64,000 bases of DNA from the NCBI RefSeq assembly GCF_039679125.1, contig NZ_CP155551.1, positions 3,596,001-3,660,000 of the forward strand, read 5' to 3'. Made by a program: the position numbers and the translations under genes. The notes under the pieces are model-generated. The model worked only from the letters and a program-made list of their open reading frames with translations. It did no database searches and was not told the DNA's origin. How positions within the stretch are numbered: position 1 is the first letter of the stretch; every line of letters begins with the position of its first letter. Of this stretch, positions 1-64,000 are shown piece by piece. The stretch comes from Blastococcus sp. HT6-4. Lineage in GTDB: Bacteria; Actinomycetota; Actinomycetes; Mycobacteriales; Geodermatophilaceae.

Positions 1-1104
1 CGGGAAGTCACTGCGCGTCTCGTAGAGGACGTCGGCGGCCATCTGGACGGTGGTCAGCGGCGTGCGCAGCTCGTGCGACACGTCGGAGGTGAACCGCTGC
101 TGGAGCTGGGAGAGCCCCTCCAGCTGGGTGATCTGCCGCTGCAGGCTGTCGGCCATCGCGTTGAAGCTCGTGGCCAGCCGGGCGAGGTCGTCCTCGCCCC
201 GGACGGCCATCCGTTCCTCGAGCTGCCCCTCCGCCAGCCGCTGGGCGGTACCGGCGGCCTGCCGCACCGGGTCGACGACCAGCCGGGTCACGAGCACGCC
301 GATGCCCACCACCAGCAGGGTCAGCGCGACCCCGCTGATGACCACCGTGTTCCGGATCAGCGACAGGCTCTCCTGCTCCTGCTGCAGCGGGAAGGCGTAG
401 TAGAGCTCGAGCCGGTCGGGGCCCTGGGCGTCACCGGTGACGGGCGCGCCCACGAGCAGGGTCGGCTGCAGCTCACCGGTCTCGTCGGGCACCGGGTGGT
501 ACTGGAACGCCTGGCTGCCGGAGTTGACGAGGGCACGCAGTTCCGGCGGGACGGCGTCGAGGGTGAACCGGCGGCTGGACGCCGGCGTCTCGCGCGTGCT
601 GGCCGCCGGGGTCTCGCCCGCGCCGGTGCGGTACACCATGACGACCCCGAAGTCGCCGGCCGCGCCGCCCCGGTCGAGCAGCTGGTTCACGGTGCGCGCC
701 AGGGTGGCCCGGATGCTGGCGGCGTCACCGGTCGCGATGCCGGCCGCCTCGCTCTGCGCGTAGACCACGCCGGCCTGGACCTGGTCGACGGCGGCCTGCC
801 GCTTGACGTCGAGCAGCTGGTCGCGGATCTGCGAGAACAGCACCATGCTCACGATCACCACGACCGTGCCGGCCAGCAGCATGGTGATCGCGCCGATGCG
901 CACCTGCAGCGAGGACCGCCAGGCCGACACGGCGCGCTCGGCCAGCCGGCGACCGTCCCGCCGCAGCCGGCGCCGGACCGCGCCGGCCCGGCGGCGCAGC
1001 CGGCGCCCGACGTCGCCCGGCCCGGATCCCGGCGTGCGGGCGCCCGGGGCCACCGGGGACTGCGCCGTCCCGGCCCCCGCCTCGGGAGTCCGGGTGGCGG
1101 TCAC
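1..1104 (-). CDS. mtrB: MtrB sensor histidine kinase, C-terminal part cut off by window edge
   Basis: Membrane sensor kinase that phosphorylates MtrA, the adjacent response regulator; in actinobacteria the pair controls cell-wall metabolism and division. Reading from the GTG at 1104 gives 368 codons before the window ends. I see a basic N-terminal tail, a first membrane segment near residues 70-92, an extracytoplasmic domain to about 250, a second membrane segment near 250-275, a HAMP linker, and the start of the HisKA domain with the H-box SHELRTPL (phospho-His near 344). The ATPase domain lies outside the window. It follows mtrA on the same strand after a 165-bp gap, longer than usual for an operon. 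No strong ribosome binding site precedes the chosen GTG, so the exact start is uncertain. Identity is secure from the domain order and the mtrA neighbour. Confidence 0.93.
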   Translation of the reverse strand, partial: MTATRTPEAGAGTAQSPVAPGARTPGSGPGDVGRRLRRRAGAVRRRLRRDGRRLAERAVSAWRSSLQVRIGAITMLLAGTVVVIVSMVLFSQIRDQLLDVKRQAAVDQVQAGVVYAQSEAAGIATGDAASIRATLARTVNQLLDRGGAAGDFGVVMVYRTGAGETPAASTRETPASSRRFTLDAVPPELRALVNSGSQAFQYHPVPDETGELQPTLLVGAPVTGDAQGPDRLELYYAFPLQQEQESLSLIRNTVVISGVALTLLVVGIGVLVTRLVVDPVRQAAGTAQRLAEGQLEERMAVRGEDDLARLATSFNAMADSLQRQITQLEGLSQLQQRFTSDVSHELRTPLTTVQMAADVLYETRSDFP

Positions 1105-1269
1105 CGGCCCAGTGTCCCCGATCCGGGCGCCGAGCCGGGGACATCGAACCGTCCGGTCACGGTTCCGACTGGTCCGCTCACGGTGCACACTGGTTCGCTG
1201 CCGCGGCCCGCTCCGCTCCTCGCTCCCGTGTCCAGGCCGCCTCGCTGCGATGCTCACGGGCCTGTCCGC

Positions 1270-1986
<717 letters not shown>

Positions 1987-2011
1987 TCTGCGCTGGTCGG
2001 GGGCGAAGACG

Positions 2012-2052
2012 CCCGTCCCCCACCCGCCCGGGTGGGGCGGATGGGGGACGGG
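2012..2052 (-). terminator. Hairpin after ahcY
   Basis: An 11-bp perfect stem (2012-2022 pairs with 2042-2052) encloses a smaller inner hairpin, starting 6 bases beyond the ahcY stop. There is no U-tract, as is common for GC-rich actinobacterial terminators. It probably separates ahcY from mtrA transcription. Confidence 0.65.
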
Positions 2053-2058
2053 GCGCTC

Positions 2059-3546
2059 TCAGTAGCGGTAGTGGTCGCTCTTGAAGGGACCCTCGACCGG
2101 CACGCCGATGTAGTCGGCCTGCACCTTGGACAGCTCCGTGAGCTTCACCCCGAGGGCGTCGAGGTGCAGCCGCGCCACGTGCTCGTCGAGCTTCTTCGGC
2201 AGCACCGTGACGCCGGGGGTCTGCCCCTCGTAGGCGGCGCGGTTGGTCCACAGCTCGATCTGCGCCAGCACCTGGTTCGAGAACGACGCGCTCATCACGA
2301 AACTGGGGTGGCCGGTGGCGTTGCCCAGGTTCAGCAGCCGGCCCTCCGACAGCAGGATGATCGTGTGGCCGTCGGCGAACCGCCACTCGTCGACCTGCGG
2401 CTTGATCGTCGTCCGCTCGATGCCGGGGGTGCGGGCCAGGCCGGCCACGTCGATCTCGTTGTCGAAGTGCCCGATGTTGCCGATGATCGCCTGGTGCTTG
2501 GTCCGCCCGAGCTGCTCGGCGGAGATGATGTCCTTGTTGCCGGTCGCGGTGATGATGATGTCGGCCTTGCCGATGACCTCGTCGAGCGTGGTCACCTCGT
2601 AGCCGTGCATCGCCGCCTGCAGCGCGCAGATCGGGTCGATCTCGGTGACGATCACCCGGGCGCCCTGGCCGCGCAGCGAGTCCGCGCAGCCCTTGCCGAC
2701 GTCGCCGTAGCCGCAGACCACGGCCACCTTGCCGCCGATCATCACGTCGGTGGCGCGGTTGATGCCGTCGATCAGCGAGTGCCGGCAGCCGTACAGGTTG
2801 TCGAACTTGCTCTTGGTCACCGAGTCGTTGACGTTGATCGCCGGGAACAGCAGCCGCCCCTCGCGGGCCAGCTCGTACAGGCGCATGACGCCGGTGGTGG
2901 TCTCCTCGGTGACGCCCTTGAGGCCCTGGCCGATGCGGGTCCAGTACTGCCCGTCCTGGGCCAGCGTGCCGCGCAGGACGTCGAGGATGACGCCGTACTC
3001 CTCCGAGTCGGCCCCGGTGGTGTCGGGCACGACGCCGTCGGCCTCCGAGCGGGTGCCCAGGTGCACCAGCAGGGTGGCGTCGCCGCCGTCGTCCAGCAGC
3101 ATGTTCGGGCCGACGACGGCGCCGTCCTCGTCGCGGAACTCGAACAGGCGCTGGGTGCACCACCAGTACTCCTCCAGCGTCTCGCCCTTCCAGGCGAACA
3201 CCGGGACGCCGGCGGGCTGCTCGGGGGTGCCGTCGCCGACGACGATCGCCGCGGCGGCGTGGTCCTGGGTGGAGAAGATGTTGCAGCTGACCCAGCGGAC
3301 GTCGGCGCCGAGCGCGACCAGCGTCTCGATGAGGACGGCCGTCTGCACGGTCATGTGCAGGGAGCCGGCGATGCGGGCGCCGGCCAGCGGCTGGGCGTCG
3401 CCGTACTCGGCGCGCAGCGCCATGAGGCCGGGCATCTCGTGCTCGGCGAGGCGGATCTCCTTGCGGCCGAAGCCGTGCAGGGAGAGGTCGGCGACCTTGA
3501 AGTCGCCGTCGGTCAGGGTGGTGGGGGTGCCGGTGCTGGTGGTCAT
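2059..3546 (-). CDS. ahcY: Adenosylhomocysteinase (S-adenosylhomocysteine hydrolase)
   Basis: Cytosolic NAD-dependent enzyme that splits S-adenosylhomocysteine into adenosine and homocysteine, relieving product inhibition of methyltransferases. The 495-residue length matches the actinobacterial family. Visible are the substrate-domain segment [13 protein letters not shown], the NAD-binding motif GYGDVGKG, and the family C-terminus ending KSDHYRY. The ATG at 3546 has a GGAG motif seven bases upstream. It is transcribed alone or with mtrA; a terminator-like hairpin follows it and a structured leader precedes it. Confidence 0.97.
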
Positions 3547-3610
3547 GAAAGCTCCAGGTGTGCCCGGCGCGGCGGCCGGGCGGTGCGGTCGGATGCAGGG
3601 TCGCTTCGAT

Positions 3611-3674
3611 CCCCGGTACCGGGGAGAGCGAGCATGCCGAGGCTTCGGCGGGGCTCGTGCCGTTCTCCAGGATA
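3611..3674 (-). promoter_or_regulatory. Putative ahcY promoter and structured 5' leader
   Basis: On the minus strand a TATCCT -10-like hexamer (complement of 3669-3674) predicts an mRNA leader of about 110 nt. The leader holds a two-part hairpin, with arms 3629-3633/3653-3657 and 3636-3640/3645-3649, followed by the 14-bp palindrome CCCCGGTACCGGGG (3611-3624). I could not match it to the SAH or SAM-IV riboswitch cores as I remember them. A regulatory RNA is possible but unproven. Confidence 0.4.
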
Positions 3675-3717
3675 GGCGGCGGCCGCAAGCCCGTCGCCCG
3701 TCGACCGGCCGAGCGGG

Positions 3718-4629
3718 TCAGCCCTCGCAGCCGATCCCGTCGCCGTCGCCGTCGAAGGACGGCCGCCAGCCGGGGTCGCCGACGTGGATCGGGGCGGCGC
3801 CGGCGGCCCGGACGGCGCCGCAGTCCGCGTAGGACGCCCCGTCCGAGGGAGCCGTCTCGGGCTGGTCGGCGACGGCGGTCGCCGCGGGCAGCGGCTCGTC
3901 CGGGCACCGTGCGAGGACGCCGGACATGGCGTCCCGCTCCGCCGGCGTCGCCCACAACCCGTAGGCGACCTTGACCGCGACCTGCCGCGCCACGTACGCA
4001 CAGCGGTAGCCGGTGTCCGGCGGCAGCCAGGTGGCGGCGTCGCCGTCGCCCTTCTGCATGTTGAGCGGCCCGTCGACGGCCAGCAGGTTCAGCGGGTCGT
4101 TGGCGAAGGCGGTCCTGGTCGCGCCGTCCCATTGCTGGGCGCCCTTCTGCCAGGCGTCGGAGAGCGCGACGACGTGGTCGACCTGCACGTCGTCGCTGGT
4201 GTCCTGACCCCGCTGGAAGCTGATCGTCCGGCCCGAGTACGGATCGGCGAGCGTGCCGGTGAGCACCACGCAGTTCCGGGTGCCGGGCCGGAACGTCTCG
4301 CCGGTGAGGTCACGGGCCAGGACGTCGTTGCGGGTGTCGCAGCCGTTGCGGTCGGTGTCCACCCAGCCGGAGCCGAACAGGTCGCGGTCGTAACCGGTGC
4401 GCGGCGCGCGCCCCTTGACCTCGAGCTCGTCGAGCGCTTCCAGCGCGGAGCCGCGTCCCGCCTGGACACCGTCGGCCGGGACACCGCTGGTGGCCCCGGC
4501 GCGCCCGCCGCTCCCGGCCGGGTCGTCGTCGACGCAGCCGGCCAGCGTGGACGCCAGGCCGAACGCCAGGACGGCGGAGGCGAGCCGGCGCGGCCGGGAT
4601 GCGGGTCGGACGTGCACGGGACTCCCCAC
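3718..4629 (-). CDS. Exported lipoprotein with HNH-type (DUF1524) and Excalibur domains
   Basis: The 303-residue product starts with a basic, hydrophobic signal peptide ending in the lipobox LAGC (Cys32), so it should be anchored outside the membrane. Residues about 75-235 fit a DUF1524/HNH nuclease-like domain: DHVVAL (His152), W160, NDPLNL, NMQKGD and W201. Residues 267-303 form an Excalibur calcium-binding domain with paired cysteines and DGDGDGIGCE. The likely role is an extracellular, calcium-dependent nuclease, but the substrate is unknown. The GTG at 4629 is used; an in-frame GTG twelve bases downstream is an alternative. It lies between manA and ahcY on the same strand with its own spacing. 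Confidence 0.82.
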   Translation of the reverse strand: MGSPVHVRPASRPRRLASAVLAFGLASTLAGCVDDDPAGSGGRAGATSGVPADGVQAGRGSALEALDELEVKGRAPRTGYDRDLFGSGWVDTDRNGCDTRNDVLARDLTGETFRPGTRNCVVLTGTLADPYSGRTISFQRGQDTSDDVQVDHVVALSDAWQKGAQQWDGATRTAFANDPLNLLAVDGPLNMQKGDGDAATWLPPDTGYRCAYVARQVAVKVAYGLWATPAERDAMSGVLARCPDEPLPAATAVADQPETAPSDGASYADCGAVRAAGAAPIHVGDPGWRPSFDGDGDGIGCEG

Positions 4630-4708
4630 CGGCCGGAACTGCTTGCCGCCCGACGCTAGGCCGGGTCAGAGCCCGTTCGACGGCGCAACGCCGGGCGCCC
4701 CGGAGGTC

Positions 4709-5884
4709 TCAGCTCAGGTTCGTCGTCGTCCGGTAGAGGACGGCGGGACCGCGGGCGCTGACCGGCGCGCCGGCCGGGACGAACGCCGACCGGCCCTTCT
4801 CCAGCGTCAGCTCACCGTCGGCGGAGGCGAGCACCGCGGTGCCCTCGGTGCACAGCAGCAGCTGCGGGCCCCGGGTGGTGAGCGTGCCCGACTGTTCGTC
4901 GAGCTGGCACCGGGTGAGGTCGAAGTCGGCGACCGGCACCGGGTAGCGCAGGCCGCCGGGGCCCAGCACCGGGTGCAGGACCGGCACCCGCCCGTCGCTG
5001 AAGTCGAGCACCTCGATCAGCGCCGCGAGGTCGACGTGCTTGGCGGTGAGGCCGCCGCGCAGGACGTTGTCCGAGCTCGCCATCACCTCCACGCCGGCAC
5101 CGGAGAGGTAGGCGTGCAGGTTGCCCGCGGGCAGGAACACCGCCTCCCCGGGGGCGAGCTTCAGGTGGTTGCACATCAGCGAGATGACCACGCCCGGATC
5201 GCCGGGGTAGGTCTCCGCGAGCGTCGCCGCCCACCGGTAGGTGTTGATGAACTCCGGGTCGTGCGCGGCGACGAAGCGGGCCGCCGCGGTCGAGACGGCG
5301 GCCACCAGCTCGGTCCGCCGCTCCCCCGGGAGCGCCAGCAGCTGCGGGATCGCCGCCCGGAGCCCGCCCCGGGCCAGCGCGGCGATCGTCGGCTTGAGTT
5401 CGGGCACCTGCAGCTTGGCCAGGCAGTGCAGCGACTCCTCCACCGGACGGAACCCGCACAGCGCCTCGAAGGTGGTGAGCGCGAGCAGCAGCTCCGGCTT
5501 GTGGCACGGGTCCTTGAACGTGCGCGTCGGGTCATCGTGCGGGATCCCCGCGGCCTCCTCGGCGGCGAACCCGGCCTGCGCCTGCTCCGGAGTGGGGTGC
5601 GCCTGCAGCGAGAGCGGGGTGTCGGCGGCGAGCACCTTCATCAGGAAGGGCAACCGCGCCCCGAAGCGCTCGACGACGGCGGCGCCCAGCAGCGCCTCCG
5701 GGTCGCCGGCGATCGCCTTGTCCAGGGGGCGGCCGTCGGCAAGGACGCTCGGCTCGTCGGGATGCGCGCCCACCCACAGCTCGGCGTGCGGCCGGTCGGC
5801 GGGCACGGGTTCACCCAGGAGGTCGGGGATGACGGTCCGGCTGCCCCATGGATAGAACCGCACACCGTTGCTCAGCTGCCACAT
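4709..5884 (-). CDS. manA: Mannose-6-phosphate isomerase, class I
   Basis: Zinc enzyme interconverting fructose-6-phosphate and mannose-6-phosphate, feeding GDP-mannose synthesis for lipomannans and other mannosylated wall glycans. The 391-residue protein shows the class I cupin signatures: LQAHP with a metal-binding His, CHKPE, and LPAGNLHAY near the active site. Length is normal. The ATG at 5884 has a TAACCT -10-like hexamer nine bases upstream and no clear ribosome binding site, so a leaderless or near-leaderless transcript is likely. manB and a SIS-domain protein of the same pathway lie about 3 kb upstream, as in mycobacteria. Confidence 0.95.
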   Translation of the reverse strand: MWQLSNGVRFYPWGSRTVIPDLLGEPVPADRPHAELWVGAHPDEPSVLADGRPLDKAIAGDPEALLGAAVVERFGARLPFLMKVLAADTPLSLQAHPTPEQAQAGFAAEEAAGIPHDDPTRTFKDPCHKPELLLALTTFEALCGFRPVEESLHCLAKLQVPELKPTIAALARGGLRAAIPQLLALPGERRTELVAAVSTAAARFVAAHDPEFINTYRWAATLAETYPGDPGVVISLMCNHLKLAPGEAVFLPAGNLHAYLSGAGVEVMASSDNVLRGGLTAKHVDLAALIEVLDFSDGRVPVLHPVLGPGGLRYPVPVADFDLTRCQLDEQSGTLTTRGPQLLLCTEGTAVLASADGELTLEKGRSAFVPAGAPVSARGPAVLYRTTTNLS

Positions 5885-5893
5885 CGTCTGCGC

Positions 5894-5899
5894 AGGTTA
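5894..5899 (-). promoter_or_regulatory. Putative -10 element of manA (TAACCT)
   Basis: Hexamer TAACCT on the minus strand, nine bases before the manA ATG. The spacing would start the mRNA at or within a few bases of the start codon. Confidence 0.5.
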
Positions 5900-5948
5900 C
5901 GTCCCTCGCCCGCGCCCCGGAACGGACGTTCACCCCGTGGGGCTGGTC

Positions 5949-5985
5949 GGCTCCGCTCCGGGGGGCCCTCCTGCCCGGCGGAGCC
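5949..5985 (-). terminator. Hairpin after glpD
   Basis: Inverted arms GGCTCCGC (5949-5956) and GCGGAGCC (5978-5985) form an 8-bp stem with a 21-nt GC-rich loop three bases beyond the glpD stop. It plausibly ends glpD transcription before manA. Confidence 0.45.
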
Positions 5986-5988
5986 CGG

Positions 5989-7737
5989 TCACACGGCGGC
6001 GCGCACGTCCGGCGCGCCGAGCCGGGCGGCGTCGGCGGTGTGGTCGTCGGGCATCCGCTGCGACTCCCGCTCGGCCTCGACCCGCGCGCCGTAGTGGGCG
6101 ACCTCGCGGGCGGTGCGCTCCTCGTCCCAGCCGAGCACCTGCGCCATGCGGGCCGCCACCTCGGGCGCGGACTCCACACCCCGGTGCGGGGTCTCGATCG
6201 AGATCCGCGTGCGCCGGGTGAGCACGTCGTCGACGTGCAGGGCGCCCTCGGCCGTGACCGCGTGCACCACCTCCGCGGCCAGGTGGTGGGGAGCACCGGC
6301 CAGGGGGCGGCCCAGTGCGGGGTCCTGCCGCACCAGGTCCAGCACGGCGGTCACCTGGTCGCCGTGGCGCTCGAGCAACCGCGCCACGGCGTCCTCCGCG
6401 ACCCCGTACTCGGCGGCCAGCCCGGCCGCACGGTCCCGGACGCCGGCCCAGCCGCGAGCGCCGACCAGCGGGAGCTCCGCGGTGCGCGACCGCGGCGCGC
6501 CCGGCAGCCCCTCGACAGCAGCGTCGACGGCGTCGGCGGCCATCACCCGGTAGGTCGTGTACTTGCCGCCGGCCACGAGCACCAGCCCCGGCACCGGCAT
6601 GACGACGGCGTGCTCCCGGGAGAGCCGGCTGGTGTCGTCGGACTCCCCCGCCAGCAGCGGTCGCAGGCCGGCGTACACCCCGACGACGTCGTCGGCCGTG
6701 AGGGGACGGGCGAGGACCCGGTTCACCTGGTCGAGCAGGTAACCGATGTCGGCGCTGCTCGCGGCGGGGTGGTCGCGGTCCAGCCGCCAGGGGGTGTCGG
6801 TGGTGCCGACGATCCAGTGCTCGTGCCACGGGATCACGAACAGCACGCTGGTGGGAGTCCGCAGGATCAGCCCGCTCGGGTCGAGGTCGCCGCCGTCGAT
6901 GGCCGCGCGCGGCACGACCAGGTGCACGCCCTTCGAGGCCCGGACCTTCAGGCTGGGGGCCGAGGTCCCGAGCATCTCCCCCACGTCGTCGCTCCACACC
7001 CCGGTGGCGGCGACGACGCTGCGGGCCCGGACGGTGAACGAGGAGCCGTCGGTGAGGTCGGCGACCCGCACCCCCACGACGGCGGCGTCCGGGCCGTCCC
7101 CGTCGCGCAGCAACCCGACCACGCGGGCGCTGGACAGCACGGCGGCGCCGTACCCGGCCGCGGTACGGACCACCGCGAGGGTGTGCCGGGCGTCGTCGAC
7201 CTGGGCGTCCCAGTAGCGGATGGCCCCCCGGACGGCGTCGCGCCGCAACGCCGGGAAGGTCGCCAGCACGGCCCGCCGGGACAGGTGCCGGTGGCGTGGG
7301 ATCACCCGGTCGCGGGTGAAGGCGGCGCCGAGCACGTCGTAGAGCGCGACACCCGCCCCGTAGTAGGCCCGCTGCCAGACCGGGGCGGTCAGCGGCAGCA
7401 GGAACGGCAGCGGCCGCACCAGGTGGGGCGCGATCGTGCCGACCAGCCGGGACCGCTCCTTGAGCGCCTCGCGCACCAGCGGGAAGGCCAACTGCTCGAG
7501 GTAGCGCAGGCCGCCGTGGATCAGCTTGCTCGACCGGCTCGACGTGCCGGCGGCCCAGTCACGGGCCTCCAGCAGCCCCACCGACAGCCCCCGGCTGGCG
7601 GCGTCCAGGGCGGCGCCCGCACCGGTGACCCCACCGCCGATCACGAGGACGTCGACGACGCCGTCGGCCAGCCGGGCGCGGTCGGCCCGCCGGCGCTCCG
7701 GTGACAGCAGCGTGCGGTCGGTCTCCCCCGGGTGCAT
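5989..7737 (-). CDS. glpD: Glycerol-3-phosphate dehydrogenase, FAD-dependent
   Basis: Membrane-associated flavoenzyme that oxidises glycerol-3-phosphate to dihydroxyacetone phosphate and passes electrons to the quinone pool. The protein (582 residues from ATG 7737; GTG 7746 would add three) has the N-terminal FAD motif GGGVTGAG, the family stretch SSKLIHGGLRYLE, and the C-terminal GlpD domain with RTRISIETP. Length is typical. A TAGGGG hexamer lies just upstream of the GTG, which could fit transcription starting near the ATG. No glpK or glpF is adjacent. Confidence 0.95.
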   Translation of the reverse strand: MHPGETDRTLLSPERRRADRARLADGVVDVLVIGGGVTGAGAALDAASRGLSVGLLEARDWAAGTSSRSSKLIHGGLRYLEQLAFPLVREALKERSRLVGTIAPHLVRPLPFLLPLTAPVWQRAYYGAGVALYDVLGAAFTRDRVIPRHRHLSRRAVLATFPALRRDAVRGAIRYWDAQVDDARHTLAVVRTAAGYGAAVLSSARVVGLLRDGDGPDAAVVGVRVADLTDGSSFTVRARSVVAATGVWSDDVGEMLGTSAPSLKVRASKGVHLVVPRAAIDGGDLDPSGLILRTPTSVLFVIPWHEHWIVGTTDTPWRLDRDHPAASSADIGYLLDQVNRVLARPLTADDVVGVYAGLRPLLAGESDDTSRLSREHAVVMPVPGLVLVAGGKYTTYRVMAADAVDAAVEGLPGAPRSRTAELPLVGARGWAGVRDRAAGLAAEYGVAEDAVARLLERHGDQVTAVLDLVRQDPALGRPLAGAPHHLAAEVVHAVTAEGALHVDDVLTRRTRISIETPHRGVESAPEVAARMAQVLGWDEERTAREVAHYGARVEAERESQRMPDDHTADAARLGAPDVRAAV

Positions 7738-7763
7738 GGCCCCCACTGTCCCCTATCGGGTGC

Positions 7764-8708
7764 TCAGTGCGACGCGGCACCGGCCTTGCGGCGGTGCACC
7801 GTCAGGTTCATCACCAGCACGATCAGCGCCCCGACGACGAGGCCCAGGATCGCGCTGGCCACCGTGTTGACCAGCCAGCCCACGACCCCGCCGAGCGCAC
7901 CCGTGGCGTCGTGCGCGGCCTCCTCCAGGTGGTGCACGAACTCGTAGAGCGGGTGGAAGCCGAGCTCGTCGGTGCCCAGCAGGATGATGTGCCCGCCGAC
8001 CCACAGCATCGCGGCCGTCCCGACCACGGTGAGGGCGGTGAGCAGGCGGGGCATTCCCTTCACCAGCGCGCGGCCGAACGAGGCCAGGCCCTGCCCGGGG
8101 CGCTGGGACAACCGCAGCCCGACGTCGTCCATCTTCACGATGACGCCGACGACGCCGTACACGAGGACGGTGATGCCCACGGCGACGACGACGAGGATGA
8201 TCGCCCGGGTCCAGAACGCCTCCGCGGCGACCTCGTTCAGCGAGATCACCATGATCTCCGCCGACAGGATGAAGTCGGTGCGCACGGCTCCGGCCACGAT
8301 CGTCTTCTCGTCCGGGAGCGCGTCCTCGACCGTCGCGTGGACCTCGTGGTGGCCACTGACCTTGTGCCACACCTTCTCGGCGCCCTCGTAGCAGAGGTAC
8401 GCGCCGCCGATCATGAGGATCGGGGTGAGGAGGAACGGCAGGAACTGGCTGAGCAGCAGGATGGCGGGCAGGATGACCAGCAGCTTGTTGCGCAGCGAGC
8501 CGACGGCGATCTTCCGGATGATCGGCAGCTCGCGCTCGGCGTTCAGGCCGTGCACGTACTGCGGCGTGACGGCGGTGTCGTCCACCACGACGCCGGCCGC
8601 CTTCATGCTGGCCCGCCCAGCGGCGGCCCCGATGTCGTCGATCGACGCGGCGGCGGCCCGCGCGAGCACCGCGACGTCGTCGAACAGGGCTACGAGTCCA
8701 CCCGCCAC
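7764..8708 (-). CDS. DUF808 family inner-membrane protein
   Basis: A 314-residue integral membrane protein matching the DUF808 (YedI-like) family: the N-terminus AGGLVALFDDVAVLARAAA, the LNAERELPII segment, and about five hydrophobic segments, including one near residue 75 and others in the C-terminal half. Function is unknown in the family. I placed the start at GTG 8708 because GGAAGG lies about seven bases upstream and the family N-terminus begins there. The same open frame continues farther upstream into the next gene but has no family sequence there. It lies downstream of the SIS-domain gene behind a hairpin, so it is probably transcribed separately. Confidence 0.85.
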   Translation of the reverse strand: MAGGLVALFDDVAVLARAAAASIDDIGAAAGRASMKAAGVVVDDTAVTPQYVHGLNAERELPIIRKIAVGSLRNKLLVILPAILLLSQFLPFLLTPILMIGGAYLCYEGAEKVWHKVSGHHEVHATVEDALPDEKTIVAGAVRTDFILSAEIMVISLNEVAAEAFWTRAIILVVVAVGITVLVYGVVGVIVKMDDVGLRLSQRPGQGLASFGRALVKGMPRLLTALTVVGTAAMLWVGGHIILLGTDELGFHPLYEFVHHLEEAAHDATGALGGVVGWLVNTVASAILGLVVGALIVLVMNLTVHRRKAGAASH

Positions 8709-8768
8709 GGGAAGTCCTTCCGGTCGGTCGGCACCCGCTGTGCCGCCCCAGTGATGGTGAGGTGTCCG

Positions 8769-8795
8769 GTCGCTCCCCGCACGGGGGGGCGACCC
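8769..8795 (-). terminator. Hairpin after the SIS-domain gene
   Basis: Arms GGTCGC (8769-8774) and GCGACC (8790-8795), extended inward by a C4/G4 stem, form a strong GC-rich hairpin eight bases after the stop of the SIS-domain gene. Confidence 0.6.
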
Positions 8796-8802
8796 GGAGG
8801 GG

Positions 8803-9945
8803 TCAGGAGCCCGCGGCCCGCTCGCGGTCGAGCGCCAGTGCCAGGTAGACCGCGCTGAAGTCGGCGACGGCGAGCTGACGGGCCAGCCGCGGCAGCCGCG
8901 GGTACCGATCGGGATCGCCGTGCTCGGCCAGCCCGCTGACCGGTACGCCGTGGGTGGCCGCGGTCCGCAGCACCTGCTGCATCGCCTCGGCCGCCGACCG
9001 GGGTTCGCGCTCCCCCGCGCCGTCGTGCCCACCGGCGTCGCTGTCCCGGATGGTGAGCAGCCGCATCCGCCGGCCGGCGTCGTCGGCCCGGTCCCGGAAG
9101 AAGTCGTCGCCGTCCTGCGGCGCCAGCGGCCCCCCGAGCACGGCGCAGGCCGCGACGCGCTGGTCGGGCAACCGGAAGCCGGTGACCGGCAGGCCGGCGA
9201 GCGTGGCCAGCTGATCGGCGATCCGGCCGGCGGCCGCGCCGGCGAGCGGGCCCTCGGCGGCGATCACCGGCAGGGCGTCGAGCAGCTCCAGGGCGAGGGT
9301 CTTCGCCGGGTTCACGAAGGACTCCCGCGTCGGACCGCACTCCTGGGCGATCTCGTCGAGAGCGGTGGCCACCGCCTCGGGATCGGCCACGCCGTCGGGC
9401 AGCAGCCGGAGGTCGGTGGCCAGCCGCAGCATGGGGGTGAGCAGCGACCACAGCGTGGTGTGCTGCACCCGGGAGCGGGGCAGCGCCACGTACGGCGCCC
9501 GTGCCGCGGAGCAGACCGAGCGCAACGGCGCGTCGTCGGCGCCGATGCCGACCAGCGACACGCCCCTCCGGGCGGCCTCGTAGGCCGGGCCCACCGCGTA
9601 CGTGCCGGCCCCGGTGCGGGTCGCCATCACCGCGATGTCGCTCGGGCCCGCCCACACCGGCAGCGCCGGGCCGGGCACGACCTCCACCGTCACCGGGCTG
9701 GACGGCCCGAGCAGCGCCCGGAGCACGGACGCCGCGACGGCGCCCTCCCGCCGGGCGACGACGATCAGCCCGCGTGGGCGGCCGCCCCCGGTGACCCGGT
9801 CGAGCGCGGCCTCCTCGGTGAGCCGCGCCGTCTCGCGCACCTGCGCTCCGGCTCCGGCCACCGCCGGCAGCAGGCCCCGCGGATCGCGGGCGCGCAGCAG
9901 ACCGAGGTCGTCGAGGACCTCCTCGGCGAGCTCGGGCGAGGTCAT
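8803..9945 (-). CDS. SIS-domain protein (TobH / phosphosugar isomerase-like)
   Basis: 380-residue cytosolic protein matching the actinobacterial family next to manB and manA (Rv3256c-like, often called TobH). It has a double SIS-like layout: a first sugar-isomerase fold around residues 60-175 (SDIAVMATRTGAGTYA, RRGVSLVGIG) and a second around 245-375. The bifunctional phosphoglucose/phosphomannose isomerase family is the nearest named relative, but catalysis is not shown. The ATG at 9945 fits family length; the longer open frame upstream overlaps other genes. It is the last gene of the manB - Trm112-like - SIS operon, 13 nt after the previous stop. Confidence 0.82.
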   Translation of the reverse strand: MTSPELAEEVLDDLGLLRARDPRGLLPAVAGAGAQVRETARLTEEAALDRVTGGGRPRGLIVVARREGAVAASVLRALLGPSSPVTVEVVPGPALPVWAGPSDIAVMATRTGAGTYAVGPAYEAARRGVSLVGIGADDAPLRSVCSAARAPYVALPRSRVQHTTLWSLLTPMLRLATDLRLLPDGVADPEAVATALDEIAQECGPTRESFVNPAKTLALELLDALPVIAAEGPLAGAAAGRIADQLATLAGLPVTGFRLPDQRVAACAVLGGPLAPQDGDDFFRDRADDAGRRMRLLTIRDSDAGGHDGAGEREPRSAAEAMQQVLRTAATHGVPVSGLAEHGDPDRYPRLPRLARQLAVADFSAVYLALALDRERAAGS

Positions 9946-9958
9946 GGCGTGCCCGTCC

Positions 9959-10168
9959 TCACCCGCGCTGCCGCGCCTCGTCGAGGAGCAGCACGGGGAT
10001 GCCGTCACGAACGGGGAACGCCCGGTGGCAGGTGCCGCAGACCAGCTCACCGGCCGCCTCGTCGACGGTCAGCGGCGTGTGGTGGCTGTCGGGGCAGGCC
10101 AGGATCGACAGCAGGTCCGGGTCCAGGCCCAACGGGCCGCCGGTCGGACTGCTCTGGGTTCCGCTCAT
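9959..10168 (-). CDS. Trm112-like small zinc-ribbon protein
   Basis: 69-residue Trm112 (YcaR-type) protein, read from ATG 10168, which overlaps the manB stop as ATGA. It has the family core LSILACPDSH near residues 21-30, LVCGTC (Cys44, Cys47), FPVRDGIPVLL and a short tail. Typical members carry CPxC in the first knuckle; here the second Cys is replaced, leaving Cys25 with nearby His29/His30. Trm112 proteins activate methyltransferases in eukaryotes and archaea; bacterial roles are poorly defined. Tight coupling to manB and the SIS gene is conserved in actinobacteria. Confidence 0.86.
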   Translation of the reverse strand: MSGTQSSPTGGPLGLDPDLLSILACPDSHHTPLTVDEAAGELVCGTCHRAFPVRDGIPVLLLDEARQRG

Positions 10169-11544
10169 CCCTGCTCCTGTCCCTCGCGCACCGTCGCCAG
10201 CACCTGGTCGCGCAGCTCGGTCATCCGCGCCACGTCCGGCGCCTCCACGTTCAGCCGCAGCAGCGGCTCGGTGTTGCTGGCCCGCAGGTTGAACCACGCA
10301 CCGTCGGGCAGCTCGACGGTCAGCCCGTCGAGCTCGTCGACCGTGACGCCATCCTGCTCCTCGTAGACGGCGCGCACGGCGGCCGTCCGCTCCGCCGCGT
10401 CGGCCACCGTGGAGTTGATCTCCCCCGACGCCGCGTACCGCGAGTAGGCCGCGGTCAGCTCCGACAGCGACCGCCCCTGCTCCCCGAGCGCGGCGAGGAC
10501 GTGCATGGCCGCGAGCATGCCGGTGTCGGCCCGCCAGAAGTCGCGGAAGTAGTAGTGCGCGGAGTGCTCGCCGCCGAAGACGGCGTCGGTGCGGGCCATC
10601 TCGGCCTTGATGAACGAGTGGCCCACGCGCGTGCGCACCGGCTCGCCGCCGTGCTCGCGCACGATCTCGGGGACCGCCTTCGAGGTGATCAGGTTGTGGA
10701 TGATCGTCGTCCCGCGGCCCTTGGCCAACTCGCGGACCGCGACCAGCGCGGTGATCGCCGACGGGCTGACCGGCTCGCCCCGCTCGTCCACGACGAACAC
10801 CCGGTCGGCGTCCCCGTCGAACGCCAGGCCGATGTCGGCCCCGTGCTCGACGACGGCCCGCTGCAGGTCGACCAGGTTCGCCGGGTCCAGCGGGTTCGCC
10901 TCGTGGTTGGGGAACGAGCCGTCCAGCTCGAAGTACAGCGGGACGACGTCGAGCGGCAGCCCCTCGAGGACCACCGGGACGGTGTGTCCGCCCATGCCGT
11001 TGCCCGCGTCGACGACGACCCGCAGCCGGCGGATGGTGGAGAGGTCGACCAGGGCGCGCAGGTGCGCGGCGTACTCGTGCAGCACGTCCCGCGAGGTGAC
11101 CTCGCCGATCCGGTCGGGGGTGCGGTCGTAGGAGTCCCGCTCGGCCCACTCGCGGATGGTGACCAGCCCGGAGTCCTGCCCGATGGGGGCCGCCCCGGCG
11201 CGGCACATCTTGATGCCGTTGTACTGCGCGGGGTTGTGGCTGGCCGTGAACATCGCCCCGGGGATGCCGAGCGACCCGGCGGCGAAGTACAGCAGGTCGG
11301 TGGACCCGAGGCCGGCCTCGACCACGTCGACGCCCCGGGCGATGACGCCCTCGGCGAAGGCGCGGGAGAGCGGGACGGAGGACTCGCGCATGTCGTGCGC
11401 GGTCACCACGGCCGTCGCGCCGCTGTCGGCGACGACGAACTCGGCGAACGCCGCGCCGATCGCGCGGGCGACGTCCTCGTCCCACTGGTCGGGGACGACA
11501 CCGCGGACGTCGTAGGCCTTGATCAGCACCGAGAGATCGGACAA
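10165..11544 (-). CDS. manB: Phosphomannomutase/phosphoglucomutase
   Basis: Converts mannose-6-phosphate to mannose-1-phosphate for GDP-mannose synthesis. The 459-residue protein has the phosphoserine loop TASHNP (Ser102), the magnesium loop DGDADR (Asp243, 245, 247), the sugar-binding loop GEHSAHYYF, and the C-terminal phosphate-binding region RASNTEPLLRLN. The start appears to be TTG at 11544; a GTG fifteen bases downstream is an alternative. It begins a translationally coupled operon (ATGA overlap) with the Trm112-like and SIS-domain genes, and acts between ManA and the GDP-mannose pyrophosphorylase at 19.8-20.9 kb. Confidence 0.95.
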   Translation of the reverse strand: MSDLSVLIKAYDVRGVVPDQWDEDVARAIGAAFAEFVVADSGATAVVTAHDMRESSVPLSRAFAEGVIARGVDVVEAGLGSTDLLYFAAGSLGIPGAMFTASHNPAQYNGIKMCRAGAAPIGQDSGLVTIREWAERDSYDRTPDRIGEVTSRDVLHEYAAHLRALVDLSTIRRLRVVVDAGNGMGGHTVPVVLEGLPLDVVPLYFELDGSFPNHEANPLDPANLVDLQRAVVEHGADIGLAFDGDADRVFVVDERGEPVSPSAITALVAVRELAKGRGTTIIHNLITSKAVPEIVREHGGEPVRTRVGHSFIKAEMARTDAVFGGEHSAHYYFRDFWRADTGMLAAMHVLAALGEQGRSLSELTAAYSRYAASGEINSTVADAAERTAAVRAVYEEQDGVTVDELDGLTVELPDGAWFNLRASNTEPLLRLNVEAPDVARMTELRDQVLATVREGQEQG

Positions 11545-11640
11545 CCCAGCCCATCCTCGCTGTCGGAACGGCCGCGACCGGGCGGCCGGCGGCGTCGCCG
11601 ACCCTAGTGGCGCGACCTCCCGCTCAGCGCGAGGGGCGTC

Positions 11641-11991
11641 TCAGGGCAGGTCGGGCAGGACCCGCAGGTGACCGCGGCGGATGCCGCTGCCGTCGTCGGC
11701 CGGGGCGCGCACCGGCTCGGGCCGGGCGGCCTCGCGGACGGCGTCGGCCAGGGCCAGCAGGTCGTCGCCGGTCGGGCCGACGTCGTCGAGGTCGATCTCG
11801 TGGCGGACGACCTCCCAGCCACGCGGCACGGTCAGCCGCTCGGCGTGGAACTCGCACAGGTCGTAGCTGTGCGGTTCGGAGTACGTCGCCAACGGGCCGA
11901 CAACGGCCATCGACTCCGCGTACACGTAGGTCAACGTCGCCGCTGCCGGTTGCGCGCAGCCGCTGCGCGAGCAGCGACGTGACTGCCTCAC
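11641..11991 (-). CDS. DUF3499 family protein
   Basis: Conserved actinobacterial protein of unknown function (Rv3258c-like) found between manB and the metallopeptidase gene. From GTG 11991 it is 116 residues. Paired Cys near the N-terminus (CSRSGC) plus Cys and His in YDLCEFHAERL suggest a small metal site. The family segment VYAESMAVVGPLA is present. I prefer GTG 11991 because GAGGAA lies six bases upstream; a TTG at 12009 would add six residues. A TAGTGT hexamer (complement of 12013-12018) may be the -10 element and predicts a very short leader. Confidence 0.83.
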   Translation of the reverse strand: MRQSRRCSRSGCAQPAAATLTYVYAESMAVVGPLATYSEPHSYDLCEFHAERLTVPRGWEVVRHEIDLDDVGPTGDDLLALADAVREAARPEPVRAPADDGSGIRRGHLRVLPDLP

Positions 11992-12195
11992 CACCGGTTC
12001 CTCACGCAAGGCACACTAATCCCGCCCGGCGGTGCGCGACAGCAGGCACACCGGGAATCCCGCCGCGACGCACCATCCTGCACGATGACCCCGTGGGCAT
12101 CGTCACCGGTGGGACGCCGGGCGGGAGCGGCCCGGGCGCGGGCGGGGCAACGGCCCGGCGGGCCGATCGGGCGCCCGGCGTGTCCTGCCCCGCCG

Positions 12196-12201
12196 TACCC
12201 T
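12196..12201 (+). promoter_or_regulatory. Putative -10 element of the metallopeptidase-like gene (TACCCT)
   Basis: TACCCT lies ten bases before the ATG at 12212, and no ribosome binding site is visible between them. This fits a nearly leaderless transcript. Confidence 0.45.
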
Positions 12202-12211
12202 TCGACCCGTC

Positions 12212-12679
12212 ATGAGCCACCCACCCCGCCGCCCCGGCCGTTCCCGCCGCGACCGCCACGGCCGCGGCCTGCGCAGCCGGCTGGTGCCCGCCGAGGCACC
12301 GCTGGCGCGCAGCCGCGCCGAGCAGTTCGACGACCTGGTGCTCGACGCGGTCGAGGACCTGGAGCGCCGCTGGGAGCGGGAGCTGGCCGGCGTGGAGTTC
12401 GCCGTCGAGGACGTGCCCTGGGTGGAGCGCACCGATCCCGACGAGGCGCTGCTGGACTCGGACGTCCTCGACGACGGCGGCGTCCCGCTCTCCCGGCTGC
12501 TGCCCGCCCGCAGGGAGCAGGGGCAGGACGTCCCGCCGCGGATCGTCGTCTACCGGCGGCCGCTCGAGCTGCGCGCCCACGACCGCGAGGACCTGGCCGA
12601 CCTGGTCCGCGACGTCGTCGTCGACCAGGTGGCGACCCTGCTTGGACGCGACCCCGAGGAGATCGACCCGACCGGCTGA
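12212..12679 (+). CDS. Metallopeptidase-family protein lacking the HExxH motif (Rv3259-like)
   Basis: 155-residue cytosolic protein of the PF06262-type zincin family. The fold region (SRAEQFDDLVLDAVEDLE, PPRIVVYRRPLE, VVVDQVATLLGRDPEEIDP) aligns with family members in which the last segment carries HExxH. Here that position reads DQVAT, so zinc catalysis is unlikely. As I recall, the mycobacterial homologue Rv3259 has the same loss, so it seems fixed in actinobacteria. The gene is divergent from the DUF3499 gene, as in mycobacteria, and is followed 1 nt later by a membrane-protein gene. Confidence 0.8.
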   Translation: MSHPPRRPGRSRRDRHGRGLRSRLVPAEAPLARSRAEQFDDLVLDAVEDLERRWERELAGVEFAVEDVPWVERTDPDEALLDSDVLDDGGVPLSRLLPARREQGQDVPPRIVVYRRPLELRAHDREDLADLVRDVVVDQVATLLGRDPEEIDPTG

Positions 12680-12680
12680 G

Positions 12681-13580
12681 ATGCTGGGCGCGATGGACGC
12701 CGCCACCGCAGCCGCCTGGCTGGTCCTGGGCGTGGCCCTGGGGGTGCTGGCGGTGATCGCCGCGGTCGCCGGCGGGACGGCCGCCCGCCGCCGGGACCGC
12801 ACCGGCGGCCGGTCGCCCGGAGCGCGGGACGAGCGGGTCGACGACCTGGCCGACTTCCTGGAGCACCCGCCCGGCTCGCGCCCGGAGGCGCCGCCGTCCG
12901 CCACCGGCTGGGTGGCGCTCGCCCCGGCGCCCCCGGCGGCTCCCCCGCCGCGCGAGGAGAGCCGCCGGCGCGCGTCGCTCCCGCTGGCCGTCGCCTGCGT
13001 CGCCGCCCTGGTGCTGGTCGGCACCGCCGCGGCCGTCGCGGCCGGCAGCCGATCCGGGACCGGGGTCCCCCGGGCCGCGCCGGGGACGCCCGATCCGGCC
13101 GCCCCCGCGGTCGACGCCTCCCTCGTCGCCGACCTGGCCGTCGGCGGGCTCGTCCTCGAGCCACGGGCGGTGGGCGTGACCGCCGCCTACCCCGATCTGC
13201 GGCTGACCGCGGACGACGGCGCCGCGCGGCTGGAACTGCGGCTGCCCACCTACAACTGCCTCACCGCCGACGCCCCGGCCGACCCGGTCGCGGCCGGGTG
13301 CGCCGCCTCCCTCGTCGAGCACGCGACGGTCGAGCCGGCGGACCTGCGGCTCGACCGGGACGGGGACCGGCTGGTGCTGCGCGGGCAGGCCGCCACCTGG
13401 ACACGGCCGGCGGGGTCGGGCGCCGAACCGACCGGCCGGGTCTACGAGTTCGAGCTCACCGTGGCGCCGGACGGGGCCCGCGCCCCGGACGGCAGCCGGT
13501 GCGCCGTCGGCGAGCTGCGGCTCGGCGGCGACAGCGCCCCGGTGCTGACCGACCGCAGCCGGATCCGCGGGACGGGCTGA
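12681..13580 (+). CDS. Conserved two-membrane-segment protein, function unknown
   Basis: I do not recognise a named family. The 299-residue product has a hydrophobic segment at residues 8-33, a proline- and charge-rich cytoplasmic-type stretch, a second hydrophobic segment about residues 104-125, and a C-terminal domain of about 170 residues rich in beta-type sequence with two cysteines (YNCLTAD and GCAASL) plus a third near the end. The C-terminal domain may be exported. The ATG at 12681 follows the previous stop by one base; ATG 12693 is an alternative. It probably forms an operon with the metallopeptidase-like gene. It converges on the next gene, and the short inverted repeat GGCTGA-N5-TCAGCC spans both stops. 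Confidence 0.7.
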   Translation: MLGAMDAATAAAWLVLGVALGVLAVIAAVAGGTAARRRDRTGGRSPGARDERVDDLADFLEHPPGSRPEAPPSATGWVALAPAPPAAPPPREESRRRASLPLAVACVAALVLVGTAAAVAAGSRSGTGVPRAAPGTPDPAAPAVDASLVADLAVGGLVLEPRAVGVTAAYPDLRLTADDGAARLELRLPTYNCLTADAPADPVAAGCAASLVEHATVEPADLRLDRDGDRLVLRGQAATWTRPAGSGAEPTGRVYEFELTVAPDGARAPDGSRCAVGELRLGGDSAPVLTDRSRIRGTG

Positions 13581-13585
13581 CCACC

Positions 13586-14398
13586 TCAGCCGGGCCGGCG
13601 CCACCCCGCTCCGGACAGGGTGACGACGGGGGCACCCATCTCGGTGCGCAGGCCGCCCTCACCCGCGATCCCCCACCACGGCCAGCGGTCCTCGCCGTCG
13701 ACCAGGGTGAGCAGGCCGGCGCGCAGCCGGTCGCCGTCGGCGACCACGGCCACCTCCAGCCGGCCGATCGCCGCGTGCAGGCGGGCGGCGGCGCGCACGA
13801 AGGCACGCTGCCGGCGCTGCGGCACGGCGGCCAGCAGCTCCGGCAGCCAGCGCTCGAGCAGCCGGGGGTCGCAGCCGCGCTCGACCGGGCCGATGTCGTC
13901 GAGCGCGTCGACCAGGCGGGTGCTGCGCGCGTTGGCCGTCACGGAGGTGGGCAGCCGTGCCGCCAGGGCCCGGACGGTCGGGTCGCCGAGCGGGAGCCCG
14001 GACAGCCGCAGCGACCAAGGGCCGTGCTGCGCGCCCAGCAGGCCGAGCACGCCGTCGGCCAGCTGCCCGGCGGCGTCGTCGTCGCGGGCGAGCAGTCGTG
14101 CGGGGGGCCGCCCGCCGGGCAGCGGCAGGAGCTCCTGCCCGAGGACGGAGACGACGGTGCGCGCGGCCCGGCGGCGCAGCGAGAGGAACGCGGCCGCCCG
14201 GGGCGGCCCGTCGCCGCTCCCGTCGACGACGACGGCGACCGGGCGGGCGAGGGTGCGGCGCGCGGCGTCCTCGTTCAGCACGGCGGTCAGCCACGGCGCG
14301 CGGGCGGTCACCGGAGCCCTGAGCGCGTCGGCCAGCGACTCGGCGGCGCGGACCTCGCGCGCCACCGGGGCGCGACCGACGGCGACGCGGGCGACCAT
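13586..14398 (-). CDS. Conserved hypothetical protein beside whiB
   Basis: 270-residue soluble protein without signal peptide or membrane segments. It is Ala/Leu/Arg-rich with no catalytic motif I can name. The layout (N-terminal AVLNEDAARRTLA, central LGLLGAQHGPWSLRLSGLPLGDP, C-terminal VAVVADGDRLRAGLLTLVDG and WGIAGEGG) vaguely resembles two GNAT-like halves, but that is a guess. It lies downstream of whiB on the same strand, beyond two strong hairpins, so it may have its own promoter. Base composition and codon use match its neighbours. A real gene is likely because the frame is long and ends neatly against the convergent gene. Confidence 0.68.
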   Translation of the reverse strand: MVARVAVGRAPVAREVRAAESLADALRAPVTARAPWLTAVLNEDAARRTLARPVAVVVDGSGDGPPRAAAFLSLRRRAARTVVSVLGQELLPLPGGRPPARLLARDDDAAGQLADGVLGLLGAQHGPWSLRLSGLPLGDPTVRALAARLPTSVTANARSTRLVDALDDIGPVERGCDPRLLERWLPELLAAVPQRRQRAFVRAAARLHAAIGRLEVAVVADGDRLRAGLLTLVDGEDRWPWWGIAGEGGLRTEMGAPVVTLSGAGWRRPG

Positions 14399-14413
14399 GC
14401 CTGAACAGAACCA

Positions 14414-14474
14414 CAGCCGCCGACGGAGGCCGTCGGCGGCTGCGGGGAGGACGACCCCCTCCTGCAGGAGGGGG
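14414..14474 (-). terminator. Two stacked hairpins after whiB
   Basis: Immediately 3' of whiB lies a perfect 20-bp palindrome (14455-14474, five C and TCCTG mirrored). After it comes a perfect 13-bp stem with a 3-nt loop (14414-14426 with 14430-14442). The pair probably terminates whiB transcription; the next gene starts at 14398. Confidence 0.7.
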
Positions 14475-14495
14475 AAGGGCGGGAGGGTCCTGCGG

Positions 14496-14867
14496 TCAGA
14501 TGGCGCGGCGGCGCAGCCGGCGACGCTCGCGCTCGGAGAGCCCGCCCCAGATGCCGAAGCGCTCGTCGTTGGACAGCGCGTACTCGAGGCACTCGGCCTT
14601 GACCTCGCAGCCGGTGCAGATCTTCTTGGCCTCGCGGGTCGAGCCGCCCTTCTCGGGGAAGAACGCCTCGGGGTCGGTCTCCGCGCAGAGGGCGCGCTCC
14701 TGCCAGGACTGCGCGTCGGCCTCGAGGCCGAAGCCGCCGAAGCCGACGAATCCCCCCGCGCCGTGCCCGCCGGCCTGCGCGACGCCCTGGCCGGCGGCGG
14801 ACCCCAGCCGGTCGGCCAACCGCTCGGTCCCGTTCACGTAGTCGCTCAACCACGACACCTCAGCCAT
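14496..14867 (-). CDS. whiB2: WhiB-family iron-sulfur regulator (WhiB2/WhmD type)
   Basis: Small transcription factor that binds a 4Fe-4S cluster and partners the principal sigma factor; WhiB2/WhmD is needed for septation in mycobacteria. From ATG 14867 the protein is 123 residues. Cluster ligands Cys61, Cys84, Cys87 and Cys93 give the C-x22-C-x2-C-x5-C pattern, followed by the GIWGG turn and a basic DNA-binding tail (SERERRRLRRR). The N-terminal 50 residues include a Gly-rich stretch. Position beside fbiA matches Rv3260c. A good sigma-70-like promoter lies upstream. Confidence 0.93.
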   Translation of the reverse strand: MAEVSWLSDYVNGTERLADRLGSAAGQGVAQAGGHGAGGFVGFGGFGLEADAQSWQERALCAETDPEAFFPEKGGSTREAKKICTGCEVKAECLEYALSNDERFGIWGGLSERERRRLRRRAI

Positions 14868-14953
14868 GACGGTGCGTCCCCTCTCGCTTCTCGTCCCGGT
14901 GCGCGGCCGGCGAGACGTTCCCGGGCCGATCAGCACTCGTTGACACCGCGGGA

Positions 14954-14983
14954 ATTACACGCGTGTCGTTGCCCGGTCGTCAA
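14954..14983 (-). promoter_or_regulatory. whiB promoter with palindrome over the -10
   Basis: On the minus strand TTGACG (14978-14983), an 18-nt spacer and TGTAAT (14954-14959) make a good promoter about 90 bp before the whiB ATG. The 10-bp palindrome ACACGCGTGT (14957-14966) overlaps the -10 and may be an operator. Confidence 0.6.
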
Positions 14984-15099
14984 CTTCGCCCGGTGTAAGC
15001 GACACGCCACACCAGCCCCACCGGTCACAGGGCCTTCGTCACATCTCGTGCCACACCTCGACACGCCCGGCGAACAGTCGACAACTGCCATCGGGCACG

Positions 15100-16056
15100 A
15101 TGCGTTTCGTGCAGATCGTCGTGCTGGCAGGTGGCACCGGAGGGGCTCGATTCCTGCGCGGGGTGCGCGCGGCGGCCCCCGAGGCGGAGATCACCGCGGT
15201 GGTCAACACCGGGGACGACGTGACGCTGCACGGCCTGCGGATCTGCCCCGACCTGGACACCGTCGTCTACACGCTGGGCGGCGGCATCGACGAGGAGCGC
15301 GGCTGGGGCCGGGCCGGTGAGAGCTGGACCGTCAAGGAGGAGCTGGCCGCCTACGGCGCCGACCCCGCGTGGTTCGGACTCGGCGACCGCGATCTGGCGA
15401 CCCACCTGATCCGCACCCGGATGCTCGACGCGGGCTATCCGCTCTCGGCGGTCACGGCCGCGCTGGCCGACCGGTGGCAGCCGGGCGTCACCGTGCTGCC
15501 GATGAGCGACCAGCGGGTCGAGACGCACGTCGTCGTCATCGACCCCGAGGAGGGCCGCCCGCGGGCGATCCACTTCCAGGAGTGGTGGGTGCGCCACCGG
15601 GCCGCGCTGGAGGCCTCGGCCTTCGTGCAGGTGGGCGTGGACGCCGCGCGCCCCGCCCCGGGCGTGGCCGAGGCGTTCGCCGCGGCCGACGCCGTGCTGC
15701 TGGCGCCGTCCAACCCGGTGGTCTCGATCGGCACGATCCTCGGCGTCCCCGGGCTGCGCGACGCGCTGCTGGCCTCCCCAGCGCGGATCGCCGGGGTGTC
15801 CCCCGTCGTCGGCGGTGCGGTGGTGCGCGGGATGGCCGACCGCTGCCTGCCCGTGCTCGGCATCGAGGTGAGCGCAGAGGGCGTGGGCCGGCACTACGGC
15901 GCACGCGGTGACGGCGGCCTGCTCGACGCCTGGCTGGTGGCCGAGGACGACGCCGCGGAACTCCCCGGGGTCGAGGTGCACCGGCTGCCGCTGCTGATGT
16001 CCTCCCCGGAGGCCACGGCCGCGCTGGCCCGCGCCACGCTCGACGCCTGTGCCTGA
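15100..16056 (+). CDS. fbiA: 2-phospho-L-lactate (phosphoenolpyruvyl) transferase FbiA/CofD
   Basis: Joins the activated phospho-three-carbon unit to the deazaflavin Fo, giving dehydro-F420-0 in actinobacteria. The 318-residue protein has the GDP-type nucleotide loop [33 protein letters not shown], and [11 protein letters not shown], all characteristic of CofD. Length is normal. ATG 15100 is chosen; GTG 15109 is an alternative. It overlaps fbiB by 8 bp and is divergent from whiB, as in mycobacteria. Confidence 0.95.
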
Positions 16057-17110
16057 GCTCCCCGCCGGCCTGTCCGTGCTCCCGGTCGCGGGGCTGCCGG
16101 AGTTCGCGCCCGGCGACGACCTGGCCGCGGCCGTGGTGGCCGCCGCGCCCTGGCTGGCCGACGGCGACGTCGTGGTCGTCACCTCCAAGGTCGTCTCCAA
16201 GGTGGAGGGCCGGCTGGTGCGGGTGGAGCCCGGCACCGACCGGGAGGCCGCCCGGCAGCGGGCCATCGACGGCGAGACCGTGCGCACGGTGGCCCGCCGG
16301 GGCCCGCTGAAGATCGTGCAGACGCCGCAGGGCTGGGTCGTCGCCGCCGCCGGCATCGACGCCTCCAACGTCGCCCCCGACACCCTCGTCCTCCTGCCGG
16401 AGGACGGCGACGCCTCCGCCCGGCGGCTGCGGGCGCGGGTGCGCGAACTGGCCGGGGTGGACGTCGCCGTGGTGGTCAGCGACACCTTCGGGCGCACCTG
16501 GCGCGAGGGCCTCACCGACGTGGCCGTGGGCGCCGCCGGGATCGTCGCGCTCGACGACCACCGCGGCGCCGTCGACGCCCACGGCAACCGGCTGGAGACC
16601 ACCCGGGTGGCGGTGGTCGACGAGCTCGCCGCCGCCGCGGACCTGGTGAAGGGCAAGCTCGCCGACGTCCCGGTGGCGGTCGTGCGGGGCCTTCCGCTGC
16701 AGCGCCCCGGCGAGGACGCCGACGAGGGCACCCGGCCGCTCGTGCGCCTCCCGGCCGACGACCTGTTCCCCTACGGCTCCCGGGACGTCGTGGGCTCGCG
16801 CGGGCCCGTCGCCGACCTGGTCCCCCGGTCCGGTGAGCGCGAGGCGGCCGCCGCGGCGTTCCGGGTGGCCAGCGCCGCGCTGCCGGAGTTCCCGGTGGTG
16901 CTCCGGCACGGCGGCGAGGGCGACGGCGTAGTCGACGTCCACCTCCCCGACGCCCTCACCACGACGTCGGCGCTCAACGCCGGAGCGCTGGTCGGCGCGG
17001 CGATCGTCCAGCTCCACGCGGAGGGCTGGGCCACCCGCTGGGAGCCGGCAGCCACCGCCGGTGGCACCTCACTCGTCGGGAGGCTGTGGCTGGGCAGCCC
17101 GGCGCCGTGA
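16049..17110 (+). CDS. fbiB: F420:gamma-glutamyl ligase FbiB with shortened C-terminal domain
   Basis: Adds glutamates to F420-0. Residues 1 to about 250 form a complete CofE domain ([43 protein letters not shown]). Mycobacterial FbiB is about 450 residues, with a C-terminal FMN-binding nitroreductase domain that reduces dehydro-F420-0. This protein has only 353. Its last 100 residues ([20 protein letters not shown], then LVGRLWLG) resemble the later helices and strand of that fold but lack the usual N-terminal FMN-binding part. The start is GTG 16049, inside fbiA. Identity is secure; whether the residual domain works is uncertain. Confidence 0.9.
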
Positions 17111-17124
17111 GCCGCACCGATCAG

Positions 17125-17130
17125 TAGGGT
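17125..17130 (+). promoter_or_regulatory. Putative -10 element of rmlA (TAGGGT)
   Basis: TAGGGT lies eight bases before the rmlA ATG with no ribosome binding site in between, pointing to a leaderless or near-leaderless mRNA. Confidence 0.5.
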
Positions 17131-17138
17131 CGCCGACC

Positions 17139-18005
17139 ATGCGCGGGATCATCCTGGCCGGGGGCACCGGGAGCCGTCTGTTCCCCATCACGCAGGCGGT
17201 GAGCAAGCAGCTCATGCCGGTCTACGACAAGCCGATGATCTACTACCCGCTCTCCACGCTGATGATGGCCGGGATCCGCGAGGTGCTGGTCATCACCACG
17301 CCCGCTGACCAGGAGGCCTTCCGGCACCTGCTCGGCGACGGCAGCCGCCTGGGGATGCGCATCGACTACGCCGAGCAGCCGCGCCCGGAGGGGCTGGCGC
17401 AGGCGTTCCTGATCGGCGCTGAGTTCCTCGGCGGCGAGGCCGCGGCCCTGGTGCTCGGCGACAACATCTTCTACGGAGCGGGGCTCGGCACCGCCCTGTC
17501 GCGGCTGCCGGAGCCCGACGGCGGGCACGTCTTCGCGTACCACGTGGCCAACCCCCGCGACTACGGCGTCGTGGAGTTCGACGGCGCCGGCCGGGTCCTC
17601 TCCATCGAGGAGAAACCGGCCACCCCGAAGAGCTCCTACGCGGTACCCGGCCTGTACTTCTACGCCGGCGACGTCGTCGACGTGGCCCGGGGCATCACGC
17701 CCAGCGCGCGCGGCGAGCTGGAGATCACCGCGGTCAACGAGCACTACCTGCGCGCCGGCCGGCTGACGGTCACCGCCCTGGACCGGGGCACCGCCTGGCT
17801 CGACACCGGCACGTTCGCCTCGCTGCGGCAGGCCACCGAGTTCGTCTCCGTGGTCGAGGAGCGGCAGGGGCTGAAGATCGGCTGCATCGAGGAGGTCGCC
17901 TGGCGCAACGGCTGGCTGGACGACGACGGCCTCGTGCGCGCCGCCGGACCGCTGGGCAGGAGCGGCTACGGCGACTACCTGCTGGGGCTGCTCACCGACC
18001 GCTGA
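17139..18005 (+). CDS. rmlA: Glucose-1-phosphate thymidylyltransferase
   Basis: First enzyme of dTDP-rhamnose synthesis, making dTDP-glucose. Rhamnose forms part of the linker joining galactan to peptidoglycan. The 288-residue protein matches the family closely: [11 protein letters not shown] near the N-terminus, [39 protein letters not shown] and AWLDTGT. The start is ATG 17139. It follows fbiB by 28 bp but has its own -10 element. The WbbL-like rhamnosyltransferase about 3 kb away would use the end product of this pathway. Confidence 0.96.
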
Positions 18006-18012
18006 GCGCCCC

Positions 18013-18960
18013 TCAGATCCGCCGGTTGTCGATCGGCGCGAAGCGCGGTCCGCGGCGCGGCCGGCGCGGCCCGCCGGCGAGGATCAGCCGGACGACCCGC
18101 TGGCGGTGGCCCCGCCACGGCTCGAGCAGGGCCAGCATCTCCTCGTCCTCGGCGTTCCGGCGCCCGGCCAGCGCGAACCCCACGGTGTTCTTCAGGTGAT
18201 AGTCCCCGACGCTCACCGTGTCGGGGCAGCCGAGCGCCCGCTGCACGACCTCGGCCGCCGTCCACACGCCGATGCCGGGCACGATCCGCAGGCGGCGCTG
18301 GAGCTCCGCCGAGTCGCACCCGGTCTCCGGTTCCATCCGGTGCGCGACCCCGGCGACCGCCCGCAGCGCGCGGCGCCGGGCGCCGTCGAGGCCGCAACGG
18401 TGCCACTCCCAGTCGGTCACCTCCAGCAGCCGCCGGGCCGAGGGGACCACCCGCATGCCGTCGGGCGCCGGGCCGGGCGCGGGCTCCCCGGCCAGCCGGC
18501 AGAGCTCGCGGAAGACCCGGTAGGCCTCCGCCGTCGTCACCTTCTGCTCCAGGACGGCGGGCAGCAACGCGTCCCACGTGCGACCCGTGCGGCCCAGCCG
18601 CAGGTGCGGATGGGTGCGGTGCAGCTCGGTCACGAGCGGGTGGGCGTTCCCCGGCCGGAAGTCCTCGGGCCGGTCGTCGGCACCCAGCCAGCCGGGCACC
18701 GCGGAGCCGGCCCGCTCGGCGCCGGGCCCCCACGCCTGGATCCGCACCTCGCCGGCTCGCCGGGAGATCCGCACGGTCGCCGGCCCGTCCGGGGTGCTGG
18801 TGGTCCGCCACAGGCCGCCGTCGGCGACCTGCATCGTCGGGTCGGCCGCACCCCGCCGATGCGGGGACAGCGCCCGGACGACGTCCAGCGGCCAGTCGGG
18901 CACCCAGGCCGCCGAGAAGTCGGCGGCCCGGGTGCCCGGTGTGGTCGTGCTCGTGCTCAG
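18013..18960 (-). CDS. AlkA-like DNA-3-methyladenine glycosylase
   Basis: Base-excision repair glycosylase of the HhH-GPD superfamily, expected to remove alkylated bases. The helix-hairpin-helix VPGIGVWTAAEV and the following Asp in SVGDYHLKN (catalytic position) are visible, as is the family segment LLPAVLEQKVTTAEAYR. No ATG or GTG occurs where homologues begin. The best start by signal is CTG 18960, with GGGAG six bases upstream, giving 315 residues; GTG 18903 would give 296 but has no ribosome binding site. It follows the SDR gene by 19 nt, and both genes are likely co-transcribed. Confidence 0.82.
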   Translation of the reverse strand: MSTSTTTPGTRAADFSAAWVPDWPLDVVRALSPHRRGAADPTMQVADGGLWRTTSTPDGPATVRISRRAGEVRIQAWGPGAERAGSAVPGWLGADDRPEDFRPGNAHPLVTELHRTHPHLRLGRTGRTWDALLPAVLEQKVTTAEAYRVFRELCRLAGEPAPGPAPDGMRVVPSARRLLEVTDWEWHRCGLDGARRRALRAVAGVAHRMEPETGCDSAELQRRLRIVPGIGVWTAAEVVQRALGCPDTVSVGDYHLKNTVGFALAGRRNAEDEEMLALLEPWRGHRQRVVRLILAGGPRRPRRGPRFAPIDNRRI

Positions 18961-18979
18961 GAGGTGCTCCCGGAGAAGG

Positions 18980-19750
18980 TCAGCGGGGTGCCATGCGCAG
19001 CGCGCCGTCCATCCGGATGACCTCGCCGTTGAGGTAGCCGTGCTCGACGATGGCGAGGGCCAGCTGGGCGAAGTCGTCGGGACGGCCGAGCCGCTTGGGG
19101 AAGGGTATGCCCGCCGACAGCGCCTGCCGCGCCTCCTCGGGCAACCCGCCCAGCAGGGGCGTGTCCACGAGGCCCGGCGCAATGGTGCAGACCCGCACGC
19201 CGACGCTGGAGAGGTCGCGGGCGGCCGGCAGCGTCAGGCCCACGATCCCGCCCTTGGAGGCCGCGTAGGCGACCTGGCCGATCTGCCCGTCGTAGGCCGC
19301 GATCGAGGCGGTGTTCACCACCACGCCGCGCTCGCCGTCCTCGTCCGGCTCGGTGGCCGCCATCGCCGCGGCGGCGAGCCGGAGCACGTTGAACGTGCCC
19401 ACGAGGTTGACCGTCACCGTGCGGGTGAAGGCCCCCAGGTCGTGCGGCTGCCCGTCCCGGCCGACCGTGCGCTGGGCCCAGCCGATGCCGGCGCAGTTGA
19501 TGGCCACCCGCAGCGGGCGCTCCTTGCCGGCCGCCTCGGCGATCGCGGCCTGCACCGACGCCTCGTCGGTGACGTCGGTGCGCACGAACGTGGTGTGCCC
19601 GCCGAGTTCGGCGGCGAGCGCCTGCCCGCGCTCCTCGTTCAGGTCCATGATCGTGACCGCGGCCCCCCGGGCGGCCAGCGCCCGGGTCGTGGCCTCCCCG
19701 AGACCGGAGGCTCCCCCGCTGACCACGGCTGCGACGTCGAAGTTCTTCAT
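18980..19750 (-). CDS. Short-chain dehydrogenase (3-hydroxyacyl-CoA dehydrogenase-like)
   Basis: NAD-dependent SDR of 256 residues, most like the type-10 17-beta-hydroxysteroid / 3-hydroxyacyl-CoA dehydrogenases. It has SGGASGLG at residues 11-18 for the cofactor, Asp36 favouring NAD, NCAGIG, and catalytic Ser149, Tyr162 and Lys166 (YAASK). The C-terminus [13 protein letters not shown] is typical of this subgroup. It sits just upstream of the AlkA-like gene and 22 bp downstream of the GDP-mannose pyrophosphorylase gene; no functional link is evident. Substrate is unproven. Confidence 0.88.
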
Positions 19751-19772
19751 GCCCGGAGGCTAACCAGCCCGC

Positions 19773-20870
19773 TCACCCGAAACGTGACCCGTGTCGCTCC
19801 TCCACCGCGGCGAGCAGCTGCTTGACCCGTTCGGCCTCGCCCACCGGGCACACCATCGTGACGTCAGCGGTGTGCACCACGACGCTGTCCCGGACGCCCA
19901 CGAGCGCGACCAGGTGGTCGGGGTCGTCGCTGAACACGATGTTGCCCGAGCCGTCGAGCACGAGGGCGAGCCCGCGGACGGCGTTGCCCGCGTCGTCGTC
20001 GCCCAGGGTGTGGGCCAGCGCCGGCCAGGAGCCGACGTCCAGCCAGTCCACGTCCAGGTCGACGACGAGCACCCGGCCGGGCTCGGCGGCGGCCGGTTCC
20101 AGGACGGCGTAGTCGACGCTGATCTTCGGCAGGGTCGGGAACACCTCCGCCAGGACGGCGTCCCGCCGCGGCCCGGCGGGGACGGCGGTGATGCGGGCCA
20201 GCCCCTCGGCCGACGCGGGCAGGTGGTCGGCGAGGGCGTCCAGCACGGTGCGGGCCCGCCACACGAACATCCCGGAGTTCCACAGGTACTGCCCCGACGC
20301 CAGGTACCGCTCCGCGGTCGCCCGGTCGGGCTTCTCCCGGAACGAGGCGGCCTCGGCCACGCCCGGCCGGCCGGCCGGCGCGCCGCGCTGCACGTAACCG
20401 AACCCGGTGGCCGGCGAGGTGGGGGTGATGCCCAGGGTGATCAGCGAGCGCGGGCGGTCGGACAGGGCGTCGTAGGCGGCGCGCAGCGCGTCGGCGAAGC
20501 GCTCGACCGGCCGGATGACGTGGTCGGCGCTGACCACGGCCAGCTCGGCGTCGGGGTCGACGTCGGCGACCAGCGCCGCGGCCAGCCCGACGGCGTTGGC
20601 GGTGTCGCGGGCCACCGGCTCGAGCACCAGCCGGTCGGCGCGCAGCTCCGGCAGCGCCGCCCGCACCTGGTCGGCGTAGCGGGCCGCCGTGCAGACCCAG
20701 ATGTTCTCCGCGGGCAGCACGGCGCGCAGCCGGTCCCAGGCCTCCGCCAGCAGGCTGCGCGGGCCGGCCTCCCCGGCGACGACGTCGAGCAGCTGCTTGG
20801 GCCGGTCACCCCGCGACAGCGGCCACAGCCGCGTGCCGGAGCCGCCCGCCATGATCACCGCGTGCCGCAC
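19773..20870 (-). CDS. manC: Mannose-1-phosphate guanylyltransferase (GDP-mannose pyrophosphorylase)
   Basis: Makes GDP-mannose from mannose-1-phosphate and GTP. From GTG 20870 it has 365 residues: nucleotide loop AGGSGTRLWP, DRPKQLL, the segment ATGFGYVQRG, FREKPD, LWNSGMFVW and VDWLDVGSWPAL. There is no C-terminal isomerase domain, so it is the monofunctional type. GAGGG lies upstream of the start, and the stop of the upstream rhamnosyltransferase gene is 1 nt away, so the two are tightly coupled. It completes the ManA-ManB-ManC route present in this window. Confidence 0.93.
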   Translation of the reverse strand: MRHAVIMAGGSGTRLWPLSRGDRPKQLLDVVAGEAGPRSLLAEAWDRLRAVLPAENIWVCTAARYADQVRAALPELRADRLVLEPVARDTANAVGLAAALVADVDPDAELAVVSADHVIRPVERFADALRAAYDALSDRPRSLITLGITPTSPATGFGYVQRGAPAGRPGVAEAASFREKPDRATAERYLASGQYLWNSGMFVWRARTVLDALADHLPASAEGLARITAVPAGPRRDAVLAEVFPTLPKISVDYAVLEPAAAEPGRVLVVDLDVDWLDVGSWPALAHTLGDDDAGNAVRGLALVLDGSGNIVFSDDPDHLVALVGVRDSVVVHTADVTMVCPVGEAERVKQLLAAVEERHGSRFG

Positions 20871-20871
20871 G

Positions 20872-21813
20872 TCAGCCCTCCCGCCCGGTGCCGGCCGGCT
20901 CGGGCGCCGCGGCCAGCTCTCCGGCCCGGCGCTGGAACCGGGCGCCGGCCGCGACCCGCCCGCTGACGTAGGAGACCAGCATCCGTCCGCCGAGCCCGGC
21001 GCGGAACGCGGTCCGCAGCGGAGCGTTCCGGCGCCCCGGGTACTGGCCGGAGAGGTACCGCAGCGCACTGGTGTGGTGCACCCGCTGCATCCGGTGCGGC
21101 TCGCGCCTGGTGGCGTGGCCACCCTCGTGCTCGACGACGGCGCTGGGCACGTAGACGTGCAGGAATCCGCGGCGGGTCAGCCGCTCGGCGAGGTCCACGT
21201 CCTCGAAGTACATGAAGTACCCCGGGTCGAAGCCCCCGACCGACCAGTAGGCCTCGAGGTCCACCAGCAGGCAGGAGCCGCTGAGCCAGCCGGCCGGGCG
21301 CTCGCGCGGCGCCTCGCGCTCCCGCCGGTAGCGCGCCGTCCACGGGTTGCCCGGCCACGCCCAGCCCAGCAGTGCGTGCCCGGCGCCGGTCGAGAGCCGG
21401 GGCAGGTCGCGGGCCGAGGGGTAGAGGTCGCCCGCCGGCGTCATGATCGCCGGCCCGAGGGTGGCGGCGCGGGGCCAGCGGCCGGCCGCGGCGAGGAGCT
21501 CGTCGACGGACCCCGGCTCGAACCGCAGATCGGGGTTGGCGATCAGCGCGTGCCCCGTCCGCCGGTCGGCCAGGCCGGCGTTCGCCGCCGCGCCGTAGCC
21601 GATGTTGCCGCCGGTGCGCAGCACCCGCACGTGCGGGTGCCGGGCCGCGGCGCGCTCGGGGGCGCCGTCGGTGGAGCCGTTGTCGGCGAGCACGACCTCC
21701 AGGGGCCGGGCCGTGGCCTGCGCCAGCGAGTCGACGAAGCCCTCGAGCGCCGCACCCGGGGAGTAGGTGACGGCGACGACGCGCAGGGGCCGGGCATCGG
21801 TCGCGGTGTCCAC
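20872..21813 (-). CDS. wbbL: WbbL-like rhamnosyltransferase (GT2)
   Basis: Family 2 glycosyltransferase of 313 residues. In mycobacteria WbbL adds rhamnose to the decaprenyl-linked GlcNAc, building the arabinogalactan linker. Visible are VVAVTYSPG at the N-terminus, LADNGSTDG, NIGYGAAANAGL, ANPDLRF (the DxD-like site), GWLSGSCLLVD and GYFMYFEDVDLAERL. Those features match WbbL. It is coupled to the GDP-mannose pyrophosphorylase gene, and rmlA is close by. The GTG start at 21813 follows a TAGGGT hexamer by six bases. Confidence 0.9.
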   Translation of the reverse strand: MDTATDARPLRVVAVTYSPGAALEGFVDSLAQATARPLEVVLADNGSTDGAPERAAARHPHVRVLRTGGNIGYGAAANAGLADRRTGHALIANPDLRFEPGSVDELLAAAGRWPRAATLGPAIMTPAGDLYPSARDLPRLSTGAGHALLGWAWPGNPWTARYRREREAPRERPAGWLSGSCLLVDLEAYWSVGGFDPGYFMYFEDVDLAERLTRRGFLHVYVPSAVVEHEGGHATRREPHRMQRVHHTSALRYLSGQYPGRRNAPLRTAFRAGLGGRMLVSYVSGRVAAGARFQRRAGELAAAPEPAGTGREG

Positions 21814-21819
21814 GCGAGA

Positions 21820-21825
21820 ACCCTA
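21820..21825 (-). promoter_or_regulatory. Putative -10 element of wbbL-manC (TAGGGT)
   Basis: TAGGGT on the minus strand, six bases before the wbbL GTG. The spacing places the transcript start at the start codon. Confidence 0.55.
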
Positions 21826-21867
21826 GGCGTCCCGGCATCGCAGCTCCGCGCTCCCGGTGACCGATGA

Positions 21868-23133
<1,266 letters not shown>

Positions 23134-23155
23134 ACAACGAGGACCGAGCAACCAC

Positions 23156-25102
23156 ATGACGACGACAGCGCACACGGTCTCCCCCGAGCGGGTCAGCGAA
23201 CCGACCGCCGACGACCTCGCGGCGGGCAAGGCGGTGACGCTGCTGCAGCGCGTGATCATGCCCCGCCCGGGTGACCCGCTGAAGGTCCGCAGCCTCTACG
23301 TCGACGAGGAGCGGACCAAGCGGGTCAAGTCCGCCAGCCGGTCCGACGCCACCGTCGCCGCCGGCAACGAGGTCTCCTTCGCCACCTACTTCAACGCCTT
23401 CCCGGCCAGCTACTGGCGCCGCTGGACGGTGCTGGAGCGGGTCATCCTGCGCATGCGCGTCTCCGGCCCCGGCCGCATCGACGTGTACCGCTCCAAGGCC
23501 GACGGCAGCATCATCCACGTCACCGGCACCACCACCACCGGGGAGAACCGGGCGCTGGAGTTCGACCTGGACCTGACCCCGTTCGAGGACGGTGGCTGGT
23601 ACTGGTTCGACGTCACCGCCGACGACGCCCCCCTCACGGTGCACGCGGCCGACTGGTCAGCGGCCCGGGAGCCGGCCCAGGACGCCCGGCTGTCGATCGG
23701 CATCTGCACGTTCAACCGCCCCGACGACTGCGTCTCGGCGCTCTCGGCGCTCGCCGGCGATCCCGTCGTCGACGGGCTCATCTCCCGCGTGATCGTGGCC
23801 GACCAGGGCAACAAGAAGGTCCGCGACGCGGGCGGCTACGCCGACGCCGCGGCCGCGCTGGGCGACCGGCTGCTGCTGGTCGAGCAGCCGAACCTGGGCG
23901 GCAGCGGCGGCTTCTCCCGCACGATGCACGAGGCGCTGAACTCCACGGACGCCACCCACCACATCCTGCTCGACGACGACGTCCAGCTCGAGCCCGACAG
24001 CATCGCGCGGTTGTTCGCCTTCGCCCGCTTCACCAAGAAGCCGATGCTGGTGGGCGGCCAGATGCTGGCCCTGCAGGACCGCTCGGTGCTGCACACCATG
24101 GGCGAGGTCATCGCGCCGGACAAGTTCTTCTGGCGGGCCGCGCCGAACACCGAGTACGCACACGACTTCGCGGAGGATCCCCTCCGGAAGACCCCGCGGC
24201 TGCACCGCCGGATCGACGTCGACTACACCGGCTGGTGGATGTGCCTGGTCCCCCGCGAGGCCATGGAGCAGCTCGGTTTCGCACTGCCTGTCTTCATCAA
24301 GTGGGACGACGCCGAGTACGGGATCCGGGCCGGTGAGAACGGCTTCCCGACCGCGACCCTGCCGGGCGCGGCGGTGTGGCACCTGTCCTGGAGCGACAAG
24401 GACGACACGGCGGGGTGGCAGGCCTACTTCCACACCCGCAACCGGCTGGTCGCGGCCGCGCTGCACACCCAGCACAAGCGGGGTGGCACGCTGCTGCGGG
24501 ACACCTTCAAGTTCGACCTGAAGTTCCTGATCATGCTGCAGTACGCCACCGCCGCGCTGCACCACCGGGCCTACGACGACTTCCTCGCCGGCCCGGAGCG
24601 GCTGTTCCCGCTGCTCCCGACGGCGCTCCCCACCGCGCTGGAGCACCAGGGCGACTACCCCGACGGCCAGGTCATCGGATCCTCGTCGGACCTGCCTCTG
24701 CCGTCGATGAGCCCGACGAAGGCGGAGCGCTTCATGAAGCCGCCGACGACGCCGGTCACCATCGGCCGGACGCTCGGCGCCGCGCTGGTGCACAACCTGC
24801 GCAAGCCGAAGCCGGACACCGCGGAACGCCCGCAGATGAACATCTCGGCCCAGGACGCCCGCTGGTTCCTGCTCTCGCGCCTGGACAGCGCCACCGTCGG
24901 CACCGCCGACGGCCGCGGCGTCACGTTCCGCCGCCGCGAACCGGACACCTTCTGGCGGATGCTGCGGCACTCCGTGACAGTGCACGCGAAGCTCTACCGC
25001 GAGTTCCCGCGCCTGGCCAAGCAGTACCGGGCGCACCTGGACGAGCTGACCTCGCAGGAGAGCTGGGAGCGCGCCTTCACCGAGAGCACCACCGGGAAGT
25101 GA
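23156..25102 (+). CDS. glfT2: Galactofuranosyltransferase GlfT2
   Basis: Processive galactan polymerase adding alternating beta-1,5 and beta-1,6 galactofuranose units to the lipid-linked acceptor. From ATG 23156 the protein is 648 residues, like mycobacterial GlfT2 (about 637). An N-terminal beta-sandwich (to about 170) precedes the GT2 domain with IGICTFNRPDD, catalytic-metal Asp273-275 (LLDDDVQLEP), the WDDAEYG motif near 383-389 and a conserved His in VWHLSW, then the C-terminal helical region. Cytosolic and membrane-associated. It faces glfT1, with a strong hairpin between them. Confidence 0.96.
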   Translation: MTTTAHTVSPERVSEPTADDLAAGKAVTLLQRVIMPRPGDPLKVRSLYVDEERTKRVKSASRSDATVAAGNEVSFATYFNAFPASYWRRWTVLERVILRMRVSGPGRIDVYRSKADGSIIHVTGTTTTGENRALEFDLDLTPFEDGGWYWFDVTADDAPLTVHAADWSAAREPAQDARLSIGICTFNRPDDCVSALSALAGDPVVDGLISRVIVADQGNKKVRDAGGYADAAAALGDRLLLVEQPNLGGSGGFSRTMHEALNSTDATHHILLDDDVQLEPDSIARLFAFARFTKKPMLVGGQMLALQDRSVLHTMGEVIAPDKFFWRAAPNTEYAHDFAEDPLRKTPRLHRRIDVDYTGWWMCLVPREAMEQLGFALPVFIKWDDAEYGIRAGENGFPTATLPGAAVWHLSWSDKDDTAGWQAYFHTRNRLVAAALHTQHKRGGTLLRDTFKFDLKFLIMLQYATAALHHRAYDDFLAGPERLFPLLPTALPTALEHQGDYPDGQVIGSSSDLPLPSMSPTKAERFMKPPTTPVTIGRTLGAALVHNLRKPKPDTAERPQMNISAQDARWFLLSRLDSATVGTADGRGVTFRRREPDTFWRMLRHSVTVHAKLYREFPRLAKQYRAHLDELTSQESWERAFTESTTGK

Positions 25103-25104
25103 CG

Positions 25105-25141
25105 CGGGAGGAGCTCACGCCGGGCGCGTGAGCTCCTCCCG
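25105..25141. terminator. Bidirectional hairpin between glfT2 and glfT1
   Basis: A perfect 16-bp stem (25105-25120 pairs with 25126-25141) with a 5-nt loop. The stop codon and last codons of glfT1 lie inside the stem, and the glfT2 stop is two bases away, so one hairpin serves two convergent operons. Confidence 0.85.
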
Positions 25142-26017
25142 TCGCCCGGCCCGGGTGAGGCGGCGCCACTCGCGCCATCCACCCGGGTCGCGACGGGACA
25201 CCAGGAAGAACCAGCCGAAGCGCACCGTCTCGAGCGGGCGCAGCCACCGCATGCCCGGCTGCGCCATCAGGTAGCCCCGGTTGCGGTAGGTGAAGTACCG
25301 CTTCACCTCGTTGGCCGGGTACTGCGCGGAGAGCTTCCCGCCCAGGATCGGCAGGAACTCGGTCGTCCCCTCCGGGTGGAGGTAGGCCGCGGCGGTGCAG
25401 GTGCCGAAGGGGAGCCCGGCGCGCACCAGCCGGCGGTGGATCTCGGTCTCGTCGCCGCGGAAGAACAACCGGTAGTCCGGCACGCCCACGACGTCGAGCG
25501 CCTCCGCACGGAAGAGCGCCCCGTTGAAGAGCGAGGCGTACCTCGGCAGCAGGTCGATCCCGGCGAAGTCGCTGCGCCGCCGGCGCCAGCGGATGCCCCG
25601 GCGCAGCGGGAAGGCCAGCCGGTCGGGGTCGGCCATGTCGGTGACCAGCGGCGACACCTCGGCCAGCCCGTGCTCTCGCGCGCTGGCCAGCAGCGTCGCG
25701 AGGACCGTGCCGTCGGCAGGCCGGCCATCGTCGTCGGCGCACCAGACCCAGTCGGCCCCGAGGGCCAGGGCTTGCAGCATGCCGAGTGCGAAGCCGCCGG
25801 CGCCGCCGAGGTTGCGCTCGCTGGGCAGGTAGGTGGCCGGCAACCCGCTGGCGAGCACGACGTCCTCGACCGGCTGATCGGGGCCGTTGTCGACGACGAC
25901 GACGTGGTCGACCGGCCGGTCCTGCGCGGCGAGCGCCGCCAGGCTGTGCCGCAGCAGCTCGCGCCGGTGCCGGGTGACGACGACCGCGACGACCTTCTCG
26001 GGGGTGCCGGCGGTCAT
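25115..26017 (-). CDS. glfT1: Galactofuranosyltransferase GlfT1-like (GT2)
   Basis: Family 2 glycosyltransferase of 300 residues, the expected galactan initiator that adds the first galactofuranose units to the rhamnosyl linker. It has AVVVTRHRRELLRHSL, VDNGPDQP, RNLGGAGGFALGM, CADDDGRP as the metal site and LFFRGDETEIHRRL. Order wzm-wzt-glfT1 matches mycobacterial Rv3783-Rv3781-Rv3782 content. The ATG at 26017 overlaps the wzt stop (ATGA), so translation is coupled. The 3' end forms half of the terminator hairpin shared with glfT2. Confidence 0.91.
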   Translation of the reverse strand: MTAGTPEKVVAVVVTRHRRELLRHSLAALAAQDRPVDHVVVVDNGPDQPVEDVVLASGLPATYLPSERNLGGAGGFALGMLQALALGADWVWCADDDGRPADGTVLATLLASAREHGLAEVSPLVTDMADPDRLAFPLRRGIRWRRRRSDFAGIDLLPRYASLFNGALFRAEALDVVGVPDYRLFFRGDETEIHRRLVRAGLPFGTCTAAAYLHPEGTTEFLPILGGKLSAQYPANEVKRYFTYRNRGYLMAQPGMRWLRPLETVRFGWFFLVSRRDPGGWREWRRLTRAGRREELTRPA

Positions 26018-26784
26018 GCCGGCAGGCCCTTGTAGGCGCGGAGCACCTCGTCGAGGTCACCCTGCTGCTTGATCTGCCCGTGCTCCATCCAGATGGCGGT
26101 GTCGCACAGCTCACGCAGGAACTCGTCGGAGTGCGAGGCGAACACCAGCAGCCCCGAGCGCCCGACCAGCTCGACGAGCCGCTGCTTGCTCTTCTCGAGG
26201 AAGGCCGCGTCGACCGCGCCGATGCCCTCGTCGAGCAGCAGGATCTCGGGATCGATGCTGGTGACGACGCCGAGGGCCAGGCGCACCCGCATACCGGTGG
26301 AGTACGTCCGCAGCGGCATGCGGAGGAAGTCGCCGAGCTCGGTGAAGTCGGCGATGTCGTCGACCCGGGCCTCCATCTGCTTGCGGGTCATGCCCAGGAA
26401 CAGCCCGCGGACCATGATGTTCTCGAGGCCGGAGATCTCCGGGTCCATGCCGACGCCGAGGTCGAAGACCGGCGCGACGCGGCCGCGCACGTGCGCGACG
26501 CCTCGGGTGGGCTCGTAGATGCCCGACAACAGCCGTAGCAGCGTGGACTTGCCGGCGCCGTTGTGGCCGACCAGACCGACGCGGGCGCCGTGCGACAGGT
26601 CGACGGTGATGTCCCGCAGCGCCTCGATGACCGGGACCTTGGCCGCGCTGTCGATGTTGCCGCCGACGAGACCCATGACCGTCTTCTTGAGGGATCGGCT
26701 CTTGGCGTCGAAGATCGGGAAGTCGACGCAGGCGTCCTTCGTGACGATGCTGACCGGGCCGGGGCTGCTCTGAGACACGCTCAC
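26014..26784 (-). CDS. wzt: ABC transporter ATPase for galactan export (Wzt/RfbE type)
   Basis: Nucleotide-binding subunit of 256 residues, partner of the permease upstream; together they should flip the lipid-linked galactan. It has Walker A GHNGAGKST, signature YSTGMRVRLAL, Walker B ILLLDEGIGAVD and the switch His in FASHSDEF. The short N-terminal extension before the core (KKTVMGLVGGNID) is typical of polysaccharide ATPases. There is no C-terminal carbohydrate-binding domain. The start is GTG 26784, overlapping the permease stop as GTGA; GTG 26778 is an alternative. Confidence 0.93.
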   Translation of the reverse strand: MSVSQSSPGPVSIVTKDACVDFPIFDAKSRSLKKTVMGLVGGNIDSAAKVPVIEALRDITVDLSHGARVGLVGHNGAGKSTLLRLLSGIYEPTRGVAHVRGRVAPVFDLGVGMDPEISGLENIMVRGLFLGMTRKQMEARVDDIADFTELGDFLRMPLRTYSTGMRVRLALGVVTSIDPEILLLDEGIGAVDAAFLEKSKQRLVELVGRSGLLVFASHSDEFLRELCDTAIWMEHGQIKQQGDLDEVLRAYKGLPA

Positions 26785-27614
26785 ACCCAATAGGAGACGC
26801 GGGACCGGTAACGGCGCAGGACGAACAGCGTCAGCGCCCATCCGACCACGGTGATGACGAGGACGACCACCCAGTACCGCAGCTCCTGGTCCTGACCCAG
26901 GAGCGGACGGCGGATGATCTCCAGGAAGTGCAGGAACGGGTTGAACTCGGCCAGCCGGGCACGCTCGGCGATCGCCGGGTTCGGGCTGTTCACCAGCTCG
27001 TCGTAGATCCACACGATCGGGGTGAGGAAGAAGGCCAGCTGCACGATGCTCTGCGTGATCGGCAGGATGTCGCGGAACCGGGCCGTGATGACCCCGACGC
27101 CGAGCGCGACCCACGCCCCGTTCAGGGCGAGCAGGACGAAGGCCGGCAGGACGGTGATCACCGTCCAGCTCAGCGGCTGCGGGAAGACCAGCAGCATGAC
27201 CAGGTAGACGATCAGGTTGTGGGCGAAGAACAACGCCTGCCGCCACACCAGCCGGTAGACGTGCGTCGACAGGGGCGCCGGCAGGTGCTTGATCAGGCCC
27301 TCGTTGGCGATGAACACCTCGGAGCCCTCGGTGATGCACCCGCTGATGAAGGCCCAGACGATGAAACCCACGAGGACGTGCGGCAGCAGCCGCTCGAGCT
27401 CGATGTCGAACAGCCCCGAGTACAGGATGCCCAGCGCGATGGCGGTGACCGCCATGCTGATGGTGATCCAGACCGGGCCCAGGACCGAGCGGCGGTAGCG
27501 CTGACGGATGTCCTGCCAGCCGAGGTGCCCCCACAGCGGCCGCTGTTCCCACCCCCGACGGAGGTCCGCCACGGCGGCCTCGAGGGTCCGCCCGGTCGGT
27601 TGTGCCACTGTCAC
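26781..27614 (-). CDS. wzm: ABC-2 permease for galactan export (Wzm/RfbD type)
   Basis: 277-residue membrane subunit with six predicted membrane segments and the ABC-2 polysaccharide-exporter pattern: amphipathic start RRGWEQRPLWGHLGWQDIRQRYRRS, then VLVGFIVWAFISGC and FFLTPIVWI. It is the first gene of the wzm-wzt-glfT1 operon. The start is GTG 27614, with TACCGT eight bases upstream, so a leaderless message is likely. The pair resembles Rv3783/Rv3781, implicated in galactan export in mycobacteria. Confidence 0.93.
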   Translation of the reverse strand: MTVAQPTGRTLEAAVADLRRGWEQRPLWGHLGWQDIRQRYRRSVLGPVWITISMAVTAIALGILYSGLFDIELERLLPHVLVGFIVWAFISGCITEGSEVFIANEGLIKHLPAPLSTHVYRLVWRQALFFAHNLIVYLVMLLVFPQPLSWTVITVLPAFVLLALNGAWVALGVGVITARFRDILPITQSIVQLAFFLTPIVWIYDELVNSPNPAIAERARLAEFNPFLHFLEIIRRPLLGQDQELRYWVVVLVITVVGWALTLFVLRRYRSRVSYWV

Positions 27615-27622
27615 GAGCAGTT

Positions 27623-27628
27623 ACGGTA
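27623..27628 (-). promoter_or_regulatory. Putative -10 element of wzm operon (TACCGT)
   Basis: TACCGT on the minus strand, eight bases before the wzm GTG, without a visible ribosome binding site in between. Confidence 0.5.
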
Positions 27629-27705
27629 CCTGCGCGCCGTCGGGGAGCTGCCCCGGCTCGCGTGGCCGACGGGACCCGTTCGTCACACCCGCCCCGTCGG
27701 CCTCG

Positions 27706-27724
27706 CGCCCCGCGCTACGGGGCG
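27706..27724 (-). terminator. Hairpin over the stop codon of the LGFP gene
   Basis: Arms CGCCCCG (27706-27712) and CGGGGCG (27718-27724) with loop CGCTA contain the TAG stop of the LGFP-repeat gene. It is a second example of a terminator-like stem overlapping a stop codon in this window. Confidence 0.5.
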
Positions 27725-30438
27725 GTGAGGGTGCCGTTCTGGAAGTCGGCCCGCTGCTGCGCCCCGGCGACGACGGTGTCGGTGATCGGGTACCCCAGCG
27801 GCCCGGTGGTGCCTCCCTGCGCGAGGTAGGCCGCGTTCAGCTCGGACCGGAGCACCCGCGCCTGGGTGGCGGCCGACCAGTAGATGGCGCCTCCCTGGAA
27901 CGAGGTCGTGTACCCCTGGCCACCCGGCGCCGGGGCGTCGCTGGTCGTCGGGAACCCGAGGTAGCCACCCGATCCGCCGGCCTGCTTCCAGGTGTACAGG
28001 ATCGCGCCCCGCACGATCTGCGCGCCGGTCGCGGACGACCAGTGGATCTCCCCACCCTGGAACGGCGTCATGTACCCGCGCCGGTCGGCCGTCGGCTGGT
28101 CGGAACCGGTCGGGTACCCCAGCGCCGCCGGACCACCGGCGGCCTTGTACGCAGCCAGGATCGCCCCCCGCACCACCTTCGTGCCCGTGGTCGGCCCCCA
28201 GTACAACGCGCCGTTCTGGAACTCCACGACGTACCCGCCGCCCCCGGCCGGGGCGTCGCTGGTCGTCGGGAACCCGAGGTAGCCACCGGAGCCGCCGGCC
28301 TGCTTCCAGGTGTGCAGGATGGCGCCGCGCACGATCTGCGCCCCGGTCGCCGACGACCAGTGGATCTCCCCGCCCTGGAACGGCGTCATGTACCCGCGCC
28401 GGTCGGCCGTCGGCTGGTCGGAACCGGTCGGGTACCCCAGTGCGGCCGGACCACCGGCAGCCTTGTAGGCAGCCAGGATCGCCCCCCGCACCGCCTTCGT
28501 GCCCGTGGTCGGCCCCCAGTACAACGCGCCGTTCTGGAACTCCACGACGTACCCGCCCCTACCGGCAGCCGCGTCGCTGGTCGTCGGGAACCCGAGGTAG
28601 CCACCCGATCCGCCGGCCTTCTTCCACGCGTCGAGGATCGCGCCGCGCACGATCTGCGCCCCGGTCGCCGACGACCAGTAGATGTCCCCACCCTGGAAGG
28701 TGGTCAGGTACCCGCGCCGGTCGGCCGTCGGCTGGTCGGAACCGGTCGGGTACCCCAGCGCCGCCGGACCGCCGGCGGCCTTGTACGCAGCCAGGATCGC
28801 CCCCCGCACCACCTTCGTGCCGGTGCTGGGACCCCAGTAGAGGGCGCCGTTCTGGAACTCCACCACGTAGCCACCGTTGCCGGCCGCCGCGTCGCTCGTG
28901 GTCGGGAAGCCCAGGTACCCCCCCGGGCCCCCGGCCTGCTTCCAGGTGTGCAGGATCGCCCCGCGCACCACCTGCGCCTCGGTCGCCGACGACCAGTAGA
29001 TGTCCCCACCCTGGAAGGTGGTCAGGTACCCCCGCCGGTCCGCCGTGGCGGTGTCGTCGCCGGTCGGGTAGCCGAGCGCCCGGGGCCCGCCGAGCTCCAG
29101 GTACCGGTCCTTGATCGCACCGCGCACGACGTGCGCACCGGTCGCCGCCGACCAGTACACCTGCCCGCCCTGGAAGTCGGTCATGAACCCCCCACCGGGC
29201 GCGGGGGTGTCACCGCCCGTCGGGTAGCCGAGCGCGCTGGCCTGGCCACCGTAGGCGCGCCACTTGTCGAGGATGGCGCCCCGCACCTCCTGTGCCTCGG
29301 TCGCGGCGGACCAGTAGATCGAGCCGCCCTGGAAGTCGGTGAAGAACCCGGTCCCGAACGGCGCAGCCGTGTCATCACCCGTCGGGTAGCCGAGGCCCCC
29401 GGGTCCGCCGAGCCTCAGGTACCGGTCGAGGATGGTGCCCCGCACCACGTGCGCACCGGTGCCCCGGGACCAGTAGATGTGACCGCCCGCGTACGTGCGC
29501 CGGCAGCCGCCGTACGGCTGGTCGCAGGTGACCTCGGAGGTCGGGCCCCCGATGTCGATGCCCGCGGCCAGCAGCGCCTCGTGCTTGCCGAGGACCGCGG
29601 AGCCACCCGAGCTCTGCGTGCTGCCGAACCAGTCGGTGAAGTAGTTGAAGAAGTTCCGGTTGCCGTAGGCGGAGCACCGGTCCCCGGTGCCGTAGCCGGC
29701 GTTCAGCGCGGCCTGGTTCGGCACGTACGGGGTGTAGTTGTACAGGCCCGCGGTGGCCTGGTTCTGGATGTAGACCGAGGCCTTGCCGCAGTCGCGGCTC
29801 TGGTAGTTGAACGTCGTGTCGTCGATGCCGACGACCTGGTAGTTGATGCTGTTGGTCATGCCGGACCGATAGCCGAAGCGCCCCGGGTTGAGCCGGTAGC
29901 TCCGGAACTGCCAGGCAGCGTTGTAGACCTGGTTGAAGAAGCCGAAGAAGCGCGGGTCGCAGCCGGAGGGCGTGTCGGGGCAGCGGTACCCCATGGCCCG
30001 GTCGAGCCTGCTGGTGGCCGGGCCGGTCGAGGTGATCAGCCCCTGCTCCTTCTGCAGGATCACCAGGATCGCCTGCGGGTTGATGCCGCACGCCTGGGCG
30101 ACCCGATAGACGATGGTCGCCGCGGACTCCTGCGCCGCGCCCGAGTATCCCCGGCAGCGGTCGTCGGCCGGCTGGTTGCCGGTGTCCTGCCGGTAGTTCT
30201 TCAGGCAGGTGCTCCCGGAGCAGTTCTGCCCCTTGGCCTGCAGGAAGTCCTGGATCTGGCCGGCATTCATCGTCGCGTAGTCGTAGAAGACGTCGTCGTT
30301 GATGATGTTGCCGGGGTTGAAGAGGGCCAGGTTCGCCGACTCGCGCAGGTCCGGCGAGGGCAGCGAGCCGACTCCGAGGAGGCCGGTCAGGGCGACCGCG
30401 ACGGCACCACCCAGGACGAGCTTCAGCCGCTTCTTCAC
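27715..30438 (-). CDS. Secreted LGFP-repeat wall protein with lysozyme-like N-terminal domain
   Basis: 907-residue exported protein. A signal segment (residues 5-27) is followed by a globular domain, about 40-310, with many cysteines and the stretch INPQAILVILQKEQGLI. That stretch resembles the helix carrying the catalytic Glu in lysozyme/transglycosylase folds and occurs in actinobacterial haemagglutinin-type proteins. Residues from about 325 hold some eleven to twelve LGFP repeats of about 53 residues (LGYPTG or LGFPTTSD, FQGG, IYWS, VVRGAIL). LGFP repeats occur in mycolata wall proteins and may bind wall glycan. The GTG start at 30438 overlaps the upstream stop (GTGA). Enzymatic activity is inferred, not shown. 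Confidence 0.85.
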   Translation of the reverse strand: MKKRLKLVLGGAVAVALTGLLGVGSLPSPDLRESANLALFNPGNIINDDVFYDYATMNAGQIQDFLQAKGQNCSGSTCLKNYRQDTGNQPADDRCRGYSGAAQESAATIVYRVAQACGINPQAILVILQKEQGLITSTGPATSRLDRAMGYRCPDTPSGCDPRFFGFFNQVYNAAWQFRSYRLNPGRFGYRSGMTNSINYQVVGIDDTTFNYQSRDCGKASVYIQNQATAGLYNYTPYVPNQAALNAGYGTGDRCSAYGNRNFFNYFTDWFGSTQSSGGSAVLGKHEALLAAGIDIGGPTSEVTCDQPYGGCRRTYAGGHIYWSRGTGAHVVRGTILDRYLRLGGPGGLGYPTGDDTAAPFGTGFFTDFQGGSIYWSAATEAQEVRGAILDKWRAYGGQASALGYPTGGDTPAPGGGFMTDFQGGQVYWSAATGAHVVRGAIKDRYLELGGPRALGYPTGDDTATADRRGYLTTFQGGDIYWSSATEAQVVRGAILHTWKQAGGPGGYLGFPTTSDAAAGNGGYVVEFQNGALYWGPSTGTKVVRGAILAAYKAAGGPAALGYPTGSDQPTADRRGYLTTFQGGDIYWSSATGAQIVRGAILDAWKKAGGSGGYLGFPTTSDAAAGRGGYVVEFQNGALYWGPTTGTKAVRGAILAAYKAAGGPAALGYPTGSDQPTADRRGYMTPFQGGEIHWSSATGAQIVRGAILHTWKQAGGSGGYLGFPTTSDAPAGGGGYVVEFQNGALYWGPTTGTKVVRGAILAAYKAAGGPAALGYPTGSDQPTADRRGYMTPFQGGEIHWSSATGAQIVRGAILYTWKQAGGSGGYLGFPTTSDAPAPGGQGYTTSFQGGAIYWSAATQARVLRSELNAAYLAQGGTTGPLGYPITDTVVAGAQQRADFQNGTLTAP
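27945..28960 (-). repeat. 318-bp tandem DNA repeats inside the LGFP gene
   Basis: Near-identical DNA recurs at exactly 318-bp steps (for example TACCCGCGCC at 28073, 28391 and 28709). Each unit codes for two LGFP repeats of different type (106 residues), so the gene grew by duplicating pairs. High identity points to recent or ongoing unequal recombination. Confidence 0.85.
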
Positions 30439-31010
30439 GGGACCACCACCGAGAAGACGCGGGACTCGCCGACGGACAGGGGCGACTCGTACGCGAGCAC
30501 CGCGTCCCAGGTCCCCGAGGTGAGGTCGGAGCCGCCGGCGCGCACGTCCCCGCAGCTGGTCGTGGTCGCGTCCGGGGTCGCCTCGGCCGACCCGCTGACG
30601 ACGACGCCGTCCCGCGTCAGGGTGAGGGTGCACGTGCCACCGGACTCGATGACCTCGCTGATGGAGCCTCCGGCGACGACGTCCCCCGGCCCGGGATCCC
30701 AGCCGGAATAGGTGGGGTCCACCGTCACCGGGCGGAGCGCGGCCGGTGCCGGCGACGGGCCCGGGAGCACCTGGCTGTCACCGGGGGGCGGATCGACCGG
30801 GGCGGGAGGTGGTCCGTCGAGGACGTCGTCCCGGACCGGGGCCTCGGCATCCTGATCGCCGGACGGGCCGGACGCGCTCGTCGCACCGCTCGCCGGCGTC
30901 ACGTCCCCCAGGAACCGGGAGGCGAGGAGGACGAGACCGGCGCCGGCCAGCACGAGGAGCGCGAGCACGCCGAACAGGGCCTTCCTGCGGCGGGTGGCGG
31001 AACGGGACAT
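30435..31010 (-). CDS. Single-pass membrane protein coupled to the LGFP gene, function unknown
   Basis: 191 residues from ATG 31010, with GGGAG ten bases upstream. A basic N-terminus and one membrane segment (about 12-33) are followed by a proline/serine-rich exported linker. A C-terminal beta-type domain (about 105-191) has two cysteines (GGTCTLTLT and TTSCGDV) that could form a disulfide. I know no family for it. Its stop overlaps the start of the LGFP-repeat gene by four bases, so the two are co-translated and it may anchor or chaperone that protein. A 157-bp gap upstream could hold the promoter. Confidence 0.75.
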   Translation of the reverse strand: MSRSATRRRKALFGVLALLVLAGAGLVLLASRFLGDVTPASGATSASGPSGDQDAEAPVRDDVLDGPPPAPVDPPPGDSQVLPGPSPAPAALRPVTVDPTYSGWDPGPGDVVAGGSISEVIESGGTCTLTLTRDGVVVSGSAEATPDATTTSCGDVRAGGSDLTSGTWDAVLAYESPLSVGESRVFSVVVP

Positions 31011-31167
31011 CGGCACAACTCCCAGACGGACTGGCGGGTGGCGCCGGACGTCGGCGCCGGGACGTCGACGGAGCACGGGTATCGACACCGTGACTCCGCC
31101 GTGTACGCGAGAGACTACTTTCAGTTGCGACGCGGGTGTGGGAGCGACGCGACGTCGAATGCCCCCG

Positions 31168-33804
31168 TCAGGGCAGCACGGTCACCGCGCCGGTCGCCGT
31201 CGTGAAGGTCAGCGCTCCGCGTTCGAAGTCCGTGCGCTCTCCCCCGGAGATCGCATAGGTGCTGCGGGTCGGGAAGCCGAGCGTCGAGGCCGGGCCACCC
31301 TGCTGGACGTAGGCGTTCGCGAGCGGCCCGGTCACCGCCTGCACCCCCGTGGGCGGCGACCAGTACACGTCCCCGCCCTGGAACCGCACGAAGAACCCGC
31401 GCCCGTCGGCGGTGCGCGCGTCACTCGTGGTCGGGAAGCCCAGCGGCCCGCTCGAGCCGCCGGTCCGCAGCCAGGTGTCGAGGATCCCGCCGCGCACCAC
31501 CTGCACCCCCGTCGGCGGCGACCAGTACACGTCACCACCCTGGAACCGCACGAACGCCCCGCGACCGTCGCTGGTCCACGCATCACTCGTCGTCGGGAAG
31601 CCCAGCGGCCCGGCCGAGCCACCGGTCCGCAGCCAGGTGTCGAGGATCCCGCCACGCACCACCTGCACCCCCGTCGGCGGCGACCAGTACACGTCACCAC
31701 CCTGGAACCGCACGAAGAACCCACGCCCGTCGGCGGTGCGCGCGTCACTCGTCGTCGGGAAACCCAGCGACCCGCTCGAGCCGCCGGCCTTCAGCCAGGT
31801 GTCGAGGATCCCGCCACGCACCACCTGCACCCCCGTCGGCGGCGACCAGTACACGTCGCCACCCTGGAACCGCACGAACGCCCCGCGACCGTCGCTGGTC
31901 CACGCATCACTCGTCGTCGGGAAACCCAGCGACCCGGCCGAGCCGCCGGCCTTCAGCCAGGTGTCGAGGATCCCGCCCCGCACCACCTGCACCCCCGTCG
32001 GCGGCGACCAGTACACGTCACCACCCTGGAACCGCACGAAGAACCCACGCCCGTCGGCGGTGGCCGCGTCACTCGTGGTCGGGAAACCCAGCGGCCCGGG
32101 TGCGCCACCGGTCTCCAGCCAGGTGTCGAGGATCCCGCCGCGCACCACCTGGGTCCCGGTCGGCGGCGACCAGTACACGTCGCCACCCTGGAACCGCACG
32201 AACGCCCCGCGACCGTCGCTGGTCCACGCATCGCTCGTCGTCGGGAAGCCCAGCGGCCCGGCGGTGCCGCCCCGGGCACGCCAGATGGACAGGATGGAAC
32301 CGCGGACGACCTGGGTCTCGGTGGCGGGCGACCAGAAGATGCTGCCGCGCTGGAAGTCGACGAAGAAGCCGGCCCCCTCAGGCGTGCGGGCGTCGTCGGA
32401 GATCGGTGCGCCGAGGACCGCAGGACCACCCGCCGCCAGGTACGTGGACAGGATCGATCCGCGCACCACCCGCACGCCACCGGAGGCGGAGGAGTACAGC
32501 CGGGCGCCGCTGCGGTACTCCTGCCACGAGACGCCGTCGACCGACTGCTCGGCCCCGATGGGGACCCCCAGCGAGTCGCGCAGCGCGGCATCCGCCTCGT
32601 ACCGGGCACTGATGCTGCTGTGCGCCGACCCCAGCCGGAAGGCGACCAGGTCCCTGATCTCGGGCATCCGGGCGTAGCCGGCATCGCCCGGGCAGGTCGT
32701 GTAGTTCGTGTCGCGGTGGCCGAAGACGGTGGGCACGGTCACCTTGACGCCGCGGGCGTACCGGGCCGTGCCTCCCCCACCGGAGGTCAGCGTCGCCGAA
32801 CCCCGCGGGTCGACGCCGTGCAGCGAGAACTTCCAGGCGACGGCCGCGGCAACGGCGTCGAGCGTCGTCTGGGACGGGCGCGCGGTCGTGTGGCTGCCCA
32901 GCATCGCGACCCCGAACGTGCCGGTGTTGAACCCGCCGGCATGGGCACCGACGACAGGCCGCGCCAGGCCGCCGTACCGCCCCTCCCACGCCCGGCCGAA
33001 GCGGTCGACCAGCACGTTGTAGCCGATGTCGCCCCACCCGAGGCTCTGCGCGTGGTAGGAGTAGATCGACCGGATGATCCCGGGGACCTGGTCGGCCGTG
33101 TAGGTGTTCGCCGTGTCCGTGTGGTGCACGGTCGACGCCTTGATCGTCGTCGCGTACTGCGGCGTCCAGCCCATGATCGCCTCGTCCGCGCCCCACTGCG
33201 CCCGCGAGTGGATCGGCGGCATGGCCGTCGCCGCGTGCGCGGTGTCACCGAGCTCCGGTTCGTCGACCGCCACGTCGGCCGGGCTGCTGCCCGGGTCGAT
33301 CAGTTCCAGGGCGACGTCGGTGGGCTGCGCCCCGGACCGCGTGACGAGCTCGGCCTCCACCCCCGTGCTCGGGCCGGTCCACAGCGGCGCCGTGCCACCC
33401 CTGCGTCCGTCCCCGGAGCCGGCGCCGGGGGTCTGGCCGTCCTCGACCCCCACCTCCGTCCAGCCACTCCAGACCCCGGCGGTGTCGCGTGCCCGGACCT
33501 GCACGACCGTGTCGGTCACGGCCGGGTCCGGCGTCCACGTCACCCCGACCAGGGAGAAGCCCGCCACGTGCTCCCGGGTCAGCCGGAGCACCAGCTGGTC
33601 GGCGGGCACGTCGGCCATCGGGGCCGTGGGCCCCTGGCGGACCTCGGCGTCACCGGCCGGGTCGGTGACCGACCCCATCAGCAGCACGTCGGTCGTGGTC
33701 TCGACCGGCACCGGCGCGGGACGCGAGGGGCCGACCACGGGCAGGACGAGCACTGCCCCGGTCAGCGCGGCGCAGGTCGCCAGGACGGCCAGGAGTCGGC
33801 GCAC
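31168..33804 (-). CDS. Secreted N-acetylmuramoyl-L-alanine amidase with LGFP repeats
   Basis: 878-residue exported peptidoglycan hydrolase. A signal peptide (1-25) and a beta-rich region precede a PGRP/Amidase_2 domain (about 195-385). Zinc ligands fit His227 or His228 in VHHTD, His363 in FGHRD and Cys371 in TTCPGD. Nine LGFP repeats follow from about residue 405. It should cut the amide between muramic acid and the stem peptide, with the repeats holding it in the wall. It starts at GTG 33804, divergent from the LCP gene, and is followed by the membrane protein/LGFP pair. Confidence 0.9.
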   Translation of the reverse strand: MRRLLAVLATCAALTGAVLVLPVVGPSRPAPVPVETTTDVLLMGSVTDPAGDAEVRQGPTAPMADVPADQLVLRLTREHVAGFSLVGVTWTPDPAVTDTVVQVRARDTAGVWSGWTEVGVEDGQTPGAGSGDGRRGGTAPLWTGPSTGVEAELVTRSGAQPTDVALELIDPGSSPADVAVDEPELGDTAHAATAMPPIHSRAQWGADEAIMGWTPQYATTIKASTVHHTDTANTYTADQVPGIIRSIYSYHAQSLGWGDIGYNVLVDRFGRAWEGRYGGLARPVVGAHAGGFNTGTFGVAMLGSHTTARPSQTTLDAVAAAVAWKFSLHGVDPRGSATLTSGGGGTARYARGVKVTVPTVFGHRDTNYTTCPGDAGYARMPEIRDLVAFRLGSAHSSISARYEADAALRDSLGVPIGAEQSVDGVSWQEYRSGARLYSSASGGVRVVRGSILSTYLAAGGPAVLGAPISDDARTPEGAGFFVDFQRGSIFWSPATETQVVRGSILSIWRARGGTAGPLGFPTTSDAWTSDGRGAFVRFQGGDVYWSPPTGTQVVRGGILDTWLETGGAPGPLGFPTTSDAATADGRGFFVRFQGGDVYWSPPTGVQVVRGGILDTWLKAGGSAGSLGFPTTSDAWTSDGRGAFVRFQGGDVYWSPPTGVQVVRGGILDTWLKAGGSSGSLGFPTTSDARTADGRGFFVRFQGGDVYWSPPTGVQVVRGGILDTWLRTGGSAGPLGFPTTSDAWTSDGRGAFVRFQGGDVYWSPPTGVQVVRGGILDTWLRTGGSSGPLGFPTTSDARTADGRGFFVRFQGGDVYWSPPTGVQAVTGPLANAYVQQGGPASTLGFPTRSTYAISGGERTDFERGALTFTTATGAVTVLP
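31330..32310 (-). repeat. 324-bp tandem DNA repeats inside the amidase gene
   Basis: The sequence AAGAACCC with its flanks recurs at 31391, 31715 and 32039, exactly 324 bp apart. Each unit encodes two alternating LGFP repeats (SDAWTSDGRGAF and SDARTADGRGFF types, 108 residues). The pair-wise design parallels the neighbouring LGFP gene but with a different unit length. Confidence 0.85.
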
Positions 33805-34150
33805 GGTGCTGGTTCCTCTCGCATCGACGCGCGCACCCCGCCGGCGGCGGACGACACGTCCTCCTCGTTACATCGCCCACCACCCCCCTCCTCTTGAGCC
33901 GGGGCCGCATTTCCGTCGGCGACCGCCGCCACGAGGGCGTGTGACGGGTGCGGCTGGTGCTCACCACGAGGCGAGGTGGGCGGAACGCGCCGTGGAGATG
34001 GCACTTCTTGCGTGTCGGAGGGGTCCGCTCCCCACTGAGCACACCTACCGTTGCCAACGTCGACGCACAAAGCGTCACAAAGTGACCAACCTGGCGTCGG
34101 TGGACGCCCGCGCCCCCGGACCGCCGCACAACACCCGCTGTGAGGACCAC
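33805..34150. other. Divergent intergenic region between amidase and LCP genes
   Basis: 346 bp without a convincing gene. It must hold promoters for both flanking genes. I see one 13-bp inverted repeat, GTCAC-AAA-GTGAC (34074-34086), about 65 bp before the LCP start, that could bind a regulator. I see no RNA gene. Confidence 0.6.
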
Positions 34151-35707
34151 GTGAGCCGAGACCGGAACGAGCAGGGCCGACCAGCAGGCCGGCCGCTGCC
34201 CCCGCGCCTCGACCCGCGCGCGGGTCAGCCACGCCGTCCGCGGGCGGCCGCGGCCCCGGGTGACTCCGGGGCCGACGCCCCGCCCCTCCGACGCGGCGGC
34301 CGCCGTGCCGCGGTCGCCGCGCGCGCCGTCGCCGGGGTCCTCGCAGCCAGTCTCCTCGCCGGGTCCGGCTGGGGCTGGTACCTCGGCCAGGTGGCGTCCG
34401 CGACGGTGAACCGCACCGACGCCATCCCGAGCGAGGGCAACGAGGGCAGCGGCGGCGGGGAGGCCATGAACCTGCTGCTGGTCGGCAACGACAGCCGGGC
34501 CGCGCTGACCGAGCAGCAGCTGGCGGACCTCAACGCCGGCACCGACTCCGGTTCCAACACCGACACGATGATCCTGGTCCACGTGCCGGCCGACGGGTCC
34601 CGCGCCTCGTTCGTCTCCTTCCCCCGCGACTCGTACGTGAAGATCCCCGGCTACGGCTGGGACCGGCTGAACGCCGCGTACGCCTACGGACGGATGAACG
34701 CCCCCGAGAGCGCCTCCGAGGAGGCCAGGTCCGCGCAGGGCTCCCAGCTGCTGGTGCAGACGATCAGCGGGCTCACCGGTCTGCAGATCGACCACTACGC
34801 CGAGGTCGACCTGCTGGGCTTCTTCGAGCTGTCCAACGTCGTCGGCGGCGTCGAGATCAACCTGTGCCGGGCCGTCGACGACCGGGACTGGTCGGGGGCC
34901 TACTTCCCCGCCGGGGTGCAGACGATCAGCGGCGCGGACGCGTTGAAGTTCGTCCGCCAGCGGCACGGCTACGGGCCCCAGGGCCGTGGTGACTTCGACC
35001 GGATCGTCCGCCAGCAGGTCTTCATCGGCGGGGTGCTGCGCAAGATGCTGTCCGAGGAGGTCCTGCTGGACCTGGGCAAGCAGCGTGCCCTCGTGCAGGC
35101 CGCAGCCGACGCGTTGACCGTCGACCAGGACCTGGACCTGATGCAGCTGGCCCAGCAGATGCAGTCGGTGACCGCGGACAGCATCGAGTTCCAGACCGTG
35201 CCGAACCGCGGGACCGGCGAGGAGGACGGCAAGTCGATCGTCCGGCTGGAGGACGAGGACGCGCTGCAGGCCTTCTTCGCCGCGCTCTCGGCCGAGCCCG
35301 AGCCCGAGGCCCCCGCCACTCCCGTCGCCCCGCAGACGGTGGCGCCGGCCACGGTGACGGTCGACGTCTACAACGGGTCGGGCACCTCGGGGCTGGCGGC
35401 GAAGGCCGCCTCGGCCCTGGCCGCGGCCGGCTTCCCGGTGGGTACGACCGGCAACGCCTCGTCGATGGATCACGAGCAGACCGAGATCCGGTTCGCCGCC
35501 GGTGACGAGGCCCTCGCCAACACCGTCGCCGCCGCGATCCCGGGTGCGGTGAGCAAGGAGAGCGACGACGCGACCAGCGGCACCGTGCAGCTGGTCCTCG
35601 GCAGCGACTTCAACGGCGTGGGCCAGGCGGTCACCCCACCGGCCCCCACCCCGGTGGTCGAGGGCGAGGACGCGCGGACCGCGGCGGACACCACCTGCAT
35701 CAACTGA
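34151..35707 (+). CDS. LytR-CpsA-Psr family ligase with LytR_C domain
   Basis: Membrane-anchored phosphotransferase family that attaches lipid-linked polysaccharide, here probably galactan-based, to peptidoglycan. The 518-residue protein from GTG 34151 (GAGGA seven bases upstream) has a basic, disordered cytoplasmic tail and a membrane segment at about 57-80. The LCP domain follows (about 105-330), with Asp114 in VGNDSR, SNTDTM, SFPRDSYV (Arg159, Asp160) and VRQRHGY. A C-terminal LytR_C domain begins near 345 (VDVYNGSGTSGLA). The location among galactan genes fits the arabinogalactan-ligase role of mycobacterial Lcp1. Confidence 0.93.
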   Translation: MSRDRNEQGRPAGRPLPPRLDPRAGQPRRPRAAAAPGDSGADAPPLRRGGRRAAVAARAVAGVLAASLLAGSGWGWYLGQVASATVNRTDAIPSEGNEGSGGGEAMNLLLVGNDSRAALTEQQLADLNAGTDSGSNTDTMILVHVPADGSRASFVSFPRDSYVKIPGYGWDRLNAAYAYGRMNAPESASEEARSAQGSQLLVQTISGLTGLQIDHYAEVDLLGFFELSNVVGGVEINLCRAVDDRDWSGAYFPAGVQTISGADALKFVRQRHGYGPQGRGDFDRIVRQQVFIGGVLRKMLSEEVLLDLGKQRALVQAAADALTVDQDLDLMQLAQQMQSVTADSIEFQTVPNRGTGEEDGKSIVRLEDEDALQAFFAALSAEPEPEAPATPVAPQTVAPATVTVDVYNGSGTSGLAAKAASALAAAGFPVGTTGNASSMDHEQTEIRFAAGDEALANTVAAAIPGAVSKESDDATSGTVQLVLGSDFNGVGQAVTPPAPTPVVEGEDARTAADTTCIN

Positions 35708-35772
35708 GGCCGCCACCGTGGCGCCCCCACCGGGAGCGCGCGGCACGACGGGTCCGGTGACAGGCTGGGACG

Positions 35773-36567
35773 GTGCCCGCGACCCTGCCTGCTGACCTGC
35801 TCACCGCCGTCGTCCGACGGGACGGCGCCGCTCCCCTGCTGACGCAGTACGACGACGCCACCGGGGAGCGGGTCGAACTCTCGGCGGTCACCCTCGCGAA
35901 CTGGGTGGCCAAGACCGCCAACCTCCTCCAGGAGGAGTTCGACGTCGGGCCCGGCAGCAGGGTGGCGGTGGCCCTGCCGGTGCACTGGCAGACCGCGGCC
36001 GTGCTGCTCGCCGTCTGGAGCTGCGGTGCGACCGTCGTCGAGACCGCGGCGGAGGACGACGGCCGGTTGGACGACGCCGACGTCGTCCTGGCCGCGCAGG
36101 ACCGGCTGCCGGCCCTGGAGGAGCTCGACCTGCCCGAGCTCTTGGGTCTGTCGCTGCACCCGCTCGGCATGGGCATGACCGGCTACGCCGGGCCGGCCCG
36201 GGACTTCGCCCTCGAGGTGCGGGCGCACGGCGACGTCTTCAGCCCCTGGCAGGCGCCGGACCCGGCGGCGGCGGGGCTGCACGCGGGCGGGCTCGAGTTG
36301 CGCCTCGGCGGGCTGGTGGACGCCGCCCGGGAGCTCGCCGGCCGGCTGGACGTCGTCCCCGGCGACCGGGTGCTCGTGGACGAGCAGACGGCCACGGAGG
36401 CCGGGCCGGTCGCCTGGCTCCTGGCCCCGCTCGCGGCGGGCGCGTCGATCGTGCTGGTGCGCTCCGCCGACCCCGCGCTCCTGCCGGGTCGTGCCGCGAC
36501 CGAGCGGGTCACCGCATCGCTGGGCCGACGGGTGGAGGGCGTGCGCGAGCTGGGCCGCCCGGCCTGA
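35773..36567 (+). CDS. TIGR03089 family protein (degenerate acyl-adenylate-like)
   Basis: 264-residue cytosolic protein of the actinobacterial TIGR03089 family (Rv3268-like). It resembles only the N-terminal half of AMP-binding acyl-CoA synthetases: YDDATGERVELSAVTLANWVAKTANLLQ and GSRVAVALPVHWQTAAVLLAVW. It lacks the phosphopantetheine/adenylation core, so it is unlikely to be a complete ligase. Function is unknown. In mycobacteria a homologue also sits next to an LCP gene, as here. The GTG start at 35773 follows the LCP stop by 65 bp. Confidence 0.85.
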   Translation: MPATLPADLLTAVVRRDGAAPLLTQYDDATGERVELSAVTLANWVAKTANLLQEEFDVGPGSRVAVALPVHWQTAAVLLAVWSCGATVVETAAEDDGRLDDADVVLAAQDRLPALEELDLPELLGLSLHPLGMGMTGYAGPARDFALEVRAHGDVFSPWQAPDPAAAGLHAGGLELRLGGLVDAARELAGRLDVVPGDRVLVDEQTATEAGPVAWLLAPLAAGASIVLVRSADPALLPGRAATERVTASLGRRVEGVRELGRPA

Positions 36568-36579
36568 CACCCGGGAGCC

Positions 36580-36616
36580 CGACGGCCACGGAGCCGGGAA
36601 GGCTCCGTGGCCGTCG
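36580..36616. terminator. Bidirectional hairpin, 16-bp stem
   Basis: A perfect 16-bp stem (36580-36595 with 36601-36616) and 5-nt loop lies between the convergent TIGR03089 and flavoprotein genes. It should stop transcription from both sides. Confidence 0.85.
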
Positions 36617-36637
36617 AAGGTCAGCCGGGGTCGGCGG

Positions 36638-37903
36638 TCAGCGGAAGTACTGCTCCACGACCCGCCGGGCCATGGCGACCGCGTAGCTCTGGCCACGGTC
36701 CTGCGGGTAGATCTGCGACATCGTGGCGAGCACGACGCCGGGCATCGACGTCTCGTGCGGCGGGATGGACGGCTTGTAGTCCGGGGTGACGACCGGCTGC
36801 GCGAAGGCGGCACGGGAGAAGTGCCAGTCCTTGACCCACGACAGGTCGAAGTCCGGGTTCAGGCGACGTAGCCACGGCTCGTACTGCTTCAGCAGCTCGG
36901 CGGGGTCGGTGGTGTACCGCCAGTCGTCGCGCGGCACGTAGTTGCCGACGTAGACCACGTGCCGGCCGCCGTAGTCCGACGTCGGGACCATGTTGGTGTG
37001 CTCCACGACCGCGAGGAAGGGGAACGTCGAGTCGTTGACGTTCAGCCAGTAGTACGGGATCACGCTGCGGTCGCACTCCAGCACGAAGCAGGTGGCACCG
37101 AGGTACTCGGCGCGCTGGAGGGCGTCCCCCGGAGCGGCGCCCGCTGCCTGGGCGAACACCGGCTGCGGCACGGTGACGAGCACCTTGTCGTACTCGTACC
37201 TGGCGCCGTCCTCGGTCCGCACCTCGACGGGGCCGGCCGGGTCCGGCTGCGCGATGTGCGCCAGCCGCTTGCCCATCTCGACCTTGCCGCCGCGCTCCTC
37301 CACGGCGCGCAGCAGCCCGTCGTAGACCTGGTGGAAGCCACCGTCCATGTAGCCCAGCTTGAACGTGCGGTAGTGGATGCGTGCCCACAGCCAGGCCATG
37401 GAGATCTCCGACGCCCGCGACCCGAACTTGCCGGTGAGCAGGGGCTCCCAGATCACCTCGGCTGCCCGGGGGCCGGCCCACCGGCGCACCCAGTCGAGCG
37501 CGCGACGGTCGTTGAGGCGCTCACCGTTCCGGATGACCTTCAACATCGCGGACGAGCCGCCGAAGCGGACGCGGTCGAGCAGGCCCAGCGGCGGGAACTT
37601 GAGCATCTCCACGGGGGTGGAGAAGTCGTGCAGCTCGCCGTCGTAGTAGATGCCGGTGGTGGTCGAGTGGAACTGCAGCTTGGGTCCGAGCCCGAGCTCC
37701 TCGATCAGGTCGATGATGGCGCGGTCGGTCTCGAAGATGTGGTGGTAGTAGCGCTCCAGGGGCGTGCCCTGGACCTCGAGCGAGCCGGCCAGCCCGCCGA
37801 TCTCGTCCGCGCCCTCCAGGACGGTGACGTCGTGACCGTCCTTGACGAGGTCGTACGCCGCGGTCAGACCCGTGGCGCCGGCGCCGATGATGCCGATCTT
37901 CAT
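36638..37903 (-). CDS. FAD-dependent oxidoreductase of the protoporphyrinogen-oxidase/amine-oxidase fold
   Basis: 421-residue flavoprotein with the N-terminal GIIGAGATGLTAAYDL motif, EIGGLAGSL, and a C-terminal FAD segment (MPGVVLATMSQIYPQDRG). Central residues (PLLTGKFGSRASEISMAW, YMDGGFHQVYDGLL) match a subgroup often found beside polyprenyl-phosphate glycosyltransferases rather than haem or carotenoid genes. The substrate is unknown; an envelope lipid or sugar is my inference from context. ATG 37903 overlaps the GtrA stop as ATGA, so I prefer it to ATG 37915. It is the last gene of the gtrB-gtrA operon. Confidence 0.82.
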   Translation of the reverse strand: MKIGIIGAGATGLTAAYDLVKDGHDVTVLEGADEIGGLAGSLEVQGTPLERYYHHIFETDRAIIDLIEELGLGPKLQFHSTTTGIYYDGELHDFSTPVEMLKFPPLGLLDRVRFGGSSAMLKVIRNGERLNDRRALDWVRRWAGPRAAEVIWEPLLTGKFGSRASEISMAWLWARIHYRTFKLGYMDGGFHQVYDGLLRAVEERGGKVEMGKRLAHIAQPDPAGPVEVRTEDGARYEYDKVLVTVPQPVFAQAAGAAPGDALQRAEYLGATCFVLECDRSVIPYYWLNVNDSTFPFLAVVEHTNMVPTSDYGGRHVVYVGNYVPRDDWRYTTDPAELLKQYEPWLRRLNPDFDLSWVKDWHFSRAAFAQPVVTPDYKPSIPPHETSMPGVVLATMSQIYPQDRGQSYAVAMARRVVEQYFR

Positions 37904-38319
37904 CCGAAACTCCATCTCTTGTTCAGGACAAACTGGAAGACCGCGACGATCGGCATCGAGACGACCTTGACGACGTTCGCGTCCACCCCGAGCCAGGTGT
38001 GGAACACCAGGAGCAGCACCGCGACCAGCGCGATGCCGAGGAGACCCACGGAGTAGAACCGGGCGAACCGGCGCAGCATCCCGTCCCGCTTGCGGAAGTT
38101 GAGGTAGCTGTTGAGCAGGAAGTTGTTTGTGATCCCCGCCGAGGTGCTGATCGCCGTCGCGATCTGCTCGTGCAGCCCGACCACGTTGTAGAGGACGAGG
38201 AAGAGGACCAGGTCGAGCAGGACGCCCGAGACGCCGATCAGCTGGTACAGGAAGAAGTGCCGGTGACGCACCCAGAGGTCACGCGCCGGTGCGCGCAGCT
38301 TGCTGTCCGCCGTCGCCAT
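37900..38319 (-). CDS. GtrA-family membrane protein
   Basis: 139 residues with four membrane segments and the GtrA signature at start and end (FFLYQLIGVSGVLLDLVLF, NNFLLNSYLNFRK, FVLNKRWSF). GtrA proteins are thought to flip or anchor polyprenyl-phosphate sugars made by GtrB-type transferases. Mycobacterial Rv3789 is a relative linked to arabinan synthesis. The start (ATG 38319) lies 41 bp inside the gtrB-like gene, so expression is coupled. Confidence 0.9.
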   Translation of the reverse strand: MATADSKLRAPARDLWVRHRHFFLYQLIGVSGVLLDLVLFLVLYNVVGLHEQIATAISTSAGITNNFLLNSYLNFRKRDGMLRRFARFYSVGLLGIALVAVLLLVFHTWLGVDANVVKVVSMPIVAVFQFVLNKRWSFG

Positions 38320-39313
38320 GGTCCACCACCTTCTCCACGATGTAGAGCGGGCGGGCCTGGACCTCGGTGTAGATCCGGCCGACGTAGGAGCCGATGACGC
38401 CCAGCGACAGCATCTGCACGCCACCCAGGAACAGCACCATGATCATGAGCAGCGTCCAGCCGGGGACGGAGACGTCGGGGAAGAACAGCCGCAGCCCGAG
38501 GGCGTAGAGGATGCCGAGCACGGCGAGCACCACCGTGAGCAGCCCCAGCCGGGTGATCATCTTCAGCGGGACCGTGGAGAAGCTGGTCACGCCGTCGGCG
38601 GCGAGCCGGAGCATCTTCGGCAGCGGGTAGTTGGTCTCCCCCGAGGTCCGCTCGTCCCGGTCGAACGGGACGGCGGCCTGCTTGAACCCGAGCGAGGCGA
38701 CGAGTCCGCGCACGAACCGGTTGCGTTCGCGGTGCGAGCGCAGCAGGTCGGTGGTGGCCCGGTCCATCAGGCGGAAGTCGCCGGTGTCCACGGGGATCTC
38801 GATGTCGGCGAACCGGTGCAGCAGCCGGTAGTAGGCGTGCGCCGTGAACCGCTTCATCGGCGTGTCCTTGCGGCTGCGCCGCTGCGCGTACACGATCTGG
38901 GCGCCGCCCTCCCACGCCTCGATGAGCTCCAGGCTCACCTCGGGCGGGTCCTGCAGGTCGGTGTCCATGACGATGACGGCGTCACCACGGGCGTAGTCGA
39001 GCCCGGCCGTGATCGCCATCTGGTGCCCGAAGTTGCGGGAGAAGTTGACGACCCGGACCCCGTCGCAGGACTCCGCGATCTTCTCCAGGATCTCCAGCGA
39101 CCGGTCCCGGGAGCCGTCGTTCACGTAGACGAACTCGAACTCCAGGTCCGGGCGCTTGCGGGTCGCCTGGAAGAGGCGGTCGTGGAAGTTCTCGATGCCG
39201 TCCGCCTCGTTGTAGACGGGGAGGACGTAGGAGACGATCCGCCGCTGGGACGCGCCCGGCACCGGAGCCGGCGCCTCAGCGGTGTCGTTGGATCGGATGA
39301 CAGGGGTCGCCAT
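38279..39313 (-). CDS. Polyprenyl-phosphate glycosyltransferase (GtrB/DPM1-like, GT2)
   Basis: 344-residue transferase that should move a sugar from a nucleotide donor to polyprenyl phosphate. The GT2 domain has VLPVYNEADGIENF, NDGSRDRSLEIL, NFGHQMAITAGLDYA, MDTDLQDPP as the metal site, and RSRKDTPMKRF. Two C-terminal membrane segments follow, as in GtrB. I chose ATG 39313, which has GGAAGG six bases upstream, over ATG 39346. The sugar is unknown; mannose, glucose or galactose derivatives are all possible. First gene of the gtrB-gtrA-flavoprotein operon. Confidence 0.9.
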   Translation of the reverse strand: MATPVIRSNDTAEAPAPVPGASQRRIVSYVLPVYNEADGIENFHDRLFQATRKRPDLEFEFVYVNDGSRDRSLEILEKIAESCDGVRVVNFSRNFGHQMAITAGLDYARGDAVIVMDTDLQDPPEVSLELIEAWEGGAQIVYAQRRSRKDTPMKRFTAHAYYRLLHRFADIEIPVDTGDFRLMDRATTDLLRSHRERNRFVRGLVASLGFKQAAVPFDRDERTSGETNYPLPKMLRLAADGVTSFSTVPLKMITRLGLLTVVLAVLGILYALGLRLFFPDVSVPGWTLLMIMVLFLGGVQMLSLGVIGSYVGRIYTEVQARPLYIVEKVVDHGDGGQQAARTGA

Positions 39314-39337
39314 AGCGGCCTTCCGTGGTCTCGGCGT

Positions 39338-39397
39338 GACCGGCACCGCCGGTCGTCAGCTTCGTCGTGCTGGGCAGGGGCCGATCGGGCGATCGGC
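39338..39397 (-). terminator. Two hairpins after the emb gene
   Basis: Stems GCCGATC/GATCGGC (39380-39386 with 39391-39397) and GACCGGC/GCCGGTC (39338-39344 with 39348-39354) lie 48-107 bases beyond the arabinosyltransferase stop and before the gtrB-like start. Confidence 0.5.
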
Positions 39398-39444
39398 AGT
39401 GTCCGTGCGGGCGGTGGTCGACCTCCGGTCGGGGCACCGCCGCG

Positions 39445-42400
39445 TCAACGATCCCCCTCCCAGCCCCAGAGCATGGTCTGGTCCGTCGATCGGTCGTACT
39501 GGTCCCGGGCGAGAGGGTAGTCAAGCCGGATCACGTGCCCCCACTCCTCCTGAGGGGCACCCTCCAGGCGGCTCGGCACCTCCTGGCGGTCGGCCTGCGA
39601 CACACCGGCGAAGCTGCCCCCCTCGCTGGGGATGTACGCGATCCGCGCCCCGCCGTGCCAGTTCGGTGCGCCGACGATGACAGCGGGGGTCTCCGCCAGG
39701 CCGTCGGACACCACGGGGAAGTCCGAGACGCACGGCAGGTGCCACGCCAGCGGCCAGTCCGGCAGCACCGGGCCGGTGCCGTCGAGGTAGTCCTGCAGGC
39801 TCTCGACGGTGCGGACCCGCGGGCCGGTGACCGCCACCCAGCCGCCGACGTCGGTCGTCGCATCGGCGGCGACCACGCGGACGCGGTCGGCGGTCGCCGG
39901 CACGTCGGCCGCGGCGAGGGACAGCGGCCGCCAGGCCGGCTGGCCGACCGGGCCGTCGCCGACCGTCCGGCGGGCCAGCGCGGTGACGCCGTCCTCCTCC
40001 CCCTCGGCGCGTCCGAACTCCAGCTCGACGAGATTGGCACCCCCGGTGCGACCGGCCGCGCTGATGGCGAGCTCCTCGTCGGCGGACAGCTCGGGCAGCT
40101 CGAACCACGGGGTCACCAGCGCCCCGACGGTCCGCTCCCCGCCCTCCAGGCTCCCCCAGAGGTAGGTGGCCGCACCCGAACCGGGCGCCGTCGGCGGCTG
40201 CTCGCCGTCCAGGAAGCCGTCTCCGACGACGAAGCCGTCGGCGATCGGGGCCTCCTCGTCGGCCGCCGGCACGAGGGGACCGCCGGGCGCGTCGAGCAGC
40301 ACGTCGACCGACTCGGGGATCCCGCAACTGGTGCCGGTCAGGGTCTCGACGTTCTCGAGGGCCAGCGCGTAGCCCCCCGCGTCCGCCTGGCGCAGCGGGG
40401 CGACGCTGAACGTTCCCAGCAGCGCGGCCACCGACATGGCGCCCGCGACGGCGGCGACCACGGCCGGCCCCGCGGCGAGCAGCGCCGGGCCCGACTCCTG
40501 CCCCCGCCGGGAGCGCATCCACCACGCGACCGCCACGGTGCCGGCGGCGAGCACCAGCCACAGCGCCGGGTTCCCGAGCGGTACACCGAGCGGTGCCACC
40601 GGGGCGTCCCGGTACGGCAGGCCGTAGACCGAGTACATGAACCAGGAGTGCGACCCCGAGAACGCCAGCCCGGCGGCGAGGGCCACCACGCCGGTGCCGG
40701 CGGCGGCGATCACCAGCGCTGCCCGATCGCGGGACCGGGACCGGGCCACCTCCAGGACGAGCACGCAGCCCAGGGCGAGGAAGGGTGCGCCCAGCCCGGC
40801 CAGCGAGCCGAAGTGGTGCGACCACTTCGACGGCGTGACGAACAGGAGCGCGAACGCCAGCGCGACCGAGGCCGCCAGGAGGTGTGCCTCCCGGAACCGG
40901 CGCAGTTCCGGGAGCCTCCGGGCCAGCAGGAGGGCAACGACGAGGAGCAGGCCGAGGGTGAGGAGGACCGCCAGGCGCTTCGTGGCCGTGCCCTGGGACC
41001 CGCCACCGAGGAGGAACGCGTAGCGGGTGGCCTCCTCGTACCACTCGAGGTTGGGCCCGATCTCCGTGTGCAGCTGCGTGGCCTTCGCGACGCCGTGCAG
41101 GGACTGGTCGGCGAACATGACCACCAGCCCGCTGCCGGCGAGCGCCGACAGCAGCGCCGCGATGCCGACCGTGCTCCACCAGGACGACCCCGCCCCTCCA
41201 CCGGCGGCGCGCACGGTCCGCCAGATGCGCGGCAGCAGCACGAACACCGGAGCGAGCGCCACGACGGAGGACGGGGTCACGGACAGGCAGAGCCCCGCGG
41301 TCAGGGCCGCGCCACCGATGAGGAGCAGCGGACGGCGGGCCGTCGGCGCGGTGCCCCGCACGAGCAGCGCGAAGACGACGGCCGCACCGAGCGCCACGAA
41401 CGGCTCGGGCCGCACCCCGATGTTGAACGGCAGCCACCACGCCAGGAAGAAGACGGCCGACAGCACCGCGACCAGCGTCCCGCGCGACGACCGCGGCAGC
41501 ACCGCCCCGAGCACCCCGCGGCTGACCACGAACCACGTCGCCAGCCCCACCAGGTAGCTGGGGAGCCGCAGCCACAGCGGCGCGGCGGAGACGGCGGCCA
41601 AGGGCTGCACGATGTGCTGCACCAGGGTGAACGGCGCCTCGGAGGCGTTGAACCAGTGGTAGTAGTTCCCGATGTCGCCGCTGGCCAGGCCGTTCCGGAT
41701 GGTCATCGTGGCGTAGCCGTCGTCGTCGGTCTGCGGCGCGATGATCGCCCAGAGGGACAGCGCCGCCACCACGGCCGCGTCGCAGGCCAGCCGGACCCGC
41801 CGCCCGGCGACGCGCCCGGCCCGTCGCGCCTCGCCGCTCCGGGACGCCGGCGCGACCATCCACCGCGCCAGCATCGCCAGGGCCACCGCGGCCACGAGGA
41901 CGTAACCGGCGATCATCGCGAGCTTGGCGGCGCTCGGGGTGCTCTCGAACCAGGTCCGCGTCCGGGCGGTGACGGTGGTGCCGTCGGCGTCCTCCGGCCC
42001 GAGGTCGGTGGTGAAGGCGAAGACCTCGGGGACCGGCTCGGCGTCCAGCACCGTCGGGGGGCCGTCGCCGACCGCGACGGTGGTCGCCGTGTCGTCGGAG
42101 TCCACCCGGACGTCGCAGCCGGCGGCATCCGGCGTGCCGGAGTGCACCAGCCGGCCGTTGACCAGGACCCGCAGCCGCCCGTCCTCCGTGTCGACCACCA
42201 GCCCTGACGCCGGGCCCCCGTCACGGATGAGCGAGGTGGCCAGCAGGGTCGTCCGCTCCCCCGTGCCCAGCCCGGCCTGCACCACGTCGCAGGGCACGGT
42301 CGCCTGGATCTCGGCCGGGCGGTAGGGCACGAAGAACGCGGTGGTGGAGGTCGGCTGCTCGCCCTGCGAGGGCCAGGTCACCTCGGTGCGGTCGGCGACG

Positions 42401-42543
42401 ACCGGGGCGAGGGGCAGCGCCACCGCCAGGCCGATCCCCAGCAGGCCGACCAGCAGCGCCACGACGGCCCGCAGCGGTCCGCTCCGGCGGGTCGGGACGG
42501 GCGCGGCGGGGACCGGTGCAGCCGGCAAGAGCGTCGTCGACAC
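39445..42543 (-). CDS. Arabinosyltransferase of the EmbA/B/C family
   Basis: Polytopic GT-C enzyme using decaprenyl-phospho-arabinose to build arabinan outside the membrane; target of ethambutol in mycobacteria. From GTG 42543 (GAGGCG upstream) it has 1032 residues, the normal size. It has an N-terminal jelly-roll domain (about 55-205), about 13 membrane segments, the catalytic loop APQTDDDGY (Asp273-275), and a C-terminal carbohydrate-binding domain ending near LWGWEGDR. There is one emb gene in this window rather than the mycobacterial three. Which Emb it equals cannot be decided from sequence reading alone. Confidence 0.94.
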   Translation of the reverse strand: MSTTLLPAAPVPAAPVPTRRSGPLRAVVALLVGLLGIGLAVALPLAPVVADRTEVTWPSQGEQPTSTTAFFVPYRPAEIQATVPCDVVQAGLGTGERTTLLATSLIRDGGPASGLVVDTEDGRLRVLVNGRLVHSGTPDAAGCDVRVDSDDTATTVAVGDGPPTVLDAEPVPEVFAFTTDLGPEDADGTTVTARTRTWFESTPSAAKLAMIAGYVLVAAVALAMLARWMVAPASRSGEARRAGRVAGRRVRLACDAAVVAALSLWAIIAPQTDDDGYATMTIRNGLASGDIGNYYHWFNASEAPFTLVQHIVQPLAAVSAAPLWLRLPSYLVGLATWFVVSRGVLGAVLPRSSRGTLVAVLSAVFFLAWWLPFNIGVRPEPFVALGAAVVFALLVRGTAPTARRPLLLIGGAALTAGLCLSVTPSSVVALAPVFVLLPRIWRTVRAAGGGAGSSWWSTVGIAALLSALAGSGLVVMFADQSLHGVAKATQLHTEIGPNLEWYEEATRYAFLLGGGSQGTATKRLAVLLTLGLLLVVALLLARRLPELRRFREAHLLAASVALAFALLFVTPSKWSHHFGSLAGLGAPFLALGCVLVLEVARSRSRDRAALVIAAAGTGVVALAAGLAFSGSHSWFMYSVYGLPYRDAPVAPLGVPLGNPALWLVLAAGTVAVAWWMRSRRGQESGPALLAAGPAVVAAVAGAMSVAALLGTFSVAPLRQADAGGYALALENVETLTGTSCGIPESVDVLLDAPGGPLVPAADEEAPIADGFVVGDGFLDGEQPPTAPGSGAATYLWGSLEGGERTVGALVTPWFELPELSADEELAISAAGRTGGANLVELEFGRAEGEEDGVTALARRTVGDGPVGQPAWRPLSLAAADVPATADRVRVVAADATTDVGGWVAVTGPRVRTVESLQDYLDGTGPVLPDWPLAWHLPCVSDFPVVSDGLAETPAVIVGAPNWHGGARIAYIPSEGGSFAGVSQADRQEVPSRLEGAPQEEWGHVIRLDYPLARDQYDRSTDQTMLWGWEGDR

Positions 42544-42960
42544 GTGGCGCCTCTCGATTGCCCGGGGCCTCGGTGCCGCAACGAGCTTGATGGTGCGAAT
42601 GACCAGGGGGAGGGCGGCCAGGCGAGCGCGGACACGGTGGGGACCTGTCGTACAGGCCCAGGAGCATCCCCCGAAAACCGAGCGTAACGCAGATCCGGAC
42701 CCCGCCAGGGGCGTCTGGGACGGCCGGGCACTCCTGTGCGGCGCGTCGCGGGTGTGACTGGTGGTGCTGGGCCGGTGCGCGCGCGTGACGGCTATCCTCG
42801 GCCCCCGGGTGGCGCACGTACCGACCCCGGAACGCGGCACCCGGTGACCGTGGCGGTCACCGCCGGGCGGCGAGGATGGAGCACCCGGTCTCGTGCTCGA
42901 CGATGGCGGAGCGACGCGGCAGCGAGCTGCCGGACGCCCCCCGCACCGGGCACGGGCGCG
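42544..42960. other. 417-bp divergent region between emb and DUF1028 genes
   Basis: No convincing gene. On the plus strand TATCCT (42793-42798) looks like a -10; ten bases later a 12-residue ORF (42809-42847) could be a leader peptide. Its stop overlaps the inverted repeat CGGTGACC/GGTCACCG (42842-42849 with 42855-42862). The long DUF1028 leader with a hairpin may be regulatory. The emb promoter must also be here, but I could not place it. Confidence 0.5.
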
Positions 42961-43782
42961 GTGACGTTCTCGGTCCTCGCCCACGATCCTGGCACCGGCG
43001 ATCTCGGTGTCGCCGTCGCCTCCTGCATCCTGGCCGTGGGTCGCGCCGTGCCCAGCGCCCGTCCCGGCGTGGGCGTGGTCGCCGCGCAGGCCCGCAGCCG
43101 GCGTGGCCTGGGCCGGTCACTGCTCGACGGCCTGGCCGCCGGCGGCGCACCCGCGGCGCTCGTGCGCCAGGCGGCGCACTCCGCCGAGGACGCCGACCGG
43201 CAGGTCGCCGTCCTGGACGCCACCGGGCGGGTGGCCGCCGACACCGGCCGAGGTTGCTTCCCCGTGAGCGGCCACCTGCTGGGCGAGGGGTTCAGCGTGC
43301 AGGGCAACATGCTGGCCTCCACGGCGGTGCTGCCGGCTATGGCCGAGGCGTTCACCGCCGCACCCGGTGACCTCGCCGACCGCCTGCTGGCCGCCCTGAC
43401 CGCAGGGCAGGACGCCGGCGGCGACCTGCGCGGGCGCCAGTCGGCCGCGCTCCTGGTGATCAGCGGAGCCGCGCCGACCGAGGACGACGACGGCGTGCGC
43501 ACCGATCTGCGGGTGGACGACTCCGGCGACCCGGTCGCCCAACTGCGGATGCTGCGCAACCTGCAGCGGGCCTACGACGAACGCGACTACGAGCACCTCG
43601 CGCTGTTCGCGCCGGAAGGCGCCCGCGACCTCTACGCCGCTCTCGCCGCCTCCCGGCGCGGGAACCGCGAAGACGCGCGGCGGGCGCTGGAGGCGATGCG
43701 CGCCCGACCGGGGTGGGCGGCATGGCTGAACGCCATGGCCGGTGACGCGCGGCTGTCGGCGGTGTCCCGGCTGATCGGCTGA
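42961..43782 (+). CDS. DUF1028 family protein (Ntn-hydrolase-like)
   Basis: 273-residue protein whose N-terminal 200 residues match DUF1028: TFSVLAHDPGTGDLGVAVAS at the start, VVAAQARSRRGLG, NMLASTAVLPAMAEAF and GRQSAALLVI. The family is predicted to have an Ntn-hydrolase-type fold, but its substrate is unknown. The last 70 residues form a helical tail (AYDERDYEHLALF, RRALEAMRARPGW) like a short TPR. GTG 42961 is used because the family sequence begins there; the longer open frame upstream shows no family similarity. Confidence 0.85.
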   Translation: MTFSVLAHDPGTGDLGVAVASCILAVGRAVPSARPGVGVVAAQARSRRGLGRSLLDGLAAGGAPAALVRQAAHSAEDADRQVAVLDATGRVAADTGRGCFPVSGHLLGEGFSVQGNMLASTAVLPAMAEAFTAAPGDLADRLLAALTAGQDAGGDLRGRQSAALLVISGAAPTEDDDGVRTDLRVDDSGDPVAQLRMLRNLQRAYDERDYEHLALFAPEGARDLYAALAASRRGNREDARRALEAMRARPGWAAWLNAMAGDARLSAVSRLIG

Positions 43783-43792
43783 CCTCCCGTGC

Positions 43793-44146
43793 TCAGACGG
43801 TGTCCGGACGCAGCCGGGCCAGCACGGCCGGATCGATCTCGCGGTCGTGCAGCGGCAGCACCAGCTCGGTCACGAGGTCGGTCAGCTCGGCGATCCGCAG
43901 GTTCAGCCGGCGGGACTCGTGCAGCCCTTCGCGCAGCTCGGCGACCTGGCGTTCGAACTCGGCGAGGCGCCCCTCGGCGTCACGCAGCCGTCCCCGCAGG
44001 TCGTCGGCCTGCTCGCTCAGCCGGGCGTTCTCCTCGCTCAGCCGGTCGACCTGCTCGGGCAGCTCCAGCGCCGCGGGGGCCAGGGCCCGCCGGACGGCCC
44101 GGACCGCGCGGTTGGACTGCGGACGCGGCTGCGGGTGCTGGCTCAT
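43793..44146 (-). CDS. Small coiled-coil protein (DUF6752-like)
   Basis: 117 residues with no membrane segment. Residues about 30-95 form a long heptad-rich coiled coil (LPEQVDRLSEENARLSEQ and following), ending in ELVLPLHDREIDP. Such small coiled-coil proteins often accompany actinobacterial glycan-modifying genes; I suggest DUF6752 only tentatively. ATG 44146 overlaps the stop of the LicD-methyltransferase gene (ATGA), so the two are translated together and may form a complex. Confidence 0.75.
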   Translation of the reverse strand: MSQHPQPRPQSNRAVRAVRRALAPAALELPEQVDRLSEENARLSEQADDLRGRLRDAEGRLAEFERQVAELREGLHESRRLNLRIAELTDLVTELVLPLHDREIDPAVLARLRPDTV

Positions 44147-45780
44147 CGGGGCCTCCGTCGGAAGGTCAGGCGGTACATGGGGACGATCTGCTCCTCGGCG
44201 GCGCCGAACCAGCGCAGCGGCTCGAGCCGGGACTCGACCTCCTCGAGGACGAGCCGGTGCCGGCCGGCCTCGGCCGCCACCTGCTCGACGGCGAGGTGGC
44301 GGTAGGGCGGGATGCCCGCGTAGCCGTGGTCGGCGACGAGGTCGAAGAAGGCCCGGCCGGAGGGGCGCAGCAGCATCCAGCAGAGGCGGAACAGGTTGTC
44401 CCGCCCGCGGTCCTCGACCGCGTTGAGCAGCCGCCGGCCCATGACCGTCCAGCTCTCCGGGGCCGCGGCGAGCTCCGCCCCGAGCCGGACGACCGTGCGC
44501 ACGTCCAGCAGGTTCTGCACCTCGAAGGTGACCGGCAGGTCGGCACCGGCCAGGCGGGACCGTGCTTCTGCGACGGCGTACCGGGAGAAGTCGTAGGCGC
44601 GGACGGTGCGGCCGAGGGAGGCCAGCGCGAGGGCGTCCGTCCCGACACCGCTGCCCAGCTCCAGGACGGCGCTGTCGGCCGGCGTGCGCTCGTGCACGCA
44701 GCGAGCGAAGGCGCTCGGCTCCCGGTCGTGCCCGAACTCACCGGGCGGTGCGAGCAGGACCAGGTCGTCCCACTGCTCGCGCTCGACGTTGTAGTCGGCG
44801 AACCAGCCGTAGAACCGCTCCCCGGTGCTCTCGGGCACCCGGAAGGCGAAGGCGGGGTCCGGCGTCCGCCAGCCCTCGCCGTACACCGCCCGCAGCACCA
44901 ACTCCTGGTCCCGGGGCGCCGGCTCCTGCCGGCCGGCCACCTCCACCGTGCTCGGCGGCAGCAGGTCCTCCCGGCGGGCCGGGGTGCGGACCATGAAGTG
45001 CTGCAACCAGTGCTCACCGAGCACGAACCCGGGGAAGACGTCGACGTAGTGGTCGGGCCGGCCCTCGTGGGAGAAGACGACCTGGAGGTGCCCGACGGAC
45101 AGCCGGACCACCTCGTAGCCGGCGGCGCTGAGCAGCCGACCGACGGCGAAGCTCTCCAGCGCGACGTCCGCGGGGTGCTCGTGGCGGCTGAGGTAGGCCA
45201 GGTCCGCGTCGTCGTCGTGCGGGAGCAGACGCCCCTCGCGGACCGGACCGAGGAGCGTGCCGCAGGTGACGTAGACGACCGGCCCGAGCTCGGACTCCAG
45301 CAGCTCGCGGATGGCGGTCATGTGGTCGAGCATCCGGTCGACCATCCCGGGGGCGGCGTCGGCGAAGGCCTGCCCGAGGCGGCCCCACTTGTTGACCACC
45401 AGCGGGCGGCCGTAGTGGTCGACCAGCTCCAGCGGCCCGCGCCCGCCGTCCAGGCTCACGGTCGCCTCCGGCCCGTCCTCCGCGCCGCTGACCCGCAGCT
45501 GCACGCGGAAGGTGCCCTGGAGCCGGGGACGCAGGGCCGGCGGCCACGGCTCGAAGCGCAGGTCACCCGGCCCGTGCCCGGAGTACCGCAGCTCGGCCGG
45601 CACGTCGTCGGGCACGTCCCCGGCAGGCGCTGCCCGGAAGGAGAAGACGCGCCGGCCGTCGAGATCGACGTCGAGCACCTCGGCGCCGGGCCCGTCGATG
45701 CGGTAGAAGAGGCCGGACGGAGTGGGCCACAGCTGGAGGATCGGTCTCTCCTCGTCGGTTCCGGGGACGTCCGCGGGCAC
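44143..45780 (-). CDS. LicD-like transferase fused to SAM-dependent methyltransferase
   Basis: 545 residues from GTG 45780. Residues about 15-120 are a beta-rich domain. Residues about 130-330 are a LicD-type nucleotidyltransferase-fold domain with TCGTLLGPVREG and HDDDADLAYL (His188, Asp189-191, Asp193). Residues about 345-545 are a class I methyltransferase with motif I LELGSGVGTDALAL and post-I Asp in VRAYDFSRYA. LicD proteins move phosphocholine or other phospho-groups to glycans; here the acceptor is unknown. The fusion suggests sequential phospho-substituent transfer and methylation, or methyl-phosphate capping, which is my inference. It is coupled to the coiled-coil gene. Confidence 0.82.
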   Translation of the reverse strand: MPADVPGTDEERPILQLWPTPSGLFYRIDGPGAEVLDVDLDGRRVFSFRAAPAGDVPDDVPAELRYSGHGPGDLRFEPWPPALRPRLQGTFRVQLRVSGAEDGPEATVSLDGGRGPLELVDHYGRPLVVNKWGRLGQAFADAAPGMVDRMLDHMTAIRELLESELGPVVYVTCGTLLGPVREGRLLPHDDDADLAYLSRHEHPADVALESFAVGRLLSAAGYEVVRLSVGHLQVVFSHEGRPDHYVDVFPGFVLGEHWLQHFMVRTPARREDLLPPSTVEVAGRQEPAPRDQELVLRAVYGEGWRTPDPAFAFRVPESTGERFYGWFADYNVEREQWDDLVLLAPPGEFGHDREPSAFARCVHERTPADSAVLELGSGVGTDALALASLGRTVRAYDFSRYAVAEARSRLAGADLPVTFEVQNLLDVRTVVRLGAELAAAPESWTVMGRRLLNAVEDRGRDNLFRLCWMLLRPSGRAFFDLVADHGYAGIPPYRHLAVEQVAAEAGRHRLVLEEVESRLEPLRWFGAAEEQIVPMYRLTFRRRPR

Positions 45781-45912
45781 CCGTCGCCAGGTCCCCTCGG
45801 CCCCGGACGGGCACGGACCGAGGCTGGACGCCGAGTCTAGGGGCGGGCGACCTCGGTCGGGACCCTGCTCACCGACCGCGCCCTGGGGAGATCGGCCGGA
45901 TCGGCACGAGCC

Positions 45913-45929
45913 TACGATGACCGATAGGA
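45913..45929 (+). promoter_or_regulatory. Putative BlaI-type operator before the Sco gene
   Basis: TACGA-N7-TAGGA, a 17-bp dyad matching the TACTA-N7-TAGTA pattern found near blaI with one symmetric change in each arm. It is centred about 55 bp before the ATG of the Sco1 gene. Confidence 0.5.
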
Positions 45930-45975
45930 GATCGTGGCGATGCCGAACCCGGCCGGCCGGTGCCCAGGAGGTCCC

Positions 45976-46704
45976 ATGCGAGCAGTTCCAGGCCAAGCAG
46001 CCCTCGGGTCCGCCATCCTGGTCGGCGGGTTGCTGCTGACGGGATGCGGCCAGGACGCCACCGCACCGGCCGACGCGGGCGGAGTCCGCGTCGCGACGCA
46101 GGACGACGGCTTCCACGGCACGCTGATGCAGCGGCCCCAGCCCCGTCCGGACCTGACGCTGCCGACCACCACCGGAGACCCGTTCGACCTCGGGAACCGC
46201 CCCGAGGACGAGATCACGCTGCTCTTCTTCGGCTACACCCACTGCCCGGACCTGTGCCCGACCACGATGGCCGACCTCGCGCTGGCGCGGGACGTGCTCG
46301 CCCCCGGGATCCGTGACCGGGTGCAGGTGGTGTTCGTGACCGAGGACCCGGCGCGGGACACCCCGGAGGCGCTGCGGGAGTGGCTGGACCGGTTCGACCC
46401 GGAGTTCACCGGGCTCATCGGCGGCACCGAGGCCACCGCGGCGGCGCTGCGGGAGCTGTACCTGCCCGAGAGCGCCCAGGTGGCCGACCCGTCGACAGCG
46501 ATCGTCCACCCGCACGAGGGCGGCGCGCACGCCGCGGAGGGCGACGGGCAGCACGGGAACGGGCACAGCCACGGCGACTACGGGGTCGACCACGCGGGAA
46601 CGGTCTACGCCTGGGGTCCCGGGGGCCGGGCGGTGATCTACACCGGCGGAACCACCCCGGACCAGTACGCCGAGGACCTCACCCGGCTGGCCACCGCCGG
46701 CTGA
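45976..46704 (+). CDS. Sco1/SenC family copper chaperone lipoprotein
   Basis: Exported thioredoxin-fold protein that binds copper and helps assemble the CuA site of cytochrome oxidase or handles thiols. From ATG 45976 (AGGAGG six bases upstream, ideal) it has 242 residues. It has the lipobox LLTGC (Cys24), the copper motif CPDLC (Cys90, Cys94) and the distal His206 in VDHAGTVYAW. A His-rich insertion at about 178-200 (HPHEGG, HGNGHSHG) lies before the conserved His and could add metal binding. It stands alone on the plus strand with an operator-like dyad upstream. Confidence 0.93.
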   Translation: MRAVPGQAALGSAILVGGLLLTGCGQDATAPADAGGVRVATQDDGFHGTLMQRPQPRPDLTLPTTTGDPFDLGNRPEDEITLLFFGYTHCPDLCPTTMADLALARDVLAPGIRDRVQVVFVTEDPARDTPEALREWLDRFDPEFTGLIGGTEATAAALRELYLPESAQVADPSTAIVHPHEGGAHAAEGDGQHGNGHSHGDYGVDHAGTVYAWGPGGRAVIYTGGTTPDQYAEDLTRLATAG

Positions 46705-46736
46705 GCGGGGCCACCCCTCCCTCGGGCCGGTCGCCG

Positions 46737-46982
46737 TCAGCCTCCGGACAGGTCGCGCTGCATCCGGACGTACTCGTCGCGATCGATCTCGCCGGCGGCG
46801 TATCGGCGGCGCAGCACCTCCTGCGCACCGGCGGCCTCGTCCGGCCGGGCCGTCGGGCGGCGCCTGACCAGCCGGATGGCCGCAAGGACCGCGATCACCA
46901 GCAGGGCGACGCCGACCAGGGCCCAGAACAGCATCCAGCCGCCCATCATCCCGCCGTCCATCATCCCGCCGTCGTGGCCCAT
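46737..46982 (-). CDS. Small Met-rich membrane protein with SHOCT domain
   Basis: 81 residues from ATG 46982, which has AAGGAG eight bases upstream. A Met/His/Asp/Gly-rich N-terminus (MGHDGGMMDGGMMGG) precedes one membrane segment (about 16-38) and a C-terminal SHOCT domain (LRRRYAAGEIDRDEYVRMQRDL). SHOCT is a short protein-interaction module. The Met-rich segment could bind copper(I), in keeping with the neighbouring Sco1 protein; this is inference. It is last in a minus-strand series behind tlpA, 134 bp away. Confidence 0.82.
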   Translation of the reverse strand: MGHDGGMMDGGMMGGWMLFWALVGVALLVIAVLAAIRLVRRRPTARPDEAAGAQEVLRRRYAAGEIDRDEYVRMQRDLSGG

Positions 46983-47116
46983 CAGTTGCTCCTTCGTCCG
47001 GTCGGCGGGGCACCCTCGGCTGCCCTGCCGCGCGTCCCCCACCGGCTGTCGGCGGGGCGGTCAGTCGTGGGGCGCGCTCCCCGAAGAGGTCACGCTCCGG
47101 CCGGGCCGGGGCACGC

Positions 47117-47705
47117 TCATGCACCCCCCGAGCGGAGGAGGGCGTCGATCAGGCGCTGCAGCTCCGCGGAGGTCAGCTGACCGACCACCCGGTCGACGAC
47201 GCGGCCGTCGGCGTCGAGGGCGAGGGTCACCGGCAGTCCCCGGACGCCCAGCAGGCGCAGCAGCTCGCCGTCGGCGTCGACGGCGTGCGGGTAGTCGACG
47301 CCGTGCTCGTCGAGGAACCAGCGGGCAGCGTCGGGGGCGTCCTGCACGTCCACACCCAGGAACCGGACCTGCTCGCCGTGGTGGGCGTAGGCCTCCTGCA
47401 GCAGCGGCATCTCCTCCCGGCACGGGCCGCACCAGGTCGCCCACAGGTTGACCAGGGTCGGACGGCCGGTCAGCCGGTCCAGCGCCACGTCCGGGCCCGG
47501 CCCCAGGCAGGGCAGGGTGAGCGGCGGCAGGGCGTCCGCGCCGGCCGGCGCGACGTCCTCGGGCAGCTGCTCGCAGGCCGGCGCGGGGGGGAGCCGCCTC
47601 GGCGGCCACCGGTCCGGTCCCTGCCGTGGACGCGGTCGGCTCGGTGGCCGCACAGCCGGCCAGCAGGGCGACCGTGAGGAGCCCGGCTGCCAGCCGCGCC
47701 GGCAT
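47117..47705 (-). pseudogene. TlpA/ResA-type thioredoxin lipoprotein, frameshifted in a C7 tract
   Basis: ATG 47705 (GGGAG upstream, TGATG overlap with the BNR gene) opens a lipoprotein signal peptide, GLLTVALLAGC, in one frame. The thioredoxin domain, with WATWCGPCREE and GVRGLPVTLALD, continues to 47117 in another frame. The frames meet at a run of seven C on the coding strand (47585-47591); six C would give one intact 195-residue protein, the size of the second TlpA at 50.2 kb. It is either a sequencing error, a true inactivation, or slippage-dependent expression. Role: thiol-disulfide exchange outside the membrane. Confidence 0.82.
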
Positions 47706-48655
47706 CAGGACTCCCGGTACAGCTCGGTGAAGGTCCGCCCGCCGTCGGTGGAAGCCAGGACCGCACCGTCGACGGCGACGTAGACCTCCTCCCCGTCCAC
47801 GGTCAGCGCCTCCGGAGCTCCACCTGCGCTGCCGCGCTCGGCCCAGGTCCGCCCGCCGTCGGTGCTCACGAACACCGTCCCGTCCGGAGCGACCCCGGCT
47901 GCCGTGCCACCGTCGGCGGCGATGTCCACCAGCACCAGCAGCGGGGCGCCGGCGACGGCGCTGACGTTCCTCCCGGCGTCCTCGCTGACCACCAGGCCGG
48001 CCTCCGTGGTGGCCAGGACCCGCTGCGGCTCGGTCGGATCCGCGGCCAGGTCGGCGATTCGCATCTGGCCGCGATCGGCCCACTCGACGCCGTCCTCGCT
48101 GACCATGAGCCGGCCCCCGCTGTAGCCGTAGATCATGCCGCTCGCGGCGTCCAGGGCGTGGAAGTCGGCCTCCCCGGCCAGTGACAGCGTCTCCCAGGTC
48201 TCCCCACCGTCGGTGCTCTCGAGCAGGCCCAGGTTGCCCGGGCCCTCCTGGCCGGCGCCGGGATGGCCGCTGGCCAGGTAGTGCCCGGGGCCGACGACGG
48301 TGAAGCCCATGAAGTCCTGCACCCGGTCGGCGATGCGGGTCAGCTCCCCGCCCGGCGTGATGCGCACCAGCCCGTAGTGGGTGCCGGCGTACAGGGCGTC
48401 GTCGGCCGGGTCGACGCCCAGCCCGTGCACGTGCTCGAGGGTCACGTCGTCCGGGTGGGCGCGGGTGCCGTCGTCGTGGCTGTGGGTCTCGCCGTCAGCG
48501 GCGGCCTGGTCGCCGCCGGCTGCGTCGGCGCCGCACCCGGCGAGCAGCAGCGCTCCCGACGCGGCGGCGCCGACCAGCACCCGACGTCGCCGCGGACGAC
48601 CGGCCACCCCGCGAACGGGCCGGGCGGATCGGGACGGCAGGACGGACGCTGACAT
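47705..48655 (-). CDS. BNR-repeat lipoprotein (F510_1955-type glycosylhydrolase-like)
   Basis: 316-residue exported lipoprotein: signal peptide with lipobox LLAGC (Cys41), a His-rich stretch (THSHDD and following), then a beta-propeller with Asp-box repeats (STDGGETWE, SEDGVEWAD, STDGGRTWAE, STDGGRTFTE). The family annotation glycosylhydrolase is by fold only; no catalytic residues are evident. Homologues often lie near copper-handling genes. ATG 48655 has GGGGAG five to nine bases upstream. First gene of a unit with the frameshifted tlpA, preceded by an operator-like dyad. Confidence 0.82.
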   Translation of the reverse strand: MSASVLPSRSARPVRGVAGRPRRRRVLVGAAASGALLLAGCGADAAGGDQAAADGETHSHDDGTRAHPDDVTLEHVHGLGVDPADDALYAGTHYGLVRITPGGELTRIADRVQDFMGFTVVGPGHYLASGHPGAGQEGPGNLGLLESTDGGETWETLSLAGEADFHALDAASGMIYGYSGGRLMVSEDGVEWADRGQMRIADLAADPTEPQRVLATTEAGLVVSEDAGRNVSAVAGAPLLVLVDIAADGGTAAGVAPDGTVFVSTDGGRTWAERGSAGGAPEALTVDGEEVYVAVDGAVLASTDGGRTFTELYRES

Positions 48656-48682
48656 GAGCTCCCCACAGAGACCGGACGGACG

Positions 48683-48699
48683 TACTACGACGAATAGTA
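48683..48699 (-). promoter_or_regulatory. Putative BlaI-type operator before the BNR gene
   Basis: TACTA-CGACGAA-TAGTA, a perfect-arm 17-bp dyad centred 36 bp before the BNR lipoprotein start. It is the best match of the five sites. Confidence 0.7.
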
Positions 48700-48721
48700 G
48701 ACCGTCCGGCGGAGTCGGAGC

Positions 48722-49681
48722 TCAGCTCCAGTCGGCTCCGGGGAGGACGCACAGCCCGCTGGAGACCGCGGACACCAGCGGCCAGGCGGCCAGTGCCACC
48801 GGCCCGGCCACCACCAGCACCGCCGCCGCCGACGCGGCGATCCGGTGCACGGGCCTCAGAGGGGCGACCGGCCGGAGCAGCCGTGTCACCCGGTGCACGC
48901 CGGCTCCCTGCGCGGCGGCCAGCGCCGGGGCGGGGGCGCGCATCCCGGCGAGGGTGACCAGCGCGGAGGCGACCTCGACGCGGCTCACCCGCCGGGCGGC
49001 GGCGTCGTCGGCCAGCAGCTCGACGAGCCGCTCGGTCTCCACCCGGCCCCGGGAGAAGAGGGGCACCCGGGGGAAGGCCCGGTCCAGGACCCGGGCGGCG
49101 CCGACGGCCAGGTGATGACGGCCGCGCAGATGGGCCCGCTCGTGGGCCAGCACGGCGGCGAGCTCCTGGACGGAGAGCGTGCGGAGGGCCGCGGTGGTCA
49201 CCACGACGGATCGGCGCCGCCCCGGCAGGCAGAAGGCGGCGGCGTGGTCGGAGTCCAGCACCACCGCCCCCAGCGACCGTTCGCGGCGGGCACCGACCAG
49301 GAGGCTCGCCCGCAGTCGGCGCCGCTCCCGCTGGTCGCGCAGCCGGCTGCGGGCGGCGACCCAGCCCAGCCGCAGGGACACCCCGCCCGACAGCAGGACG
49401 CCGGCGAGCACGGCGGCCAGCTGCCCGGGCGACCGGTAGACGGCGGCGATGGTCGCCGCGCAGGCGTCGAGGACCGATGCCAGGCCGTCGGCGACCGCAC
49501 CGGCCGGCACCAGCAGCGCCAGGCCGGCGAGCACCACGGACACGAGCGCACCGGCCGACGCCGCCTGCCAGGCGGCGACCGCCAGCCGCGGGGACCGGTC
49601 GGCCCAGCCGGCACCGAGCGCCCGCGGAGCCAGCGCCACCAGCGTCGCGGCGAACCCCAGCAGCGCGACGGTGGTGGTCAC
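48722..49681 (-). CDS. M56-family membrane metalloprotease (BlaR/MecR-like, no sensor domain)
   Basis: 319 residues from GTG 49681. Several membrane segments flank a cytoplasmic zinc-protease domain with HERAH (in AAVLAHERAHLRG) and a downstream ERLVELLADDAAAR segment holding the third ligand. The protein ends soon after a last membrane segment. In BlaR1 and MecR1 an extracellular penicillin-binding sensor follows there; it is absent here. The GTG overlaps the blaI stop (GTGA), so repressor and protease are coupled. The protease should trigger removal of the BlaI-type repressor in response to an unknown signal. Confidence 0.9.
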   Translation of the reverse strand: MTTTVALLGFAATLVALAPRALGAGWADRSPRLAVAAWQAASAGALVSVVLAGLALLVPAGAVADGLASVLDACAATIAAVYRSPGQLAAVLAGVLLSGGVSLRLGWVAARSRLRDQRERRRLRASLLVGARRERSLGAVVLDSDHAAAFCLPGRRRSVVVTTAALRTLSVQELAAVLAHERAHLRGRHHLAVGAARVLDRAFPRVPLFSRGRVETERLVELLADDAAARRVSRVEVASALVTLAGMRAPAPALAAAQGAGVHRVTRLLRPVAPLRPVHRIAASAAAVLVVAGPVALAAWPLVSAVSSGLCVLPGADWS

Positions 49682-50046
49682 GACGTCTGCGCCTGCCGGG
49701 CCGCCTCCACCGCGGTCCGCAGGCTGGCCACCGCGTCGGCGTCGAGGTCGGCGACGAAGTGCATGAGCACCTCGTCGCGATCCCCGGCCGCGCTCAGCAC
49801 GTCCTGCAGCATCGCCGCGGAGTGCTCCGCGCGGGTCCGGGTGGGGCGGTACCGCCAGGCCCGGCCTTCCATCTCCCGGCTGAGGGCACCCTTGCGGTGC
49901 AGGTTGTCCATCACCGTCATCACGGTGGTGTAGGCGAGTACGCGGGACGCGGTCAGCTCGGCGAGCACCTCGCGGACGGTCGCCGCCGCCCCGCGGCGCC
50001 ACAGCACGTCCATCACGACGGCTTCCAGCTCACCGAACGGGCGCAC
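49678..50046 (-). CDS. blaI: BlaI/MecI/CopY-type transcriptional repressor
   Basis: 122-residue winged-helix repressor. It has the family pattern GELEAVVMDVLWRRGAATVREV-like helix one, the recognition part AYTTVMTVMDNLHRKG, the wing GRAWRYRPTR, and a C-terminal dimerisation helix region (LHFVADL-like, MHFVADLDADAV). Members include antibiotic-responsive BlaI/MecI and copper-responsive CopY; CopY's CxCx4CxC zinc/copper motif is missing here. GTG 50046 is used. It is coupled to the M56 gene and divergent from tlpA-ccdA. Three dyads in the divergent region are probable autoregulatory sites. Confidence 0.93.
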   Translation of the reverse strand: MRPFGELEAVVMDVLWRRGAAATVREVLAELTASRVLAYTTVMTVMDNLHRKGALSREMEGRAWRYRPTRTRAEHSAAMLQDVLSAAGDRDEVLMHFVADLDADAVASLRTAVEAARQAQTS

Positions 50047-50077
50047 CCGCCACCTCCTCGTCCCCTCCGTGCCACAG

Positions 50078-50094
50078 TACTAGCGGCGGTAGTG
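50078..50094. promoter_or_regulatory. Putative BlaI-type operator O1
   Basis: TACTA-GCGGCGG-TAGTG, 17-bp dyad with one arm mismatch, centred about 40 bp before blaI. Confidence 0.6.
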
Positions 50095-50112
50095 GAGGAC
50101 GCCACGACGGAG

Positions 50113-50129
50113 CACTACACCCGATAGTA
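50113..50129. promoter_or_regulatory. Putative BlaI-type operator O2
   Basis: CACTA-CACCCGA-TAGTA, 17-bp dyad with one mismatch, mid-way in the blaI/tlpA divergent region. It shares ATAGTAGACC on its right side with the site before the BNR gene. Confidence 0.65.
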
Positions 50130-50138
50130 GACCACCAC

Positions 50139-50155
50139 TCCTACCTGTCATAGTA
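50139..50155. promoter_or_regulatory. Putative BlaI-type operator O3
   Basis: TCCTA-CCTGTCA-TAGTA, 17-bp dyad with one mismatch, 73 bp before the tlpA start. A 23-codon ORF (50161-50232), whose TGA overlaps the tlpA ATG, begins just after it. Confidence 0.55.
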
Positions 50156-50228
50156 GGGCGGTGGCGAGGAAGCAGCTCAGTCGTACAGCCGGCCGCCGCC
50201 GTCCGGGCCGCACCGCGGCGGTACGTCG

Positions 50229-50822
50229 ATGAGCCGGCCGTTCAGCCGCCGGACCCTGCTGCTCGCCGCCGGCGCAGCCGCCGGGGCGCTGGCCGGCTGC
50301 TCCACCGGCGGGAACGAGGCCGCCGGCGGCCGCCTGGAGTACGAGTTCACGGAACCCACGCCGACGGCGACGGTGCTCGCCGAGGACCAGCGGGCACCGG
50401 CGCCGGCCTTCTCCGGCGAGCTGCTCGACGGCACTCCGTTCGACTCCTCCTCCCTGGCCGGGGACGTCGCCGTGATCAACTTCTGGGGGTCCTGGTGCGT
50501 GCCGTGCCGGGTGGAGACCCCGGAGTTCCAGGCCGTGCACGGCGACGTCGCCGACCGCGGGGTGCAGTTCCTCGGCATCGACGTCAAGGATCAGCGCCAA
50601 CTCGCCGTCGCCTTCGCCGAGCAGCTCGGGGCGGCGTACCCGTCGGTGTTCGATCCCCGCGGTGAGGTCGCGATGGCCTTCCGCGGATTCCCGGCCAACG
50701 TGGTCCCCTCCACCATCCTGCTCGACCGCGACGGCAGGGTCGCCGCCGTCCACACCGGTCAGGTCCACGGGGAGGACCTGCGCACCGCCGTCGAGCTGCT
50801 GCTGGCCGAGGACCGGGCGTGA
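50229..50822 (+). CDS. TlpA/ResA-like thioredoxin lipoprotein
   Basis: 197-residue exported thiol oxidoreductase. An Arg-rich twin-arginine-like start ([14 protein letters not shown]) leads to the lipobox LAGC (Cys24). The thioredoxin domain has WGSWCVPC (Cys90, Cys93), GIDVKD and the cis-Pro loop [10 protein letters not shown]. It should reduce disulfides outside the membrane using electrons from the CcdA protein encoded next. ATG 50229 lacks a clear ribosome binding site but overlaps the stop of a short upstream ORF, which might couple its translation. It is divergent from blaI and under three operator-like dyads. Confidence 0.92.
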
Positions 50823-51694
50823 GCGAGCTCGCGGCGACCTTCGCCGGCATCGTCACCGACGGCTCGCTGCTGCTGGCCGTCGCCGTGGCCGCGCTGGTCG
50901 GGCTGATCAGCTTCGCCTCGCCCTGCTGCCTGCCGCTGATCCCCGGCTACGTCAGCTACGTCGCCGGGCTCGCCGGCTCGCAGGTCACCGCCGGTGCGGC
51001 CCGGGTTCCGCAGGCTGCCGGTGGCGGCCCCGCCGGTACGACGTCGGCCGGTTGCCCCGCCGAGGCCGGCACCGCTCCCTCACCGCCGGCGGCGTCGGCA
51101 ACTGCCGGTCGCGGCCGGGTGCTGGCCGGGTCCCTGCTGTTCATCGCCGGGTTCAGCGCGGTCTTCGTCTCCTTCGGCGCGCTCTTCGGCGGCCTGGGCC
51201 GGCTGCTGCTGGAGTGGTCCCCGGTGCTCACCCGGGTCGCCGGCGTCGTCGTGATCGCGATGGGGCTGTCGTTCCTCGGCGCGATCCCGTGGCTGATGCG
51301 CGAACGCCGCATCCACCACCGGCCCCCGGCCGGCCTGGCCGGCGCCCCCGTCCTCGGCGTCGTGTTCGGTCTCGGCTGGACGCCCTGCCTGGGCCCGACG
51401 CTGGCCGCGGTGAACACCCTGGCCTACACCCAGGCCTCGGCCGGCCGCGGCGCCGTCCTCGCCCTCGCCTACTGCCTCGGGCTCGGGGTCCCGTTCGTCC
51501 TCGTGGCCCTCGGCGCCCGGCGCGCCCTGGCCTTCTCCGCACTGGCCCGCCGGCACGCTCCCACGGTCATGCGGATCGGCGGGGGCCTGATGATCGCCCT
51601 GGGGATCCTGCTGCTGACCGGCTGGTGGGACGCACTGATGATCTGGCTGCGGGCCTGGCTGGGCGCCACCGGACTGGGCACGTCGATCCTGTAG
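50819..51694 (+). CDS. ccdA: CcdA/DsbD-like thiol transporter
   Basis: 291-residue inner-membrane protein passing electrons from cytosolic thioredoxin to exported TlpA proteins. It has six membrane segments and the paired redox cysteines SFASPCCLP (Cys36/37) and [10 protein letters not shown] (Cys190). A hydrophilic insert of about 45 residues (54-98) with an extra Cys79 lies between segments one and two. GTG 50819 overlaps the tlpA stop (GTGA). In cytochrome c maturation ccdA is normally followed by resB and resC; neither is here, since an acyl-CoA dehydrogenase gene faces it. Confidence 0.92.
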
Positions 51695-51732
51695 CCGCCG
51701 CCGCACGAAGGGTGGAGACGCGGGTCGACGGA

Positions 51733-52887
51733 CTACTTCAGCAGGCTGCGGGCGATCACCATGCGCTGGACCTGGTTGGTGCCCTCGTAGATCTGGGTGA
51801 TCTTGGCGTCGCGCATCATCCGCTCGACCGGGAAGTCCTGCGTGTAGCCCGCCCCGCCGAACAGCTGGACGGCGTCGGTGGTCACCTGCATCGCCACGTC
51901 GGAGGCGAAGGCCTTGGCCGAGGCCGACACGCGGGTGACGTCGGGGCGGCCCTGCTCGCCGGCGGCCGCGGCCACGTAGACGAGGTGGCGGGCCGCCTCG
52001 ATCTTCATGTCCATGTCGGCGAGCATGAACTGCACGCCCTGGAACGAACCGATCGACGTCCCGAACTGCGTGCGTTCCTTGACGTAGGCCACGGCGGCGT
52101 CGAGCGCACCCTGGGCGATGCCGACGGCCTGGGCTCCGATGGTCGGGCGGGTGAAGTCCAGGGTGCGCAGCGCCGTCTTGAAGCCCGTACCGGGCGCACC
52201 GATGATCCGGTCGGCCGGGATGGTGCAGTCGGTGAGGTACAGCTCGCAGGTCGGCGAGCCCTTGATGCCCATCTTCCGTTCCTTCGGGCCGACGGCGAAG
52301 CCCGGGTCGTCGCGGTGGACGGCGAACGCGGAGATGCCGTTGGCACCCTTCTCCGGGTCGGTGACGGCCATGACCGTGTACCACTCGGACACACCGGAGT
52401 TGGTGATCCAGGCCTTGGTGCCGTTGAGCACCCAGGTCTCGCCCTCGAGGCGGGCGCGGGTCTTCATCGCGGCGGCGTCGGAGCCGGCCTCGCGCTCGGA
52501 CAGCCCGTAGCTGATCATCGCCTCACCGGAGGCGATCGACGGCAGCACCGCGCGCTTCACGCCCTCGGACCCGGACAGGATGATCGGCATCGAGCCGAGC
52601 TTGTTGACCGCCGGGATGAGCGAGGCGCTCGCATCGACCCGCGCGACCTCCTCGATGACGATGCAGGTGGCGATGGCGTCCGCGCCCTCGCCCCCGTACT
52701 CCTCGGGGATGTGCGTGGCGTGGAAGCCGGCCGCGGTGAGGGCCTTCTGGGCCTCGATCGGGTAGCGCGAGTCGGCGTCCACCTCGGCGGCGTAGGGGGC
52801 GATCTCCCGCTCGGCGATGTCGCGCACCGCCGCCCGGATCGCCTCGTGCTCCTCGGTCAAGGCGTACAGCCCGCTGTTCGTACCCAC
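51733..52887 (-). CDS. Acyl-CoA dehydrogenase
   Basis: FAD enzyme introducing the trans-2 double bond in acyl-CoA, passing electrons to ETF. The 384 residues fit the family: [47 protein letters not shown] and near the C-terminus [12 protein letters not shown] with the catalytic Glu. It most resembles short/branched-chain types; chain-length choice cannot be read. GTG 52887 has TACGAT seven bases upstream. It precedes nothing in an obvious pathway operon; purE lies 23 bp upstream on the same strand. Confidence 0.93.
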
Positions 52888-52894
52888 GCCCCCG

Positions 52895-52900
52895 ATCGTA
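52895..52900 (-). promoter_or_regulatory. Putative -10 element of acyl-CoA dehydrogenase gene (TACGAT)
   Basis: TACGAT on the minus strand, seven bases before the GTG start, consistent with a leaderless transcript despite the short gap to purE. Confidence 0.5.
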
Positions 52901-52910
52901 GGACGTCCGA

Positions 52911-53426
52911 CTACCCGCCGGTAGCGAGGCGCTCCTGGAGGGTGAGGTCGCGGGCCACCACGCTCTCGGCGAGCTCGGCCTGGAAGCGTTCGACCCGGCC
53001 GCGGAGCTCCGGGTCCGCCGCGGCGAGGATCCGCACGGCCAGCAGCCCGGCGTTCCGGCCGCCGCCGATGCCGACCGTGGCCACCGGCACCCCGGCCGGC
53101 ATCTGCACGATCGACAGCAGGCTGTCGAGCCCGTCCAGCCGGTCCAGCGGCCGCGGCACGCCGATGACCGGCAGCGGGGTGGCGGCGGCGACCATGCCGG
53201 GCAGGTGCGCCGCTCCCCCGGCCCCCGCGATGATGACCCGCAGGCCCCGGGCGGCGGCGCCCTCGGCGTAGTCGAGCATGCGGCGCGGGGTGCGGTGGGC
53301 CGAGACGACGTGCGCCTCGTAGCCGATGCCGAACTCGGCCAGCGCCTCGGCGGCCGGCTGCATCATCGGCCAGTCCGAGTCGCTGCCCATCACGACGCCG
53401 ACGACGGGGTGGCTCGGGACGCTCAT
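52911..53426 (-). CDS. purE: N5-carboxyaminoimidazole ribonucleotide mutase
   Basis: Purine biosynthesis enzyme moving the carboxyl group from N5 to C4 of AIR. The 171-residue protein has [21 protein letters not shown] and [12 protein letters not shown], the class I PurE active-site motifs, followed by PVIGVP and [14 protein letters not shown]. Length is normal. It lies 10 nt downstream of purK and forms an operon with it. Confidence 0.97.
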
Positions 53427-53436
53427 GCCGTGCTCC

Positions 53437-54642
53437 TCAGTGGTCGTGGTCGAAGGCGAACGCCGGGTCCACGACGCCGTCGGCCAGGTAGCGGGCCGCG
53501 GCCACCGCCCGCGCCCGGACCTCGGCCAGGTCGTCCCCGAGCGCGGTGACGTGTCCGAGCTTGCGGCCGGGCCGCTGGCCCTTGCCGTACCAGTGCAGCT
53601 TCACGTCGGGCCAGTGCGCCATGAGGTGGTGCATGCGCTCGTCGAGGGGCGGCCCCTGCCACCCCTCCGCCGCGGCCGCCCCGCCGAGGACGTTGGCCAT
53701 CACCACCACCGGGGCGGTCATCGCCGTGGAGCCGAGCGGGTAGTCGAGGACGGCCCGCAGGTGCTGCTCGAACTGGCTGGTGCGCGCGCCCTCGATCGTC
53801 CAGTGCCCCGAGTTGTGCGGGCGCATGGCCAGCTCGTTGACCAGCACGCCGTCCGCGGTCTGGAACAGCTCGACGGCGAGCATGCCGACGACACCGAGCC
53901 GGTCGGCGATGCGGACGGCGAGCTCCTGAGCCGCGGTGGCCAGCTCGTCGGGCAGCCCGGGGGCGGGGGCGAACACCTCGGCGCAGACGCCGTCGCGCTG
54001 CACCGTCTCCACCACCGGCCACACCGCCACCTGGCCGAACGGCGACCGGGCGACCTGCGCCGAGAGCTCGCGGACCATCGCCACCCGCTCCTCGGCCAGT
54101 AGCGTGCCGTGCCGCCCCACCAGCTCGGCCGCCTCCTCGGCGTCCCGGACGACGAAGACGCCCTTGCCGTCGTAGCCACCGCGCGGGGTCTTGAGCACCA
54201 CGGGCCAGCCGTGCGCCCCGGCGAAGGCGGCGACGTCGGCCGCCGTCCGGACCTCCGCCCAGGCCGGCTGCGGCTCCCCGGCCTCCGCGAGCGCGCGGCG
54301 CAGCACCAGCTTGTCCTGCGCGTGGACGAGTGCCTCCGGGCCGGGGGCGACGCGGGTGCCCTCCTCGACCAGTGTGCGCAGGTGCTCGGTGGGCACGTGC
54401 TCGTGGTCGAAGGTGACCACCGTGGCGCCGTCGGCCAGCGTCCGCAGGGCGTCCAGGTCGCGGTGGTCGCCGATCCGGACGTCGGCGGTCACGAGGGCCG
54501 CCGATTCGTCGGGACCGGCGGACAGCACCCGCAGCGACTGCCCCAGCGCGACCGCGGCCTGGTGGGTCATGCGGGCGAGCTGGCCACCTCCGACCACGGC
54601 GACGACGGGCAGACCGGTTCGCGGATCCAGGGCGGCAGGCAC
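53437..54642 (-). CDS. purK: N5-carboxyaminoimidazole ribonucleotide synthase
   Basis: ATP-grasp enzyme carboxylating AIR with bicarbonate. From GTG 54642 it has 401 residues. It has [23 protein letters not shown], the ATP-grasp loop [36 protein letters not shown] and KLHWYGKG. The GTG has TAGCCT eight bases upstream with no ribosome binding site. The longer open frame upstream has no family sequence. Operon with purE. Confidence 0.96.
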
Positions 54643-54650
54643 GATGTCGA

Positions 54651-54656
54651 AGGCTA
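54651..54656 (-). promoter_or_regulatory. Putative -10 element of purK-purE (TAGCCT)
   Basis: TAGCCT on the minus strand, eight bases before the purK GTG. Confidence 0.5.
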
Positions 54657-54712
54657 GCCGGACGCCCGGGCGTGGTGCCCCGCCGGCATCGGCAGCGCGG
54701 GGCAGCGAGCCA

Positions 54713-55348
54713 TCAGGCGGCGGAGCCGATCCGCAGGCGGGCCACCCACGGGTCCTCGCCCTTGTGCGGGGCCAGGCCCTGGCTCTCGATCTGCTCGAGC
54801 ACCGACAGCCCGCGATCGGCCAGCTCATCGGCGACCAGAGCCACCGGGAGGTACTGCCGGTAGTGCTCCCCGAAGACCTTGTCGGCGGCCGCGTCCTTGT
54901 CGGTGCGGAACTCGAGCCAGCCCTGGCCGCCGGCCGAGACGACCCGGGCCAGGAGCGTCCAGAGGTTGCCGCGCGCCTCGTCGGTGATGGCGTGCACCAG
55001 GAAGCGCGCGTAGAGGTTCCACCCGCGGCTCCAGTCGAGGCCGGCGGCGAAGCCGGCCACCGACCGCTCGTCGGACAGGTCGACGACGTGGAACCGCGCG
55101 CCCCAGCCCTCCTCCTCGGACCGCCGGCCGGCGGCTTCCACGGCGGCGGCGGCGTAGTCGATCCCGACGACCTCGTGGTCCTTCATGGCGAAGAAGCGGG
55201 CATCCCGGGCGGTACCGAAGCCGACGTCGATGATCGGCAGCTGGCCGTCCGTGCGCTCGGTGACCCAGCGGGCGAAGGTCGACTCCTCCAGGGGGACCCG
55301 CTCCGACGCGGGGCCGCTGTAGAAGGACTGCCAGTGGTCGTTGCGCAT
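54713..55348 (-). CDS. Class I SAM-dependent methyltransferase
   Basis: 211-residue cytosolic protein with a Rossmann-type methyltransferase fold. Motif I reads IIDVGFGTARDARFFA (Phe where Gly-Cys is usual), post-I Asp is in VVGIDYAAAAVEAA, and FHVVDLSDE gives motif II. A stretch LYARFLVHAITDEARGNL resembles thiopurine or small-molecule methyltransferases. The substrate is unknown. ATG 55348 has GGAG about ten bases upstream. It stands alone, with 211 bp upstream and 70 bp to purK. Confidence 0.82.
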   Translation of the reverse strand: MRNDHWQSFYSGPASERVPLEESTFARWVTERTDGQLPIIDVGFGTARDARFFAMKDHEVVGIDYAAAAVEAAGRRSEEEGWGARFHVVDLSDERSVAGFAAGLDWSRGWNLYARFLVHAITDEARGNLWTLLARVVSAGGQGWLEFRTDKDAAADKVFGEHYRQYLPVALVADELADRGLSVLEQIESQGLAPHKGEDPWVARLRIGSAA

Positions 55349-55559
55349 CGGTGCACTCTCCGCATCAGCTTTCGTGCCGCCACCCGCGAGATCGGGTACG
55401 GCGGGCGAGAGGCGTGGCGCTCCCTGGCCTCACCCTCCGGACACCGGGTGGGAGTTCTCCTTCACCGCGGCTACCCGCAACGTTACGTCACCGGACACCT
55501 GTAGGACGCCTTTTCGACCGTCTGCGTGTCGACTTGTCTACTCAGCGTGATCGCGAGGG

Positions 55560-58520
55560 TCAGCCGGCGAGTCGGGAACCGTTCCTGCCGGCGATGACCT
55601 CGAGCCGCGTGGGAATGCGGGTGCGCAGCTCCTCGAGGTGGCTGATCACACCCACCGTGCGCCCGCCGCGGCGGAGTTCGTCCAGCACCGTCATCACCGC
55701 ATCCAGCGCCTGCGCGTCGAGGGTGCCGAACCCCTCGTCGACGAACAGCGTGTCGATCCGGACGCCGCCGGTCTCCGCGGTGACCACATCGGCGAGCCCC
55801 AGCGCCAGTGCCAGCGACGCCATGAAGCTCTCACCCCCCGAGAGCGTCTTGGTCGGGCGCCGCATGCCCGTGTACTCGTCGAAGACGTCGAGCCCCAAGC
55901 CACCGCGGGCGCCGTGGCGGCCCTGGGCGTCGCTGTGCAGGAAGGTGTAGCGGCCCCCGGACATGTCCAGCAGCCGCCGGCTGGCCACCTCGGCCACCTG
56001 CTCCAGACGGGCGGCGAGGACGAAGGACTGCAGCCGCATGCGGCGCGCGTTCGCACCGCGGCCGTGAGCCAGGTCGGCGAGCGCGGTGACCTGGTCGGTC
56101 CAGTCGCGCAGCTCGGCCAGCTGCAGCTCCGCGGCGGTGACCCGCCCCACGAGATCGGCCAGCGCGGCCGTGCAGCGGCGCGCCTGCTGCAGCGCGGCGA
56201 CCGCATCCTCCCGCCGGCGGGTCCCGCCCGCGCAGCGGTCCTCCAGCGCGGCGATGTCGGGCCGGGGGGGCAGGTCGGCCAGCTCCGGGTCGGCCAGCCG
56301 GTCGCGCAGGAGCGCCCGGCGCTGGTCGTGCTCGTCGAGCTCCCGGTCCAGCCGGGCCAGCCGGCCGGGCTCGAGCAGGGCGTCCGCCGCGGCGAGGACG
56401 TCGTCGAAGCCGGCGGCCTCCGCCCGTTCCTCGGCCACCCGGCGGGCGCTGTCGGCGAGCGCGCGGGCGCGCAGCTCGTCGGTCTCCGCGGTGACGACGA
56501 GCTCGCACGCGTCCGCCACCGCGGTCAGCCGGGCGACCCGGTCGGCGAGCGCTGCATCCTCGCCCCGTGCGGTCGCCAGCCGAGCGGTCAGCTCCGCCAG
56601 CCCGGCCGCCCGGGCGTCGCGCTCGGCGCCCCGGGCGCGCCGGTCCTCGCGGTCGGCGGCCAGCCGGGTGACGGCCGCCTCCCGCTCGTCGGCCAGCCGC
56701 TGCAGCTCCGCCTCGGCGGCCGCCAGCCCGGCGGCCGGCTCCCCGGTGTCCCGGACCCGGGCGGTGAGCTCGGCGACCCGCTCCGCCTGCGCGGCCACGT
56801 CCAGGTCACCGGCGCGGGCACGCAGCCCGGCGAGCTCCCGCTCGGCCGCCTCGACCCGTGCGGCTGCTCCGGCGTGCGCGGCCTCCTCCGCGTCGGCGCG
56901 CGCCCGGGCGGCGTCCTCGTCGGCCGCCGTCACGCGTGCCCCGACGTGCGCCGCGGGACGGGGGTGCTCGGTCGCGCCGCAGACCGGGCAGTCCTCGCCG
57001 TCGGCGAGCCCGGCCGCGAGCTCGGCGGCCATCCCGTCGAGCCGCCGGCCGCGCAGGTCGAGCCAGTGCTCGCGGGCGTCCGCCCAGGCCTCCCGACGCG
57101 ACCTCGCGTCCTCCCGCAACCCGGTCAGCTGCCCGTCCAGCGCCTCGGCCGCCCGTCCGGCCGCCAGTGCGGCCGCCGCGGCGTCGAGGGCGGCACGCAG
57201 CGCCGGCAGCTCGGCGGCGGCGGCGCGCGCCCGCGCGACGCGGTCCTCCTGCTCGGCCAGCCGGCCGGGGAACCCGGCCACCGCCCGCTCCCCCGCCGCG
57301 CACCGCTCGGTCAGCTCGTCGACGTCCCGGTCCAGCGCGGCCAGCGACCGTTCGAGCGCAGCGGCGCGCTCGACCTCCGGCAGCAGCGCGCGGGCCTCGG
57401 CCGCCTGGTCGCGCAGCTCGCGGGCGACCGTCGTGCTCGCGTCCCGCCCCCCGGACACCGGCGTCCAGCCGGCGACCGCCGCCGTCAGCGCATCCGACGC
57501 CCGCTCGGCGGCCAGCGCGGCCGCCCCGGCGGACCGGAGGACGTCGCGCAGTGGTTCGGCCCGCCGGCCGGCGTCCCGCTCGGCGCGCACCGGTGTGAGG
57601 TCCGACTCCCGCTGCTCCAGGGCGGTCAGCCCGCGCACGGCCTGGTCGCGGCGGGTGTGCCGCTCCTCCAGGGCGCGGGCGGCGGCCAGCGCGGCGTCGA
57701 CCGTGGCCACCTCCGCCGCGGCGTCGTCGGCCTGCGTGGTCGCGGCCGCCAGCCGGCGGGCCGCCGTCGCGCGGACCTCCTCGACCCACGGGACCACGCG
57801 TGCGCCCGGCGCCGCCCCGGCCAGCTCGGGAGCCAGCTCCTCGGGGACCTCCACCTCGGCGATCTGGGCCACCCGCGCCAGCAGGGTGCTCAGCTGCGCC
57901 CGGTGGGCGGCCGTCCGCTCCCGGGCCGCGGCGCGCTCCTCGGCCAGCCAGTCCTCGGCGCGGGCGAACCGGTCGACGTCGAAGAGGGTGCGCAGGAGCT
58001 CCGCGCGGTGCTCCGGCTCGGCCCGCAGGAAGCGCGCGAAGTCGCCCTGTGGCAGCAGGACCACCTGGCAGAACTGGTGGACGTCGAGCCCGAGCCGGGT
58101 GCGCAGGTGCTCGGACCCCTCGTCGATGCGCGTGCTGACCGGCTCCCAGCCGCCGTCGGTGAGGCGGGAGAGCACCAGCTTCGCCTGCTCGGTCGCCCAG
58201 CCCTCGCCGCGCTTCTTCGGCCGCTGCTGCTCCGGCCGGCGGACGACGCGCAGCCGCTCGTCGCCGAGGGTGAGCTCGCAGGTGACCTCGGTCCGGGTGG
58301 CGGCGTCGGCGTGGTCGCTGCGCAGCCGTTTCTCCTCGCCGCGGGCACCGGGCACCCGCCCGTAGAGGGCGAAGACCACCGCGTCGAGCAGGGTGGTCTT
58401 GCCCGCGCCGGTCGGGCCCCACAACAGGAAGAGCCCGTCCCGGCCGACCTCGTCCAGGTCGACCGCCACGGTGTCGGCGAAGGGCCCGAAGGCGGTGACC
58501 GACAGGTGGTGCAGCCTCAT
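55560..58520 (-). CDS. sbcC: Exonuclease SbcC (SMC-like ATPase)
   Basis: 986-residue partner of SbcD in the Mre11/Rad50-type complex that processes DNA ends and hairpins. Walker A GPTGAGKTTLLDAV is near the N-terminus. Long coiled coils flank a zinc hook EDCPVCGATEHP near mid-protein. The C-terminus has signature LSGGESF and Walker B FVDEGFGTLD. Length is typical for actinobacteria. ATG 58520 overlaps the sbcD stop (ATGA). Confidence 0.96.
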   Translation of the reverse strand: MRLHHLSVTAFGPFADTVAVDLDEVGRDGLFLLWGPTGAGKTTLLDAVVFALYGRVPGARGEEKRLRSDHADAATRTEVTCELTLGDERLRVVRRPEQQRPKKRGEGWATEQAKLVLSRLTDGGWEPVSTRIDEGSEHLRTRLGLDVHQFCQVVLLPQGDFARFLRAEPEHRAELLRTLFDVDRFARAEDWLAEERAAARERTAAHRAQLSTLLARVAQIAEVEVPEELAPELAGAAPGARVVPWVEEVRATAARRLAAATTQADDAAAEVATVDAALAAARALEERHTRRDQAVRGLTALEQRESDLTPVRAERDAGRRAEPLRDVLRSAGAAALAAERASDALTAAVAGWTPVSGGRDASTTVARELRDQAAEARALLPEVERAAALERSLAALDRDVDELTERCAAGERAVAGFPGRLAEQEDRVARARAAAAELPALRAALDAAAAALAAGRAAEALDGQLTGLREDARSRREAWADAREHWLDLRGRRLDGMAAELAAGLADGEDCPVCGATEHPRPAAHVGARVTAADEDAARARADAEEAAHAGAAARVEAAERELAGLRARAGDLDVAAQAERVAELTARVRDTGEPAAGLAAAEAELQRLADEREAAVTRLAADREDRRARGAERDARAAGLAELTARLATARGEDAALADRVARLTAVADACELVVTAETDELRARALADSARRVAEERAEAAGFDDVLAAADALLEPGRLARLDRELDEHDQRRALLRDRLADPELADLPPRPDIAALEDRCAGGTRRREDAVAALQQARRCTAALADLVGRVTAAELQLAELRDWTDQVTALADLAHGRGANARRMRLQSFVLAARLEQVAEVASRRLLDMSGGRYTFLHSDAQGRHGARGGLGLDVFDEYTGMRRPTKTLSGGESFMASLALALGLADVVTAETGGVRIDTLFVDEGFGTLDAQALDAVMTVLDELRRGGRTVGVISHLEELRTRIPTRLEVIAGRNGSRLAG

Positions 58521-59665
58521 CGCGCCGCCTCGGCGCGATCGGCGGCACCGAGGGCCCGGGCGAGCAGTTCCCGTTCGGCCGGGCTGGCCGGCACCCCGCG
58601 CACGTGGCTGACGAACTCCCCCGCGACGTCCAGGGCGCTGCGCCCCCGCATGCGTTCCTGGTAGCTCCCCGCCTCGGCCGTCGCCCCGGCACCGGCCCAG
58701 TCCAGGTGCACGCAGAAGGGGAACCGGGCCTGCAGCCGGCGCATGGGATCGGCCGGGCGGACCGGATCGGTGAGCCGCGCGGAGACGAAGTGCTCCTCGG
58801 CCGCGGCGTGGGCGGGGTCGGCGAGCAGTTCGTCGAGGGTGCCGGTGAGCACGCTGAGCGCACGCGGGGTGGGCAGCGGCAGGGCGCGCACCCCGGCCAG
58901 TCCGCCGGCGTCCAGATCGACCAGCCAGGCCTGCTTCTGCTGGCCCGCCTCGCCGAAGGAGTAGGCCAGCGGCGACCCGCTGTAGCGCAACCGCGGGCTG
59001 AGCGTCTGGGGACGGTGCAGGTGCCCGAGCGCCACGTAGTCGACGCCGTCGAAGATCCGGCCGGGCACCAGGTCGACCCCGCCGACGCAGATGTCGCGCT
59101 CGCTGTCGCTGGCCACCCCGCCGCCGACGAAGGCGTGCGCCAGCACCACCGAGCGCGCCCCCGGCCGGAGGAAGAGGTCGGCCCGTACCCGGTCCATCGC
59201 CTCCTGCAGCACCGCCTCGTGCCCGCGCGCCCCGGGGACGGCGAGCTCGTGCCGGGCCACCTCGGGCTCCAGGAACGGGATGCCGTAGATCGCCACCTCG
59301 CCGTGCTCGTCGGCCAGCAGCACGGGCTCGTCCAGACGCGCGGTCACCGCCCGGACGTGCAGCCCGGCGGCGCTGAGCAGGCCCGAGAAGGTGCCCAGCC
59401 GGCGGGCGGAGTCGTGGTTGCCCGGCGTGAGGACGACGCGGGCGCCGGTGGCCAGCAGCCGCCCGATCACCCGGTCGAGGACGCCGGTCGCGTCCGCGGA
59501 CGGGACCGCCCGGTCGTAGACGTCGCCGGCCACGACCACGACGTCGACCCGTTCCTCGGCGACCACCGCGGCCAGCCCGCCGAGCACCGCCTCCTGCTCG
59601 GCCAGCAGGTCGGTGCCGTGCAGGGTGCGGCCGATGTGCCAGTCGGAGGTGTGCAGCAGCCGCAT
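58517..59665 (-). CDS. sbcD: Exonuclease subunit SbcD
   Basis: Mre11-type nuclease of 382 residues, acting with SbcC. The phosphoesterase motifs are HTSDWHIGRTL, AGDVYDRAVP, LTPGNHDSA and LAHAF, followed by LGHLHRPQ. Length is normal. ATG 59665 has TACGTT eight bases upstream. Upstream partner of sbcC. Confidence 0.96.
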   Translation of the reverse strand: MRLLHTSDWHIGRTLHGTDLLAEQEAVLGGLAAVVAEERVDVVVVAGDVYDRAVPSADATGVLDRVIGRLLATGARVVLTPGNHDSARRLGTFSGLLSAAGLHVRAVTARLDEPVLLADEHGEVAIYGIPFLEPEVARHELAVPGARGHEAVLQEAMDRVRADLFLRPGARSVVLAHAFVGGGVASDSERDICVGGVDLVPGRIFDGVDYVALGHLHRPQTLSPRLRYSGSPLAYSFGEAGQQKQAWLVDLDAGGLAGVRALPLPTPRALSVLTGTLDELLADPAHAAAEEHFVSARLTDPVRPADPMRRLQARFPFCVHLDWAGAGATAEAGSYQERMRGRSALDVAGEFVSHVRGVPASPAERELLARALGAADRAEAAR

Positions 59666-59673
59666 GAGCGCAG

Positions 59674-59679
59674 AACGTA
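59674..59679 (-). promoter_or_regulatory. Putative -10 element of sbcDC (TACGTT)
   Basis: TACGTT on the minus strand, eight bases before the sbcD ATG, no clear ribosome binding site between. Confidence 0.5.
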
Positions 59680-59746
59680 GGGAGGGGGTACGACAGAACC
59701 GCTCAGGCGCGCCGTGACGGACCCGTCACATGCGGTCCCGCGACGG

Positions 59747-60319
59747 TCAGAGGACCGCCGTCGAGTACCAGCCGCCGGGCGCGGAGCCGTCGTCGCCGCG
59801 CATGTAGCCGGCGTTCTCCTGCGCCCGCCGGTCGGCGTCCTCCTCGATCATGTGGTTGAGCAGCTGCTGCACGCCGTCGCTGTCGGGGATCCGCCGCAGC
59901 ACGGTCGCGCCGCTGTCGCCGGCGGTCTCGATCGTGACCGTGCCCGACCCGACGACCCGCTCCCACAGCGTCTGGGTGTAGGAGACGTCGGTGATCCGCG
60001 ACAGCCCGAGGTCGCGGCCCCGGCGGGCGAGGATCCCCTCGCGGAAGAGCAGCCGGTGGGTGGTGACGACGTAGTGCGTCGACCGCCAGCGCAGCAGCGG
60101 GACGACGACGAGCACCAGCAGCACCAGCGCCGCCACCAGGACGAGCCCGAGCCGGATCATCCCCTGCTGCGGGCCGGCCGGCACGAGGGCGGCCCCGAAG
60201 GAGACGCCACCCACGACCAGCAGGAGGACGACGACCGGTCGCAGGACCGTCAGCCAGTGCGGGTGCAGGTGGCGTACGACCTCTTCGTCATCGGCGAGCA
60301 GCTTGTCCGGGTAGGGCAC
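59747..60319 (-). CDS. PH-domain (bPH2) membrane protein
   Basis: 190 residues. A short cytosolic start (DKLLADDEEVVRHLHPHW) is followed by two membrane segments (about 26-46 and 56-76). A bacterial PH-like domain comes next (about 80-150), with THYVVTTHRLLFREGILARR and ISRITDVSY-type sequence, then a hydrophilic tail. Function of the family is unknown. GTG 60319 follows a CATCCT hexamer by six bases. It lies downstream of birA on the same strand; a homologue near birA is also seen in mycobacteria. Confidence 0.87.
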   Translation of the reverse strand: MPYPDKLLADDEEVVRHLHPHWLTVLRPVVVLLLVVGGVSFGAALVPAGPQQGMIRLGLVLVAALVLLVLVVVPLLRWRSTHYVVTTHRLLFREGILARRGRDLGLSRITDVSYTQTLWERVVGSGTVTIETAGDSGATVLRRIPDSDGVQQLLNHMIEEDADRRAQENAGYMRGDDGSAPGGWYSTAVL

Positions 60320-60350
60320 CCCGCCAGGATGACGCAGGCGACCTGCTCCG

Positions 60351-61193
60351 TCAGCGCTCCCCGGCGCGTGTCCGGACGTGTCGGACGTCGCCGCTGGCCA
60401 GCTCCACGGTCCCCTCCGGCCCGTCGACGACCAGCCGGCCGTCCCAGTCGATCGCCCGCGCCGTCCCCACCAGCGCCGAGCCGTCGGGGAGCGTCACCTC
60501 CACGGTGCTGCCGATCGTCGACGACCAGGCCAGGTAGTCCCGCGCGAGCCGGGAGACCACCGGGTCACCCATCGCCTCGACCCAGCCCCGGTACCGCCGC
60601 TCGACCGCCCGCAGGAAGGCCAGCAGCACCGGGCCCCGGTCGACCGTCGCGCCGGTGACGACCGACAGCGAGGTGCCGGTGTCCGGCAGCTCGGCGGCCG
60701 TCGTCGACACGTTGAGCCCGACCCCCACGACGACAGCGCCGCCGGCGCTCTGGGCCAGGATCCCGGCCAGCTTGCGCCCGTCCCGGGCCAGCAGGTCGTT
60801 GGGCCACTTCACGGAGGCCAGGACGCCGGTGACCTCGCGCACCGACTCGGCCAGCGCCACCCCGGTCAGCAGCGGCAGCCATCCGCGCCGGGCGGAGGGC
60901 ACGTCGGGACGGAGCAGGAACGACACCGTGATCCCGGCCCGCGGCGGGGACGTCCAGACCCGGTCCAGCCGCCCGCGCCCGGTCACCTGGTGCTCGGCCA
61001 CCAGCACCGTGCCCTCCGGGGCGTCGTCGCGGCCGGCCCGCTCCACCAGCTCGGCGTTCGTGGAACCGAGCTCGGGCGCCACCTCCACCGACCGCCACAG
61101 GTCGCTGTCGCGGGTGAGCGCCGCCTCCAGGGCGGCGGCGTCGAGTCGGGGACGGTCCAGATCCGACCATCGGGACGAGGGCGTGTCGGGCAC
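60351..61193 (-). CDS. birA: Biotin--[acetyl-CoA-carboxylase] ligase
   Basis: Attaches biotin to the carrier domain of acyl-CoA carboxylases. The 280-residue protein has GSTNAELVERA, the biotinyl-AMP loop GRGRLDRVW, VKWPNDLL and VVVGVGLNV. No N-terminal DNA-binding domain is present, so it is the non-repressor type. The start GTG 61193 is six bases after TAGCGT, and an AAAGGA abuts the GTG too closely to act as a ribosome binding site. It is divergent from accD5, its functional partner, as in mycobacteria. Confidence 0.95.
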   Translation of the reverse strand: MPDTPSSRWSDLDRPRLDAAALEAALTRDSDLWRSVEVAPELGSTNAELVERAGRDDAPEGTVLVAEHQVTGRGRLDRVWTSPPRAGITVSFLLRPDVPSARRGWLPLLTGVALAESVREVTGVLASVKWPNDLLARDGRKLAGILAQSAGGAVVVGVGLNVSTTAAELPDTGTSLSVVTGATVDRGPVLLAFLRAVERRYRGWVEAMGDPVVSRLARDYLAWSSTIGSTVEVTLPDGSALVGTARAIDWDGRLVVDGPEGTVELASGDVRHVRTRAGER

Positions 61194-61199
61194 TCCTTT

Positions 61200-61205
61200 A
61201 CGCTA
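61200..61205 (-). promoter_or_regulatory. Putative -10 element of birA (TAGCGT)
   Basis: TAGCGT on the minus strand, six bases before the birA GTG, the spacing expected for a leaderless mRNA. Confidence 0.55.
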
Positions 61206-61293
61206 CGGCCCGTGACCGGGTCCCCGGGTCACGCCTGAGCGCAGCCGTGCCGCACCGCCGCGGCCGACCAGCCCCACCGAGGAGACCGCCCGC

Positions 61294-62922
61294 GTGAGCG
61301 CCGCCGAACTCGAGAACGCCGGGGAGCACGTCCCCGACGACGTCGACATCCACACGACCGCCGGGAAGCTCGCCGACTTCCGGCGGCGCGTCGAGGAAGC
61401 CGTCCACGCCGGCTCGGAGCGTGCCGTCGAGAAGCAGCACGCCGCGGGGAAGATGACCGCCCGCGAGCGGATCGAGGCCCTGCTCGACCCGGGCTCGTTC
61501 ACCGAGTTCGACGAGTTCGCCCGGCACCGCTCCACCAACTTCGGCATGGCCGCCAAGCGCCCCTTCGGGGACGGCGTCGTCACCGGGTACGGCACGGTCG
61601 ACGGCCGGCCGATCGCGATCTTCTCCCAGGACGTCACCGTCTTCGGCGGCAGCCTCGGAGAGGTGTACGGCGAGAAGATCGTCAAGGTCCAGGACTTCGC
61701 CATCGCGAACGGCTGCCCCCTCGTCGGCATCAACGAAGGTGGCGGCGCGCGGATCCAGGAGGGCGTGGTCTCCCTCGGCCTGTACGGGGAGATCTTCCGG
61801 CGCAACGTGCACGCCTCCGGCGTGATCCCGCAGATCTCCCTGGTCATGGGGGCGGCCGCGGGCGGACACGTCTACTCCCCCGCCCTCACCGACTTCATCG
61901 TGATGGTCGACAAGACCAGCCAGATGTTCATCACCGGACCCGACGTCGTGAAGACGGTCACCGGCGAGGACGTCACGCTCGAGGAGCTCGGCGGCGCACG
62001 GACGCACAACACCAAGTCCGGGGTCGCGCACTACCTGGCCGAGGACGAGACCGACGCGCTCGACTACGTCAAGGCGCTGCTGTCCTACCTGCCGAGCAAC
62101 AACCTGGACCCGCTGCCGGCGCTCGACGTGCCCCCGGCCGACGTCGTGCTGCCCGGCGCCCTCACCGACTCCGACCTCGAGCTCGACACGTTCATCCCCG
62201 ACTCGCCGAACACGCCCTACGACATGCACGCCGTCATCGAGCACGTGCTCGACGACGGCGAGTTCCTCGAGGTGCAGCCGCTGTTCGCGCCGAACATCCT
62301 GATCGGCTACGGCCGCGTCGAGGGGCGGCCGGTCGGCGTCGTGGCCAACCAGCCGACCCAGTTCGCCGGCACGCTGGACATCGACGCCAGCGAGAAGGCC
62401 GCCCGGTTCGTGCGCACCTGCGACGCCTTCAACATCCCGGTGCTCACGTTCGTCGACGTCCCCGGCTTCCTCCCGGGCACCTCCCAGGAGTGGGAGGGCA
62501 TCATCCGCCGCGGCGCCAAGCTCATCTACGCCTACGCCGAGGCCACCGTCCCGAAGGTCACCGTCATCACCCGCAAGGCCTACGGCGGCGCCTACGACGT
62601 CATGGGCTCCAAGCACCTGGGCGCGGACGTGAACCTGGCCTGGCCGACCGCGCAGATCGCCGTCGTCGGGGCGCAGGGCGCGGTCGGCATCCTCTACCGC
62701 AAGGAGCTCGCCGCCGCCGACGACCCGGAGGCCCGCCGGGCGGAGCTGATCGCGGAGTACGAGGACACCCTCGCCAACCCCTACATCGCCGCCGACCGCG
62801 GGTACGTCGACGCGGTCATCCCGCCGTCGCAGACCCGCGTGCAGGTGACCAAGGCGCTGCGGGTGCTGGCGAACAAGCGCCAGACCCTGCCGCCCAAGAA
62901 GCACGGGAACATCCCGCTGTGA
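61294..62922 (+). CDS. accD5: Propionyl/acyl-CoA carboxylase beta subunit AccD5
   Basis: Carboxyltransferase subunit that makes methylmalonyl-CoA (or malonyl-CoA) with a biotinylated alpha subunit encoded elsewhere. The 542 residues include the family features [62 protein letters not shown] and [15 protein letters not shown] 61294 has GAGGAGA upstream. It overlaps accE (GTGA) and heads the operon accD5-accE-maf, as in mycobacteria. Confidence 0.96.
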
Positions 62923-63134
62923 GCGAGGACGTCCGTCCGCTGCTGCGCGTCGTCAGGGGCGAGCCGACGGCCGAGGAGCTCGCGGCGCTGACCGTCGTCG
63001 TCGCCACGATGTCGCAGCGCCGCACCCGCCGCCGCCCCACGCCGGTCGGCGCCTGGGCGTCCTACGGCGACGCGCACCGGGGTGCCCTCCGCACCGGCCC
63101 CGGTGGCTGGCGGGCCGCGGGGCGGTTCGCGTGA
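62919..63134 (+). CDS. accE: Acyl-CoA carboxylase epsilon subunit AccE
   Basis: Small actinobacterial stimulatory subunit of AccD5-type carboxylase. The 71 residues begin at GTG 62919, overlapping the accD5 stop. The family core [20 protein letters not shown] is present, followed by a basic, Pro/Gly-rich tail with W50-type aromatic residues. It overlaps maf at the 3' end (GTGA). Confidence 0.92.
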
Positions 63135-63739
63135 CCGCGCACCGCCGGCTGGTGCTGGCCTCGGCGTCGCCGGCCCGGCTCTCCCTGCTCCGCCAGGCCG
63201 GCCTCTCGCCCGAGGTCGTGGTCAGCGACGTGGACGAGTCGGCCCACTCCGCACCGCGCGTCGCCGAGACGGTCGCCCTGCTGGCCGCCGCCAAGGCCGC
63301 GGACGTCGCCAAGCGGGAGACCGACGCCCTGGTCATCGGCGCGGACTCGCTGCTGGAGTTCGGCGGGAAGCCGCAGGGCAAGCCGGCCGACGCCGCCGAG
63401 GCCCGCGATCGATGGCGTCGGATGGCCGGGCGCTCGGGCGTCCTGCACACCGGGCAGGCGCTGTTCGACGTCCGGGACGGCGCGGTGGTCAGCCGGGACA
63501 TCGCGGTGGCCTCCACCGTCGTCTACTTCGCCACGCCCACACCGCCGGAGGTGGAGGCCTACCTCGCCACGGGTGAGCCGCTGGCCGTGGCGGGCGCGTT
63601 CACCCTCGACGGGCTCGGTGCGCCCTTCGTGCGCCGCGTCGAGGGCGACCCGGCCGCCGTGGTGGGGCTCTCGCTGACGGTCCTCCGGACCCAGCTGGGC
63701 AAGCGCGGGCTCGCCATCACCGAGCTCTGGCGCCGCTGA
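63131..63739 (+). CDS. maf: Maf-type nucleotide pyrophosphatase
   Basis: House-cleaning enzyme hydrolysing non-canonical or dTTP/UTP-type nucleotides. 202 residues with LASASPARLSLLRQAG, GADSLLEFGGKPQGKP, WRRMAGRSGVLHTG and DGLGAPFVRRVEGD. GTG 63131 overlaps the accE stop. Position after accE matches mycobacterial Rv3282. Confidence 0.95.
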   Translation: MTAHRRLVLASASPARLSLLRQAGLSPEVVVSDVDESAHSAPRVAETVALLAAAKAADVAKRETDALVIGADSLLEFGGKPQGKPADAAEARDRWRRMAGRSGVLHTGQALFDVRDGAVVSRDIAVASTVVYFATPTPPEVEAYLATGEPLAVAGAFTLDGLGAPFVRRVEGDPAAVVGLSLTVLRTQLGKRGLAITELWRR

Positions 63740-63750
63740 ACGACGGGGCG

Positions 63751-63784
63751 CCCGGGACCGCTGTGACTGCTGAGCCGTCCCGGG
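63751..63784 (+). terminator. Hairpin after maf
   Basis: Arms CCCGGGAC (63751-63758) and GTCCCGGG (63777-63784) with an 18-nt loop start 12 bases beyond the maf stop and probably close the accD5-accE-maf operon. Confidence 0.5.
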
Positions 63785-63821
63785 TGGCCTGCACGGCCAA
63801 AGCCAGGTACTCATAGTAGCC

Positions 63822-64000
63822 ATGAGCACACAGAAGGTGATCTTCCACGTCGGTACGCCCAAGTCCGGGACGACCTACCTGCAGGATCTCCTGTGGCACT
63901 CCCGGGAGGCCCTGGCCGAGGCCGGGGTCCGCTACCCCGGCGAGGTGCCGGAAGCCCACTTCCACGCCACGCGCGACCTCGCCCAGAACGACTTCAACGG
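63822..64000 (+). CDS. Sulfotransferase-like protein, 3' end outside window
   Basis: Only the first 59 codons are visible from ATG 63822. The N-terminus KVIFHVGTPKSGTTYLQDLL carries the 5'-phosphosulfate loop (residues 11-20) typical of PAPS-dependent sulfotransferases. The acceptor is unknown; a glycan or lipid would fit an envelope locus. Ribosome binding site is weak. Confidence 0.75.
   Translation, partial: MSTQKVIFHVGTPKSGTTYLQDLLWHSREALAEAGVRYPGEVPEAHFHATRDLAQNDFN

Follow-up and report, generated by a model that had tools for sequence, protein, structure and literature searches.

A candidate BlaI–M56 regulon with one shared dyad motif at copper- and thiol-handling genes of actinobacteria

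The closest precedents for the locus described here, a gene cluster of Blastococcus sp. HT6-4, are cyanobacterial PetR/PetP and mycobacterial BlaI. In Synechocystis, PetR/PetP is reported as a copper-responsive pair of a BlaI-like regulator and a BlaR-like membrane protease with copper-linked electron-transfer proteins as targets, and the accounts drawn on here put its regulon at four proteins, two of them unknown and the others plastocyanin and cytochrome c6 (PMC7896320; PMC10141476). Mycobacterial BlaR is described as having no sensor domain, and BlaI is said to bind the cytochrome bd and ATP synthase promoters (PMC5473688, citing Sala 2009). CopY/CopR operators are reported to be paired, most commonly at a distance of 26 bases (PMC7253601). 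DAP-seq of Clostridium thermocellum BlaI_0696 gave a GTCTAT inverted repeat with its halves five nucleotides apart; BlaR1 genes are reported in the operon, and the authors interpreted the three-operon regulon as a response to antibiotics (PMC8457756). The topology of Staphylococcus aureus BlaR1 is N-out, C-out, as reported from cryo-EM (PMC9834060).

The Blastococcus cluster lies in a window of 64,000 nucleotides, which is the whole stretch of DNA that was analysed. Like PetR/PetP, it combines a BlaI-like regulator paired with a BlaR-like protease and copper-linked targets; here, however, these are Sco1, TlpA/CcdA, DsbA-VKOR, cytochrome c maturation and copper resistance, and a copper response would be our reading of the sequence. 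With M. tuberculosis BlaI/BlaR (Rv1846c/Rv1845c) it shares a sensor-less BlaR, and the best PDB match of the window BlaI is 2g9w, which we take to be Mycobacterium tuberculosis BlaI. The targets named in the mycobacterial source are blaC, sigC, ATP synthase and cytochrome bd, not a thiol/copper set. The cytochrome-bd link belongs in Blastococcus to a separate paralogue, BlaI2, which adjoins a different, TTCTAC-type dyad of its own (2g9w: 66.6 bits with the window BlaI vs 45.8 with the shorter call of BlaI2). CopY/CopR of Bacillota belong to the same protein family, and their 26-base operator pairing recurs in the window and some relatives. CopY, however, binds copper via a C-terminal CxC and has the operator TACAnnTGTA, whereas the window BlaI is cysteine-free and its dyad is 17 bp in a 6-5-6 layout. 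That layout is also the one reported for C. thermocellum BlaI_0696. S. aureus BlaR1–BlaI likewise pairs a repressor with an HExxH zinc metalloprotease, but the C-terminal beta-lactam-sensing domain of BlaR1 is absent from the window protease. We found no description of such a BlaI–M56 copper/thiol regulon in the open-access literature searched, and to our knowledge no signal is known for the BlaI–M56 pairs found here, which have no beta-lactam sensor. A defined motif and many conserved targets make the signal question experimentally tractable.

There appears to be, in many actinobacteria, a BlaI–M56 regulon with one shared motif for copper, thiol-redox and cytochrome-assembly genes. We consider it likely that the five dyads of the window (Table 1) are operators of the cluster-encoded BlaI, that the M56-like protease releases BlaI, and that copper/thiol-handling genes are thereby controlled. 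In the mechanism that we infer, one BlaI dimer would bind each dyad (half-site TACTAT), repressing four transcription units: sco1, BNR-tlpA1, blaI-M56 and tlpA2-ccdA. The neighbouring M56/BlaR1-like protease, a predicted transmembrane protein whose HExxH zinc site is intact, would inactivate BlaI on an extracytoplasmic signal, which may be read by two conserved cysteines that occupy the places of the extracellular loop and sensor domain in BlaR1. Once derepressed, the genes would supply exported thiols and cytochrome/oxidase assembly with copper and electrons. The signal is probably extracytoplasmic copper or thiol stress, the likeliest candidates being copper itself, or thiol-disulfide stress that copper causes. 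The regulon suggests a copper- or redox-sensing role of the BlaI family, and sensing of copper or thiols, as reported for cyanobacterial PetRP, may be a wider family role.

Table 1. Genes, dyads and predicted promoter of the cluster. Half-site scores are matches out of 5 to TACTA, left half/right half.
Feature	Coordinates	Strand	Details
Dyad before sco1	45913..45929		TACGATGACCGATAGGA; 4/4; 2 mismatches
sco1, SCO1/SenC copper chaperone lipoprotein	45976..46704	+	PF02630 E 1.5e-25
Small membrane protein, Met/His-rich N-terminus	46737..46982	-	weak SHOCT match PF09851, below cut-off
tlpA1, TlpA/ResA-like thiol oxidoreductase	47117..47708	-	PF08534/PF00578
BNR lipoprotein, F510_1955 family glycosylhydrolase	47705..48655	-	NF045728 E 1.1e-71, over cut-off
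Dyad before BNR-tlpA1	48683..48699		TACTACGACGAATAGTA; 5/5; perfect
M56/BlaR1-like membrane metalloprotease without sensor domain	48722..49684	-	PF01435; HExxH at 181-185
blaI, BlaI-family winged-helix repressor	49678..50046	-	PF03965 E 3e-26; PDB matches 2g9w, 1p6r, 1okr
Dyad proximal to blaI	50078..50094		TACTAGCGGCGGTAGTG; 5/4; 1 mismatch
Dyad in blaI/tlpA2 divergent region	50113..50129		CACTACACCCGATAGTA; 4/5; 1 mismatch; includes TACTAT of predicted -10 box
Predicted promoter toward blaI	50124..50151	-	ATGACA-16-TACTAT; boxes fall in dyads 50139 and 50113
Dyad in blaI/tlpA2 divergent region	50139..50155		TCCTACCTGTCATAGTA; 4/5; 1 mismatch; 26 bp from 50113 dyad
tlpA2, TlpA/ResA-like thiol oxidoreductase	50229..50822	+	PF00578 E 2.6e-21
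ccdA, DsbD/CcdA-type membrane electron carrier	50819..51694	+	PF02683 E 1.1e-8

An earlier note on this DNA had described five TACTA-N7-TAGTA dyads outside genes and close to start codons. All five are present where it placed them, with the same N7 spacing (17 bp each) and without overlap with a called gene (0/5); their sequences, however, are not uniform, one being perfect, three having one mismatch and one having two. Distances to the starts of the units range from 27 to 73 bp (sco1, 46 bp from ATG 45976; BNR lipoprotein, 27 bp from ATG 48655; tlpA2, 73 bp). For the BNR gene the gene caller picked 48580 instead. Three dyads lie 31, 66 and 92 bp upstream of blaI and are candidate inverted-repeat operators in its own promoter. 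A search of the window at ≤2 mismatches returns these five and no others (shuffled windows: mean 0.25, maximum 2), and its 5101 non-coding bases hold five vs 0.084 in mononucleotide shuffles (maximum 2). A chance origin of the five is excluded. The 4.30-Mb genome has 78 places at ≤2 mismatches, so the sco1 dyad alone would not stand out; it is supported because relatives have a dyad at a similar position. At ≤1 mismatch there are nine places, four in the cluster, four within genes and one under no called gene.

Dyads are kept in relatives that retain the cluster, one of the checks that the earlier note had proposed. Upstream of sco1, a dyad recurs at a similar position in the genomes G007 and G005 (both perfect), G021 (1 mismatch), and G016, G013 and G008 (2 mismatches each), and before the BNR gene in G007, G005, G021 and G013; before blaI in G007, G005 and G021 it is 71-92 bp from the called start vs 31 bp in the window. 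Perfect dyads were found in 13/17 genomes of the genus with a BlaI of this group vs 0/6 without (Fisher p 0.002), and dyads at ≤1 mismatch numbered 4-29 per genome with the group vs 1-5 without (Mann-Whitney p 2.5e-4). For nearly all perfect places (31/33, read by hand), a BlaI gene was located no more than about 34 kb away on that contig.

Loci picked by the BlaI protein alone gave a similar picture. Among 80 such actinobacterial loci, the best 80 of at least 573, 197 of 203 sites at ≤1 mismatch were intergenic, these sites being partly non-independent since some loci, judged by length, are the same contigs as other stretches (e.g. L105-L110, L113, L162) and L128 and L130 overlap. At least one site at this threshold occurred in 62 of these best 80 of at least 573 loci and none in 18, and an unbiased dyad search of them ranked the motif first (100 observed vs 0.13 expected). 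No dyad at ≤2 mismatches was found in 35 of the 79 BlaI promoters of the same best 80. A separate set of 20 stretches, some overlapping, was partly picked for perfect dyads (12/20 hold one), which biases the number of its sites, not their position relative to genes. The second proposed check, of site frequency in genes, came out the same way with our own gene calls and with NCBI gene tables: dyads are far rarer within genes than between them.

The genes behind dyads across genera include BlaI-M56, Sco1, TlpA, CcdA, DsbA-VKOR, ResB-CcsB, CtaG, CtaD, CopC and Lgt. Placement and conservation of the motif thus bear out, at the level of sequence, the earlier suggestion of one repressor over a thiol/copper set, with further target genes in other species. 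The copper theme is carried by Sco1, CopC, CtaG, CtaD, multicopper oxidase, cupredoxin and Met/Cys-rich small proteins, and the dyads point to a set of small Met/Cys-rich proteins that Pfam does not name. By operon, dyads accompany TlpA/ResA in 17/29, CcdA in 12/22, DsbA in 8/19, VKOR in 7/14 and ResB, a family that works in cytochrome c assembly, in 9/13. Cu-ATPase operons showed no enrichment (4/35 vs 51/535 unassigned operons), and the share was also low for DUF305 (3/18), CsoR (2/12) and CcmA (1/7). Some dyads precede genes without an obvious copper role (sortase, NlpC/M23 peptidases, a STAS protein).

These targets bear on the strongest alternative, which keeps BlaI–M56 control and takes envelope thiol/disulfide or respiratory redox stress as the signal, with copper as one cause or none. 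We regard it as possible, if rather unlikely. Thiol-disulfide enzymes (TlpA, CcdA, DsbA, VKOR) are among the commonest targets, the ResB share is as given above, and the conserved protease cysteines could form a disulfide; several targets, however, are copper proteins (Sco1, CopC, multicopper oxidase, cupredoxin) or Met-rich peptides.

Control by the cluster-encoded BlaI can also be set against plasmids, on which the copper-thiol gene set travels. Three plasmid stretches with BlaI-M56 hold 12 dyads at ≤1 mismatch; three with much of the target set and ArsR, in which no BlaI was found, hold 0. The dyads track BlaI, then, and not the targets or ArsR, which makes it very improbable that they bind another regulator travelling with the cluster, of CsoR or ArsR type for example, even though CsoR-type genes occur in some islands and are preceded by dyads. 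The dyad layout also agrees with a BlaI-family motif of another phylum. The BlaI promoters of the three Rhodococcus plasmids had no dyad at ≤1 mismatch. Kineococcus radiotolerans has a plasmid-encoded DsbA reported as copper-responsive, only putatively the DsbA of the pKRAD01 stretch (PMC2928746). We rejected pKRAD01 as support and used it instead as a negative control: target genes are present in its 40-kb stretch, but neither BlaI/M56 (tblastn) nor a dyad at ≤1 mismatch was found there.

The regulator pair itself departs from the classical one. The window BlaI scores 92.5 bits against PF03965 (Penicillinase_R; cut-off 22.6), and 38.7 bits against the CopY_TcrY model, under its cut-off of 121.95. 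It has zero cysteines and thus no CxC metal site, so any metal signal would have to arrive via the protease or another route. The earlier interpretation needs correcting in two respects: the repressor is no CopY-type metal binder, and the protease is without the beta-lactam sensor domain that BlaR1 has. The proposed gene identities were confirmed by Pfam and NCBIfam except for the protease, for which Pfam gave PF01435 (M48) only and not the M56 model; NCBIfam HtpX models stayed below cut-off, and NCBI applies the label "M56 family metallopeptidase" to the proteins next to three plasmid BlaI genes. Foldseek matched it to BlaR1 chains 8exq, 8exp, 8exr and 8ext with probability 0.77-0.96 and weak E of 0.16-1.3, none at E 0.001, and the weak fold matches include M48 peptidases as well as BlaR1.

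A protease gene follows 88/109 BlaI-like genes. These 88 encode 77 distinct proteins, and only the 74 with at least 270 residues were counted. H181, E182, H185 and E222 (HExxH zinc motif plus a downstream glutamate) are conserved in 74/74, and two cysteines are predicted outside the membrane in 61/74; in the window protease these are Cys75 and Cys312. The pair was rejected as a mark of the dyad regulon, being equally common where no dyad was seen (48/57 from dyad-bearing vs 13/17 from dyad-free stretches). The AlphaFold2 model has a pLDDT of 90.3, and of 50-74 per block around Cys75 and Cys312. A classical beta-lactam-inducible BlaI/BlaR1 pair would fit the family membership and the gene order. 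We consider it very improbable: the protease has 320 residues and is predicted to end right after its last membrane helix (278-308), without the C-terminal penicillin-binding sensor domain, and neither beta-lactamase nor mecA is among the Pfam matches of the cluster or of the scanned target representatives.

A promoter scan of 45800-51800 gave only one promoter-like match, directed toward blaI (shuffles: mean 0.0), and the dyad pair 26 bp apart contains both its boxes. That this dyad pair coincides with a predicted promoter, and that TACTAT resembles a -10 box, hardly lends credence to promoter elements or DNA-structure features without a regulator, for which dyad symmetry and fixed N7 spacing would be needless and which would leave the absence of perfect dyads from the six genus genomes without this BlaI group to be explained.

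Within the preferred reading of BlaI–M56 control, a more specific version is tentative and on balance doubtful. Cys75, in a loop equivalent to EL1 of BlaR1, and Cys312, in the short tail replacing the sensor domain, would coordinate Cu(I) or become joined by a disulfide, directly gating BlaI cleavage. On actinobacterial chromosomes and plasmids alike, one such unit would run copper, disulfide and cytochrome c assembly genes, and the second Blastococcus BlaI–M56 pair, with its distinct dyad, would guard the copper-free cytochrome bd oxidase. If so, the two pairs would balance copper-dependent against copper-free respiration.

Amino-acid composition is a mixed sign of copper. Among the 57 window genes ranked by Met+His+Cys content, the small membrane protein, whose gene has no separate dyad in this genome, is second, tlpA2 34th and the M56-like protein 38th. 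A break at about 47.59 kb splits the tlpA1 frame, with the lipoprotein signal on one side and the thioredoxin domain on the other; in relatives the frame is intact (e.g. L050 11983-12576).

All five TACTA-N7-TAGTA dyads claimed in the earlier note (starting at 45913, 48683, 50078, 50113 and 50139) were present in the window. The N7 pattern held throughout, a perfect match did not: one dyad was perfect, three had one mismatch and the sco1 site had two. None overlapped a called gene, and they stood, as proposed, near starts (27–73 bp from sco1, the BNR lipoprotein gene, blaI or tlpA2); Pfam and NCBIfam bore out the gene names, NCBIfam calling the BNR protein an F510_1955 family glycosylhydrolase. 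At up to two mismatches the window held exactly five matches against a shuffle mean of 0.25, and its 5101 non-coding bases held five dyads against 0.084 in shuffles. Across the genome (one contig, 4,297,415 bases) nine places had one mismatch or none: this cluster accounted for four, gene interiors for another four, and the ninth lay where no gene was called, so the regulon in Blastococcus sp. HT6-4 looks, on sequence grounds, local, with four transcription units. Allowing two mismatches gave 78 places, so that support for the sco1 site has to come from relatives. Two dyads 26 bp apart, at 50113 and 50139, include the −10 and −35 boxes of the sole promoter-like match, directed toward blaI, and 26 is also the commonest distance reported between CopY operators (PMC7253601). 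The frame of tlpA1 (47117-47708) is broken near 47.59 kb, between lipoprotein signal and thioredoxin domain, beside a run of seven G; it is unbroken in relatives.

Conservation before orthologous genes was confirmed in three congeners (G007, G005 and G021), where dyads, several perfect, preceded sco1, BNR-tlpA, blaI and tlpA2-ccdA. The sco1 dyad was perfect in G007 and G005, and had one mismatch in G021 and two in a further three relatives (G016, G013 and G008). The window's flanking genes (methyltransferase, acyl-CoA dehydrogenase, purE) had no match in 20 fetched relative stretches, and thus the cluster has different surroundings in other species. The 23 genomes of the genus held 33 perfect dyads, found in 13/17 genomes with a BlaI of the window's group (best E 9.1e-28 or better) versus 0/6 without (best BlaI match weaker than 1e-16; Fisher P = 0.002); counts at up to one mismatch were 4–29 versus 1–5 per genome (P = 2.5e-4), both P-values being optimistic because the genomes share ancestry. 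Read by hand, 31 of the 33 perfect places shared a contig with a BlaI gene no more than about 34 kb away; the contigs of the remaining two had no listed BlaI match.

We then have 80 loci picked solely by BlaI protein (the best 80 of at least 573, some again Blastococcus). An unassumed search of these, covering any inverted 5-mer pair at spacings of 2 to 14 in intergenic parts plus 15 bases into genes, ranked TACTA-N7-TAGTA first (100 observed against 0.13 expected, in 71 of the best 80); the averaged site was C-TACTAT-N5-ATAGTA-G. At up to one mismatch the site was present in 62 of the 80 and absent from 18, including 8 of the 11 mycobacterial loci. That sites are rarer in genes than between them was upheld: of 203 sites with no more than one mismatch, 197 were intergenic and 6 coding, although non-coding sequence made up 23%. 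Genes here were called with our own caller, for which the window had served as training sequence. Among 79 BlaI promoters from the same best 80 loci, 29 had a site at up to one mismatch and 15 more at two (random windows, 64/1600 at up to one and 95/1600 at up to two); the remaining 35 had no dyad within two mismatches, so BlaI genes without the motif exist, and these may use other operators. By eye, three such promoters (L124, L145 and L169) show other palindromes with CTAC/GTAG, perhaps the operators of other BlaI lineages.

Operons behind the site are tallied below. Pfam backed the names of the target representatives scanned. Targets outside the copper theme included sortase, NlpC, M23 and STAS genes. 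Dyads also stood before genes for small Met- and Cys-rich proteins: one is a membrane protein containing LACPVGMGxMMWxM, and others carry MHEQMM-like repeats. A Pfam scan of one CPVGMGxMMWxM protein gave no match, and the window's blaI-tlpA2 interval contained no called gene of this kind; that these proteins bind copper is a guess.

Target operons and located features. Fractions are operons with an upstream site in named loci (best 80 of at least 573; CPVGMGxMMWxM row, operons of that protein); family labels, assigned by BLAST to our own representatives, are therefore loose
Feature	Location	With site	Remark
TlpA/ResA		17/29	
CcdA		12/22	
ResB		9/13	
CtaG		9/22	
DsbA		8/19	
VKOR		7/14	
BNR		7/13	
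Lgt		5/8	
CtaD		4/6	
Sco1		4/7	
Lnt		3/11	
Cu-ATPase		4/35	low
DUF305		3/18	low
CsoR		2/12	low
Multicopper oxidase		2/9	low
CcmA		1/7	low
No assigned gene		51/535	some are targets too, e.g. CopC
Small membrane proteins, conserved CPVGMGxMMWxM	L048 8618-8830; L049 3788-3997; L050 9144-9356; L111, L129, L132, others	6/10	
Short Met/His-rich proteins	L122, L125, L151, L164; L049 8847-9098		directly behind dyads; several with MHEQMM-like repeats
Plasmid stretches with no BlaI found	L213 (pKRAD01), L214, L215 (pCE3)		much of the copper-thiol-cytochrome gene set, ArsR-type genes nearby
Second BlaI-M56 pair	G000:C1:2810955-2811377 (L102 6973-9996)		two TTCTAC-N5-GTAGAA dyads between pair and cydA

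In stretches from three Rhodococcus plasmids with BlaI-M56 (one typed conjugative), 11 of 12 sites lay outside genes listed in the incomplete NCBI tables; the twelfth fell at lnt's 3' end. The dyads precede two ctaD, tlpA genes, DUF3105, dsbA/copC genes, a rhodanese gene and a GNAT gene. At up to one mismatch the three plasmid BlaI promoters lacked any site (one of them has two sites at two mismatches), which counts against reading the dyads as BlaI operators. As a negative control, three plasmid stretches from Kineococcus, Microbacterium and Corynebacterium had no site at up to one mismatch and, by tblastn within the stretch, no BlaI; they carry much of the target gene set together with ArsR-type regulators, as if regulators had been exchanged around a copper-thiol-cytochrome set.

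The genome holds one further BlaI, with its own protease gene, divergent from cydA (PF01654). Its TTCTAC-N5-GTAGAA dyad was found in 26 of 40 genomes searched (21/23 in the genus); the 26 loci, one per genome, had such a BlaI in 25 and a CydA gene in 23. Because the dyad is kept in all six genomes without the window's BlaI group, it seems that each BlaI-M56 pair has operators of its own. A tie between BlaI and cytochrome bd in M. tuberculosis is already reported (PMC5473688). Among the open-access matches listed, with subscription papers mostly outside, we found no account of thiol, copper and cytochrome c assembly genes forming a BlaI regulon; the closest known systems among those matches were PetR/PetP (PMC7896320) and mycobacterial BlaI, the latter (Sala 2009) as represented in citing papers.

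The window's BlaI matched PDB entries 2g9w, 1p6r (penicillinase repressor), 2k4b and 1okr (MecI). It lacks cysteine, as do 93/109 BlaI-like genes collected, and a CopY-type metal binder is thus ruled out. Its gene overlaps that of the protease, whose HExxH lies at 181-185 and whose H181, E182, H185 and E222 are kept in 74/74 distinct sequences. The protease model (pLDDT 90.3) lacks a sensor domain and has long helices on either side of the protease domain; its best fold matches, to M48 peptidases and to BlaR1, did not reach E 0.001. Under the N-out, C-out topology reported for BlaR1 (PMC9834060), Cys75 and Cys312, both in regions modelled with less certainty, would lie outside the membrane. 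We infer that this pair may read copper or thiol state. Cysteines occur in both regions in 61/74 sequences, equally commonly where no dyad was found (13/17) and where one was (48/57), and the cytochrome-bd-linked protease of the same genome has no loop cysteine.
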